A stretch of 64,000 nt of DNA, taken from the NCBI GenBank assembly GCA_002105175.1, contig MCGE01000006.1, forward strand, positions 558,001 through 622,000, written 5' to 3'. Below the pieces are notes generated by a model that had not been told where the DNA came from, did not search any database, and saw only the letters and a list, made by a program, of their open reading frames with translations. The position numbers were made by a program, and so were the translations under genes. Below are positions 1 to 64,000 of the stretch, in pieces. The DNA comes from Absidia repens. Its lineage: Eukaryota > Mucoromycota > Mucoromycetes > Mucorales > Cunninghamellaceae. The stretch's first letter is position 1. The number at the start of each line of letters is the position of its first letter.

Positions 1-2735
1 CGACAGTATTCGATGTGGCCTTCATGTTGGCAAATTCGTAGCTTGATTCTTCAGTGACATCTTCCGTGGCACCAGCAATCATGATCTTTGCTTTTCCAGT
101 GAGAATACTATCCACAGCCAATTCAACGGACACAGCAGAAGTAGCACAGGCGTTAGTAGGTGTTTTGATAGGACCAGAGGCTGATAAAAGAAGAAGATTG
201 ACCCAAGCAGGCATGGTGTTGATGAAAGATTCTTGTAAAATATCCTTCTGCACAGGTTTGTCAAGGAGACGATCACGGAAGAGGCCACGTTGAGCTTGTT
301 GACCACCAACGCCGGAACCACTGGTGTTACCAATTTCAGACACATGCACATACTTGTAGAATTCATAAGGATCAGTAATACCACAAGACACAAAGGCTTC
401 CACAGTAGAGACAATGTTGAAGAGAGCAACTGGATCGACTTGATCGATGATATCTTTGGGCACACCATAACGAGCAGCATCCCATCCAGTCGGAATTTGA
501 CCAGCAACCAGACGATCAAATCGAAGAGCCTTGGGTACGTATAAAGTAGCGCCCTTCTTCAGGACAACCACCCATTCTTCAGGAGCAGTTTCGTACACAT
601 CAGCTTTGTCACCCTGCTGCAGCTTGAATGTTTGAGCTTCATCTTGAGAGCAAGAAAAGGGTTCCAAATCATGATCAACGACAATTTCTTGCATAATCAT
701 CTTCTTGTTAGGATCGTAACCGTCCATCACCGAAGGATCTAAGAACAAAAATATCAAAAATATCAAAAATCAATATAAAGTAGCGTTGCTTAAAAATTCC
801 GTTTCTTTGGACTTACCGACAAATCGAATACCACTGTGTTCCAAAATTTGTTTTTCATATTTCGATTTGATATCCTTGTCTTCCACAGGTTCGTTGGTTT
901 TAGCGTCAACCCAGCCAGAGTAAGGAGTTCCATTCTTGAGGTTACCATGATGATGCTTGATATGACCCATAATCCATGACATTTCAATACAACCTTCCAG
1001 CGAGAATTCACCATTGGCTTCCATTTCCCAACGAGTACGAGCATTACCCCAGGGAGATACTTCGCCAAAACCAGTAACAACAATCACCTTATCAAGATCC
1101 AACATACCCTTAAGGTGAGACAAATGTTTGTAATTGTCATAGGTCTTGAGCTCAGGGAAGTCGAATTTCATGTTGGCCCTAGGAGTAATCTTGTGAGGAA
1201 TAAATTTGCGGTCAGCTTCATCACCATTCACAATCTTGAAATCGAGGGAGTTGTCAGCGGCCACGGCATTACGAATTTCAGCAGTTTCACGGATTTCTTG
1301 ACGTAATTGATTGGTGGCTTCTTGAAGGTTGGGAATGTATTGGAAACCACCATTGAGATCAGCCCATACAGGTTCATTTTGACAAAGTTCGACAATGCTA
1401 GGATGCATAAGCCCAAGAATATTGAAAGACATTTCAGTAGCAGAGAATGTACGAATACCAAGAGCTTCCATTCCTTCAGCAATCATGTTGTTGGGACTCA
1501 TCAAACCGGTACCACGGGTCCAACTATATTAGAAAAAAGTAAATATACATGATGAGGTTACTATTTTTTTTTTTTTTTTTTTTTTTGTTCAATAATATTC
1601 ACATCACTTACCCAATGACAGCACCAGTGATAAGCAAGTAGCTAGACCAATCTTCAGAGTACCACCGAGAGAAGAGAGTTTCAAGAGAGATTTTGGACTC
1701 ACTATATAAACCATCTGAGCCAAAGTTACCATGGTTAGGGGACAAAGGCAAAATAACTTGAGCAGGGCGAGTGTCGGAACCAATGCTTTGCTTGTGAGAT
1801 TTGATGCTACCCAATAAACGAATCAAGTTGGTCAACATCATACGGTGAGCCAATTCTGACTTGGAGTCAATGTCATCAATTTGTCGTCCATTTTCAGGCA
1901 TGGCAGCGAAAGGAACCACATAATCCAAATCCCAACCCAGTCCCTTAGGATCATAGATATAATCAACGAGAGCTTGTACATCTTGCTTTGAGCCTTGATT
2001 GAAAGGAACGACCACCAATTCGGAGCCACGGGAACCAAATGTTTGATAAATGGATTGGAAGTATTCAGTCACAGACTTGCTAAAGCGAGAAGTAGTAACA
2101 ACCACCTTAGCACCACCAGAAACGAGACCTTTAAGAATTTCGGAACCAATGGAGCCCTTGCCAGCACCAGTAAGTAGGACGCACTTGTGAGCAAAAGTAA
2201 TACCTTCATTAGCGACTTCATTGAGGACATCCAAATAGGTCGCAGTCAAACGGTTGCTGAATTCCCAACCATTGGGATCGTTGACGTTCTTTCTCTTGAG
2301 ATGGAGGAATGGGATCGTTTCGGATTTGGCGGATCGTTCGGCAACGCGTTTCCGTTCAGCAGTGCGTCCAGTAGAAGACAAGCGACGTTGGCGAGATCGG
2401 TTTTCCTTCACAATAGTGTTGGACATGGACATAGCGCGGAGGACATCACCATATAAATCACGGATAGCCAACTTGGTGGTCTTCTTCATCTTGTTTTGGT
2501 TGCGAATGATCTTGTAAAGGCGGCCTAAGTTTTGTTGCACCTTGAGACGATTAGAGTATTCGGAGATCTTTGATCCAGAAGCCATATCCTTGACATAATC
2601 AGAGAACTTGCGGCATCCAGGGCGAGGTACTTCATTGTATTGAATATCACCCTTTTCAGTGATGGTAGTGCTTGGACCAGTGGGGAAATTGACTTAACAA
2701 AAAAAAAAAAAAGTCAGTATAACAAACAAACAAAC

Positions 2736-2770
<35 letters not shown>

Positions 2771-5700
2771 TAAAAAATAAAAATAAAATAAAAAATAAAA
2801 ATAAAATAAAAAATAAAAATAAAAAATAAAAATAAAATAAAAAAATAAAAATAAAAAAAAAATAAAAAAAAAGGGGGGGGATTTAATAAATTACCATCTT
2901 TGTATACAGGGTTTTCAGTGAGCACTTCTACGCAGTTTTCAATCAAAGCTTGACCGAATTCCTTGGCCAATCGGTAAGTTTCACCCTTATCACCAGCACA
3001 GTTTTCGACATTATAGCGCATATAATCAAGAAGTTGAGGATAAGCACGGTTCATGATACCCAAGCATTGTGTTGTTACTTCGCGGTCAACAATAGCCAAC
3101 TTGCCATAGATAATAGCATACCACATTTCAAGAGCATCTTGACGCACCCAGTTCCAGTAAGAGTCATATCGGCGAGCCTTGAGAGGAGAGAAGGAAGGAG
3201 TAATACCTTCGGCATAGAAATCACCATGTTCAGCAAGCCATTGATCTAATTCAGCTTGTAATTTGAGGGTAGTGGTCTTTTCTTGTTCATAAAGCTTGTG
3301 TCCATCCCGTAAATCCTTTTGTAAGTAGTGAGCATACAAATTGAGTTGTTGGTAAATCAATGCTTCTTGTTTGGCCTTCAATGCATCAAATTCTTCACTG
3401 TTGATCATTGCCACAGCAGCACCACCAGCACCACCAGCAGCAGTACCAGATCCACCAGCAGAAAGTGTAACACCAGCCTTTTTAGCGTAAGCTTGAGTCA
3501 CACTATCCAACCATGTCTTGGCTTCAGCTTCAGCACCTAGACGACTAGCAGGTTCCATAGTAAGACCCATCAATAAAACACCATCCACACGACCAGATCC
3601 TAATCCGTAAGTTGTTGAGAGATAAGCCTTCGCATTGGCAAGAGTAAAGCCACCTGGCATCTTTGCGCCAATCATTTTAGCCACTAAGGTACTGGTATGT
3701 TTTCCAAGAGACCCAGAGAAGCTACCGTCCAAAGAGGCACCAAGTTCATCCAAAGGAGTTTCTTCGGCCTTTTCAGGCACAGCATTGTTGAATTCTTTTT
3801 GAAGATCACCGAGGATTTCGTTTTGCAAGGTAGATTTACCGCCAACCAAGTCCTTGATAGCTTTAGACAATGGAACTTCATCCACGGTTTTCTTGAGCTT
3901 TTGTGCAATCACAACATGAATCACTTCAGTCGCGGTGACAGGAACATCACTAATAAAAAAAATCAGTAAATAACCCCCAAGTTTTCCTTTTTTTTTTTTA
4001 TTGATTACCTAACAGGCGCCGCAGGTCCTGCGGTCGCCACCGGAGCGGCAGCAACAGGGGCAGCAGTGGTAACAGCAGGGGTAGCAGAAGCTCCAGAATC
4101 AGTAGTAGCAGCGGCAACAGGTTCTTCTTCGGCATTTTCAAATTCATAGTAAATTTCTTGAGAGTTCTTGGCAATGCAAAGGTTTTGGCGGCGGTTGCTC
4201 AAAGCATCGTCATAGGCTTGGTACTTGAGATTCAAAGTGCGAGTGGCCATACCGCTAAGAGTGGGAGAGGGGCCAACTTCAATGAGACGTTCGATTTGGA
4301 AGCTCTTGAAGAGTTGATCTTGGGTTTCAATCCAGCGCACAGGGGAGGCAAATTGATATGCCAATAATTCAACCAAAATAATATAACCCAGACGTTGTTG
4401 TTGTGCAGGAGTCACGTACTTATCATCTGTCCAGTTTTTGAGTACCTTGGCCAAACGAGGACTGGAGGTCAAACCATAAACATTTTCAATATAGCTCTTC
4501 TTCGTACTGAATGGTTGAGCGGTCAAGTTGGGAATGTACTTGGAAGAGAGTTGAGCCACGTCAATATCAGAAGGATTGAATTTCTTGGCCAAATAGCTAC
4601 GGAAGGGAGCGACACCGCTAAGTAAGAATGAGGAGTGGAATGGCACATCAATACCAGGCAAAGGGACAGTAGCATGACCACGTTCAAGCTTGATGCGACC
4701 TTGAGCTTCCTTCGCACGAGTCTTTTCCAACACACCATCAATAATTTCGGACAAATGTTTCTTGACATCTTCAAGAGGCATGGTTTCCATCAATTTCTGG
4801 AGATCAATATCGGATACCTTGATGTAGTTCAAAACGTTGGTAAGTACGTCCAAATTGGGAAGGGAACCAGCAGTCACATATTGCCAGTTTTCGACGTTGA
4901 AATTCACAATTTCCAAAACATCACCACTGATTCGAGCAATGGAATCCACAACGTATCGCAGAGCAGTGTCGTTGAAGGACTTGGACACACGAGCAGGATT
5001 GACAGCAGCCATACCATAATTGGAGCGGCCTTGTTCATCACGTTGCACGGCAGATTGCATTGTCATACCACGGTAGAAGACGACATCCACAAGAGATTCT
5101 AAAGGAAGAACATCGCCAACAGAAGCCAAGGCAGCATATTCCCCGAGAGAGTGACCTGCGAAGGCACAGTTGCTTTGGATAAGTTCCTTGGATCGCATAT
5201 CTTCAAACGCCGCCTTTTCCAATAAAGTAAGAGCAGGCTGGGTAAATTGAGTAGCAGACAAAAGACCATTGGGAGCTTGGAAAGTATAGAAGGAAGTGCG
5301 TTCATTGATGGTAGGGAACAAAGGCAAAGTCTTGATAGAGCTATCGGATTCCACCACATCATAGGTCATGCTCATATAGTTTTGACGAATCTTGTTACCC
5401 CGAGGACCACCAAAGTGAACAATTTTTTCCTTGGGATTCAAGCGGACAATTTCAAGGATAGAGAAGCCATAGTTTTCCATAAAATGCTTGTCAGCACGAT
5501 CCCAGATTTCCTTCGCCACATTGGATGAATTGTAAAGAGCCATACCCATACCTTGTTCTTGAGAGCCTTGACCAGTAAACACATAGGCAGTGACAGGTTG
5601 TTCGACTTCAGCAGTACCCACCACGACCTTTTCACTATTTTGATTGATAGTTTCAATTTGGATGATCTTTCGTCCATTCTTCATACCAGTGTGAGAGAGC

Positions 5701-8700
5701 TTGGTTTCAAGGCGATCAGACGGTAACACCATGCCCATGAATTGCACGCTATAGGCTACTACACGACGAGGGACATTGTCGGCAGCAAAGATTTCCACAA
5801 ACTTACGAGTAGAGGCACTAGTCCACATACCGTGAGTGATTGTACCAGGAAGGACAGCCAAGTCAGCGAAGTAAGGGTTGACGTGAATAGGGTTGTAATC
5901 ACCAGATACATTGGCATAAGGTTCGTTGGAAGCAGGAGCATGGACCACAGAGGAATAGATAGACTGAGCAGGCATGACTGAGTAGCCACCGTTTTCAAAG
6001 AAATGAGCTTGTTCAATTTCTTGACCATTACGCTTGAGGTATTCAATGACAGGGTTGCCATGACTTTCACCAGCTTCGTAATTGACATTGGCCACCTTGA
6101 CAAATTCCTTGGTAGACACCTTCATATCAACAGTACCAGTAGTCTTTACACTAGCAAACACACGCTTGTTGAGATAATGGAGTTCGGTGGTGAGACGGAA
6201 CACGAGAGAAGTGCCAGGAGAGAGTTCGTAGTTGTCCAATTCTTCAGTCCAGTCGATCCATTCCTTTGACTTGAGCACAGCAATGTCCTTGACAGATTGG
6301 AGATTCAGATTCATAGGAGTTTCTACCTTGCGCTCAAATGTATGTTCAAAATCAGTAAAGTTGCCACGATACAAGAATTGACTAGTCACTTCCATCACAG
6401 CCTTTCCTTCACGAGCAATAACCCCCTTCACTTCAATGAGCTTTCCGGAATCATTGTTAACGATAGCGTTGATCTTTGCATAGGTGTCTACGACGTCACC
6501 AACGGAGAGTAGATCGCCACCTTCGAGAAGTCGGAATCCGTTGGACAAGTGCACCAATTTCAATAAATCACCATCGATTTCACGAGGGAAAATTGCCTTG
6601 ATAATAGCCTTCCATCCAACAACAATAGCGAAATCCATGGGAGCATAGATCATCTTTTGGCCACGATCAACATACACTTCAGCCTGATTACCAACAGCTT
6701 GACAGAATTCCTTGATTTCTGCAGACTTTACAGTCTCGCCCATACCAATAAGATTTTCGGTCACAGGGATAGATAAAAAGTCGTCTTTAGCGTTGATGCC
6801 AAACCAAAGTTTCCAGTAAAATTCCTTAATACGATTGTTTCGACCCTAAGTTTATAGAAAAAGTATAAAACATCAGTAAAATGCAACCATCATCATACCT
6901 GGATCCTATTTTTCCTTAGACTTTTTTGTTATCACAATCAAAACTTACATCCATAATTTCGTGAATAGGAGCGTAACCAAATTCAGGTTTGTAAAGGAAG
7001 TGCAATTTCAATGGAACGTAATCAGCGTCACGTTTTTCATACAAGGTAACGTCGATATTGGCACCAGCGTAAGTAGCTTCCACAGAGGTAACGTAATCTT
7101 CCGTCTTTCCAGAGGCACTCCATAAACGTTTGTCTTGCACATTAAGAGAAACGACTTTGCCTTCAGTGTTTGATGTCACCGTTACCTTTTGACCAGCACG
7201 AGGACGCAAGATGCGAGCCAAAGGATTGTCAGAGAAATTTTTGTTCTGCACAACAAAGGGAGAGGTAACCAATGCACGTAGCCAATTGAATGAGACACCA
7301 GCAATGGTTTGGAACCAATCATCATCTTGAGGGAGTGCAGCATCACTGTCGCCAGTGTAATAAATTTTTTCGTTGGGGGAAGAAGAGGAATCAGCAGCGA
7401 TGAGCTTGTTGGCTGTGTTGGAGGCACCACCCAAATATTCGACTTCAGGGATCAAGGATTCATCATTGTTGTAATACTTTTCCTTGAGGCTAGCGATGTG
7501 ACTATTATAAATGTCACCCAAAATTTCACCGACAGGTTGATCGACACGAGTAGCATACTTGGCTGCAACAGGACCATGGAGAATACAAGTACGTTGGACA
7601 TCTTGATCAACCACAGCACCAAGATCTTCAGACTGCCACAAAGAATCCTTTTTGAACCACACATCAAAGTCCTTGTCCATCACAGGAATGAAAGGCACAG
7701 GTTTTTGACCACGGCGTTGGCAAAGAGTAAAAAAGTGGAGGACATCTTCAGAAGTCAAAAGTTGGGACTTGGCTTGAGGGAATTGGGCCAAGAATTCAGC
7801 AGTAAATTCGTGAGGATGATCCAACTGGGAGTACGATTGCAGAGTTGAGGTAGCTTGCGCTTTTGAGAATCGTTCTTCAATACGTCGTAAAAAGTCACCA
7901 AGAAGATTGCGGAGAGTAATGTCGATCCATCGGCGTTCGTGCTTGATGTACAATAACTCCACCATACGGTCCACCACTTCGGTATAAGTCATATCTTGAA
8001 GATCTACAACATCGCCATTTTCCTTTTTACCAAACCACACTTTTTGGAAGTCAGCGTTGAGTCGTCTGATAATATAATCTTTCTTGGCGAGAAGAGCAGG
8101 TAAACGTTTGTCGCGGGGTAAGCTGAAAATAGTTTCGTCCAATTCCTTCCACAAACGCACACCGCGAGTAGCAACCTTATGAATAGGTTCTCCGAGTTCC
8201 GATCGCACAGTCATGATACCACCGGTAGGGCCTTTGTAAGTCTTTTCCCAGTCTCCATCGTCCACACCTGGAGCATCCACCATAGCTTGTTTTGCAGCAT
8301 CAGAAGCAAGGCCTTCCTTGGATACCATCATGCGAGAGCCAAATAAGACACCATCAAAGGGCATAGGAGGATAACCAAATTTGGAAGACCATTCACCAGT
8401 AATGTAAGGTAAGGTATCGTCAGCACCGCCAAAGCCTGATCCAGCAATGAGAACAAGGTTGTCTTGACGGCGAATGGAAGCATATGTTTCAAGAATAGGT
8501 TGATGGACATCTTCGAAGCTGTGATGACCACCAGCACGGCCACCAGTCCATTGCATAATGATAGGCATTGTAGGGTTAGCCGCAGCGATAGAGATAACCT
8601 AAAACAATAAATGCATGTGAGTTTTCATCACTAGCTAATTGCCTTCCCTTCTATTTCTTTAGTTATGATATTTACCTGACGGATAGTTTCCACACTTCCA

Positions 8701-9623
8701 GGCTTGAATGCAACGTGGCGAATACCAGCAGCTTGCACGTTGGAGATGACTTCATTGGCGACGTCCAACGAGGGAACACCAGCGGCAACACAAATACCTT
8801 CCATAGGGAGACCTTCCTTTCGCATAACTTGGACAAGAGGGTATTGGAAACCCCATTGGCGCACATTCAAAAACAAGATGTTCAAAGTAATGCCTTCACC
8901 AGGGCGAGTTAAATTCATGATTTTGTCAACTTTTCCACGGAGAGCTTTTTCATTGTAGTGAGCACCGCCGGCCAACTCGACATGATATCCAGCATTCATA
9001 ACAGCAGACACAAATTTTTCACTAACAGTAGAAGGAGTCATACCCGCTACCATCAATGGTGGTTTACCCAATAAACGTGACATACGGGTATCCACGTGAA
9101 TACGACCATTGCTATGAAAAATAAAATAAAATAAAGTATAAGTATTCAAAAGAGTCGGCGTTTAAATCAATGATGGTCTGTGTGTTTGTTTGTTAGCTTT
9201 CGTCGTACCTTGTGGTCTTGATAAGCTTTGGTTGGAAAAGTTTGGCCCAGTTTTGAGAATAGGTAACAGCACGTAAATCAGCGTCAAATAAATCAGCCTT
9301 GTAAGATAAATCCCGATTTCCACCTTCCAAAGCACCAGCCAATAACACTTGCGCGCCAGTACCTTCTTTGTTGCGGTAAGTCAGACCACCGACACCAGAA
9401 GTTCCACCGGGTCCGAAATCGATAATGTGAGTCAAATCTTTTGGAGCAATTGCCTTTTCCCAATGCACATGATGAGAATAAATCAATGACACCAGATCAG
9501 ACGTCAACGAAGTCGAAGATCGAAGATCCACACCTAACAAGTTAGAAAAAAAATGGTAAGTTTTGTGATAAATTTTAAATCTCCTCAACCCCAACGTCCC
9601 CAAATAAAATCCCCCAAAACAAT

Positions 9624-9668
<45 letters not shown>

Positions 9669-11120
9669 TACCAGAATCAGTAGCATAAACAGGAATCTTC
9701 AAGTCTTTGGCATCATGTTGCAAATGATAGCGTTCAACATCACGCATCAAAGTATCAAAGGCTGGCTGTAAGTAAGAACTATGGAAAGGAGCAGTGATGG
9801 GCAAAAATCTGGAGGAGAATTTGATTTTGCGTTGAGAATAAGGTACACGAGACTGATCCAAACCAGTAGGAGCCTTGAGTTTTCGTAGACTGAGATTCAA
9901 ACCGTAGAGAGATTGAGGAGGACCAGTACAAACAAAAGAGCGAGGACCATTATGCAGAGCAATTTCAACTTGTCGATCAGGTGCCAAATGCGCATTAGTA
10001 GCTTCTAAATGCTTCAAAACTTGAGATTCACGTAGGCCGTTGACCGCCAACATGGGAGTGGGAGTACCTTCGTTATTGTTGAGAGAATCTTCCAAAATAG
10101 TGGGGTTCAAGGTGGTAGGTGGAAAGGCCTGTTGAGCGCGGGTGCCCATCCAAAACAAAAGACCCAAAGCCCTTTCAGCATTGTCCAAGAATTCTTCATA
10201 AGTGGTGGAGGAGGAGATCACCACAGAACTGATAATACCTTGACTGTGACCAGTGGTGCCTACAACGATAAATAAACACACATTTCAGTAACATGGATAT
10301 AATTTCTGGTTTGTCGCTCTTTCTCTTCGGCATCCTTACCATTGATCAATTTTATAATGTCACCAGGAATGCAGTCCATCACACGGAGCATCACGTAATA
10401 GTGAAGAAGTTGAGTAAGACCAATCAGAGGTAAGCTAACAGGAGCAGACACCAGATATTGCAGATCAGGGCGAATTTCAGGATTTTTCAACCATCGCATG
10501 ACATCGAGACCCTTGGAGTGAAAGACACTTGCTTCAGAGCTACGGGCATAGTTCGCCAAAACACCAGCCATACGTTCAATAAAAGGTTGGACCAATCCAT
10601 CGTAGGTGTCACAGAGATCAGCCATTTCATCAAAGTATTCTTCGATATTTCCTTGACCACCGAAAATTGCAAAGATTTTTGCTTCACCCCGTTGAGCAGC
10701 AGCAAAGAGAGCAGATTGAGCGGGTGCAGCTTCCTTGGCAGTAATGACTTGATGTTTCTTGAGCACCACCAAAGCACTGAAATAAGCTTGTAAGACAACC
10801 TTTTCAGAGTCAGAGGACAAAGATCGAGTTATGGCGTGTACATCATTGTTTTTCAAATATTGGACACCAAAATCAACAAAGACGGTTCTTGCTACAGGAA
10901 GGAATTGTTCTTCTTTGGAAGCCCGCTGACTTGCAAAATGAAGGAAGCGAGCAGAGAGTTCAATGTCAGGGACTTCATCTTCAACTTGATCAGTTTGGAT
11001 TGGGAATTCTTCTTTGAGTTGTTCAGCCAACACCCAAATGTCAGCAGGTACCAAGACGGAGACTTCAGTACTGTTTTGTTTCACGGAAAGAGGGCGGAGT
11101 GCTTGAGGTTTGTTTTCCAT
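1..11120 (-). CDS. Fused beta-alpha type I fatty acid synthase (partial, C-terminus outside window)
   Basis: Cytosolic multienzyme making palmitate/stearate from acetyl- and malonyl-CoA. Ten in-phase exons: 11120-10340, 10259-9672, 9533-9209, 9111-8676, 8598-6949, 6845-4009, 3949-2895, 2692-1612, 1523-817, 738-1, giving about 3,399 residues. Domain order is fungal beta then alpha in one chain: acetyltransferase (GHSQG, Ser about 266), enoyl reductase (VAGMTP about 580; [10 protein letters not shown] about 725), MaoC-type dehydratase (SGDYNPIHV about 1574), malonyl/palmitoyl transferase ([10 protein letters not shown] about 1826), Pro/Ala linker, acyl carrier protein (GGKSTLQNE, phosphopantetheine Ser about 2245), ketoreductase (TGAGKGSIG about 2735, YSESK about 2888), ketosynthase (NACATS, Cys about 3350). 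The ketosynthase end and the phosphopantetheinyl transferase should lie beyond base 1. Ascomycetes keep the two halves as separate genes. All nine introns are canonical GT-AG; intron 2 holds 41 consecutive A and intron 7 an A/T-only tract. The start is the first ATG of a long open frame. Confidence 0.97.
2700..2880. repeat. A/T low-complexity tract in FAS intron 7
   Basis: About 180 nt made almost entirely of runs of A separated by single T (AAAAAT/AAAAAAT steps, plus strand), preceded by a short (AAAC)n stretch and ending in a G run. It fills the 202-nt intron between the ACP and ketoreductase exons, the longest intron of the gene. It looks like a slippage-expanded microsatellite; no function is visible. 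Confidence 0.85.
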
Positions 11121-12188
11121 GGCAGTAGATTAGATGAAGGGGGAAGGAGAAGTGTAGGAGTGTAATATATAAAATAGCAGATCAAAGGGTGTATGTATGA
11201 ATGAATATATGTAAAATGAGAATAAATGTTGAAGAAAAAACAAAGAATGATATATCAAAGGAGGTAATCTATTAAAGATCAGAAAAGTTAGTTGGGGTAC
11301 ACAAAGACACTGCTTTTTTTTTTTGACAAGTACAAATAAATCCAATACCTTTTTGGCGTGAAGTAAAGTGTGTGTATAGTGTGTGTGTGTGTATCGACTT
11401 TACGCTTCAAAAGAATAACTTTATGATAAAAAAAAAGGTGATGTTTTTTTCCCAACAAAGATAGTTGAAAGAAAAGAAGAAAAAAGGAAGTACTCAAAAA
11501 GATTTTTTATGGTGGAGACAAACCAACCCCCATCAAAAAATTGACCCAACTTTTTTTCCCCTACAATTTTTAAAATGCCGCCATTATTTTTTTGAATCGA
11601 ACGTATATTTTGTACTATATGCTCTTTTTGGGTGTACCTTGACAACCCCAAAAAAGAGAACGTCTTTTTTCAAAAAGGACGTTCACCAGGACCAATGCTT
11701 ATCAATCAATTATAACTATGCCCCAAAACTCCATATTACCCTCTCCAACACTTTTTTTTATATACGTGGTATCGTTCATCAAACACTTCTACCTTTAATA
11801 TTTTTCCACGTAAATCCAGCACAAGATCCTTACGTCAATGTCGGTCTTTCAAACATACCCCTTCTGGGGCAGTATATACTCATACCATGAAACATTACTG
11901 CAACAAGTTGTAGCCCAAAAACAGAAAAAAAGATAAAAGTCCAGTAAAAAAGATAAAAGGCCCAAACCACACAGTTGAATTAAGTACTAAATAAATATTT
12001 CGGAAGGACCGGCCAATACGGAAGATAATCCCACAACGTCGGCTAAGGTACGGATTGAAAAACCCTATATGATACCCATGGCATAAAAAAAAAATTGCTG
12101 GGTTTTTAATCTAGGCGTGGGTAAAAAGGGAAGTCCTTTGTGTAACTCGACTTTTTCGCTCATTCAAACTTTTTTTTATTTTTTTCTT
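11121..12188. promoter_or_regulatory. Divergent intergenic region between FAS and PA-TM-RING genes
   Basis: Shared upstream region of two divergent genes. A TATA-like ATATATAAAATAG lies at 11165-11177, about 45 bp before the FAS start codon when read on the minus strand. The middle is AT-rich with short homopolymers and a small (GT)n stretch at 11377-11392. I found no ORF with exon-like features and no tRNA. Confidence 0.5.
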
Positions 12189-13870
12189 ATGCGATTGTAC
12201 TCATGCTTACTATGGCTACTGGCCTCTACTATATTCTCTAAACTAATCAAAGCGCAGTCACTTACCAATCCTGTTTTCTGGCAAATTTCTCTCGTATACA
12301 ACACTTCAAACCCTCTCGATCAAGGCAATATGGTTAACAGTGATTCAGCTTTAGCGGTTTCACAGGACTTCCAAGTGGTGTATGCTGGAGACGATACCGA
12401 GTATGAGCGCAAGGTAAAAAAAAAAAAAAAAAAAAAAATAGGCTACATATACTCTATCTATCTCTATCATTTTTCTCTTCCTGTACGTTTCTCTCCTTAC
12501 TTATTTTTGTTTTTCTATTTTAATTTATTTTAGCGAATACTGATCGACATGTCAGACGGATGTTCCAAAACGACCAATCTTACAACGATACAACAGTGGA
12601 ATGATCACCAACTAACCACCCCAGCGATTCGCTCGCAACCGAAGATTGCTCTGATTGAACGTGGCAACTGTTCATGGCAAAATAAGGTGACAGCCGTAAA
12701 CTATTTATCCTTACTCTACCGCCTCAATATCGAAGCTATGATGATTTATGATAACGATACCCATGGAACCAACATATCATTTGACATGGAACCGTTAGCA
12801 CCAGATAACTCACAGAAACCAGTAATATACAATAGTCCACTACCATTCGATCGCAACATTACCAACATGAAAGATAATGATGTCTTTTGGAAGGGAAACG
12901 ACAGTAGCAACAATACACTTTATCTTCCTGTTTATTTTACCACCAAAAATCATGGTCTGTATTTGAAAAAATTGGATCATCATTATTACTACTACTCTTC
13001 AAATTCAAATAACATATCCTCGGATTTGCGCCAATTCTATCAAGTTGTCCCTTTTTTTTCTACTGCTCCCTGGCAAGACACTGGCAAAAGAGATGATGTC
13101 GGAGAGGAATCCTCTAGCATGCTGTCTTCTAGCAGAGGATACCTTATATATATCCTTGCGCTGGTGGCTATCTTTATTATAAGTAAGGAAAAAATCAGAC
13201 GGGAATTATATTTATTTATGACTGATCACTTCTATAATAGGTGCGATCTTGCTACGATGGTGGAAAGTGCGAAAAATGCAACAGCGAATATCAACACAGA
13301 ATGAACATGTGGTACAACCCAATCACATCCTTCACACCAGAGTAAACCAAGTGGATCCCCTTCCTGTCTCTATTGTCAATTCTTTGCCAATCATTTACTA
13401 CAATTCGAGTAACGTCAAAAACGCCATATGTTGTATTTGTCTGGACGATTACGTCGAAAATAAAAATCAGGTGCGGATACTTCCTTGTGGCCATGGATTC
13501 TGTGTCTTATGCGTCGGTAATTAAAAGTGAAGAATAACAGTAAAAGGAGACACGACTCAATATATTTTCTTGTTATTGTTTAGATCCTTGGCTTACACAA
13601 AAATCAACACTTTGCCCTATTTGTAAATATGATTGTCTTCCATCTGAACAGCGTCTTGAACGGGAACAATGCCGGCAGCAACAGCAGCAGCAGCAACAAC
13701 AACAACTTGAGACATCAACTTACGATAGCGGGAATGAAATGGATTTATCTGACGCAATCATCAACTCAAACTCTGTGAACGGTCCCGTTACGCTTAATAA
13801 TGGTCAATCTACTTCTGGGCAAGCATCACTCACACTCGACGGACACCATCATGAAACAACTCGACCATAA
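12189..13870 (+). CDS. PA-TM-RING E3 ubiquitin ligase (endomembrane)
   Basis: Probable membrane-anchored ubiquitin ligase of the secretory/endosomal system, 478 aa. Exons 12189-12413, 12534-13182, 13241-13516, 13584-13870, all in phase. The ATG at 12189 is chosen because it opens a clear signal peptide (residues 1-24: basic start, Leu-rich core, ending near KAQS). A protease-associated-like lumenal domain with several N-glycosylation sequons follows, then one membrane span at about 275-297 that is reconstituted only after intron 2 is removed. A cytosolic RING lies at about 354-400 (CCICLDDY, LPCGHGFC, PWLTQKSTLCPIC), then a poly-Gln stretch and a Ser/Thr/Asn-rich tail. The RING ligand order is C3HC4 (CGHGFCVLC), whereas this family normally has RING-H2. 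A poly(A)-signal-like AATAAA lies at 14054. Confidence 0.88.
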
Positions 13871-14699
13871 TAGCTTTCAACATCATACCTTTTGATACAC
13901 CAATATGATGCATCTCGACTAACCCCGGAACACAGCAATGTAGATATCTTTGAGCATTCAAAGAATTAGTTTTATTCTCTTCCTTACTTTTATTACACTG
14001 CATCTATGTAAATTAATTCAGATCTTTTCATTTAGACTAGATTTATTTTTTTAATAAAATTATTTTGTATTATCATATCATTGAATGTATTGACTATAGA
14101 ATTTATTACTATATATTACTTTCTATTAGTTCTGGGGATATTAATTGGGTACATAAAGTATAAGTAGTTTGGCTTGGAGGGGAGGTGGGGGGAAATGTCG
14201 CAGAGATAAATCGGGGCTGATGCATATGGTTTGCAATTATATCAGGTTTTCTTAGAAAAAAAAAAAACTACCCTTACTCAATGTCGATCGATTCTATGAT
14301 ATTAATACCCATCTTTTTTGAAAATATGTCTTCAAGGAATTTCTTCTATGTATGCATTTCAGCAACAGTAGTAAAAAATAAGATAAATAAAAAGAATTAG
14401 GTCTCATAGAATATACTAAAGATACTTATTTTACTTGACAATAAATATTTCATAACATAATAGTATATGATAAACAACGTTGAGAAGGACCTAAAGAACG
14501 CGGTTGAAGGGTTTTTTGTTCTATAAAAAACGCCTTAGGCATGGGCGTTTTAAGTTCGTCAGTTTTAGCTGAAGGATTGAGGAAGGACTAAGCCAAAGAC
14601 GTTTACTCCCCCCCCCAAAAAAAAGGGTGGACAAACTACCAGTAGGGGCTCACAATAAACAATATCAACAGGAAAAATGCGTCTTTATTCTGATGTGTG
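13871..14699. other. Intergenic spacer downstream of the RING gene
   Basis: The first 200 nt are probably the 3' UTR of the RING gene. The rest is AT-rich with short homopolymers (poly-A at 14257-14268, C run at 14608-14616). No coding or RNA gene is recognisable. Confidence 0.5.
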
Positions 14700-15390
14700 A
14701 GTCCACGCTCGTCCAAGATGGTTCAGCGAAAGGTCACAGAAGTTATTTCAACCCCCGCCCGCATTATTTTTAGTTTCGCTCTTTCTTTCTTCTTTTCCTT
14801 TTTTTTCTTCTTAATTGTGCCCGTATATGATTATCGTTTATCTTATATTAGTGCTAGAACTAGTTTAGAAGGGTTTGGAGATCAGGGATTACAATATACA
14901 TGGGAAAACTCTGTCATTTGAATTCAAGATTTGAATGCCACCATTGGTTGGCTTTTTCGAGACTTCACTAGCTTAGATTAGAGTTAGTTTGTCTGTAGTT
15001 TGAATATATATTTGAATAAATTTGTTTCTTTTTACTTGCTTCAATGAAAAGCGTCCCATTAGTTTCTCCCATGTCTTGCGTAGCAGATTCCATTTTTTAC
15101 TACTATTACCAACACCCCTTTTGATTAGTGTTGATCGCTGATGTGCTTCCATAAAAGATGTCCTTTCAGACTTTCTTACACCTTGTACTGTACAATATGC
15201 TGTCTTCTATTTTACAGTAATCCATTAGACTAGTGTTGCTCATTCTTCAAATCTCACATTAATTGCATTCATTCTTCCACTCAATAAATCCTTTCCTTGT
15301 TACAGTGAACTTCTCGATTTCGGTTTTAGTATCTATTAGTATGCGTCAATAAAATATGCCCTTTTTATTACTCGTTTTCTGACTCACTAC
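14700..15390 (+). repeat. Dispersed repeat family 1, copy A (near full length)
   Basis: Noncoding repeat, about 0.69 kb. Landmarks shared with the other copies, in order: a TTTCAACCCCCGCCCGC block at 14749, a pyrimidine-rich stretch, TAGTTTAGAAGGGTTTGG (about 14862), CAGGGATTACAATATACATG (about 14884), a CACCATTGGTTGG block (about 14940), then several spaced copies of a sequence like AATAAAATATGTC (for example 15345). The first block resembles a tRNA B box/T arm in other copies, so the family could be a SINE-like retroposon. Ends are approximate because no target-site duplication was established. Confidence 0.7.
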
Positions 15391-15915
15391 ATAATATATG
15401 CCACTATTGTATTGCTTGTGAGTGTCCTACTAAACACTCGCCTTCTAATTCACCCTCTATGACTACTCCTTCGTCCGCATGGACTGGCCGATAGTCTGAG
15501 GATCACTTGTCATAAAAGACGGTCATATTCCTGCTCGTCCAATCATATAGATGAATCCAAGTCCTATCATATTGTACGTGTGGCTGCTGCAGTAGGGCAA
15601 TTTTCATGCTTTCTGGTTTATATATGACTGCTTGGAACTATGAATCAGTCGCTCGAGGCGTATAATGACTCATAGCTGCGGAAGATCATTTTAGTGCTTT
15701 AGTATGCTATGATATGAGATTTTTTATTATGAAAGTGTCGGAAAGCAACGGAAATTACTAAATGGCGCATTTCATCAAAAATCACTTGCCTTAATTCAGC
15801 TTTGAAGTACTAAAGCATTTTTGAAAAATAAAAATATCAATGGAACGAACTTCAACTATCATTTTTAGGATCTTTAATAACATATATTGAAGTTTGGATT
15901 TATTCAAGTCCTGTG

Positions 15916-15952
<37 letters not shown>

Positions 15953-16139
15953 GAAGCGCTGGTGAGCTTCGAAATTGAAACAATCCTAGACAAGTAGATT
16001 TCCAAAGCTGGTAGGCACTTGATTCCAAACCATTGTTACACGCATAAAAAAAAGAGGGAAAAGGGGGATGTAAAAAAAAAAAAAGGATTTACATACAAGA
16101 CAAATTAAACGTATTACATAGTAAGTAATTGATGGTAAA
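15391..16139. other. Intergenic spacer with poly(A) tract
   Basis: AT-rich, no recognised gene. It contains about 33 consecutive A at 15916-15948 and shorter A runs at 16046 and 16072. Confidence 0.5.
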
Positions 16140-16400
16140 GGATAAGATATATTTTATTCAAGTGAAGAGATGAACAACGATTAAGATTAAATAATATTAT
16201 TCTAGGAGGCTAATCTAATGTTGATTCCAGATGTTGACTACAAAATGAAAGGGTTTCCTCATGCATCATGTATATCCCTAGCTAAAACCCCTCTAATTGT
16301 ATGTGTAATACTAATCTAATATCATCGTCACCTCATCAATGGCATTCAATGATGTTGACAAAAAAAAAAAAAAAGGAGAGAGAGAGAGAGTGTGTGTGTG
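16140..16400 (-). repeat. Dispersed repeat family 1, copy B (5'-proximal part, minus)
   Basis: Shares the block CTACAAAATGAAAGGGTTTCC followed by CATGCATCATG and the downstream ACTAATCTAA landmark with copies D, E, G and H in the same orientation, but diverges more. It ends in a poly(A), (GA)n and (GT)n stretch at 16360-16405. It lies just beyond the 3' end of the PRP4-type kinase gene. Confidence 0.55.
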
Positions 16401-16530
16401 TGTGTATACGTGTGTGAATTTCAAAAAAGAAGGTTCATGGCAGATGTGATAAATATTTTATTAGAAAGACAATGACGATAAAATAATAAAAGATAATAGA
16501 ATCCATGGAACTGACTACTAAAACTATAAA

Positions 16531-19194
<2,664 letters not shown>

Positions 19195-19793
19195 TGGCAA
19201 TAAAAAAACACCGTATAAAATAAAAAAATAAAAAAATTGTTGAGTTTTCTAATATAAGGAATGCTAAAGATGAAGATTGTTTCTTTTTTAAAAAACCTCT
19301 TCAATGATAAAATATATAAGCACGTTACGAATAGCGATGCGATATAAACAAAAAAGATGAATTGGAATAAAAGGGTTTTTGAACAAAGAAGTGTGAAAAT
19401 AAAAAAAAGTTTTCTTAGTCGGTATAAAAAAAAAGCGGGGATTGAAAACGTTCTTCTGCAACGACAGCTCAGATGCCATTTTATTGAATTCTGTGATCAT
19501 TCCGCCATCATCACCATAAAAAAAATATGTGACACTTGATTTCTCCATAGAAATGCTATTAGAAAGCGGAATTGAGCAAAATTGATCACATGGGATGTGC
19601 CATAGTTTGGGACATCACTCAAAACTCTGGCGGTAAATGGAATCCCCGCAATTTCACGTGCGTCAATTTTTTTCTTTTTTTTACTTTTTTTTTTCTTTTT
19701 CTTTTTTTTCCCTTTTATCTACTTTCCATACATACTTCCTTTGTTTTTGTATATACCTTTAATTAATCCAATACCTATTAGTGTATAACAACG
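19195..19793. promoter_or_regulatory. Divergent promoter region, PRP4 kinase / ABCD transporter
   Basis: Six hundred nt between two divergently transcribed genes. A long pyrimidine-rich stretch at 19668-19715 on the plus strand lies before the ABCD start and could be promoter or 5' UTR. No conserved ORF. Confidence 0.4.
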
Positions 19794-22664
19794 ATGACCA
19801 ATGTTGTGTCCAAACTAGCCACATCCTCGACATGGCGGTCCCTTCTGCCTCTGATCTCACAAACCGTCAAATCATACACACGTTACAGGGTATCCATTAG
19901 GCGATCACTCTTCATCCTGTTTTTGCTTCGTGGTCTCTTATCCATTTATCAGTCATTGAACAAGTTTAAAAAGGAACAACTAAAACCTGTCTCTAAAAAA
20001 GCGACGGATCCCAAGAAAAAAAAAGTGGATGTGGATGCCGCTTTTTTCAGGCAAATACAACGACTATTAGCTATTGTGATGCCTGGCATCCGCTCCAAAG
20101 AATTTGGTATGCTTGTTGTCCATTCTGGATTCTTAGGTAAGAGGAACATAAATAAGGGTAAAAACGGATATGTCATTATGTACTTATTTTTCATTTATAA
20201 CAATAAAGTCTTTAGAACAATTCTTTCTGTATATATTGCTTCGTTGGATGGTCGAATAGTTAGTGCACTGGTAAGATATTATATGTTAGAGAATATTCAC
20301 AAATGTTATGCTAATTGATTGTTCTTTTTTTTTCTGTTAGGTACAAGGCAAGATGAAGGACTTTGTATTGGGTATCGTATGGTGGTTGACTGTAGCCTTT
20401 CCTGCCACATACACAAACAGCATGGTAAGATGAATGCTTGTAAATAGGAACTTTATATCAAAGAGTCACTAATTATCATATATTTTTAGCTGACGTATAT
20501 GCAAAGCAAATTGGCGATTCAATTCCGGACACGATTGACGACCTACATCCACGAAAAGTACCTCACTGATATGACTTTTTATACACTGGGGAACCTTGAT
20601 GATCGTATCAAAAATGCAGATCAATGTATCACCGTTGACACAATGAAATTCAGCAACTCCTTATCTGAACTCTATTCAAATCTTGCAAAACCTATTCTGG
20701 ACGTCTTCATTTACAACTATCAGCTCAGTCGGAATGTTGGATTTGAAGGAGTGTTTGTGGCAAGCTTAATTATCCGTCTGTCTTCCATGGTGATGCGCAA
20801 ATATACTCCTTCCTTTGGTAAGATGGTGGCCGAAGAACAGCGTTTGGAAGGTGAATTCCGATTCCGGCATTCTCGCATCATTGAAAACTCTGAAGAAATC
20901 GCCCTATTTGAAGGTCAGCACATTGAAAAAACCGTCCTCGACAAAAGCTACTATGCATTGATTCGTCATGTCAACCGTATCTTCCGCTCTCGTATCCCTC
21001 ATGGTATGTTGGAAGACTTTGTTATCAAATACTTTTGGGGTGCTTGCGGTCTTGTCTTGTGCTCAGTTCCAGTTTTCTTCAAAATCGAAGGTATGGAAAT
21101 GGGTTCGGTTGGATCTCGTACTGAAGGTAAGAAACATAATTAAGAAAGGTGTTTCAGATAATTGAATTATTACTTTTTATGCATATCTAGGTTTTGTTAC
21201 CAACCGCCGTTTATTGATGAGCTCCTCTGATGCTGTTGGTCGTATCATGTATGCTTACAAAGAAGTCACAGAACTTGCTGGTTATACTAGTCGGGTAATA
21301 TACAGAAATTAATCTCATATTATTCTCAATTCAAACTCACTGCTCCTTCTTTTCCTTAATTATATTTAGGTGATTGATTTGCTTGACGTGTTTGATGATG
21401 TGAAAGCAGGTCGCTATCAGAAACGTTTAGTATCATCAGTGTCTACTGAGTCCAACGCCAAAACTCTTGAAGGTCGCGGTGAAGTCAAAGACAGTGAAGA
21501 CATTGAATTTATTGATGTTCCAATTGTTAGTCCAAATGGAGATGTGCTTGTGCCTAAACTATCATTTCATGTCAAGCCTGGGGTAAGTGGTACGATTCGT
21601 GGATTGATTACATCTTCCTTACTTTTTTTTTCCATCATTAGATGCATTTATTGATTGTTGGTCCAAACGGATGTGGAAAGTCTAGTCTTTTCCGTATTCT
21701 CGGTGGATTGTGGCCTGTTTATGGAGGAACTGTTAACAAGCCTAGTCATCGTGATATTTTTTATATTCCTCAACGCCCTTATCTATCTCTTGGTACTTTA
21801 CGTGATCAGTAAGTAGTAATTATTACGGAAAATGTTTGAAAGGGATATTCTCTATTGACCAAATATTTTCTTGTCATTAAATAGGATTTTGTACCCTGAT
21901 ACCGTTGAAGAAATGCATGAACGTGGTGTGACTGACAAGGATTTACTAGATATCCTTCATGTAGTCCAAATTGGACACATTGTGGAACGAGAAGGTGGAT
22001 GGGATGTTGAAAAAGAATGGACAATTGCACTGTCTGGTGGCGATAAGCAACGTGTACGTGACTATTGAACTCTTGATTGAAAATACTACACCCATCTAAT
22101 ACTTTTTTTTTCACCATGTAGATTGCTATGGCTCGATTATTTTATCATTCTCCTCGCTATGCCATTTTGGATGAATGTAAGTACTATTGGATGAAGCAAT
22201 CAACATTGGGACTGATATTCCTTATTATTTTAAAATGTATTACATCTTAGGTACAAGTGCAGTTAGTATGGATATTGAAAAAATCATGTATACTCATGCC
22301 ACGGGTAATTTGTTTTTATATTTTTTATGTGTGTTTAGTGACTGACCTATTTATTTTATGTATAGCACTTGGAATTTCACTTTTGACGGTGTCCCATCGT
22401 CCTTCCCTTTGGAAATACCACAACTATATCCTACAATATGATGGTCAAGGCGGATACATTTTCACCAAGTTGGATGCCGAAAAAAGATTAAAACTTCAAG
22501 AAGAAAAAACATCCGTAAGTTTTAATTATTTTGGAATTGGCGTATATGCTAACGCACTCATGGTCTTTTATTTGAACTGTATGTAGATCGAAACCAAGCT
22601 TTTAGAAATCCCTAAACTGGAAGCAAGACTACAAGAATTGAAGGAGATACAACAAAGTGTTTGA
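19794..22664 (+). CDS. Peroxisomal ABCD-family half-transporter (acyl-CoA importer)
   Basis: Half-size ABC transporter of the ALDP/Pxa group, expected in the peroxisomal membrane importing (very) long-chain acyl-CoA for beta-oxidation. 704 aa; exons 19794-20136, 20209-20270, 20341-20424, 20490-21126, 21191-21294, 21370-21582, 21642-21808, 21885-22053, 22122-22176, 22251-22304, 22366-22514, 22587-22664, all in phase. The N-terminal half is the transmembrane domain, with the family's loop motif [10 protein letters not shown]. The nucleotide-binding half shows Walker [10 protein letters not shown], signature LSGGDKQR, Walker B AILDECTSAVS and the switch His in TVSHRPSLW. Intron 1 uses the acceptor before TCTTTAGA, because the later AG would break the frame. 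Family members work as homo- or heterodimers; I cannot tell Pxa1-like from Pxa2-like. Confidence 0.93.
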
Positions 22665-22936
22665 AAGTGGTGTTCAACAGCAAGTTAACTTCTAGTAGTT
22701 TATATATTTTATTATTATTATTATCATTATTTTTATTATATATTACTTTTTTTCTGAAATAAAATATACTTTTTTATGTATCTGCTTTTGCACTGTACAG
22801 TATATTGGTGGGCTGTGAACGTCGGGATTTCAATTTCAAAATGTTTTCCAAAAAAAAAAAAGAAAAAGAATTCGTCTTTGCCTTTTCATTCTTCACTCTG
22901 CATTGTTCTTTTTTTTTTTTTTTTTTTTTTGGTCTC

Positions 22937-25441
22937 ATGTCAAATAAACCTACTTTTGTCGATAACGATCTCCCACCGAAACAGGACAGCAATGAAGCCA
23001 GAATTTGGAATCGGGGTGGTGTTTCAGAAAGTGCGTCAGCTCGACGACGACGAAGGTAGTAGCAGAGAAAAGAAAACATCTACAAGTGCCGTATTTTGCT
23101 AACAAACCCTTCTCTCCCCATTATATACTACTCTATAGTCTTGCGACATACAATCAGAATATGGGCATTCACACCTCTTTTATTCGACCAACAGAAGATA
23201 TATTTAATGCTAATGACCCGGGGCTGAAAGATGATATACTGGCTATCATTATGCAATACTTATCTGACGAAGGGTACAACGCTTCCCAATCGGTCCTATA
23301 CGATGAAGCTAATGTCAAATGGAAAGAACGTGAAGAACGAACGATTGAAGTCAAGCGGTTGAGAAAGGCGATCTTGGGTAAGCGACACTGAATAGGTGTT
23401 GAAGAAATGATATACATATCTTAACGATCTATTTTTACTCATTCTTAGACGGCGATTGGCAAGAAGCTGAAAAGCTCTGCACAAAACCTTTGGTGAAGCA
23501 TCATCGTTCCTTTTTATATTCTGTTTACAAGCAACAATATCTTGAATACATCGATCGAAGGGAAATACAAAAGGTAAAAGAAGAAAAGTTACTGGAGAAG
23601 ATAGCGGATTCTCACTCTGATTACACTGTGCGGGATTGGGGTGGGTATTGCTTGAATTTAGGCATTTACTTTTCTCAACAAACGGTTAAAACCATTGGAA
23701 CACCTGCAAACAAAACCTGACGAATTTAAGGATATGTGTTACCTCTTGACTGCAAAATCTATCCCCGAAGTATCTAGCTTTCGCAACTGGGAAGGCATCA
23801 TGGCTGCTAGGTAATATAAGAATACCCGTATCAATTATATTTTTATTTTTTTTCAAGTGCAGGCTAACCGACACATCAATCTCTATTGTTATTCATAAGG
23901 GAAAATTTGGTGGAACAGTTGCAAAACATGCTAGAATTTGAAACGGCTGATAGAAATGGTAAATTGAAAACAAGCAATGATGATCAACTGGTATCGATGA
24001 CGATGAGGTGTATTAATTTTATTGTCTTTTCTTTATTAGGTAGTCGATATATTCCTCCGAATCGATTACTAACTTTATTACGACAATCTGTTGCCTATCA
24101 AATTGAATTCTCTCGTTATCATCCCAAGATTGCTCCAGCTGTCAATTCATTATTAGAAGACTATACAAGTTTCGTTATTCCAAATGCTGTTGGGGCTACC
24201 TTATCTGGGCACAAGGGAAATGTCAAATGTGTTGAATTTATTGGAGAAGAAGGACGAACAGCGGTATCTGGATCAAGGTAATTGATAAGGAAAAGATATT
24301 TGATTCTTAGTCTCATGCATTCATATGTAAATCATAGTGACAATACACTTCGGATTTGGGATGTGGAAACTGCGGAATGCTTAGATGTATTAGAAGGCCA
24401 TCAATCTCGGATATGGGACGTGTCTGGTACACAAAATGGAGATTTCATTGCAAGTGCGAGTGGCGATGGCCTGGTTAAGGTAAGATAGTTTTGTTTAAGT
24501 TGTTTATAGGAAGAAAAAATGCACATAGAAATGGGCACTGACTCTTTTTTCTTTAGATTTGGAGCTTGAAGGACTCAAAAGCATGCTGTGTGAACACTTT
24601 GAAGGGACATTCTGGTGATGTATATTCTGTTAAATATCATCCAAACGAGGTAACCAAAACCAAAAAACAGATTCATCATGATTTTTTTTTTTTAAAAAAA
24701 AAAAAAAAGATTATATTAACCAGCGCTTCCCCTTTTTATTGCTATTAAGGAACATATTGTATCTGGTGGTTACGATAAAATTGTAAGGATGTTTGATGTT
24801 AATACTGGTGCTATTGTCAAAACATTTCCAGGGCACCAATTGGCTGTTACAAAAACTATCATCAATCCTCTGGGTAATTTGGTGATCAGTGCCTCAAAAG
24901 ACAACACTATCAAATTCTGGGATATTGTATCGGGACTATGTATACGGACGATCTCTTCACATTTGGGCGAAGTGACTTCGGTGGAAATGAACTCTAGTGG
25001 AACATTACTCCTCAGCAGTTCGAAAGACAATTCAAATCGCTTATGGGATGTCAGAATGGTAAGTCTTATTACTGCTGCTGTTGTTGTTGTTGCCTTCAAT
25101 ATATATAGCATCTTTTGGACTAAAAGTTATCTCCTTCTTTTTATATATTTATAAATATATAGGTTAAACCGATACGCAAACTGAAGGGACATCAAAACAC
25201 ATCAAAGAACTTTGTAAGATCCAACTTTGCAGACAACAATCTTATCGTTGGTGGCTCAGAGGATGGAATCGTATATATTTGGGATCAAGATACTAGTGAA
25301 GTGCTTCAAAAACTTCGCGGGCATCATGGCGTTGTGTATGAAGCTAACTGGAACTCAAAACAGGGTATGCTGGCTAGCTGCAGTGATGATCAAACCGTTA
25401 AAATATGGAAATACGATGACTCTATACCAATGGACATTTAG
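22937..25441 (+). CDS. LisH-CTLH-WD40 repeat protein
   Basis: Probable scaffold protein, 610 aa; exons 22937-23055, 23139-23377, 23449-23573, 23662-23810, 23900-24277, 24338-24479, 24557-24649, 24750-25058, 25163-25441. Order: basic N-terminal tail (ASARRRRS), LisH about 69-95, CTLH about 105-165, helical region, then seven WD40 repeats from about 312 to the end (repeat ends such as NTLRIWD, NTIKFWD, GIVYIWD, QTVKIWK). The last two repeats carry KGHQNTSKNFV and GGSEDGIVYIWD. Architecture resembles SMU1-type and other LisH-WD40 proteins, but I cannot assign an orthologue. Translation could also begin at Met48 (23161); the upstream start is preferred because a canonical intron (23056-23138) joins it in frame. 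A 36-nt GT...AG stretch at 24008-24043 keeps frame and is treated as exon. Confidence 0.85.
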
Positions 25442-26285
25442 AATTACTTTAGCTCACTACGTTTTAGATTTTATAAGCTGTGTACTACTGTATGTTTTGT
25501 TTGTTTGTTGCTGGGGGGGGTTCTTTTTTGCGAATAAACGCTCTGGCGCTCCGCTGGAGCATTTGGAAATTTTTCCATTTATTGGGTGTCACAGTTTTTT
25601 ATTAAAGTGTGGGTTTTGATGGGATAGGATTAGAGCCTCCGCCATTTTGCAGTTTGGTGAACAGCTCTATGGGGCCTAACAGTCGTGCTCAGCGAGTCGT
25701 CAATGGTTTTTTTTGTGTGCGGAAATAATAGCTTACTTGAAAGGCGTCGGAGAGATTAGACTTTGATTATGTAGAGGTTGCAACTGTATTTTCACTGGAA
25801 GGTAAATCAAATTATGCACTATGGTGATTATGGCGATTGCCCATTCCTTTAATTTTTATTTGCATTTCCCTGATTTTTTGACATAAAAAAAAAGGCTGGG
25901 CCGATTCAGGCTCCGCATTTTGCTTTCTAATTTTTTTGCCCCCTCCCCTTTTTTTCCCTCTCTCCTTCTTTCTTTTTTATTGTTTTTCCTTCATGATAGT
26001 CTGAATAATATGATGGCAAGGCTCATTGGGATACTGATGATCTAGGATTTTGAATTAGAGGCGTTTTAAAAAACGTAAAACAAACATCATGGCGAAACGC
26101 TTTCATTTTGGATGTAGGATTTGGGAATGTCAGTAGATTAGTATCGTGGAATCGTCATTAGTTTAGTAATAGTTTGTCATCGTTTGTATCTACCTCTGAA
26201 TAAATATGTTCTTTTTCTTATAATTAGTTTCTTTGTTGTACATTTACATGATGAGCTTCATCGAATGTGTATTACGTATCCATAC
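25442..26285. other. Intergenic spacer with repeat fragments
   Basis: 3' flank of the WD40 gene (AATAAA at 25533), then noncoding sequence. At 25603-25630 there is a fragment of repeat family 2 (AAAGTGTGGGTTTTGATGGG). At about 26085-26220 there is a diverged plus-strand fragment of family 1 (TCATTTTGGATGTAGGATTT and TCTGAATAAATATGTTC). No gene is visible. Confidence 0.5.
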
Positions 26286-26633
26286 AAAAAAAAAGTGTGT
26301 CTACTATATATATATATGAAAAAGGAACGGATTGGGTATTATGTAGACTTCTTCCACCAGCTCTATAATTTTGTGCGTAGAAAAGAAAACAGGGATGTGT
26401 TTGTGTGAAAAAACAGCTAATACGTTGTATTTTGTTGTGGTGGGGTAAATTGAAGAGCAAAGTTGAGAATAGTATTAATTACAGTATGTAGCTACTGGGT
26501 GGCAGGGCGTTTCTTAAGTGTGGGTTTTGACGGGATGGGATGGAAGACTCTGTTATTTGGCACTATGGGCGGGCAGCGATTGGGGAAAAAAGGATGGACG
26601 CCTCCTATGGTGGGCAGACCATCAGCGGTGGAT

Positions 26634-26666
<33 letters not shown>
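26286..26666 (+). repeat. Dispersed repeat family 2, copy 1 (poly(A)-tailed)
   Basis: About 0.38 kb, clearly duplicated at 28763-29137. Shared landmarks: GTGTGTCTA at the left edge next to an A run, GAAAAAGGAACGGATT, TTTGTGCGTAGAAAA, CAGGGATGTGTTTGTGTGAA, TTGTTGTGGTGGGGT, GTGTGGGTTTTGACGGGATG and CTCCTATGGTGGGCAG, ending in a run of about 32 A. The 3' poly(A) is what a LINE-mobilised retroposon would leave. ORFs inside are short and not conserved between copies. Confidence 0.75.
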
Positions 26667-26669
<3 letters not shown>

Positions 26670-28073
26670 GGAGGAAAAAGAACAGTGATCTCATTATGTA
26701 TATTCCAGTCATTATTGTATTTACCAAAAAGCGAAATTGAAGTTACTATAACTGAGTTTTCTTACGGACCATTTTCATTTTAATATATAACCAGCTCCCT
26801 CAGTTATTGAGAAGAGACCCGAAATGTCCCATGGGATACCATCAGCCCCGCCCCGCCCAGCTCGACTTCAATTAAAGCCAGACCTAGATCATATACAATG
26901 TATTTCTTATCATAAACCTGAAAAAAAACACCATCCATTATATCAGACTGCAGTAATTCGATGTACTCATTATCATAACATAATCACATCCCTATAAAAA
27001 GAAGGTTGAGTCATATGCAATAAAAGTTATCAATATTCTCATTTTATTTTTGCCTTATTATTTATTTTTATTCCACAACAATATAACCATTACGCCATGC
27101 TACCTCTTACCAACCCCACCCCCAATTATATATATTGTGGTTTACCACTAGTTTATTTATACATTAATTATCTTGTGAAATATCTTAATAATAAACCCTC
27201 CGGTAAAACAATTACTAAAATTAGAAATACAGATTTTTAATTTTACGTCAATTAAGATCTTCTAATATTGTTAGACCATCAATGAACATGTACCAAACAT
27301 ATGTAATCACCTACTTAAATATATCTTACATATTTCTAATAAGATTTGATAAATCTTTTAAGATACCAAGAAATGCAGGCTTTCGAATCATCAGCTTCTT
27401 GAAATTTCAGTCAAACCGAAAATCAACGAATACAAAAAAAACCATTACACAAGCTTCGGGGGTTAAAGCGGGTTAAAAAATTTTGAACTCCGCTCGCACT
27501 GCCCTCTGGCTTCTTTGGGCAAAAGCGCGGCGAAGCCGCGCCTCTCCCGGCGCTTTTTTAGCGGATTTCCATGTTTTTTTAGCGGTATGGCGGGGTATTT
27601 CTGTGTGTGTATGGGGATATTGGATGGGGGAAAAAAAAAAAAAAAAAAAAATGGTATGAGTAGAAGGAGTATATGACTAGAAAGCGGATCCAAGCAAATG
27701 TGGATGTCCAAGTATGTGTGTGGTTGAGCATGTGGTGTTTATTAGGTGTTGGAAGTAAAAAGTGAAAATAAAAAAATAATGAATGTGGGCGCTCCCACAT
27801 TTGACACATAAAATATATTTTTTATTTTTGTACCTGAACGGTATTTCAATTTCACAACACTGATAGCTAGTAATTAGATTTTTTTTTCATTGGTACTGAA
27901 ATTAGATTTGTAGAATCTAATTACTGGACTATGATTTTTTTTTATTCTCAGTTTTTACTTTTTTCTTTTTTAAAGAGCAAGGTTTTTTTACCTACTGTGG
28001 TTTTTCGGCTTCTTCCTCATTATTATATTTTTATAATAAAGTTACTTTATTTAAGTCTCGTATTCATCACAGA
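26667..28073. other. AT-rich gene-free stretch
   Basis: No gene recognised. A locally GC-rich segment at 27483-27560 contains GCGCGGCGAAGCCGCGCC, a perfect hairpin-forming inverted repeat at 27525-27542. A poly(A) run lies at 27630-27650. Open frames are short and low in complexity. Confidence 0.45.
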
Positions 28074-28412
28074 GCATATAAAAAGTACAATATTTCCCCT
28101 TCAAGTAGTATATAAAAGTACAATAGTTCCACTTCAGGTAGCATATAAAAAGTACAATATTTCCACTTCAAGTAGTATATAAAAAGTACAATATTTCCAC
28201 TTCAAGTAGTATATAAAAAGTACAATATTTCCACTTCAGGTATGATAGCATATAAAAAGTACAATATTTCCACTTCAAGTAGTATATAAAAAGTACAATA
28301 TTTCCACTTCAAGTAGTATATAAAAAGTACAATATTTCCACTTCAGGTAGCATATAAAAAGTACAATATTTCCACTTCAAGTAGCATATAAAAAGTACAA
28401 TATTTCTACTGG
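28074..28412 (+). repeat. 34-bp minisatellite, ten units
   Basis: Ten direct tandem units of 34 bp (unit starts at about 28074, 28108, 28141, 28175, 28209, 28249, 28283, 28317, 28351, 28385). Each has the form G(T/C)ATATAAAAAGTAC followed by AATATTTCCACTTCA and A/G-GTA. Two unit types differ at the second base (GCATAT or GTATAT), and the base change CTTCAGG/CTTCAAG in the preceding unit mostly tracks it. One unit lacks a base and one 5-6 nt insertion (TGATA) lies before unit six. Units touch directly, so it is not a CRISPR array. Confidence 0.95.
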
Positions 28413-28730
28413 GCAATAATGTAGAGGCGGTTATTATGGCTGTAGGCTTTAGCTGTGAGCTTATAGGCGTAAACTTTAGAGCATTGTGCAATTAATTGTA
28501 TGATAGATGGATGGTTGGTTTGGTGGCAAAAAATGATTGTATAATATTTCTAAAGATGCATGGAAAATTTGAAGTTGAACGGTTTCGTAGTTCGTTTTAT
28601 ATAAAGCGAAGAAGAGTATATTGCAGGTTAATTGGATTTTGCAGGCTGTAAAGCCAGATGGGTGTGAATTCAACCGCCGCCGCCGGCAGCCTGGATTGTT
28701 GATCGAGAAAAAAAAATGGGAGCGCACATC

Positions 28731-28731
<1 letters not shown>

Positions 28732-28766
<35 letters not shown>

Positions 28767-29107
28767 GTGTCTATATATATGTATATATATGAAAAAGGAA
28801 CGGATTAGGTATTATGGAGAATTCTTCCACCAAGTCTATAAGTTTGTGCGTAGAAAAAAAAGACAGGGATGTGTTTGTGTGAAAAAAACAGCTATTACAG
28901 TGTATTTTGTTGTGGTGGGGTATATTGAAGAGCAAAGTTTGAGAATAGTATTAATTTTGTAGTTACTGACTGGCAGGGAGTTTCGGAAGTGTAGGTTTTG
29001 ATGGGATGGGGTGGAAGTTTCTGTAATTTGGTACTATGGGGGGTGGGCAGTGATTGAGAAAAGAAGGGTGGACGGCTCCTATGGTGGGCAGGTCAGCGGT
29101 GGGTCAG

Positions 29108-29137
<30 letters not shown>
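28732..29137 (+). repeat. Dispersed repeat family 2, copy 2 (poly(A)-flanked)
   Basis: Second copy of the unit at 26286-26666 with the same order of landmarks. It is bounded by about 32 A on its left (28732-28763) and about 31 A on its right (29107-29137). A further short fragment of the same family (AAAGTGTGCGTTTTGATGG) follows at 29270-29288. Confidence 0.75.
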
Positions 29138-29138
<1 letters not shown>

Positions 29139-29639
29139 GCCAACCAGTATCTTTTTTCAAAGCATCGATTAGAGGAACCCCAAAAATGGTGACAAGCTGC
29201 GAACTCCTGCAAAGAACAAAAAACGAGAGGAAAGAAAAAAGTAGCTATGGAGGATCAGAGGAGTTACTAAAGTGTGCGTTTTGATGGAAGGGGATTATAC
29301 ACCCACCATATTTTGCACTTTTGTGGCATTTCCACACAGCTTCAGTTATTGATCGTTTAAGTTTTTATAGAGAGGGGGCTATTGTCATTATTATGTCATA
29401 CGCGGTAAAAGCAAACCACTGATGTATATAGTATACCTTGTCAAACGAAAACTCCAATATTTTATAGGGAAAATTGCACTAGTGATATAACGTAAGTTTA
29501 ATAGTATCGATTGGTAGAACAACAACTTCCCGTCATTGAGGAAGAGGGAGTGAACAAAATTAAACAACATGAGTGAACTTGGAACTAGGTGCTCGATAAG
29601 GCACTCTCAAAAGATCAACAATAACAGTAGTTTTCACTA
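29138..29639. other. Intergenic spacer between repeats
   Basis: Noncoding in appearance. It holds the family 2 fragment at about 29265-29300 and otherwise unremarkable AT-rich sequence. Confidence 0.4.
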
Positions 29640-30245
29640 TCATATGTGCCATAATATGGTTAACTAATAAAAAGAAACACTTTATTGATATATATTGATC
29701 AGTACTAATTTAAAGGCATTGTCACAAGAGACCTAATGACAGAATCTAACGAAGGGAGTAAGTGAGAGGATAACGGGAAGGCTTATGGGAATTAAGAGGA
29801 ATGGTCAACTCTATTCTAAAGGCACAATCGCAAAATGGCACCTAGTATACAGCACAAGGCGTAATGAAGACTCGAGGGACATTTTGTTACTGAAACACAA
29901 TAATGATCTACATCAATCAGAAAGTGTGATAGCTGTAAAAAAAAAAAAAAAGATATATTTTATTGAGACGTTAAAACAAATATGACACAGTAACACTAAA
30001 CTAAGCTAATGAAGGCTCCAAAAAGTTAATTAATGGTGCCTTCAGATCCTAGATCGAAAATGAAAGAGTTTCCCCATGCATCTTGTAATCCCTGTTCTGA
30101 AAATATTTCTAAACTAGTCCTGACACTAATCTAAGTCCAAGATAAACTCATAGAAGTTGAATGATGAAGGGAAAAAAAAAGAAAGAGCGTGAAAAATAAA
30201 AAATTGGTGATTAAGTAAATATTTCACACGTGCGGAATTTGAATT
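29640..30245 (-). repeat. Dispersed repeat family 1, copy D (minus)
   Basis: Nearly full-length copy in minus orientation. On the plus strand it shows AAACACTTTATTGAT, CAGCACAAGGCG, TATATTTTATTGAGACG, CTAAGCTAATGAAGGCTCC, TTTCCCCATGCATCTTGTAA at 30069, CTAGTCCTGACACTAATCTA, then CACGTGCGGAATTTGAATTG at 30226, the complement of the B-box-like block. Confidence 0.75.
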
Positions 30246-31651
30246 GTTTTTGTGATGGCTCTTGAGAGAATGGGTTGTCAATTTTAATACCATGAAAATG
30301 CAATAGTTGAAGCACATTGGAAAGTTTTGAGAAGAAAGCACTTGTTGAATCACAATTGATCTATACCAGGTTTTCTCACATGCATTATATATAGCATCAG
30401 AAAAGCTGAACTTTCAATATCGTACTAATCACACTAGTCTATTGAAGGACGGACCAATGTCGCTAATATCACGTATATAGAAAAAAAATACTTGGCAATA
30501 TTAGTCTTTCCTCCAATATAGAAGTTCGACATTAGTAAAACAACCTTTTCGATGTATTTGTTTAAAGGTATGGGCTAAAATAGCCAAAATCCAAATGGAA
30601 GCGGGATTCTGTGTCAAGCTGGATGAAAATAGCAAGAGTGTAAACCTATGAAATGATAAAGAAAATGTGTATATCATAGGGGTAAAAGTAAATACATTAA
30701 CATACATATAGTAACATGATATAAGTAAAGATAAAAAGAAGGTTACTACAGTACAACCTTTTTATTTATCAATTTGAAACGGCCATATATCATCTAACTA
30801 ATAGATCAGCTTAATCCCGCTTTGCTTGAGGAAAGGGGGCGAGATTTGGGAGTGCAAGCACCATGGAAAAAATTACCCTGCTATGCAAACCACACGCCTA
30901 TTGTTTCTCTGCTTACACACACACTATATACTCATTAGGCAGAGTATTGAGCACGACGGTTTGGCGAAGTTTTTTTATAGTCAGTCCTTTTTTCACTTTC
31001 CTACATACAGTGAGAGAGTGAGCAGGCTTTTTTTCTATGCCGGCGGTATATACCTATTTAACAAGGCAAATGAATTCTGGTGACTACCCATAAAAATACC
31101 GGACATATTTTATTCAGATGTAGATAGAAATTATGACAACTAAACTACGATAGGCTATTGATAGTTCTACAACACTTATTGTATGATGAAGTCCAGTCTA
31201 ACTCACGAATCCCTACTAGAGACAATGATATGATGAAGCTGCTAATTAACATCTGATCAGAACCATTATCCTCGAGCTTCATCGAAAAAAAGTCATGCAC
31301 TCAATATCATTGGTCCATATTCCACACACATCGTCTCAGCATTAACCACTCTATCTCTTCCTCTGAGTCCCTTTTTTTCGCATCTTGGTCATACACAGTG
31401 CACCATACTTGACCAAATCACAGGAATCTGTTTTGACACGCCCTACTCCAATGATCATAAACGCATATAAATAATTATACAGACAGACGTGTATATAATC
31501 GCCACATACACAAAAAACATATATATATGTTGATAACAATCACCAAAAAATCAGATAACAAATATATTTATTGATAAGATCACCAAACAAAGATAAAAAT
31601 CAGTTAACAATCCCTATACTATACAATATATAAATAAAAGAAGAATAGCAT
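30246..31651. other. Intergenic spacer with a block shared with 37335-37450
   Basis: At 30305-30420 there is a block also found at 37335-37450 (TGGAAAGTTTTGA, then a CA-TTGTTGAA stretch and a TATATA region). A possible degenerate family 1 fragment (GACATATTTTATTCAGATG) is at 31104. The last 100 nt before 31652 are the eL42 3' region. No protein gene is seen. Confidence 0.45.
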
Positions 31652-32237
31652 CTAGAACACAAGAGCGGCGCCCTTAGTCTTCTTGTCACCACCCAATTCA
31701 AAATGCTTGCAACGCTTGATGGGAAGTTGCATCTTGTATTTACACTTGGTACATTCCAAACGGAGCACGATCTTCTTGGTAGTCTTGGCCTGATATCATG
31801 ATAATGAAAAGTCGTTCGTTAAATAAGGGGTCACTGTCCTTCGTATATTCGATTATCCCTAGTTCGCCCAAAGCACTTACCTTCTTGTGGAACACAGGCT
31901 TAGTTTGACCACCATAACCGGATTGCTTACGGTCGTAACGTCTCTTACCTTGAGCAAAGAGAGACGCCTTACCAGCCTTGTATTGAGTCACCTTGTGAGG
32001 AGTGTGCTTGCGGCACTTGGTGCCTTTACAATAGGTGTTTCGCGTCTTGGGAATGTTCACCTATAAACATATAAACATAATATACATACATACATATATA
32101 TATATTTATATAAAAACACACACATATATGTACAAGGAAATTTGTCCGTTAGTCTGAACGTGATTCCATTCATTCATCCCTCCATTCTCACTCCTTTGTG
32201 AGTAGCAACGCATCTAACCATCCACCAATTCATCCAT

Positions 32238-32271
<34 letters not shown>

Positions 32272-32339
32272 GTCCATTTCGTATACAATATCGTAAACGT
32301 CTATTGAAGATGATTCCATTGTTGCTCGTCTCTTACCAT
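31652..32339 (-). CDS. rpl42: 60S ribosomal protein eL42 (L44e/L36a)
   Basis: Structural protein of the large ribosomal subunit near the tRNA E site. 106 aa, the usual length for the fungal protein. Exons 32339-32337, 32060-31881, 31789-31652. The first coding exon is just the start codon: ATG is followed directly by GTAAGA, and the second exon resumes with GTG AAC ATT, giving MVNIPKT as in other eL42 proteins. Diagnostic stretches: [31 protein letters not shown] and [19 protein letters not shown]. Zinc-ligand cysteines Cys12/Cys17 and the later CTKC pair are present. Residue 56 is Pro, the state associated with cycloheximide sensitivity in fungi. Intron 1 (276 nt) contains an (ATCC)n microsatellite at 32226-32276. 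Confidence 0.97.
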
Positions 32340-32928
32340 TCTTTAATATCCGTCAATCAACTGAGCAAAAAAAAGAAAGAAGATAATTAGTGAATGGAAA
32401 GGTGTAGTAAAATCATGCACTAAACTCCGACATTTTTCCATCTCTCAGGTCATAAATGTTGTAGAAATACTTCAGATTCGAATAATAAAAATATATTTAT
32501 GCTGTAGCAGTCTTGATCTTTATGGAAGTTGATGGGTGGGAGGTTTACTCTAATTAATGATGTTAAAAGCACATGACTACGATTTGATAGTTTATCTGGG
32601 GTTCTCCCGATGGGAATTTGTAACCTTAGTGAGTATAATGACATTTAGCTGTATAGAATGAAGGCTGCGTACCTTATAAACGAATAGAAAAACAGAGTTA
32701 TATTCAAAATAGCAAGGAATTAAAGTGTGGGAATAAATAGGATAGTTGAACGGGCCGGCACTTTTTTTCACTGAAGCTGTCTTCTTTCGGAATCGTTTTA
32801 CATATACCAGTGTTACAGAATAACATGTCATCACTGCCCTAACTGTTTTTGCAACAATAATAAAAATAAGCTTGCGATGAATTATATTATTGAGTAGTAG
32901 ATTCTTGTCTTCCTTGATGAAAACGGCG

Positions 32929-32962
<34 letters not shown>

Positions 32963-33405
32963 CATGTATATATAAGAAAACCTGATGATTGGCCAGGGAA
33001 GAATGGGATATATTACTAAAAGTGGAAAACTAACTTTATCATACTAGTTCTTTGCTTGAGATAAATACGTAAAAGAGATAGCTAAACCCTGATAACATCT
33101 GTATGATAGATGGATATGGGGGGATCAGAAATCTGATATGTAGTGAACCCAGAAATAAATACTGCTTCTTTTGGATTGATTAAGAGAAATGATATGGAGA
33201 GTCGCCTTCTTGGACGATGAGAAAAAAAGAAAAAAGATTTCATATTCTGGTAATACCCTTCGGTTTTCAAATCTATATAAATTAGAAATCAAAAATAATA
33301 ATTTGACACAATTCTTTCATCTTTATCATCCTATTATTAATTTTTTCTTCATTACCATATTCCCATCCATTTTTATATCTCTCTTTGATAACGCATTTTA
33401 AAACT
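32340..33405. promoter_or_regulatory. Divergent intergenic region, eL42 / CNT transporter
   Basis: About 1 kb between divergent genes; includes the eL42 promoter on the left and the CNT promoter on the right. About 32 consecutive A occur at 32929-32960. No ORF with coding character. Confidence 0.4.
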
Positions 33406-35551
33406 ATGGAAACGCCAAAAGGGACGTCTATTCATTCATCTAGTGGAAGAACCAGCAGCCACTTTGAAAAAGAAGAACATGCAACAACTGAATATTATAA
33501 TGGAAACCATGGTGCTGAGTCCATTGAGAAAAAAAACCCAGAACATCATTTGGACGCAACTACAGCCTTAACAGACGCTGACGTGGTGGAATATAACTAT
33601 GATACACAAAGAGCTGAGGAACTAGACGAAGACGACAAACCTAGTCGATTTGCTTTATTTTATCAGAAGTACCGCAAGTTTTTTTTGTAAGTGAATGCGT
33701 ATATATATATATATATATATATATATGATACATTCCCTGCTAACTTGTTTTATCATACGATACTGTAGAATCTCAATGTGGTTGATTTTTACTGGTTTCA
33801 TTTCTGCCGCCTATGCCTTACAAGTGCCCAAAGGATATAGTCAAGAGAATTTAATTCTTGGATTGATTTATGCCTGGCACTCTTTATATGTGTTTTTTTG
33901 TTTTGCTCCAACCACTGTTGTCACAAAACCATGGATGTTTGCGGTGCGCACAGTGTATGCTCCCATCAGTGGATTCAGCAGTCGAACGCGCACGATCATG
34001 TATGCCTCCCTTGTGATTGCTGTTATTGTGGTGACAGTTTTCGCTTTGCCTGAAACCGAACAATCAAAACGAGTACAGCGCTTGATTGCATTTGTCGGCA
34101 TGATTCTATTCATTGCATTTACCTTTGCGTCATCCACTGTAAGTCTCCAAATAAAAAAAATGTGGGGTAATTAAAAGGCCGACTTTTTGGTTGGCTGGAT
34201 TTTTTTTTAATCTCTTTACTTTTTTTTTTTTTTTTAAAAAAAAAAAAGAATCATCGTGCAGTCAACTGGAACACCGTTTGCGGAGCACTTCTTCTACAAT
34301 TTTTACTGGCACTCTTTGTATTCAGATCGTCTGCTGGTCATGACCTCTTCAATTGGATTAGTAACTTTGCAAAAGGTTATCTTGGAAAAGCTGGTGAAGG
34401 TGCGGCTTTCTTGGTAGGCGACGACATTGTGGCGAAAGGATTCTTTGCGATAAGCGTTTTCCCAGCCGTCATCTTCTTTGCTGCCACCGTACAAATTCTT
34501 TACTATCTTGGCGCTTTACAATGGATTCTTGGGAAAAGTGCCCCTCTCTTTGTGGCTTTATTGGATATCTCTGGCTGTGAAGCCGTTGTTGCTGTTGCCT
34601 CGGTAAAAGATTACACAACTTTTCTTCCGTTGGTTATCATGATACTTATCTCCTCTTTTTGCGTATTATTAGCCATTCTTAGGTCAATCTGAAAACGTCT
34701 TATTGATCAAGCCATTCTTGCCCCATTTGACTGACGCTGAACTCCATCAGGTCATGACATCTGGTTTTGCTACCATATCCGGCTCTGTTCTTTACGGTTA
34801 TTTTGCTATGGGTAAGAAAGATAGGCAGGGACGAGGAACAAATGTGTTTTACTAGAACTAATGACTAATCTTTTTTTCTCATGTATTCCTTATTCTAGGT
34901 GTTGATGGTACTGCGCTCATTTCATCATGTGTTATGTCTATTCCTTGTAGTATTGCCATCTCAAAAATCCGGTAGGATATATTACAGGAACAACTGCTTT
35001 GATTTACTTTCTTGGGCGCTAACACCATTTTTTTCTTTACTTCTTCTCCAAATTACATAGCTACCCAGAAACTGAAAACCCCATCACCAAGGGTACCGTA
35101 AGATTGCCCAAATCCGAAGAACGGTTGGAAGGTATTGTACATGCGGCTGGTGTAGGTGCGGCAACTGGTGTACAAATTGTTCTATTGATCGGTGCCAATC
35201 TCATCGCTCTCTTGGCCTTGCTCTATGCTGTCAACTCTGGTTTGACGTGGATTGGCAATTTTATTACCATTCAAAACCTTACTCTTCAATTGGTCACAGG
35301 CTATATTCTTGTTCCTGTGGCGTGGCTGATTGGTGCTGACAACAAAGACCTAGTTACTGTGGGACAGTTGATTGCTACCAAGATTTGGGCTAATGAATTC
35401 GTCGCCTACCAAGATATGATGGCTATCGTCAAGGAAGGCGGACTCAGCGAACGATCAATTTCTGTCACTACCTATGCGCTCTGTGGATTCTCTAATTTAA
35501 GCAGTATAGGTAAGCGAACACATACATACACACATACACATACATGTTATC

Positions 35552-35604
<53 letters not shown>

Positions 35605-35784
35605 GATGACGAAACATGTCGAAACTGATATCTTTATTTCTTTTTTTCAGGGATGCAGGTGGGTGTCCTGACTGCTTTGGCTCCTAAAAAGGCCCGAAGA
35701 ATTGCGACTGTTGCGGTTTCTGCTATGATATGTGGTGCCATCTCGACTTTTGTCAGTGCGTCCATCGCTGGTATGCTTTTCTAG
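33406..35784 (+). CDS. Concentrative nucleoside transporter (CNT family)
   Basis: Plasma-membrane cation-coupled nucleoside importer, 599 aa. Exons 33406-33686, 33769-34138, 34249-34602, 34673-34811, 34899-34971, 35061-35509, 35651-35784, all in phase. Residues 1-90 are hydrophilic, acidic and probably cytosolic. The rest is a series of membrane spans with the CNT core: the re-entrant/gate-like SAPLFVALLDISGCEAVVAVAS segment continues across intron 3 into PFLGQSENVLLIKPF, then TSGFATISGSVLYGYFAM, YPETENP, and the conserved NEFVAYQDM and TYALCGFSNLSSIGMQ stretches near the C-terminus. Intron 1 contains an (AT)n run (33697-33726) and intron 6 a (CA)n run (about 35556-35602). AATAAA at 35922 may be the poly(A) signal. 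Confidence 0.93.
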
Positions 35785-36039
35785 AGGTTTATTTAGTAAT
35801 TTAGTAATGTAGTTTTTAGTTTTTTACTTTTACTTTTAGTTTAGTTTTTATATTATAGTATATATGTTTAATTCTGTTGTTTATATGTTATATATTTTTA
35901 GTGGTATATTGATTCATGTAATAAAGTCTCTTTCTTCTTCTTTTTATAAAATTGCCAATGTATGCCAGTCGTTATGTGAGGGTCATTGGGGTTACTGTAT
36001 TCTTTGTCTTGTTGATAATCACTTCGCTAATTATATAAT

Positions 36040-36745
36040 GGGCTGGAAGGGCGGGAAGTAAAAAGACATACTTTATTTGAAGGAAAATGATGATACTATG
36101 CTGAGGACTGGGGTTCACTGTAACGTGGGATTTAATCGTAGTAGTATGAAAGCAACAGGTGGGAGATCTGAAGAATGGTCAACACTAGTATAAAAGGGCA
36201 AATGTAAAAAGAGATTTAAAAATACTGTACAGTACAAGAATTGAAAAAGATTATAAACTGATATATTTATTGACGTATAACAGATGTTAACACTAATCTA
36301 AAGGGACGATGGTAAAAAGGGGATTCATGCACAAAGCATGAGAGCGACTGACGAGACATTTTTCATTGAAGCATGTAAGAAGGGACATTTTTTATTAACA
36401 CAACGGCATTGATCATTAAAATAAAGACATGTTTTATTAAATCAGAAGACATATTTTATTGAAGAAAAGACATGTTGTAAATACAAACTACCATTAAACC
36501 AACCTAATGAAGTCAACTAATGGTGGCCTCAAATCCTTCATCCAAAATGAAGAGTTTCCCCATGCATGTTGTAATCCCTGAAAGCCCTTCCAAACTAGTC
36601 ATGACACTAATCTACGATTACCAGAATGTCAATGAAGTTGTAAAAAAAAGTAATTGACAAAAAAGAGAGAGCGTAAAATAAAAATTAGAGAAAATAAATA
36701 TTCACGTGGGCGGGATTTGAATCCGCTTTTTTCTGGTCTCTTGAA
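36040..36745 (-). repeat. Dispersed repeat family 1, copy E (minus, T-arm-like block)
   Basis: Full-length-looking copy. Plus-strand landmarks: ACATACTTTATTTGAAGG (36066), several degenerate ACAT-TTTTATTGAA steps at 36356-36470, AGAGTTTCCCCATGCATG (36549), ACTAGTCATGACACTAATCT, then GCGGGATTTGAATCCGC (36710-36726). On the minus strand the last block can pair as a tRNA T arm with loop TTCAAAT, the best hint of a polymerase III B box in the family. Confidence 0.75.
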
Positions 36746-38180
36746 GATCTAGTTTGCGATTTATTTTTTTGATGGATACAATATAGGAGACCCTCCTTTT
36801 TTTTTTTTTTTACAACAATCAACAACATACAATATCATCTGTGTGTATCATTTAGCATTGGCAATATAGTGGTTTCTTTTTTTTCAAATGATGACTTTAG
36901 AAGCGTCATGGCGCAATTTGTCTAGTGCACTTTACCCAATCACTGTAAAATGGTTTGCCACTCGTTATAGGATTGATCACCTTTTAATTATATTACGTTA
37001 TGTTAATTCCACAACAAGATTTCTGACATACACATCACAGACACAAACCTAGCTGTCTCACCTTTAGACAGGTGTCTTGGTTTGTCATTAGATTTGTTTA
37101 GCTTGACTGTTATAGCTTATGTCAACGTCTGATTAAAATATGTCCTGTTCTTTACTTTCGCATCCTTTCTCATATGTATGGTTTGTCTTGTGGAATGGGT
37201 ATCTTCAGAATGTACAGTGCAGGTGTTTAAAGAAAAAAAGAGCTGAAGTGTATGTAAAGCACGAGGGGGGGGGGGGCTTGAATGGTTTCAAAAAAAATTC
37301 AGTGAAGCAAACGGCGACAAGAGCTCAAAAATATGACGATTGAAGGGCGCTGGAAAGTTTTGAAGAAAAAACATTTGTTGAACCGCAATCGGTGTAGATT
37401 TGATTTTTGCATACGCTATATATACTTGAAAAATATGACATTCTAGTTCTCAAAGCTATGTATGTATGAGCAACAAATTTGTCAGGGGGATATGATACCT
37501 TGCCCATGAAATTTGTTGGTTTTTGAGTCTCCGGCGCCTTTTTTGTCCGCAATGAACCCTGAGCTCGCGATGAAAAAGAGGAGATAACAACAAGCAGTGA
37601 TTGCGTTACGATACGGCCTTTGGTACATAACACCTAATGTGAATCTACGATGGAATTTCAATTGCATAAAAGAGTGGCATTTGACTTTTCTATGCTGGTG
37701 TACCTTGACGCTACTGTGCATCGTGTGTTATGACACATATTTTTATTGATCATGCTGGGACGCCCAGCGACTTTTAAAAACTTGTCTAAATTTGCTTGAT
37801 GAAAATTAACATATCACACACACGGTAAGCTCACATGTGCCATATATAATATTATTACACCTGAAAATGGAGATACAACAAAATGCTTTTTTGGTCTACC
37901 ACGCACCCCACTCTCAGGGTCCGTTCGTTGAAACACATCCAATTCATGCCAAGAAGGGCAAATCCGATCCAGGTCAAAGCAGACTGGCTCAGGTCTTTTC
38001 CCTGCAACAGAAGTAAAAATTTACACTCCAGCTCCCGGCATATGAATTTATTTATTTTTTTTCCTTGTTGTTTCTATTTTTCTTTTTCTTTTTTTTTTTT
38101 TTTTTTTTTTTTTTTGTCGATATATATATTCAACAATCAAGTTCACTTATTTTACATATATTATACAGCACACATACATC
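36746..38180. other. Intergenic spacer upstream of the PP2C gene
   Basis: Contains the 37335-37450 block shared with 30305-30420, a G run at 37265-37276, and a T tract at about 38089-38115 just before the PP2C start region. No gene recognised. Confidence 0.45.
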
Positions 38181-39947
38181 ATGGGCCAAACACTATCTGA
38201 ACCAGTCACTGATAAGCACACCACCAATGGACAAGATCACCGAGTCATGTACGCAGCATCTAGTATGCAAGGCTGGCGATCAGTATGTAAAAAAAAAAAA
38301 GTATCTCTTCATATGGAAATTTAAATCAGGATTGAGTTGACGCTGTTTCTGATATTTTTCTTTGGTTTTAATATTATAGCAATGGAAGACGCTCATACAA
38401 CGATTCCTGAATACAAAAACACAAAAACAAGCTTTTTCGCGTCTTCGATGGTCATGGTGGTAAGTATAATAAAACATGGACTCTACTTCTTCTCCTGTGT
38501 CCTCCTCGTCTTATGAATCCAATCCGCTGCCCTCTCTTTTCTTAGGCTCGGAAGTAGCAAATTACAGCGGGGAACACCTTCACCATAGGATCTTGGATAA
38601 CGATGCGTTTCGCGGAAATAAAGTGCGGCAAGCTCTGAAGCAAGGGTATCTTGGACTCGATGATGACTTGCGTTCTGGTAAGAAATATCTGGAAAAAAAA
38701 AACAAGGGACTGGGATGGCTTATATGTATACTTTCATCTGTTCTCTCTACTTTATAAAACTGATGTTTCTTATTTTGTGATTAAACGTAGATCCCCTTAT
38801 GGAACATGTAGTATCTGGATGCACTGCAGTATCTGTATTAATCACAAAAGACAATACTTTATATGTGGTAAGTTGGGACACATAAACAAAGGGGCCTCTT
38901 TAGCTAACTTGTATAATCATTTGATATAGGGAAATGCTGGTGATTCTAGAGCGGTTCTTTCTACTGATGGACAGGCAGTTGCTTTATCTGAAGATCATAA
39001 GCCTACGGATGAGAAAGAAACACAACGGATCAAAAATGCTGGTGGTCATGTCGAGTTTGGTCGTGTCAATGGTAAAATTGAACAAATTTGAAAAAAAGCG
39101 AAGGGGAACACAGAATTGAACTAGATTCTTATTGATTTTTGTGTTAGGAAATCTTGCTCTATCTAGAGCTCTTGGTGATTTTGAATTCAAGCAAAGGGAT
39201 GACCTGGGGCCCGAAGAACAGGCGGTGACCGGTAAGTACAACGGAAATGTTGAGAGAAAAGGCAAACGCGGTGTGTGTGAGTGCGGGTGGGAAGGGGGGT
39301 GACTGGGTCATTTGCTTTATATATGACTAGCAAGTGATCTCTGGGAATGCTTACCTTTCGTTTATTTTATTTTTATTACAAAAGCTGATCCTGATATCAC
39401 TGAACATCGCATTACGGAAAAGGATGACTTTGTTATTATTGCTTGTGATGGTAAGCACTGCGAAAAAAAAAAAAAAAAAAAAAAGATACAACATGTCTAA
39501 TACATATGGGTTTCTACATTTCAACTCAGGTATTTGGGATTGTATGACAAACCAGGAAGCAGTGAACTTTGTACGCGCAGAGCTCTCCAAAGAAAAACCA
39601 CACAAGGAAATCTGTGAAACAATGATGGACCATTGTTTGGCGAGTGAAATGGGTGCGGATGGATTGGGTTGCGACAATATGACAGTGATTTTGGTAGCAT
39701 TACTACACAACAAATCCAGTGACGAATGGTATCACGATATGGCAGCGAAGTTTGTCAAGTCACCGAATGATGTAGATCTCTATGAAACAAAGGAGCCCAA
39801 TGAAATTCCTCAAGGTAATAAAAGAAAAAGGACGGAGGTAGGTCATATTCATCAATGAAAGCGTCTGACTTTTTTTTTCAAAAATTTGCAGAAATCTCGA
39901 AACAACCACAGAACGATCACAACTCCGATTCTGACCATGGAATGTAG
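38181..39947 (+). CDS. PP2C-type protein phosphatase (Ptc2/3-like) with two one-base frame gaps
   Basis: Metal-dependent Ser/Thr phosphatase. Segments 38181-38282, 38380-38459, 38546-38677, 38791-38867, 38930-39071, 39148-39231, 39385-39450, 39530-39814, 39892-39947. It begins MGQTLSEP (possible N-myristoylation at Gly2) and MQGWRS; then [18 protein letters not shown] (metal Asp), [52 protein letters not shown] and [11 protein letters not shown]. Phase is perfect from 38546 onward. Upstream, two single nucleotides are missing: exon 1 ends in phase 0 at a good donor but exon 2 needs one more base before its CA-ATG, and inside exon 2 one base is missing near 38440 between SFFA and VFDGHGG. This is either base-calling error at GG dinucleotides or a genuine pseudogene. 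Confidence 0.8.
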
Positions 39948-40318
39948 GATATAGTTTTAGAAAATTATCATTGTTCTTTTTTTTTTTATTAGTAAATTGG
40001 TCCTATTCTTATTTTATTTTTATTCACTTGTATATTTTTGTCCCAAATAAAATCCATTTAGTCTTCACAAAACAAAAAACTGCCTTTGCGTTTTGTTCTC
40101 TAGACAGTTCAAAACACACTGACCCCTTGTGCTCGTTTGATGTTCATTAAAATGACACATGTAAAACCCAGCACTCAAAATACAGAGCACACATACATAT
40201 ACGTATGCACACAAACACAAATATAAATAATACAAACATTTTTCGTCATCTGCTTTTTTTTTTATTGAATCAGTGTACAACAAATAATACTAATCAAATA
40301 AACAAAACTGGCAGAATG

Positions 40319-40353
<35 letters not shown>

Positions 40354-40438
40354 TTTTTTTGTAAAATCAAGATGGATACGGGGAATGTGAAATAAATAAC
40401 TAAAAGAGAGTGGGAATGGGGGCGGGAGTGAATACTAA
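39948..40438. other. Convergent intergenic region (PP2C / caleosin 3' ends)
   Basis: Tail-to-tail spacer. AATAAA at 40046 fits the PP2C poly(A) signal. An A run of about 31 occurs at 40321-40351. Nothing else seen. Confidence 0.5.
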
Positions 40439-42619
40439 TCAATCATCGCTGGGAACTACTTCCGTCAAGGTGGGCCACGGAGGACGAGACATGTGGTCTT
40501 TCAGTGCGTCATCGGAAGTTGCTGCATTTCCATTGTTGTGCTTGGTTGTATCATCGCGGGTGGCGGCAACGGTAGCGTCGTTAGGGGAATCAAGTTCATC
40601 ATCATCGTCGTCATCATCCTCGTGAGAGTCTGGGCTGCCGCTAAAAGGTGGTGTGCAAGCGTCAACTATGTGTGATTTGCCATTGCTGGTGTTGTCTTCT
40701 TTCTCATGATTCTGACTGTCTTTGATAATGTCATTTTCCATGTCGGTCAATGGAGGGCTCGGTATTTGTTGCAGACCAGTAAGAGACATGGATCGGAAGT
40801 TGCTGTATGTATCTTTGTCACCATCATCATCCTCTTCTTCTTCCTCCGTGCTGGTGTATTGGTGGCTAGTGAGATAGGACGCGGCAGATGCGGAAGGAGA
40901 GACACCAGTCAGCTGCCCAGAACCAAGCCAGTCAACTTGTGGACTAGTACGATAATAAACTTCCCCTTCAGGACGAACACCCGTAATGCTGTTGGATAAT
41001 AAACCGTAACCATCGGACCGGACACCATCATTCCCATTTCCACCATACTTTTCTTGACTATCGTCACCATCATCATCCCGAATAGAATAACCCTTCAGGC
41101 CAGCAAGAGCACCATTGTTGTTGTAGACGCCATCATGAGAAAATCCATCGATATCGGCGTCGGCATCATCATCGTCGCCATATTGTTTTTCATATCCTTG
41201 TACACCAGTCAAAAACATTGGTCGATCCAATAAATTAAAAGCCATGACACCTGTCAGTCCACCTTTGAATAGAGATGCAGAAGAATCAGTAGTATCCATA
41301 CCGTAGAGATCATCATCAGCATCGTCAGTAATACGTCCGGAATTGGAAAAGAGGGAGCGACGAGTAGGAGCAGGTGTAACGACACCTTTCAAAATGGGCT
41401 GCCTTTGTTTTTGTGTTTGTTGTAGGAAATGCTGCTGTTGTTGTTGCACAAAAGAAAGCCAACTTCGGAACCGAGTTTCCAAAGTTAAAACAGTCGAACG
41501 TGGCAAAATACTAACGGCGTTGTTGAGCTGTGTTTCCAATTGACGGACGTATGATTTTGGGACCATAACACCTGAAATATTGAGATTGGAAGAAGATGAG
41601 GACGACATATCATAAGTGCTTTTGATAGTTTTGTGCTGCTTGTTCCTGTCACGGACTTGATAGAATAATGTACCCTGACAAAGTAGATAGAAAACGTAAA
41701 TTAACGTCGTGTTTTGTTATTGTTGATTTTGTTTTATCTGGAGAATTATTTGTTTATTTGTTTGAGTTCATTAACTTACATCATAAGCGGCCTGTATATC
41801 TTGTTTTTTAACAACACCATTATTTCCCACCATGAGATAAATTGCCAACCATTCCAATGTTGTAGTTGACCTACAGTATTCAAAAAATCAATGATATATT
41901 AACGCCATCGTTTTTACGAAGAGAAAGTTTTGCCTTACCAAGCCAGAGGATCCTTGTAACTTGCTTCATTCCATTCTAACAATTCTTTAAGTGTAATTGT
42001 TTTCCCACTGATATCAGCTTTGGCATGTTTCGAAAAAAGTTTGTCAAAGGCTTCCAAATCCAATTGTCCATCCATATCATAAGGTTCATTTTGAATGTTC
42101 TAAGGATAAAAGCAGTAAGAATGAGATATCAAGAAGAAGAGAAACCCAATATGCATATAATATATACCTTTTGCAGTTTCTCCATACGAGTTCGACACAA
42201 GGGGTCGGGCATCCAAGAGTCCTGTGTAGAATAGGATAGTAAAACACCTAGAAAAGTACCAATAGTCACACTAGCAACAATGCCATAGCCAAGGTGAACG
42301 AAACCTATATGGAAAAGAAAAGGCGCTCAATCATCACACGCAAAAAGCTTTACCTTCTATTCACTCTTTTCGTTCTTACCGAAAATCGTGTCCACAGGTG
42401 TGATATACCCTTTGTTTTTGCGATCCCAAAACTTCATATGTTTTTCCATGGCCTTACGAATGTCAACATAAGAATAGTGTTAGTATGCCGCTAGGTCTCT
42501 AGTAGTGATTTACTTACTGCATTAGCCGTAGTCGTGGTGACAAAATCTGTACAATAAGAAAATACAATAAGTAAAGATGAACACATCAATGATAATAGAA
42601 ACTTACGATTTGTCGACAT
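40439..42619 (-). CDS. Caleosin-like protein with long acidic C-terminal extension
   Basis: Caleosins are calcium- and haem-binding lipid-droplet/ER proteins, some with peroxygenase activity. 579 aa; exons 42619-42607, 42546-42518, 42452-42380, 42304-42168, 42099-41939, 41870-41780, 41674-40439. The caleosin core is residues 1-175: MEKHMKFWDRKNKGYITP gives the conserved His19 and an EF-hand loop D24-D35, then a hydrophobic hairpin about 43-63, YDMDGQLDLEAF, TLKELLEWNE and AAYDGTLFYQ. Ordinary caleosins stop near here. This one continues about 400 residues of disordered, Asp/Glu- and Ser-rich sequence with a poly-Gln patch and eight spaced (L/I)-(T/S/A/K)-G-(V/L) motifs. The acceptor of exon 3 is supported by an upstream TACTAAC branch site. 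The tail has no recognised domain. Confidence 0.85.
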
Positions 42620-43126
42620 GATGAGATATTAGACAAAAATATAAATATATAAAAAAAAAAAAAAGCGAGGAAAAGAGGGAAAGGCGGGGGAAATAAGGAG
42701 AATTTTGCAAAAAAAAGTATTTTTATCCTTGTGCCCCGCTTCATGCTAGAATCACGAGCGCCATGCGAGGAGTTTCTTTTTTTTTTTGGGAGCGGTCGGC
42801 ATGAAACCCTATAATTCTCAAAAAGGACATATATAAAATGGCTTCAGTGTTTGACGCAAGTATAAACATTATAAACTTTGACTTTGTTTAAATTTTTATT
42901 TTATTGATGGCAACAGATAAAAGAGGAGATAATAGTGGCAAGGGAGGAAGAATGTGATTAAGTAACTATATAAAAGAAAATTGAGCTCAACTAAGAAAGC
43001 TGAAGAGAAGGATAAAGGGTAATATAATGAGATAACAACACTAAGAGGGGATAATAACTATTACTAAGTTTGTTTGGTTTTGTTTTCTTGAAGGAGAGAA
43101 TACAATTGTGAACTAAAAGATTCAAA
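42620..43126. other. Short spacer between caleosin promoter and Rho 3' end
   Basis: Tandem minus-strand genes. It contains the caleosin upstream region and probably the Rho 3' UTR. No other feature. Confidence 0.4.
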
Positions 43127-44271
43127 CTACAAGATAGAGCAACCAGTACACTTGGATCTCTTATTCCTGAGAACCGACGTCAAAGAAGCTCGAGTAGCGT
43201 GTTCAAACACTTCTTGCACACCATCATTGTATTTGGCCGAGCATTCCTTTGACCAAAAAAAAAAAAAAAAGAAGACATTAATACTGTGTTATCGTCAGTT
43301 TTTTATTTTGTTTGCTACAACTCACCAGATATTTGTAAGCATCAATTTCTCGAGCAACATGCATACCCTATTATAAAAAAAGATAGATGACATAAGTACA
43401 TTTTTGTTCTTTTCTTCTCCTCTTCTGAATAGGGGAAATGGAATATGACTTACTTCTTCATAAGATACAGGTCTTTCTGAATTCCGTTGAAGTTCTTGAA
43501 TAGTACCAGGATTGTTTCGCAAATCTTTCTTACAAGCAACAAGTAGAACGGGCAGTCCTGGACAGAAATGAAGTACTTCAGTGAACCACTTAAAAAAAGA
43601 ATTGTACCCAAGCCAAGATTAGTACGCGATCCACTGAACATTGAATGTGGAGATAATCCTTTCTTTAGTTAACTTACTTTTCCACAAACATTTTCCAAAG
43701 AATCGAGGGAGTCCACAGCGTAGCAAATCAAGATAACGTCAGAGTCAGGATATGACAATGGACGAAGTCTATCATAATCTTCCTGGCCTAACATGAGCAA
43801 AAATAAGGTGAGGGTAGTCAGCCTCTAGTTTTTGTGCGCTTTTATTTCATGTTGATGCAACAAAATGTTACCAGCTGTATCCCAAAGGTTCAATTCCACT
43901 TTCTTCCCATCCACATTCAAGTCAGTTACAGAGTTCTCGAAAACAGTAGGGACGTAGTTCTATGATTATAGTAACATAAAGAGAAGAATATTTAAATGTA
44001 AAATTGGACAGTGATGCGTAGTAAATATGCTTACTTCAGGGTATTTTCCTTGGGAGTGGACCATTAACAAGGAAGTCTATTGACAAAGTAGGAGGAGACG
44101 CAAAGAGGTTACTTTCCTAGTACCAATATCATCCTTCAACCGATTTGCCCTATAAAAACCCCGACTTACCCTATCACAAACCAGCAAGTATCAAGGCACA
44201 ACATATACATATAATAAAAAGGATATGATTAATCGTTATTCTAGCTTGCTTCTTGATCGCTCAGTCCGTGC

Positions 44272-44307
<36 letters not shown>

Positions 44308-44427
44308 ACTCTATAAAAATAAAAAGTAAAAAATGTGAATTCATGAATTCAAAAACAAGGTGTATGACTTACTTCCACAGGCACCATCACCAACAATGAC
44401 CAGCTTTTTTCGAATTACAGAAGACAT
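43127..44427 (-). CDS. Rho-family small GTPase with two predicted 1-nt exons
   Basis: Membrane-bound molecular switch for actin/cell-wall polarity. 197 aa when assembled as 44427-44373, 44310 (one base, A), 44170 (one base, G), 44076-44035, 43959-43872, 43787-43678, 43588-43454, 43367-43326, 43246-43127. Motifs: VIVGDGACG + K + TSLL (P-loop), NYVPTVFEN (switch I), [18 protein letters not shown] (switch II), ACKKDL (G4), [15 protein letters not shown] (G5). It ends [10 protein letters not shown], a CAAX box with terminal Leu, so geranylgeranylation is expected. The P-loop Lys codon is not contiguous: exon 1 ends with A, and the only canonical way to supply A and G is from the two one-base exons. 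Closest to Rho1/Rho2-type sequences; no precise subclass is assigned. Confidence 0.9.
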
Positions 44428-44524
44428 GGTATATATGTATGTGATAATAAATAAAATGAGAAAGAAAAGAGAGAGGTTCAAAAAGAGAGAAGAATACAAA
44501 ATAAACGCAGGGTTTTCTTACTGC

Positions 44525-44572
<48 letters not shown>

Positions 44573-44791
44573 CACCAACGAACGAACCCTGCTACCTATG
44601 ACAGGAAGCATTTACCGAGCCACAACAGGCTCAACGAATCCCTTAAAATAGAAACCACCTCTTCCCCACTCTGCTTTCCAGCATGTACTTTACATCATAT
44701 GTACCCGTTTCCGTGCAATTCAATTTTTATTGTATAAGAAAAGCAAATGTATATTTTATTCAAAAATATGATATATAATGTTCAATGACAA
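44428..44791. other. Spacer with 43-nt poly(A) tract
   Basis: Rho upstream region and Dnmt2 3' end. A run of 43 A occupies 44527-44569, the longest homopolymer in the window. No gene. Confidence 0.6.
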
Positions 44792-46037
44792 CTATTCTAC
44801 ATGATGACTATCTACAAATAAAACACATCGCAAGAGTTCCGCCACGACCCAGCAATTCAAACTATTCCCAAGCAACCGATATTGTTGTTGACGATTGACA
44901 CCTTCAGGAAATGCCAAGTGAGGCAAATTTGCCGGAGAAAAGAAGTGCCTTGGCACACCAGAAGAGGATGATTCATTTTTTGTTCCATTGTTCGATCCAA
45001 GAGATGAAGAAGAGTAATCAGGCATAGGGAAGGCATGTAATCGTCCGATTTCAGTGGGTGTCAAGAATCGAAGGCCTAACTCTAATAATGAAGCGGTATC
45101 TTGCCAATCGTAATCCATTGTCTAAAAATAAAGCCAATTAGTATTCCCTTTTTCAATTGTTCGCCCTTTTGGTTAATTCTAATTCTCTTTTTTTTGGTGG
45201 GGTGACGAGAGTTCCATACCTCTAATTTCTTTGTTTGTAATAATGAGCCACTAGTCATGATGTGATTTGATCCATAAGCCTATAGAAAAATAAAAAGAAA
45301 AAAGGAAGTTGAGATACAATAGAAGAATTTTTGCGTTATAGTTCTTATTGTACCTTCGTTACACATGACGTTTTTGTACTTGAGGGCAATACAATATCTA
45401 CAATATAAATCCCTTTTAAGATCATCACCGGCAAGAGTCAGAATGCTACTTACCTAACCGGAAATTATGCAATCGTAGAATATAGCGAGAGGGAACTATA
45501 AAGGAGTCATCATCATTAAGTTGTTCCAAAAAATTCGCCAATTCAGGTACATCAAATGTCTGTTCTTGGTCAAAGGGCCATGTTGTATGTATTTTCCTAT
45601 TCTCAGTCGTTTTGGTGGTTGGCGATGTATGGACGTTTTCTTCATTCTTTGGTTGTTGCTTTCTTCGAGCTGTGAGATAATACCGTAATCGATGATTTGG
45701 GATACCGAATTGTATTGGTGATAAAAGACATTCATTGATTTCGTAGCCCAAAGCTTCTAGTTGAGTCATCAATTCTTGTCGAGATTGGGAAATCTATGAT
45801 ATGATATGACGAAATCAATTAAATATAGTTTTATATTCATAATTTTGCGGCTTACCTCAAAGTTCTTGACATTTTCGAGGAAAAGGTACGTTGGTGGGTT
45901 CTCCAGCGTTGATAGAAGTTTGATCAAATGTAACAACGGTTTTGCTCGTGAATCATTAATATCTTTCATTTTGCCACCTTGTGTATAGGGTTGACATGGT
46001 GGACTTAGTAGCCAACAGTCAGCCTGGTATCTACGTC

Positions 46038-46069
<32 letters not shown>

Positions 46070-46507
46070 TACGTTAGTTCATCATGCCTAGTTTTCAAAC
46101 CTCAAATAGAAAAACACTCACTTTTCAATATCTTTGGCTGTGAGTCGATCAATGGTTTTCTACAAAATGGAAAAACGTCAGTCAGTCAGTCAGCAATACA
46201 GCAAAAGTAGATCCAAATACCGTTGTCCCCACCAGACAACCCTTATGTCTTCTTTTTTGAATATATCAATAATCTACCTTGGATGGCTCTTTTTTGAAGT
46301 TATGGGCGTACACTTTGTTGGCGATTTCATTGACATCAAACGAGGCAACTACTTCAGCATGAACACCAGCAATATTCAGACCGTGATGCTACAAATATAA
46401 CAAGATAGATAAGGGTTTCTTAATTCTTCTAAAAAAAAAAAAGGAATATCTATTACCAGTCCACCAATACCAGAAAAGAATTCTAAGCAACGTATGGGTC
46501 CCGTCAT
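44792..46507 (-). CDS. Dnmt2/Trdmt1 tRNA(Asp) cytosine-C5 methyltransferase
   Basis: DNA-methyltransferase-fold enzyme that methylates C38 of tRNA-Asp in characterised members. 382 aa; exons 46507-46457, 46388-46278, 46159-46122, 46030-45856, 45793-45454, 45397-45354, 45279-45220, 45121-44792, all in phase. Motif I LEFFSGIGG is split by intron 1 just after GGL. The catalytic motif IV is SPPCQPYTQGG, motif VI is LENVKNFE, motif VIII is PNHRLRYYLTAR, and the C-terminus has LTPTEIGRLHAFP and YRLLGNSLNCWVV. The family's CFT signature reads CVTKAYG here. A charged, low-complexity insert (about residues 180-205) lies in the target-recognition region. It is the only cytosine methyltransferase in the window. 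Confidence 0.95.
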
Positions 46508-46589
46508 TGATCTAGAGAAGAGAAACAATGAGAATGAAAAACAATCGAGACAAGAGTATCAAATCCCCGCCGACTCACAGGAGCCATCG

Positions 46590-47260
46590 CTAAAACATTT
46601 CAAATTCCGCGCACGCGAAATTTTTTCAATACCCAATTTTATATTTTTTCGACCTTTTCTTTCTTTTCTTTTTTTCTCACAATTGTAACCTTTTTTTGAG
46701 ATTGAGATGAATTTAGAATAATGTCAGGTCTAGTTTAGAACGGTTTTCGACTCAGGGATTACAAGATGCATGGAGAATCCCTTTCAGTCTGGATCTAGGA
46801 TCTGAGGGTACCATTAGTTAGCTTTTTGGAGCCTTCATTAGCGTAGTTTAGTGTTGGTGTGTCATAATCTGTATCAACATCTCAATAAAATATGTCTTTT
46901 TTTTTACATGCTTCAATGAAAAATGTCCCGTATGTCTCTTTCATGTCTTGCGCAAGAAAACTTTGTTTTATTTACCATCACCCTTTTTGATTAGTATTAC
47001 CGTTTTCGTGTTTCGATAACAGATATCCTTCCGGTCTTTATTGCGCCTTATGTAGTATATTAGATACCTTTTTGTATTCGCGCTTTTAGATTATATGTGA
47101 CCATTCCTTTGAACTCGCATTAGTCTCCCTGTTAGTCTCCACATACTACCTCCATTAGTTCCTTCCAATAGATCTCTTGTGACAATGAGCCACTTATCTT
47201 TAGTTTAGTACCTCCAATATACCTCAATAAATTATTTCTTTTATTAGATAACCATACCAT
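46590..47260 (+). repeat. Dispersed repeat family 1, copy F (plus)
   Basis: Plus-strand copy. Landmarks: ATTTCAAATTCCGCGCACG (46598), pyrimidine tract, TCTAGTTTAGAACGG (46728), CAGGGATTACAAGATGCATG (46754), TACCATTAGTTAGC (46810), CTCAATAAAATATGTC (46883), GCTTCAATGAAAAATGTCCC (46910) and CTCAATAAATTATTTC (47222). It lies immediately upstream of the Dnmt2 gene, in the opposite direction. Confidence 0.75.
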
Positions 47261-48382
47261 GACTCATATGATAGTGAAAATTGTCTTTCTTGTTGATCTT
47301 TTGTGAGTGTCTTATTGCGTACCTATTTTCTACTTCACCCACCTTGTTCACTTTTGCTCAGCCTCTCAAAGCCTAAACGATTGGTTGGCAGGCCTAAATC
47401 ATATAATATTAAATGTAGGGTATATTTTTGCTCTACCAATCAATACTAATGAACCTGAGCCATACCACCGGTGGAATATTCTTTATAAAATTTTATAGTC
47501 TTCGCTTAACTAGATATTCTGTACACATCAGTTCATTGTTTTTATTATGTATGGCAAAATAATGATAATAACCCCCACCCATAATGATACAAACGCAAGC
47601 CAAGGAAGCTCCGAGGAGCTGCCACTCACACTGACTTTCTCGCCCCATTCCCCACAGAAAAAATCCCGGTTGAGGTGTCGCTCACTATAGCATAAATATA
47701 TGGTGAGCGTCTCATCCCATCCCATCAAAACTCACACCTCAACAAAACAATGACATCTCTGGCACCCAATAGATTTTTTTTTTTTTTTTTTTTTTTTGGT
47801 TCTTTGAAAGCGTTGGAATGAAATTAGGAGTGTAAAATGAGAGTGTCTTGGGCCTTGCCCGTTGAATCTGGCAATTTGGAAGTTCCTCCAATTTCATATA
47901 TGGCAAAAAGTACCTCCAAACTCGGGCGAATTTTGGACAATAAAAAAAGAAGAATGAATGAATGGAAGAGGAAGGAAGACTTGGCAAATGACATGGTTTT
48001 TATTAATGGTAGTGAGAATATAAGAATAACAGTAGTTGAGAATACTTAGGATTATAGTTACGCAACTGACAATAGTATCACGGATGCCAATGACCACCAG
48101 GAGTGCATTAAATTGTTTGTTCTTGTTTGGTCTTGTTTGTATTAATGATCTTGATATCACCAGAGCCAGAGAAATGAGTGCACTGCGAGAACTTGACAAT
48201 AATATCAAGACCAGGAATATAAACATTATCCATCGATATGATGGTCAATAACTGCATTTCCTTTTCGAGTTGACCTTATATAAGTAAGACCATGGATCTA
48301 CTATAATAAACAACAGAATGAAATTACCGACCTACCTTTGCAATTGTTTTTACTTGGGGTTGTTGGCACAATTACCTTTTCA

Positions 48383-48416
<34 letters not shown>

Positions 48417-48664
48417 CATACAAAGCTCTCGGTTTTATGATTTTGAAGTTAGCTTCAACCTAAAAGTCTTACAGCACTGAGTAAAAAGATTGTTATGGCT
48501 AATTTATCGTCGCCAACTCGTCATGTTAACCGGTCGGTAAGGTTCGGGGGGACGGGGAAGTAGTCATATAGTAGGTGTGTTAGAAAACAAATGTTTGGTA
48601 GTGCACTCACAATGTTGCCACAATAACAGCTTTCTTTGCTATACAAAAGGTCAGAAAACGGACA
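47261..48664. other. Intergenic stretch with family 2 fragment and unassigned short ORFs
   Basis: A minus-strand fragment of repeat family 2 is at about 47700-47740 (CATCCCATCCCATCAAAACT). T and A tracts lie at 47773-47798 and 48384-48414. Overlapping short ORFs on both strands at 47837-48251 have mixed composition but no recognisable domain, and I could not join them into a spliced gene. Confidence 0.4.
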
Positions 48665-49235
48665 ATAAAAGAGTATATATCTTTTTTAAAAGAAATATGG
48701 TAGATACTAAATATTGACTGTGTGGTTCATTGTAATCATATTTGAGATGATATGAGGAGACCAAATGGAGATATGGAGGTTGGTAAAAAGGGAACTAATA
48801 TACTTAGAAAGCATGAGAAAGAGTAAAGTGATATCCTTTTATTAAAGCTTGACAACTGTCAGCGCTTTTCTAAAGCGAATATAATTGTAGAAAAATGGAT
48901 CTATTGCACAACACATGAAAGAGATTAATGGGACATATTGCATTGAAGCATGTTAAAAGAGGTATATTTTTATTCAATTGTAGATAATAAACTAAGCTAA
49001 TGGAGGTTCCAAAAAGCCAACTAATGGTGGTCCAAAAACCTAGATCCAAAATGAAAGAGTTTCCCCATGCATCTTGTAATCTCTGAGCTGAACCCCCTTC
49101 TAAACTAGTCCTGACACTAATCTAAGATCACCATAGCTTCAAAGAAGTTAAATAGGTGAGTGGAAAAGGAGAAGGAAAAATAGGGAGTAAACAAAAATTT
49201 ATGTGGTCGGAATGTGAAATATTTTCTGCCGGTCG
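48665..49235 (-). repeat. Dispersed repeat family 1, copy G (minus)
   Basis: Plus-strand landmarks: GATCTATTGCAC (48898), AATGGGACATATTGCATTGAA, CTAAGCTAATGGAGGTTCC, GTTTCCCCATGCATCTTGTA (49060), CTAGTCCTGACACTAATCTA and the B-box-like complement TGTGGTCGGAATGTGAA near 49202. Aligns with copy H over its whole length. Confidence 0.75.
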
Positions 49236-49979
49236 CATTGAGGATGGATTGGTGAGGTTTTTTTCATGCCATAAAAATCCACCATGGCATGGTGGCTCCC
49301 TCCTTTTTAAAACAATACACATCATTCAACGAAGGCAGTACCCCGTTTTCTTTCTTCTCATGACGGTAGCCCACCGTTTCATAAGAAGCCCTGTCCTGCC
49401 ATAACAGCTACCGGCATTATGGCGGCTCTGTCTGTTTTTCTTTTAAAGTAACAGCGGCGGCGACCACGTTCACACAGCGGCGCAGCATGGTGATTCACTT
49501 ATTTTTTTTTCTCTTACTACAACCAGCAACACTCAACGGCAGCAGCATGGTGACTGTCTCTTCTTTTTACACCAAACCCTACTATTAAGCGGTAGCCATA
49601 CAGCACTGTACAGTACAGTACAATGCTTTTCACTTTCCATTCATAAACCAATATTCACACAATAATAACGACATACAAATAATAAAAGCGAGTATATAAA
49701 ATGATGGCAGTGGTTTATTAGTGAAGAATAAATGGCAAAACATAAGCATAAAAAAGAATGATAGAATGACACAATGAATATCATGAACAAAAAAAAAAAA
49801 AAAAAAGAAGGTAAAGCCTAGTGTAACGAGAAGATAGTATTACTAAAAAAAAACTACTATGATAAAAATTATATAAATGACTATAGGGGGTAAAGGTGGT
49901 ATCTGGGAGATGATGGCAATATATATAGTAGTTTTTCTTAACAAAAGAAAAAAGAAGAGGTAATAATTCTACACTAAAA
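49236..49979. other. Intergenic stretch with degenerate CAGCATGGTGA repeats
   Basis: Locally GC-richer. Several imperfect repeats share GGCGCAGCATGGTGA / GGCAGCAGCATGGTGA (49470-49560) followed by a pyrimidine stretch, with related palindromic ACCATGGCATGGT at 49280-49292. No coding sense; the right end is the Mvp1 3' region. Confidence 0.4.
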
Positions 49980-50212
49980 TTAATCAAAGGCATCTGGGTC
50001 ATCGGGCATCATTGTATCGAGGTCCCGCTGCAGTGTTTTCCATTGATAATGCTGATCTTTTGCTGACTTCTGCTGTTGCCTAACCATGTCTTGATACATC
50101 AATGATACAAAGGCTTGCTGTTGGTGAAGGTAGATCAGTTCCGATGCCAGACAAGAATGGATAAACAGCATACGATGTTGATGAAGAGTATCACGTACAT
50201 GATCCTAGTAGC

Positions 50213-50256
<44 letters not shown>

Positions 50257-52573
50257 GTATGAGATTATATTTAGTTTATAGACATATATCCTTTTTAAAG
50301 GATTATTCTTACCGATTGAAGTATAATGTCGATTTGTTCATTGGTGAGTGGTCGATGGTGTTGATATGATTGATAGGCTGACTCCGGTGATTGCGGTGAC
50401 GATGACGATGACGATGATAGGTTTTGGTTTGCAATGATCATTTTAGCCGCAATATTTTTGGGAATCGTATGTTGTTGATCGGTAATGGTGTCTAAAAGTT
50501 GATCCTTTCGAACTAGCATGTCTTTGAAGGAGATAAAAAGGTTTCGATGGTATTTCAAGTGTTCCAAAAAAGTATTGTTCATTGATAGTGCCCTATCATC
50601 CAGTAAGCTTGCCATTGTCACCATTGAATTGGCTATCTTTGCTTGTCCTTTCACTACGTTCTGACATGGTTGACAGCTGTTTTGATGCTCCATTTGTTGT
50701 TCTACTTCATCCATTGCACTATATACAACAAGGTAAAATAATATTAAATGCGTATGATTAATGCATCCTTTTTTCTTTCTTTTTTCTTTTTTTTTGGGGG
50801 GGTGCTTACTTGAGGGTGACGCTATAACGGATCAATTCATTAGCACTCATTTGCTCGCTAGATGATAGGCGCTGGATGATGTTGATCATTTTTTCGTATT
50901 GCTCGATGGCTGGTGTCATTCGTCGTTGTAAGCGTTTCAAGCGATCAGTCAAATCGTGTGGAATGTTCTCCCGCAGTGAAGTCATTTTTGGCATTGTCCG
51001 AATGAATTCGTCGTCCACACTAGGTTGATTCTGCTGCCACCATAACTGTAGGTCCTAATATATAAACATATAAAATGCACTATGGGTATCGGTAGCTGTG
51101 GTCTTTAAAAATCCCTTCCTTTTCAAATGCCATTTACCTGAATTGATAAGAATGTTTTAACCAAGTCATCATTTGCAAGTACTGGATGTCTTTCGAGCGA
51201 GTTCATAAATCGAGCTAGTCCACAACGTCTCTTTTCTAAAAATGCATCATTGACTTTATTTTCAATAAGAGTTGTTAGTAATAATAATCATCAATACGTA
51301 AACCCTCTTCCTGAACTAATCTTTTTTTTTTTTTTTTTTTTTTTGCATTTCATTTTACCTTTGATTTTTTCGGCGGTAAATTTGGGACTGAACGTAAAGG
51401 ATATCGTTTCAGCAGACTTTCCCAAAGGAGATAAAAATCATTGAATCGTCGAGTGACTATTAATGTACCATGCTGACTTTTCACCAAATAGATGACATGC
51501 TTAAATAAACGCCCTTCTTTTTGAGGTACCAAAGACACCGTGATCAAATCCATGTCCAAAAACCACTGATAGTCCTTCACCGAATCTTTCTTTATCTTAT
51601 CAGTATTGACTGTCGACAATTTTTGAGAGCGTACTGTATCATCCGATGCGGACGCGTCACTGTCATTTTCTATATTTTCTTGGTCAGCTAAAACAGTTTG
51701 ATTTTGTCGTAAAATTGCTGAGACTGATGATGCTGTTGAGTTTGTTGATCCCCTAGGTGATCGAAAAGACGAAATGCCAGGCGATGTTGAGGTATCCGAT
51801 ATAATGGTGGATGTGAGAGTTGATGATACAGTAGCAGAATCTATGGGTGGCAGTATTGGAATGGGAAGATCTAATATAAAATGACTAGTGTTAGTTTGAA
51901 ATAAGGCGAGAAGAGATCTATATTTTCTAATTACCGAATCGTCGTTCATATAACAGCTCCAGCGATAAGTCTAAAAAAATGAAGCGTCAGTACAGAATTG
52001 TCAATTGCTGTTTTGTCTTACCTAAATCATTTTGTGCACACGCCAATAAAGCCAAAGCCAAATTAAATTGGTCTTTGCTAAGCGTCATTTGCGAAGAAGT
52101 ACTGTGGCTGACCAAAGACAATATCTGCATAAAAACCAAACAATGAGTGATTTGCATAAAAAAAACACCGCGAGTAAGGAAAAAAGGCATATGGTGTGAA
52201 CTTGTTACCTTTTCGGATATCAGTGGCTCTGTACCGGTACTTCTTATAAAGTTTTTCAAAGCGGTTATCGTTACAATAGGCTGTGGTTGTTGACTAGATA
52301 GCAAGACGTAATACTTGTTGTATATGGCCGGTAGTTCGATATCGCCTACGGAACAATTCATAAGAAGAGAATGGAAGTATAAATTAGGAGCAATGACCCT
52401 TTTCAAAAAATAGAAGCTAAACTCACGTTTTTCTACCTACGTAGTATGGATTCTGCTGTCAACGGATATTTCCAGGGGTCTTGTTCTGTATGTCTATCAT
52501 ATTCCAAAGGGAGGGCAAGTGTTGAGAACTGAGAGTTAATATAGTCAAGATCGTCATCGTCAAAACTGGACAT
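49980..52573 (-). CDS. mvp1: Mvp1/SNX8-type sorting nexin (PX-BAR)
   Basis: Endosomal sorting nexin that forms recycling tubules in parallel with retromer. Exons 52573-52441, 52345-52209, 52124-52022, 51970-51935, 51870-51359, 51253-51138, 51054-50810, 50718-50313, 50204-49980; 637 aa if one further base joins exons 5 and 6. The N-terminal part (WKYPLTAESILR, LPAIYNKYYVLL) matches the EH-like region of Mvp1. A Ser/Thr-rich linker follows, then PX at about 232-345 (KEGRLFKHVIYLVKSQ, RRFNDFYLLWESLLKRYP, LPPKK) and a long helical BAR region at about 365-630. Exon 5 ends in phase 0 (AAG before GTAAAA) but exon 6 (TC-AAT-GAT) needs phase 1. A candidate one-base exon, G at 51304, fits AG-G-GT but has weak signals. 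Exon 8 encodes a poly-Ser run. Confidence 0.88.
50217..50254. repeat. (AAT)n microsatellite in Mvp1 intron
   Basis: About a dozen AAT/ATA units at the start of the last Mvp1 intron. It is purely intronic. Confidence 0.9.
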
Positions 52574-52868
52574 GGCTCTAGCGGAGAGAAAAGTAAAACG
52601 AAATAAAAAAAGAATTCAATTGTAATTCTCCCCTCGCTTCGAACCGCCGATTTAAATTGCCCAGTGACGTTTTTTTGACCGACGCGAAGTTTATTTAAAT
52701 TTTTTCCTCGCGTTTCCTTTTCTTCCTTTCTTTATTTTTCTTTCCTTGAAATCCCTTAAACAAAGTAAGTTGAAACGACTGTTATGTTGCATTTATCTAT
52801 ACGTTTATATTTGTTTGCTTTCATATATATATACTAACTATTCCTTCCTTCCATATAGCCTCTCCACA
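52574..52868. promoter_or_regulatory. Divergent Mvp1/PCNA promoter with ACGCG elements and 5' UTR intron
   Basis: Two ACGCG cores, the heart of the fungal G1/S box bound by MBF-type factors, lie at 52683-52687 (plus) and 52710-52714 (minus). They are placed for the adjacent PCNA gene, a classic G1/S target. A probable 5' UTR intron runs from GTAAGT at 52765 to TATAG at 52858, with a TACTAAC branch site at 52832-52838, 10 nt before the PCNA ATG. The assignment of regulation is inference from motif and gene identity. Confidence 0.55.
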
Positions 52869-53987
52869 ATGCTCGAAGCCCGTCTCAACGAAGCCAAACT
52901 TCTCAAGGCCGTATTGGAAGCCATCAAGGAACTTGTTTCTGAATGTAACTTTGACTGTAACGACTCTGGTATCGCTTTACAAGCTATGGACAACTCCCAC
53001 GTGGCTCTTGTGGCTATGATGTTACGATCCGATGGTTTTGATCCTTACCGTTGTGACCGCAACTTACCGTTAGGCATCAACTTGACTAGTTTGAACAAGA
53101 TCCTCAAGTGTGCTCGTCCAACTGATATTACTACTTTAAAGGCCAATGATAACGGTGATGTTTTAAGCTTGGTATTTGAAGGAAAAGGTAATATTTACAC
53201 TGATGACAGTAAAATGGCGTCCTACGTCTGAACAACCTTTGCTGATCTGAATATTTTTTATTTATCGTTTTTAGACAGTGACAAGATTAGTGAATATGAT
53301 TTGAAGCTGATGGATATTGATAGTGAGCATTTGGGTATTCCTGATACAAGCTATGATGCCGTTGTCCATATGTCTTCTGTGCGATTCCAAGAAACTGTTC
53401 GCGACTTGCAACAAATCAGTGATTCCGGTAAGTAACAGAGGGGGGAGGGGAGAAATTCAGTGCAAGTCTCTCACTAACTGTTTCTGTTGTCGTTTTTATT
53501 TAAAAAAGTTGTTATCGAATGTACCAAGGAAGGTATCAAATTCTCTTGCGAAGGTGAAGTTGGTAAGGGTGGTGTCACTTTGAAGGCAGGTGGCTCAGTT
53601 GATAATGTAAGTGACCTTTAAAAAGGGAGAAAAGCATCATCACGATCCCGACTATCAAATTATTGACCATCCATTAATATTTTATAATATTGTTTTGATG
53701 AACCTCTTATAGGAAGCTGATGCTACTGTGATTGAACTCCAAACCAGTGTTACCATGACATTCTCTATCAAATACCTCGTAAACTTCACAAAAGCCACTC
53801 CTTTGTCAAACCGTGTCAGCTTGAACCTTTCCAACGAAGTACCTTTGTTAGTGGAATACAAGCTTGGTGATCTGGGACATGTCCGCTACTACTTGGTAAG
53901 CGAAACGACTACAAAAAAATGATATTGATCATATCGCTGACTCTTTCTTTTTGCACTATATAGGCGCCCAAGATTGGCGAAGAATAA
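52869..53987 (+). CDS. pol30: Proliferating cell nuclear antigen (PCNA sliding clamp)
   Basis: Homotrimeric DNA sliding clamp, processivity factor for replicative polymerases and platform for repair. 258 aa, the typical length. Exons 52869-53187, 53275-53427, 53509-53606, 53713-53895, 53964-53987, in phase. It starts [20 protein letters not shown], includes [30 protein letters not shown], the interdomain region [22 protein letters not shown], and the C-terminal [15 protein letters not shown]. Lys164 (CTKEG), the ubiquitin/SUMO site, is conserved. Candidate poly(A) signal AATAAA at 54223. Divergent from Mvp1. Confidence 0.98.
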
Positions 53988-54574
53988 TGGCTTTTCTTTC
54001 TTATTATTCTAACGGAAGAATTGGTGTCATTTGAAGTAGCTCATTATCATCAACTATTTTATAGTATCTCTTTTCTTTTGGTCCCCTTAGTTTTTATACA
54101 CCCTCATTATATACAAAAATCAATGCCTGTTTGGTACTTCAATAGCTAGTTTATTCTTTTATTCTATATTTTACTCCACCCCCACAATCTCATACAATCC
54201 ATATTCCATGCTATTACCTGAAAAATAAAGCCGATCAAAAAATATTGAAAAACGTAGTTAAATTTGCATTTAGATTTTGTGTTTTTGTGTTGTCATAGCC
54301 CTTATGTCACGTTGTTTTTGTCCGTCACTTGAGGGGGTTGTTGGATACATGTCGTGTATCCCTATAGTTAAGATTTTTTTAAAGTACATACAAATTAGTC
54401 CTCGTATTATGAAAGAATAGCTGCGCAAAAAGAAAAGAAGAAAAAAATTGAGAGAAACGTAAGAACAGAAAAAACTGGGAGGAATTTTGATAGATGAAAA
54501 AAGGAAGGCGAAGGTTTAGAGTAAAAAAGTAGTCATAATAGAGGCTTCGCCCATAGTATAATGGATCAGAGGGC
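53988..54574. other. PCNA 3' flank
   Basis: 3' UTR followed by AT-rich spacer; no other feature recognised. Confidence 0.5.
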
Positions 54575-55113
54575 GGGTAATAAAAAGGCATATTTTATTT
54601 AAAGGAATATGGTACATTCTGAACTAAGGGCAAAGGGCTCATTGTAACAAGGGAGATCTAATGGAAGCGGAATAACTGAGGCTATTGGGAATTTTGAAGG
54701 TCGGTTAACATTAATCTAAAACGATATCTAATATCTTGTGCAGCACAAAGCACGAGGAAGACTAAAAAAGTATCGTTTATTGGGCACAAAAATAGTGATT
54801 GTAGTAACAAAAAGGATCTATTGCACTGAACATGGAAGAGACTAATGGGACATTTTTTATTGAATCATGTAAAAAAGAGACATATTTATTCATTGTATAT
54901 ACAAACTGTGTAAAAAAAAAAATAGCAAACTAAGCTAATGAAGGCTCTAAAAAGCCAACTAAAGCCAACTAATGATGGTTCCAAATCCTGAATCCAAAAT
55001 GAAAGGGTTTCCCCATGCATCTTGTAATCCCTGAGCTAAAACCCCTTCTAAACTAGTCCTGACACTATTCTAAGTTCAACATAGTCCCATAGAAGTTGAA
55101 TGGAGAAGGGAAG

Positions 55114-55149
<36 letters not shown>

Positions 55150-55230
55150 AAGAGAGAGAGAGAAAAGAAGAAAGATTGAAAGTGGTATAAAAGCAAAAAT
55201 TCATGTGTGCGGGGTTTGAAATATTTCATT
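54575..55230 (-). repeat. Dispersed repeat family 1, copy H (minus)
   Basis: Plus-strand landmarks: GGCATATTTTATTTAAAGGA (54588), GATCTATTGCACTGAACATG, AATGGGACATTTTTTATTGA (54854), CTAAGCTAATGAAGGCTC, GGTTTCCCCATGCATCTTGT (55006), CTAGTCCTGACACTATTCTA, a poly(A)/(GA)n stretch at 55114-55163 and GTGTGCGGGGTTTGAAAT (55205). The intact tRNA-Arg gene lies 540 nt further right. Confidence 0.75.
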
Positions 55231-55770
55231 TCTTTGTGTTTTTGACGCACCCATTCAATTTGATTTCGTCGACATTAAATTCTTTTCATACGTTAACAAC
55301 CGAGAATAGGCTACAAATGTTATAATAAGCCGGCAAAAAATGGGCAAAGAGATCACAGCAATAATGAACGAAGACTATTGCTTTCCCCTCCCCGACGTTT
55401 TATCACAACAGCGAAAAAAAAAAAAAGTTACCAACTCAAAAATTCCAGTTCAAAGATTCTTACACACAAGGTCCATTAATCATATACCCAACAAATATAC
55501 CTATATGCTGCGTGGTGAATCGATTACACAGCGCCTGTATCAACTTTTACTTTAGATGATACAACGTAAATCAGCTATCTCGGGAAATATGAGTGCTAAA
55601 CCATTTTTTAATAAAAACGAACGTTGGACAGCATAAAGCACAGACTACGATACCTTAAATAATAGTCCGCTCAAAACTATTAAATTTCATCCAATCAACT
55701 TGCGGCTAAATAATTTGCCTTCTCCTGATATATGGCTTATATATCATATTCAATTTTTCTATCAACAATT
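55231..55770. other. Spacer upstream of the tRNA gene
   Basis: No gene recognised. An open frame at 55340-55555 lacks domain features, is low in complexity and is interrupted by a poly(A) run. Confidence 0.4.
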
Positions 55771-55843
55771 GGCCTCGTGGCGAAATGGATATCGCGTCAG
55801 ACTTCGGATCTGAAGATTGGGAGTTCGATCCTCCTCGAGGTCG
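55771..55843 (+). tRNA. tRNA-Arg (anticodon TCG)
   Basis: 73-nt cloverleaf without intron. Acceptor stem GGCCTCG pairs with CGAGGTC (one G-T), discriminator G. D arm GCG...CGC encloses AAATGGATAT. Anticodon stem TCAGA/TCTGA has loop CTTCGGA, so the anticodon is TCG (reads CGA and possibly other CGN codons). T arm GGGAG-TTCGATC-CTCCT. A and B boxes are intact and a T-rich polymerase III terminator (TTTCTTTT) follows directly. Confidence 0.96.
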
Positions 55844-56607
55844 TTTCTTTTGCACTTCTTGATGCTGAAAAGTTTTCTTTTTTGATCATTTTTTATGGTC
55901 AAGCATCAATATGTTCGCTGGAAGATGAAATTACACCTTTTTGCCTATGTTTTACTTGATTTTTAAGATAAATCATCAGAGTTATAGTGTATCGGAATGA
56001 TTTCGCACTATTTACTTTCTGTCATCAGTGTTACGGCTATGAATGGCCGTTGGTTGGTAGCACAGTATGATAGTGTCTTTTTGTAGCCTTTTGTTTTTAT
56101 TCAAGTGAGCATCAGAAGTTTTCAGGCTTTGTACTGGTATAAAGAAATTAGTTTGAAGTTATTTAAATTCCGCTCAGGGGTAATAGATAAGAGGGAAAAA
56201 AAAATGAATTGTGGGGAGAGTGGGCCGTTTATATGCATATAAAATAAAAAGATACAAATCATTCGAGCCCTCTCCCCCCAGAGACAGCGAGCCTAGTCCA
56301 ACAAGTAGGATGTTCATAGCATGTTTGTCAATGCAAACACTTCGTATATCCAGAACAGGGTGGACAAGTCTAAGGTGACCACTTGTCAAATCAAATTTAG
56401 AAACATAAGAGGACGATAATATTATCTATTTTGGGTAACTATACTACACAAGCTGAAGTACATATTTGAAAATAATATATATTGATTTTGTTTTTTATTG
56501 ATATGACTAGCCAAAAAAATAAAAAATAAAAAAAGAAGACGAACTAAACTGACTCCGCTAATTAAGGGATAAAAAAGATAAAAAAAAGATAAAAAAGACA
56601 TGCTCTA
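55844..56607. other. Spacer between tRNA-Arg and zinc-knuckle gene
   Basis: AT-rich with no recognisable gene; the final 100 nt are the 3' region of the minus-strand zinc-knuckle gene. Confidence 0.45.
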
Positions 56608-57537
56608 TTATTGAGCCATTTGGGAGGTAATATGGGAGCGAATGATCTTGACAATACGACTACCACCACAGTCTTCGGTAAAATGGCAATCAGGCTTATT
56701 ACAATTGAAGCAGAAAACCCGATTAAATTTAAATCGTGAGAAGTTAAAACCTTGATAGCAGCTGTATGCGTCCAAATAAACCATTCCCTGACCTTCATCA
56801 TTTGCTTGTTTCAAAACCGAGAATGAATCCACATGACCATGCACAACTACATAAACCGTGCTTTGAAGAAAAGAGGAGGCAATATGAGGTTTTCCAAAAA
56901 TGGTAATAAGAGGATGGATCTTTTTGACAAGTTGATGTTTACCAGAGGAGCATTCCAAGGATGCCGTTACTTTCCCAACCAAGACTTCGGTTTTTTCCAA
57001 AGGGAGGTCTTCAATCACAAAGACAGTACCACGAGTATTGAGTTCAGAGATATTGTCAGGCCAGTTCAAATGAGCTTGGTGGAGCGGCCTTTGAAATCGA
57101 TATAAATCCTTGTAAGACACTTCATTCACCACTGGAACAGCTAAAAAACGGATACCAGCGACGACAATTCCACGACTGATAGCCAAATCACGAGCTTCAG
57201 GAGTGGCAAACAGAACTTCCCCAAGAATGCAAGACGAATGACAGTAATCCGATCCATCCAAAGTGTTCACCATGAGAATATCGGCAGTGTTGAATTGTTG
57301 TTCGAGGGCCACTAACAAGTGAAAGTAGGAATAAGCACCACCATGCAAGTCAAATAGAACAGAATGCTTGCTTTTCGTCACCGGTCTTGGGATAAACTTT
57401 GCCGAGTCAAAAGTGGTCATAGCGTTATTACTATCCATTTCTTGTTGTTCTTGAGACTGGCGAAGAGGGTGACCTTCGGTTCTTCTACCTTGATTCATTG
57501 TTCGCCGGCGCATAAAATTCCGAGAATGGTTTGACAT
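56608..57537 (-). CDS. Intronless protein with two RRM-like regions and a zinc knuckle (possibly retroelement ORF1/Gag-derived)
   Basis: 309-aa uninterrupted ORF, the only substantial intronless protein gene in the window. It begins with a basic Arg-rich tail (NFMRRRTMNQGRR). Two segments of alternating strand/helix pattern at about 62-145 and 165-270 look like degenerate RRM folds. Near the C-terminus FCFNCNKPDCHFTEDC has the spacing C-x2-C-x5-H-x4-C, a slight variant of the CCHC zinc knuckle. That arrangement is known from LINE ORF1 and Gag-like proteins and from some cellular RNA-binding proteins. No reverse transcriptase or long direct repeats flank it, so it is either an orphaned or domesticated copy, or an ordinary nucleic-acid-binding gene. 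Function is not assigned. Confidence 0.65.
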   Translation of the reverse strand: MSNHSRNFMRRRTMNQGRRTEGHPLRQSQEQQEMDSNNAMTTFDSAKFIPRPVTKSKHSVLFDLHGGAYSYFHLLVALEQQFNTADILMVNTLDGSDYCHSSCILGEVLFATPEARDLAISRGIVVAGIRFLAVPVVNEVSYKDLYRFQRPLHQAHLNWPDNISELNTRGTVFVIEDLPLEKTEVLVGKVTASLECSSGKHQLVKKIHPLITIFGKPHIASSFLQSTVYVVVHGHVDSFSVLKQANDEGQGMVYLDAYSCYQGFNFSRFKFNRVFCFNCNKPDCHFTEDCGGSRIVKIIRSHITSQMAQ

Positions 57538-57968
57538 GAGTTTAACAATGCACTTGACGAGAAGAATGAGAAAAAATGAAAAAGAGATAAAAGAAAAATG
57601 AAGAAAAAGATGAAGGTAGTTAGAAAATGGGAGTCTGATAAAATAGTGTGAGTGTATTTTATTTTATGTTCCAGTCAAAGATCATATGTGCCTGAAACAA
57701 TCTTAATGGTCATTTCAATATGCCTGACATTCAACCGCCGACCACCGTGCCTCTTTTATCTATTTATTAGATGCGGGTTTTTTCATTTTTTTTTTTTTTT
57801 TTTCATTTTTAGTTTTAGGAAACGACACGTTCGACTTTTTTGACCTTAAATAAACAACAACAGGAACAATTAATATTGTACCAATTTCAGCCTACTTACA
57901 GTCAATCAACCTCAATCATCCTGAAGCATCTCAACATCATTGCCTTGGCACTGCTAAAACATGGTGAG

Positions 57969-58000
<32 letters not shown>

Positions 58001-58185
58001 CGCGCTCAAATACGTAGCAAATCGACAATGTTGACATTTTTTTCTCCTTTATATTTATATTTAGGCTTTGAACTCTTTATATGTCAAAGCGATTACGGTG
58101 ATGTATAAAATGGCGTATACGATATAAACTCTTGGGCTAGAAAATATAACTTTGGAGCAGGTTTTGGTTTCCATCCTCTTCAGCT

Positions 58186-58219
<34 letters not shown>

Positions 58220-59380
58220 GGGTGACTCTGTATTCTCTTTGACTCAATGTAAGCACGAAGGGTTTTGATTCTCTCCGCTACTGGAAGTAGACATGGAAGC
58301 TCGCTCTTTATATATAGATATAATGGTAAACAAGAAAAAAAAAAGTATAGTGCTATGCAGGCCATCCAAGGATCATATATTAATAGTTCGTTTGCTGAAT
58401 TCATGACATAGGCACCATGGGTCGATACCGGAAACGCTCCAGGGAAAGTAAATATTTGACGTCGATTTGTTTATTATGTAAGCTCACATGTGAAAAAAAG
58501 TAGGGATAATGTCAGTGAATATGAAAATGCTATTTTTTTTATAGGTCTGACATCTTTATAAGTAAACTAGTATTCGGCGATGACAGGCAGATGGTTATAA
58601 AGGTGGCATTGGCGGCAATGGAACTTTTTTTTTTTTGTATATACATTGGCCAAGGTGATTGTAAGAAGTAAAAAAAAAAAGAGATGAGGGATGGAATATA
58701 CCTTATGAACTAATACGTCGTTGTTTCTCCACCAAATCTAGATTCTCGTGTGCTTCCTGGAGTATCACTGATCTCCCATGATGGACCCATCAATTTATGA
58801 CAATGTACGTTCTATATAGCTTTATGTCTCTCTTGTATTTAAATATTTATGGTGCAGCGCTCTTCTTCCATTTGTTTTACCCTTATTAAATGAAGCTTGT
58901 GATTGGCCACACTGATTAAAGGTAAAAAAAGCTAGAAAAAAAAACTGGGGTAACAAAGGGAGTCGGTAAACAGAAGGAATGAGGAAAGGTGATGGAAGGG
59001 CGGGCGAGGGGGAGGTGGAAACATACACATGGCTAATGTAGATTCTTTTTTTTTTATTTTTATTTTTTTACATTATTGCCCTATTTGAATTATCAACGGT
59101 TTTGGTCCCGACTCTATCATTGTGCCATAGCCGCGTTTTCTCCAAAATGGTGTGAATGATCAAGATAAGGTATGAATACTCGATTACGAAAATAGAAAAC
59201 ATAAGAGATGCTCATCATTTGCAATTGACTATATAGGGGGGGGATGACGGGAATTTGCCATATGCTGCATGGTATACCAAAAGTAGCAGCAATTTATAAA
59301 ATTTGGTGAACGGCTTTATTACATCACTTACCAATTCAAATGACTTTTTTATTTATTTCTTTTTATTTGAATTTGGCTGA
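57538..59380. other. Intergenic stretch with a possible small spliced transcript
   Basis: At 57961-57963 an ATG directly precedes GTGAGT; an intron with a (GTT)n run would end at TTTAG (about 58063), and the joined frame encodes only 21 residues. A second start-like MGRYRKRSRE at 58418 precedes GTAAAT but leads nowhere in frame. A T tract lies at 58191-58219. I do not call a gene here. Confidence 0.3.
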
Positions 59381-59600
59381 AAGCAACAACAACATTTGGG
59401 CTGTCTGGTCAAAGCTCAAAAGAATTTGGATAGGAATGGAACCAGTTTACAGCGACAAATCTATCAAGAAAATGACTATGAATAGTGTGCCTGTGGATTG
59501 AACTTTATGGGAAATAGAAAAATTATCTGGCTATTACGGTGACGATGTAGTAAGATCAACATTTCACATACTGATAACAATCCTTCAAACGCAATTGGAC
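59381..59600 (+). pseudogene. Coding-like segment interrupted by TGA
   Basis: From about 59381 the plus strand reads an amino-acid-like sequence containing NNNIWAVWSKLKRIWIGME and KKMTMNSVPVD, meets TGA at 59497, and continues in the same frame with TLWEIEKLSGYYGDDVV. Composition on both sides of the stop is coding-like and unlike the AT-rich surroundings. It resembles a remnant of a larger gene or mobile element with a point stop, but I cannot name the family. No start codon or full exon is visible. Confidence 0.35.
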
Positions 59601-60927
59601 TAATCATTCATCTCTTTCTGACATTTTTTTTAAATAGTTTGCGGACATTCAATTCACCCACCACACGAAACCAAGGCATATTGTCTTCCATTAAAATAAA
59701 CAACATCATACCTGTATCAATTGTTTATGGAAAGCAAACCAGATTATTCGACACACTGAGAAGAAGCAGCATAGCATCGACGGTTATCATCCTTATTAAC
59801 ACAAGTACTTGATATGGGTAGAGTATTAGTGCTTAGATATCACCATTAGACTAGCGATTTTTTTTATTACCAGTAGTTTAGTAGTAAATACAGTTATATC
59901 ATGTGTTTGTGTGCCATTGCCTCTTTATCACTTGTCCAATAAAGAATGTTTCTTTTTTTTTTTGACTATTTTACTATTTGACCATTTGACTTGACTTGAT
60001 ATAGGAAACTATACCCTTTACCAGTCCTTGGGACCTCACACAAACTGATTATATAAATAAGTGTGATGAGCAAGCAAATATAGGCTCGGCTCTTGTGTTT
60101 TGACTTATTACATAACATATACACCCAATGAGAGTGCGTTATATGTCGGATGATACGATACATCAAAACAAAAATAGATCAAATATGATATGTACGGGTT
60201 AGGAAAGAGAAAGGGACAAAGGATGGAATGCCTAATAGTGGCATTAGGTTCGACATCATGGTAATGTGTACATGGTGGGTAATACCTCATTTGGGTCAAC
60301 GCCGCCAACGTTTTTTTTTTTTTGTTCCCCGCATTTTTGTTTTTGTTTTTGTGGGGGGAAAATATGTGTATCCTTCAATTTTAATAATAGTAATGAATCA
60401 ATTATTATGATGCCTAAATGGAGTGACGCACAGATGCTAACATTTTTATTAAAAGAGAAATGCTCATTAATGTGTGGGAAAGAAACATGCACACTTGTGT
60501 CAAAAAAAGGAGGAGCCATCATGATTTTTTTTTGTGCTACCCCTGGATCCACGCACTGATGTAAGGACAAAAAAAAAAAAAAAAGTAAAGGCAAATGTGT
60601 TTAAGTAAAGTACGGATTTTATTCATTTCTAATTGTCATTTCTACTATGTATATAAAAGGGGAAGCTAGTCTGTATATATAAATGTTGTGTGTGAGCATG
60701 TTGATAATAAAAGAAGGATCTTGTCATAGGCATAAAATGGAAAGGAGGAGAAGCATAAACTTGTATATGTAAAATGTAAATCTAACTAAGAGTAGGACAT
60801 ATGTAATGAAGGGAGGGGAGTGTATGGGTCGGTGGATGTGGGAATCATTGGTAAATTATATACAAAGAGACTAAAAATACGCCAATCTGTTGATCGAGAG
60901 AGAGAAGGGATGATCGACATCTGTTGT
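59601..60927. other. Spacer before the C2H2 gene
   Basis: AT-rich, with short homopolymers and no recognised gene; the right end is the 3' flank of the zinc-finger gene. Confidence 0.4.
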
Positions 60928-61984
60928 TCATTTGATTTCAATAGGAAAAACAGACCTTGAGTATATGTAATTTGCCGTATGGTTGAAAGGAGCTGAAGTA
61001 GGTGATAATAACTGATGAGATGAAGAATACAGTGGAGGAGAATAAGAAGATGGAGGAGGTATTTGTGGAGCGGGACGATAAATAATAGGTGTTACCAAAG
61101 GAGGCAATTCTTCTTTGACGTGAAGGCTCTGGTAAGGCGATCCATATGGAAGGGTGGGTGGTGGACCAAGGGGTGTATCTAGCGCAGAATCAACGCTGTC
61201 AGAGGGTGAAGTAGGTTGCGTCATGCCAATAGTGTTGTTATTGCTGGTTCTGGTGCATATACTATAAAAAAATCCCAAAAAGCGGCAACGATGAAAGAAA
61301 AGATTAATACCTTTTGTTTTACAGATGTATCTATTTGACAGTTCATACCGAAATTGCTTCCATTGATTAGTGTGACATCGTTGGTGTCTGGATAAAGTTG
61401 TTTTTCTTGTAAAGGATTTTCCACAGCCCATATAATCACATACATACGGCCTTTTTCCTGTGTGAGTCCTACGATGGCGAGCAAGTGATGAGGACTAAGT
61501 ACATAAGTACACATAAAAAAAAAAAAGTTAAAAAATCAACCATCCCTTTTAGCCCCTTCTTTTTTTTTTTCCCTATAAAACTTACATCGCTAAAAGACTT
61601 TCCACATGAATCGTATTCGCATACGTGAGGTCGCTCCTTGGTATGAGTGCGGTAGTGTACTGTCAGAGCTGAGCGTTGAATAAATTGTTTCCCGCAATCC
61701 ATCCACTCACATCGATAGGGTCGTTCGTTGGTATGAATACGTCTATGCCTTGATAAATCAGATCGTCGCGAAAAAGACTTGTTGCAATCAATCCAATTAC
61801 ATTCATAAGGCTTTCCATGACTAGCTCCGATAGAAGTGGCAGTGTTGTTGCTGTTGTTGTAGTTGAGTGAGGATATGGTCATTTTATCATTGGTATAAGA
61901 GGAGGAAGAAGAATTGTATGAAACTACACTAGCATTATCATATTGTTGATCGTAATTATTATTCAATAAATTTCGGATATCCAT
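60928..61984 (-). CDS. Four-finger C2H2 zinc-finger protein (putative transcription factor)
   Basis: Probable nuclear DNA-binding regulator, 292 aa; exons 61984-61586, 61494-61349, 61261-60928. An Asn/Ser-rich N-terminus precedes four consecutive C2H2 fingers of the C-x4-C type at about 60-84 ([15 protein letters not shown]), 90-114 ([12 protein letters not shown]), 120-144 ([14 protein letters not shown], split by intron 1) and 150-174 ([15 protein letters not shown]), with TGEKP-like linkers (TNERPYR, TKERPHV, TGKRPYV). The C-x4-C spacing is as in Gli/Zic-like and several fungal factors. The tail is rich in Pro/Ser/Tyr. The ATG at 61984 is the first in frame. Targets cannot be inferred. Confidence 0.87.
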
Positions 61985-64000
61985 AGGTGTGATGATTAGA
62001 TTATGATTGAACAAAGAGAAAAGAAAAGAGAAAGAAAGAAGAAAAGAAGAAATTAATCCTTTTATTTGAAACTTGCGATTTTGAAAACCCGCAGATCACG
62101 GGTGTTTAAACAAGGTTTATACAGTATGTAGGCGCTAGTTTGTGGCACACTCAACCGACAAACACACACCTTTGGTGTTGGAAAATTGGGGGGGGGGAGG
62201 ATGTGATGGGATTTACACCCTACCCTTTCGTCAACAGTCAGAGATACCATGTATTTGAATATCTTTTTTTTTTTTTTAAGCATGCAGCCCCAAAACCAAA
62301 AAAAGTAAAAAGTATCAAATATTTTAAAAGCCGACCCGATTCCATTTTGGATGGTAATGACAGTTTATAGATGTATGGGAAAAAAGCAATCCAATACATC
62401 TTTTTGGGTAAGCCTATTGATTATTCTGAAACAAGTTCAATAGCAATGGCTGATTCTGAATGCCAGGTTATGGACGATTTCACTGATCAAAAGGATAGGA
62501 TTTACTATCACTATTACTTCTCAACCCAATTATGAGCTAAATAAATTATATTGTATTTGAATGTTCCATTAATAACCAAATGCCTAAATTTATGTACGAT
62601 ATGTTTTTTTTTTGTATCATGACAAAAAATAAGAATAAACTTGGTTCTTGTTGTTTAAGGCGCCGCCAATGTCAATTTGATCGGGGGAATGGGAATGTAT
62701 AGATGAAAAATAAACAACGAGATAAGAAGGAGAGCAGTGGCCACATAACATCAGGTGATGGAATGATGATAGTACTGTCCAGAATATATCATCAAATGGC
62801 ACGAGCCACCTCCTCCATTTGCTGTATTTTATTCTTTGTCATTCTTAAAATCGCACTTTTTCCTTTGAATGGTAAATACCTAAACTTGATCATTCGTCAT
62901 TATTAGCGTACCATCACCCTAATTATGACCATATCACCATTACTGTTTTAGTTTGTAAAAGAGTCTTTGACAAAATGGCGATCACTAATGAAACGAATAA
63001 CGATTGGGTAAACATTGTTGAACAATGTAAGGCAAGTGGTGTAACCCCGCCACGTGCAGAAAAACACCGAGAAAATCGTTATCCCGGTGAACGGGCAACC
63101 GACGGGACCGAATTCACTTGACCCCCTCCCCGATTAAAAAAAAAGCTCAAATTGATGATGGTCCATGATTAATGATACCTATCCTGCTCTCATATTGAAC
63201 CTTTGAGAAAATACAAATTATATGTGCTTCCTTTTTTTTTTTTTTTTTGGTTTCCTGCATGGTTTTATTTCTACATTTCGGAGTTGAAAGATCACACCTT
63301 TGATTGAATTGAAGGGAACCAATTGTAAAGAGAGAGAGGAATTACAGATATATCCATTGTTCAAAGCACATGGCAAAACATATTCAAGGTTCAAGTAGCA
63401 CAATGTGCGTAATTGACGCTATTGATTTATTACCTTTATTTTTTTTATTGGGGGTGAGGGGAGCGCAATTAAAAAAAAAAAAACCAAAAAAACACCAATC
63501 ACGAAAATGTACGACTGTTCTGTCTGTGCCCTTTTATCTAAGGCTTTCAGTTGACTGTATATTTAGTATACAATACAAATTTGATTCTACACAGAGAAAA
63601 AAGCGATTTGCATGTAGCACTTTTTTTTTTTGCACACACAAGCGGATCAGCTCATTGATTTTTAATGTCTATTTGACTAATGATGTCATGCACCATCCGA
63701 ATTTCCATCTCCCTTTGTATCAAAAAGACTACCATGAACATCCCTTGATTTAAGCACCTGGTTGGCTCTTCCAAAATAAAGTCATCGGATAGAGCCGTCA
63801 TCCGATGTCATCGGGAAAAAGAAAGTGCTACAAAATTCATCGAACAAAAAGATCAGTTTTCACAATTGAGGGGTAGTACATTGATCATAATCATCCATAA
63901 ATATATCATCTTTCCCATTTCCATAAAGTTTCCTTTGATTCTTTTTTTCCACCCCCGACTTTCCAGTTTGGGTCCCCATGAATCCATTTCATTCAATAAA
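61985..64000. other. Right-end intergenic region
   Basis: No convincing gene. Short frames starting with ATG at 62974-63120 (48 codons, contains NIVEQCKASGVTPP) and at 62448-62535 look faintly coding but have no splice partners I can identify; the first could be a mobile-element fragment. Homopolymers lie at 62263-62277 and 63234-63248. Confidence 0.35.

Follow-up and report, generated by a model that had tools for sequence, protein, structure and literature searches.

A 1-nt exon has been published for the Arabidopsis gene APC11, for which the available parts of the report propose intron definition combined with recursive splicing and sequential intron removal; the same report cites potato invertase as a case in which the downstream intron is removed first, as well as recursive splicing at zero-nucleotide sites (PMC4674806). 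Two plant studies describe a conserved 1-nt microexon in VPS55 and a neighboring pair of microexons that are 5 and 12 nt long (PMC8831610; PMC11096116). The 1-nt exon of Fusarium CYP621A is backed by 18 SRA reads and is presented by its authors as the first fungal case (PMC12940212). Fungi also contain stwintrons, described in the available text as nested spliceosomal introns (PMC5639578), and partial texts report mitochondrial one-base exons between group II introns at Ophiostoma rnl-576/577 (PMC12308204) and between introns of placozoan cox1 (PMC5436844). We found no report of two consecutive 1-nt exons among titles, opening lines of abstracts, and text passages from the open PMC library, a scope that most subscription papers fall outside.

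Here, we describe what is very probably such a pair in a diverged Rho1-type GTPase gene of Absidia repens (genome of 47.4 Mb, 79 contigs). The window, meaning the whole 64,000-nt stretch of DNA that was analyzed, comprises bases 558001–622000 of contig C56 (2,073,579 bases). With a probability of roughly 0.9, the Lys codon of the P-loop in this gene is spread over three exons: exon 1 contributes its final base, and each of two consecutive 1-nt exons adds one more. The features of the gene are as follows; percentiles refer to 217 control introns.

43127..44427, minus strand: Rho1-type GTPase gene, start to stop codon, nine coding exons, 197 aa
44373..44427, minus strand: exon 1, 55 nt, ending GGA-A, where the final A is Lys codon base 1
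44311..44372, minus strand: intron 1, 62 nt, GTAAGT...TTATAG, donor at the 44th and acceptor at the 99th percentile
44310, minus strand: 1-nt exon A, Lys codon base 2, context TTTTTATAG-A-GTATGT, same place in L010, L011, and L040
44171..44309, minus strand: intron 2, 139 nt, GTATGT...GATAG, donor at the 2nd and acceptor at the 38th percentile, no TACTAAC
44170, minus strand: 1-nt exon G, Lys codon base 3, context GTGATAG-G-GTAAGT, G in L010 and L011, A in L040
44077..44169, minus strand: intron 3, 93 nt, GTAAGT...CAATAG, donor at the 80th and acceptor at the 49th percentile
44035..44076, minus strand: exon 4, 42 nt, beginning after CAATAG with ACT-TCC, the Thr-Ser of GKTS
43130..43959, minus strand: exons 5–9 (43872–43959, 43678–43787, 43454–43588, 43326–43367, and 43130–43246) and introns 4–8

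This structure was obtained with a self-written spliced aligner that permits any exon length between GT or GC and AG, and its exons measure 55, 1, 1, 42, 88, 110, 135, 42, and 117 nt. Two references, the gene's own protein and Halteromyces Rho1, gave the identical structure with one intact frame, complete to the CAAX box (C-terminal CSIL) and with the P-loop GDGACGKT. The public protein P0001, named GTP-binding protein rhoA [Absidia repens], matches the model at 197/197 residues. It contains the Ras-superfamily domains PF00071 and PF08477, is 73% identical to Halteromyces Rho1 over 98%, and, with Rho1/RhoA as its closest relatives, a GxxxxGK[ST] motif, and a CAAX end, identifies the gene as a Rho1-type small GTPase.

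The letters and positions quoted in the original prediction were all recovered. The last base of exon 1 lies at 44373 in GGAA/GTAAGT, A at 44310, and G at 44170, and ACTTCC runs from 44076; a 296-nt gap separates exon 1 from the Thr exon, with introns of 62, 139, and 93 nt. Its further statement that the rest of the gene is in phase and intact agrees with the complete nine-exon frame. Each of the two single bases is directly preceded by AG and followed by GT, as in a single-nucleotide exon, and both are required for frame and product: the protein ends after 22, 22, or 31 residues if A, G, or both are omitted. In mature mRNA, GGA-A + A + G + ACT would read Gly-Lys-Thr. When the genome was searched for another copy or an allele, the only match at 100% was the locus itself; the five other matches were short pieces of 66–87% identity. 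Two T runs of approximately 30 and 43 bases were also observed on the minus strand, at 44273–44302 in intron 2 and at 44527–44569 upstream of the start codon.

In the recursive splicing known from Drosophila and vertebrates, joining two exons can recreate the donor that the following step uses, as it can here, but AG and GT touch there, no base is added, and the introns are long. APC11 is likewise a nuclear gene with one base between AG and GT that is needed for the frame; its 1-nt exon, according to the available text, is isolated and was proved by cDNA and mutants, whereas the Absidia pair lies within one codon and is known from DNA sequence (PMC4674806). The VPS55 exon, in the accessible descriptions, has also been kept for a long time and is often missed by annotation, with consequent loss of the N-terminus, but it is a single 1-nt exon of plants and algae (PMC8831610; PMC11096116). 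CYP621A comes from a fungal nuclear gene, and its 1-nt exon, a G inside the codon of a conserved motif, is conserved in orthologs; in the part of the paper available, however, it stands as a single 1-nt exon (PMC12940212).

Stwintrons share with the Absidia gene the removal of several introns in consecutive reactions by intron definition, yet the available account places no exon base between their parts, where the Absidia gene has one (PMC5639578). Inspected by eye as a candidate stwintron, the locus did not qualify: none of the introns shares its GT or AG with another, all of these sites are complete, and the product needs the base that separates neighboring introns. The Ophiostoma and placozoan cases, as far as the accessible text describes them, also place a single base between two introns, but they are mitochondrial, and the Ophiostoma introns belong to group II and are not spliceosomal (PMC12308204; PMC5436844).

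We modeled 54 small-GTPase loci in the same genome, 14 from the Rho family (one locus per gene, with overlapping loci dropped) and 40 of Ras/Rab type; 16 further regions lie outside this count. An exon of ≤6 nt is present in 8 of the 54 loci and absent from the other 46, and none was found in the seven models of the Arf control family. Four Rho-type genes (the window gene, L010, L011, and L040) have exons of 1+1 nt, and both Cdc42-type genes (L015 and L016) have exons of 2+2 nt. In the remaining eight Rho-family genes, either a single intron lies close to this part of the P-loop or the place is free of introns. The junctions of the paralogs read as follows.

L010 (C32): GGAA/GTAAGT...TTTGTAG-A-GTATGT...TTTTAG-G-GTAAGT...CAATAG/ACC
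L011 (C67): GGAA/GTAAGT...TTGTTAG-A-GTAAGT...ACATAG-G-GTAGGT...TGGTAG/ACT
L040 (C14), strongly diverged: GGAA/GTAAGT...ATATAG-A-GTAAGT...AAACAG-A-GTATGT...AATTAG/ACA
L016 (C2:683 kb), Cdc42-type: GG/GTAAGT...CAATAG-AA-GTAAGC...TTGTAG-AA-GTAAGT...TTTTAG/ACC, giving GGA-AAA-ACC
L015 (C23:13 kb), Cdc42-type: GG/GTAAGT...ATATAG-AA-GTAAGT...ATATAG-AG-GTAATT...ATTAG/ACC, giving GGA-AAG-ACC

The 1-nt exons are therefore conserved in homologous genes, namely, three further Rho-type paralogs of the same genome, and it is because the paralogs share the pattern that the two 1-nt exons can be considered firm. Together with the 2-nt equivalents in the Cdc42 genes and the public proteins, the four Rho-type genes lend strong support to the consecutive 1-nt exons that had originally been proposed, and the observation is very probably real. 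The introns interrupt the Rho genes after Lys bases 1, 2, and 3 and the Cdc42 genes after the second base of the Gly codon and the first and third bases of the Lys codon, so that two intron positions are common to both groups. This arrangement takes the lower limit of exon size one step further, with two 1-nt exons in one essential codon, in several paralogs, and with 2-nt pairs in Cdc42.

The paralogs also bear on the idea, already named in the original prediction, that exon 1 has lost two bases at its border, whether by faulty sequencing or by a genuine deletion, in what would otherwise be a one-intron junction or a pseudogene. The window gene does form a long branch in the protein tree, which would suit such an account. 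Nevertheless, the GGAA/GTAAGT border and both internal sites recur in L010, L011, and L040, which already contradicts missing bases, and the remainder of the window gene is open. We consider this the least probable of the alternative structures.

A different account of the gap is a single 294-nt intron with a nonstandard end, GGAA/GTAAGT...CAAT/AGACT, in which the AG before ACT is exonic and the codon is again AAG. With this GT-AT-type intron, each of the four Rho-type genes would encode Lys, and an automatic cDNA alignment would draw it in this way, and the public protein is compatible with it and with the two-exon structure alike. Across the four Rho genes, however, such an intron would have to end in AT, AT, GT, and TT, and both Cdc42-type genes would have to supply TTAG as the four bases ahead of ACC, creating a stop codon (GGT-TAG). 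It would also leave the shared internal AG-N-GT sites unexplained. A nonstandard intron is thus very improbable, if slightly less so than the other alternative structures considered here.

To enumerate the splicing paths available, we listed all canonical paths that connect exon 1 with the Thr exon through at most two internal exons, each of ≤12 nt. Exact-length paths encoding Gly-Lys-Thr/Ser numbered three in the window gene, one in L010, two in L011, one in L040, two in L015, and one in L016, and the one-base pair A + A/G was alone among canonical paths in being common to all four Rho genes. The window gene's Lys paths include two that use GC donors and that the paralogs do not share, one through an alternative G exon and the other through a single 2-nt AA exon (atcaag-AA-gcaagc). 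The latter refines the original statement that the gap holds no single 2-nt exon between AG and GT: none of that kind gives Lys, but one with a GC donor exists. As a rival to the pair of 1-nt exons it is highly improbable, marginally more so than the nonstandard intron, since GC donors occur in only 2 of the 217 control introns and an A at acceptor position −3 in approximately 6%; the path is moreover absent in L010 and L040, and the AA exon available in L011 is another one, whose splice site is poor.

We estimated how often the pair of 1-nt exons would arise by chance. In shuffled gaps with bare AG/GT sites, a one-base path of A followed by A or G appeared 65, 50, 26, and 14 times per 5000 for the four Rho genes, and the two Cdc42 genes gave 10 and 9 per 5000. 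With strict consensus sites, the count was 0/5000 shuffles for each gene; the Cdc42 genes themselves depart from the strict pattern. Tiles of 300 nt of real sequence contained the bare pattern in 5 of 426 cases within the window and in 3 of 320 in the flanks, and the strict pattern in 0/426 and 0/320, respectively. The bare pattern in the window gene alone therefore carries a chance of approximately 1%. The four bare shuffle rates multiply to approximately 2e-9 if the genes are independent; they are related, and their intron bodies are little alike.

Pairwise comparison of introns among the four Rho genes gave z < 3 in 45 of 48 cases (the exceptions are 3.4, 3.6, and 3.9), so that the intron bodies are almost unalike, in contrast to the aligned coding bases, which are 70–85% identical. 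Taken with the structure common to the paralogs and the absence of strict pairs in 5000 shuffles, this dissimilarity practically excludes an assembly error. Comparing the three introns within each gene (12 comparisons; z between −2.0 and 2.3) revealed no trace of tandem duplication.

The quality of the splice sites was scored against 217 control introns from the same gene models, in which partial or doubtful models (e.g., L031, L058, L059, L062, and L073) were kept. The control introns have a median length of 85 nt and a 5–95% range of 60–150 nt, and the 62–139 nt of the window gene's introns fall within this usual range. All splice sites of the pair are ordinary except for one weak donor, that of intron 2. 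The gap is thus best described as three ordinary short introns of 62, 139, and 93 nt placed one base apart. Splice sites on both sides of one base could hardly be bound simultaneously, so that the introns most likely leave in succession, by intron definition. Each removal would fuse a single base to its neighbor and clear the way for the next. The locus offers a natural test bed for how the spliceosome deals with mutually exclusive sites, and the order of the three removals should be readable from intermediates.

With regard to this order, the original prediction held that each join recreates a donor and that the result is a near-perfect 5′ splice site. When the exons are joined 5′-to-3′, a usable donor is indeed rebuilt, as recursive splicing demands. 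The description is apt for intron 3, whose donor AAG/GTAAGT reaches the 98th percentile, but not for intron 2, whose donor AAA/GTATGT reaches only the 6th percentile of control donors. The donor score increases by 1.6 bits on joining at introns 2 and 3, and this gain could be taken to favor strict 5′-to-3′ recursive splicing, the mechanism suggested in the original prediction, with introns 1, 2, and 3 removed in turn. It arises because the acceptor's G at donor position −2 is replaced, and nothing else contributes; the same gain comes with any 1-nt exon when the upstream exon ends in A, making the rise at this one position nearly automatic.

Removal in the 3′-to-5′ direction would attach the single bases to exons of normal size equally well, and starting downstream or with the middle intron would serve the same end. 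The exact branch motif candidate TACTAAC is present in four of the six middle introns (L010, L011, L015, and L016, but not the window gene or L040) versus 6 of the 217 controls, and in 1 of the 26 remaining introns in these six genes. This comparison is exploratory, and its p-value of 3e-5 is too favorable because several motifs were tried and the genes are related. In plants, the available part of one analysis reports more reads for removal of the downstream intron first at most microexons (PMC8831610). A strict 5′-to-3′ order is accordingly a doubtful reading of the locus; it accepts both 1-nt exons and goes beyond sequential removal of three short introns solely by specifying the order.

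The shared positions allow a more speculative interpretation, which we regard as unlikely: that introns have long been stacked at the P-loop Gly-Lys codons of Mucorales Rho1 and Cdc42 genes, where they act as a splicing gate on Rho/Cdc42 output. New introns would have arisen at a distance of one or two bases from older ones and been retained, and an active GTPase would depend on three splicing steps within one codon. Any slip would shift the frame and remove the catalytic lysine, giving an all-or-none outcome, and the optimal TACTAAC in the middle intron of four slowly evolving genes might be part of the apparatus. Independently of a gate, the stacked positions bear on the gain of introns beside existing ones.

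In a tree of 42 proteins, the window gene groups with Phycomyces Rho1 (support 95/92) and is flagged as a long branch, L010 and L011 fall near Halteromyces and Cokeromyces with weaker support, and L040 groups with another long row. The four Rho genes do not form a single group in this tree, which can therefore neither date the structure nor show its common origin. We infer that the structure reached the paralogs by descent from a shared ancestor and not by parallel gains.

Searches for the locus in the DNA of other species gave 12 pattern matches in viral contigs and 59 in genome contigs, none of them confirmed. Among the public proteins of A. repens, P0121 is identical to the L040 model in full, and, as in P0001, the Lys is present. 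Most of the other Mucorales Rho1 proteins inspected (e.g., P0041, P0048, and P0119) are complete with Lys and are uninformative on their exons. An A. cylindrospora relative of L040 (P0122) starts M-TSLV, exactly at the Thr exon, and A. glauca Rho1 (P0243) starts at a Met few residues past the start of the Thr exon; both are without exon 1. These two starts, indirect as they are, would fit an unbridged junction in other Absidia species. The pair of 1-nt exons would then explain how automatic annotation loses exon 1 of central signaling genes, as in these A. glauca and A. cylindrospora proteins.

We also noted a few further irregularities. Rho1 of the basidiomycete Meredithblackwellia eburnea (P0257) is annotated MSELRRKLCIKTCLL, with most of the P-loop before GKT absent, and this gap is perhaps another small exon missed in annotation. 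Two Ras-like loci, L045 and L046 (C78), which complete the eight loci with an exon of ≤6 nt, have one 2-nt exon, AG (exons of 48, 40, 2, and 94 nt), and their relatives L050 and L052 have exons of 48, 18, 22, and 96 nt, as if AG were part of the 96-nt exon. Finally, the Rab-like loci L071, L075, and L078 have an 11-nt exon in common, with starting exons of 27 or 24, 22, and 11 nt.
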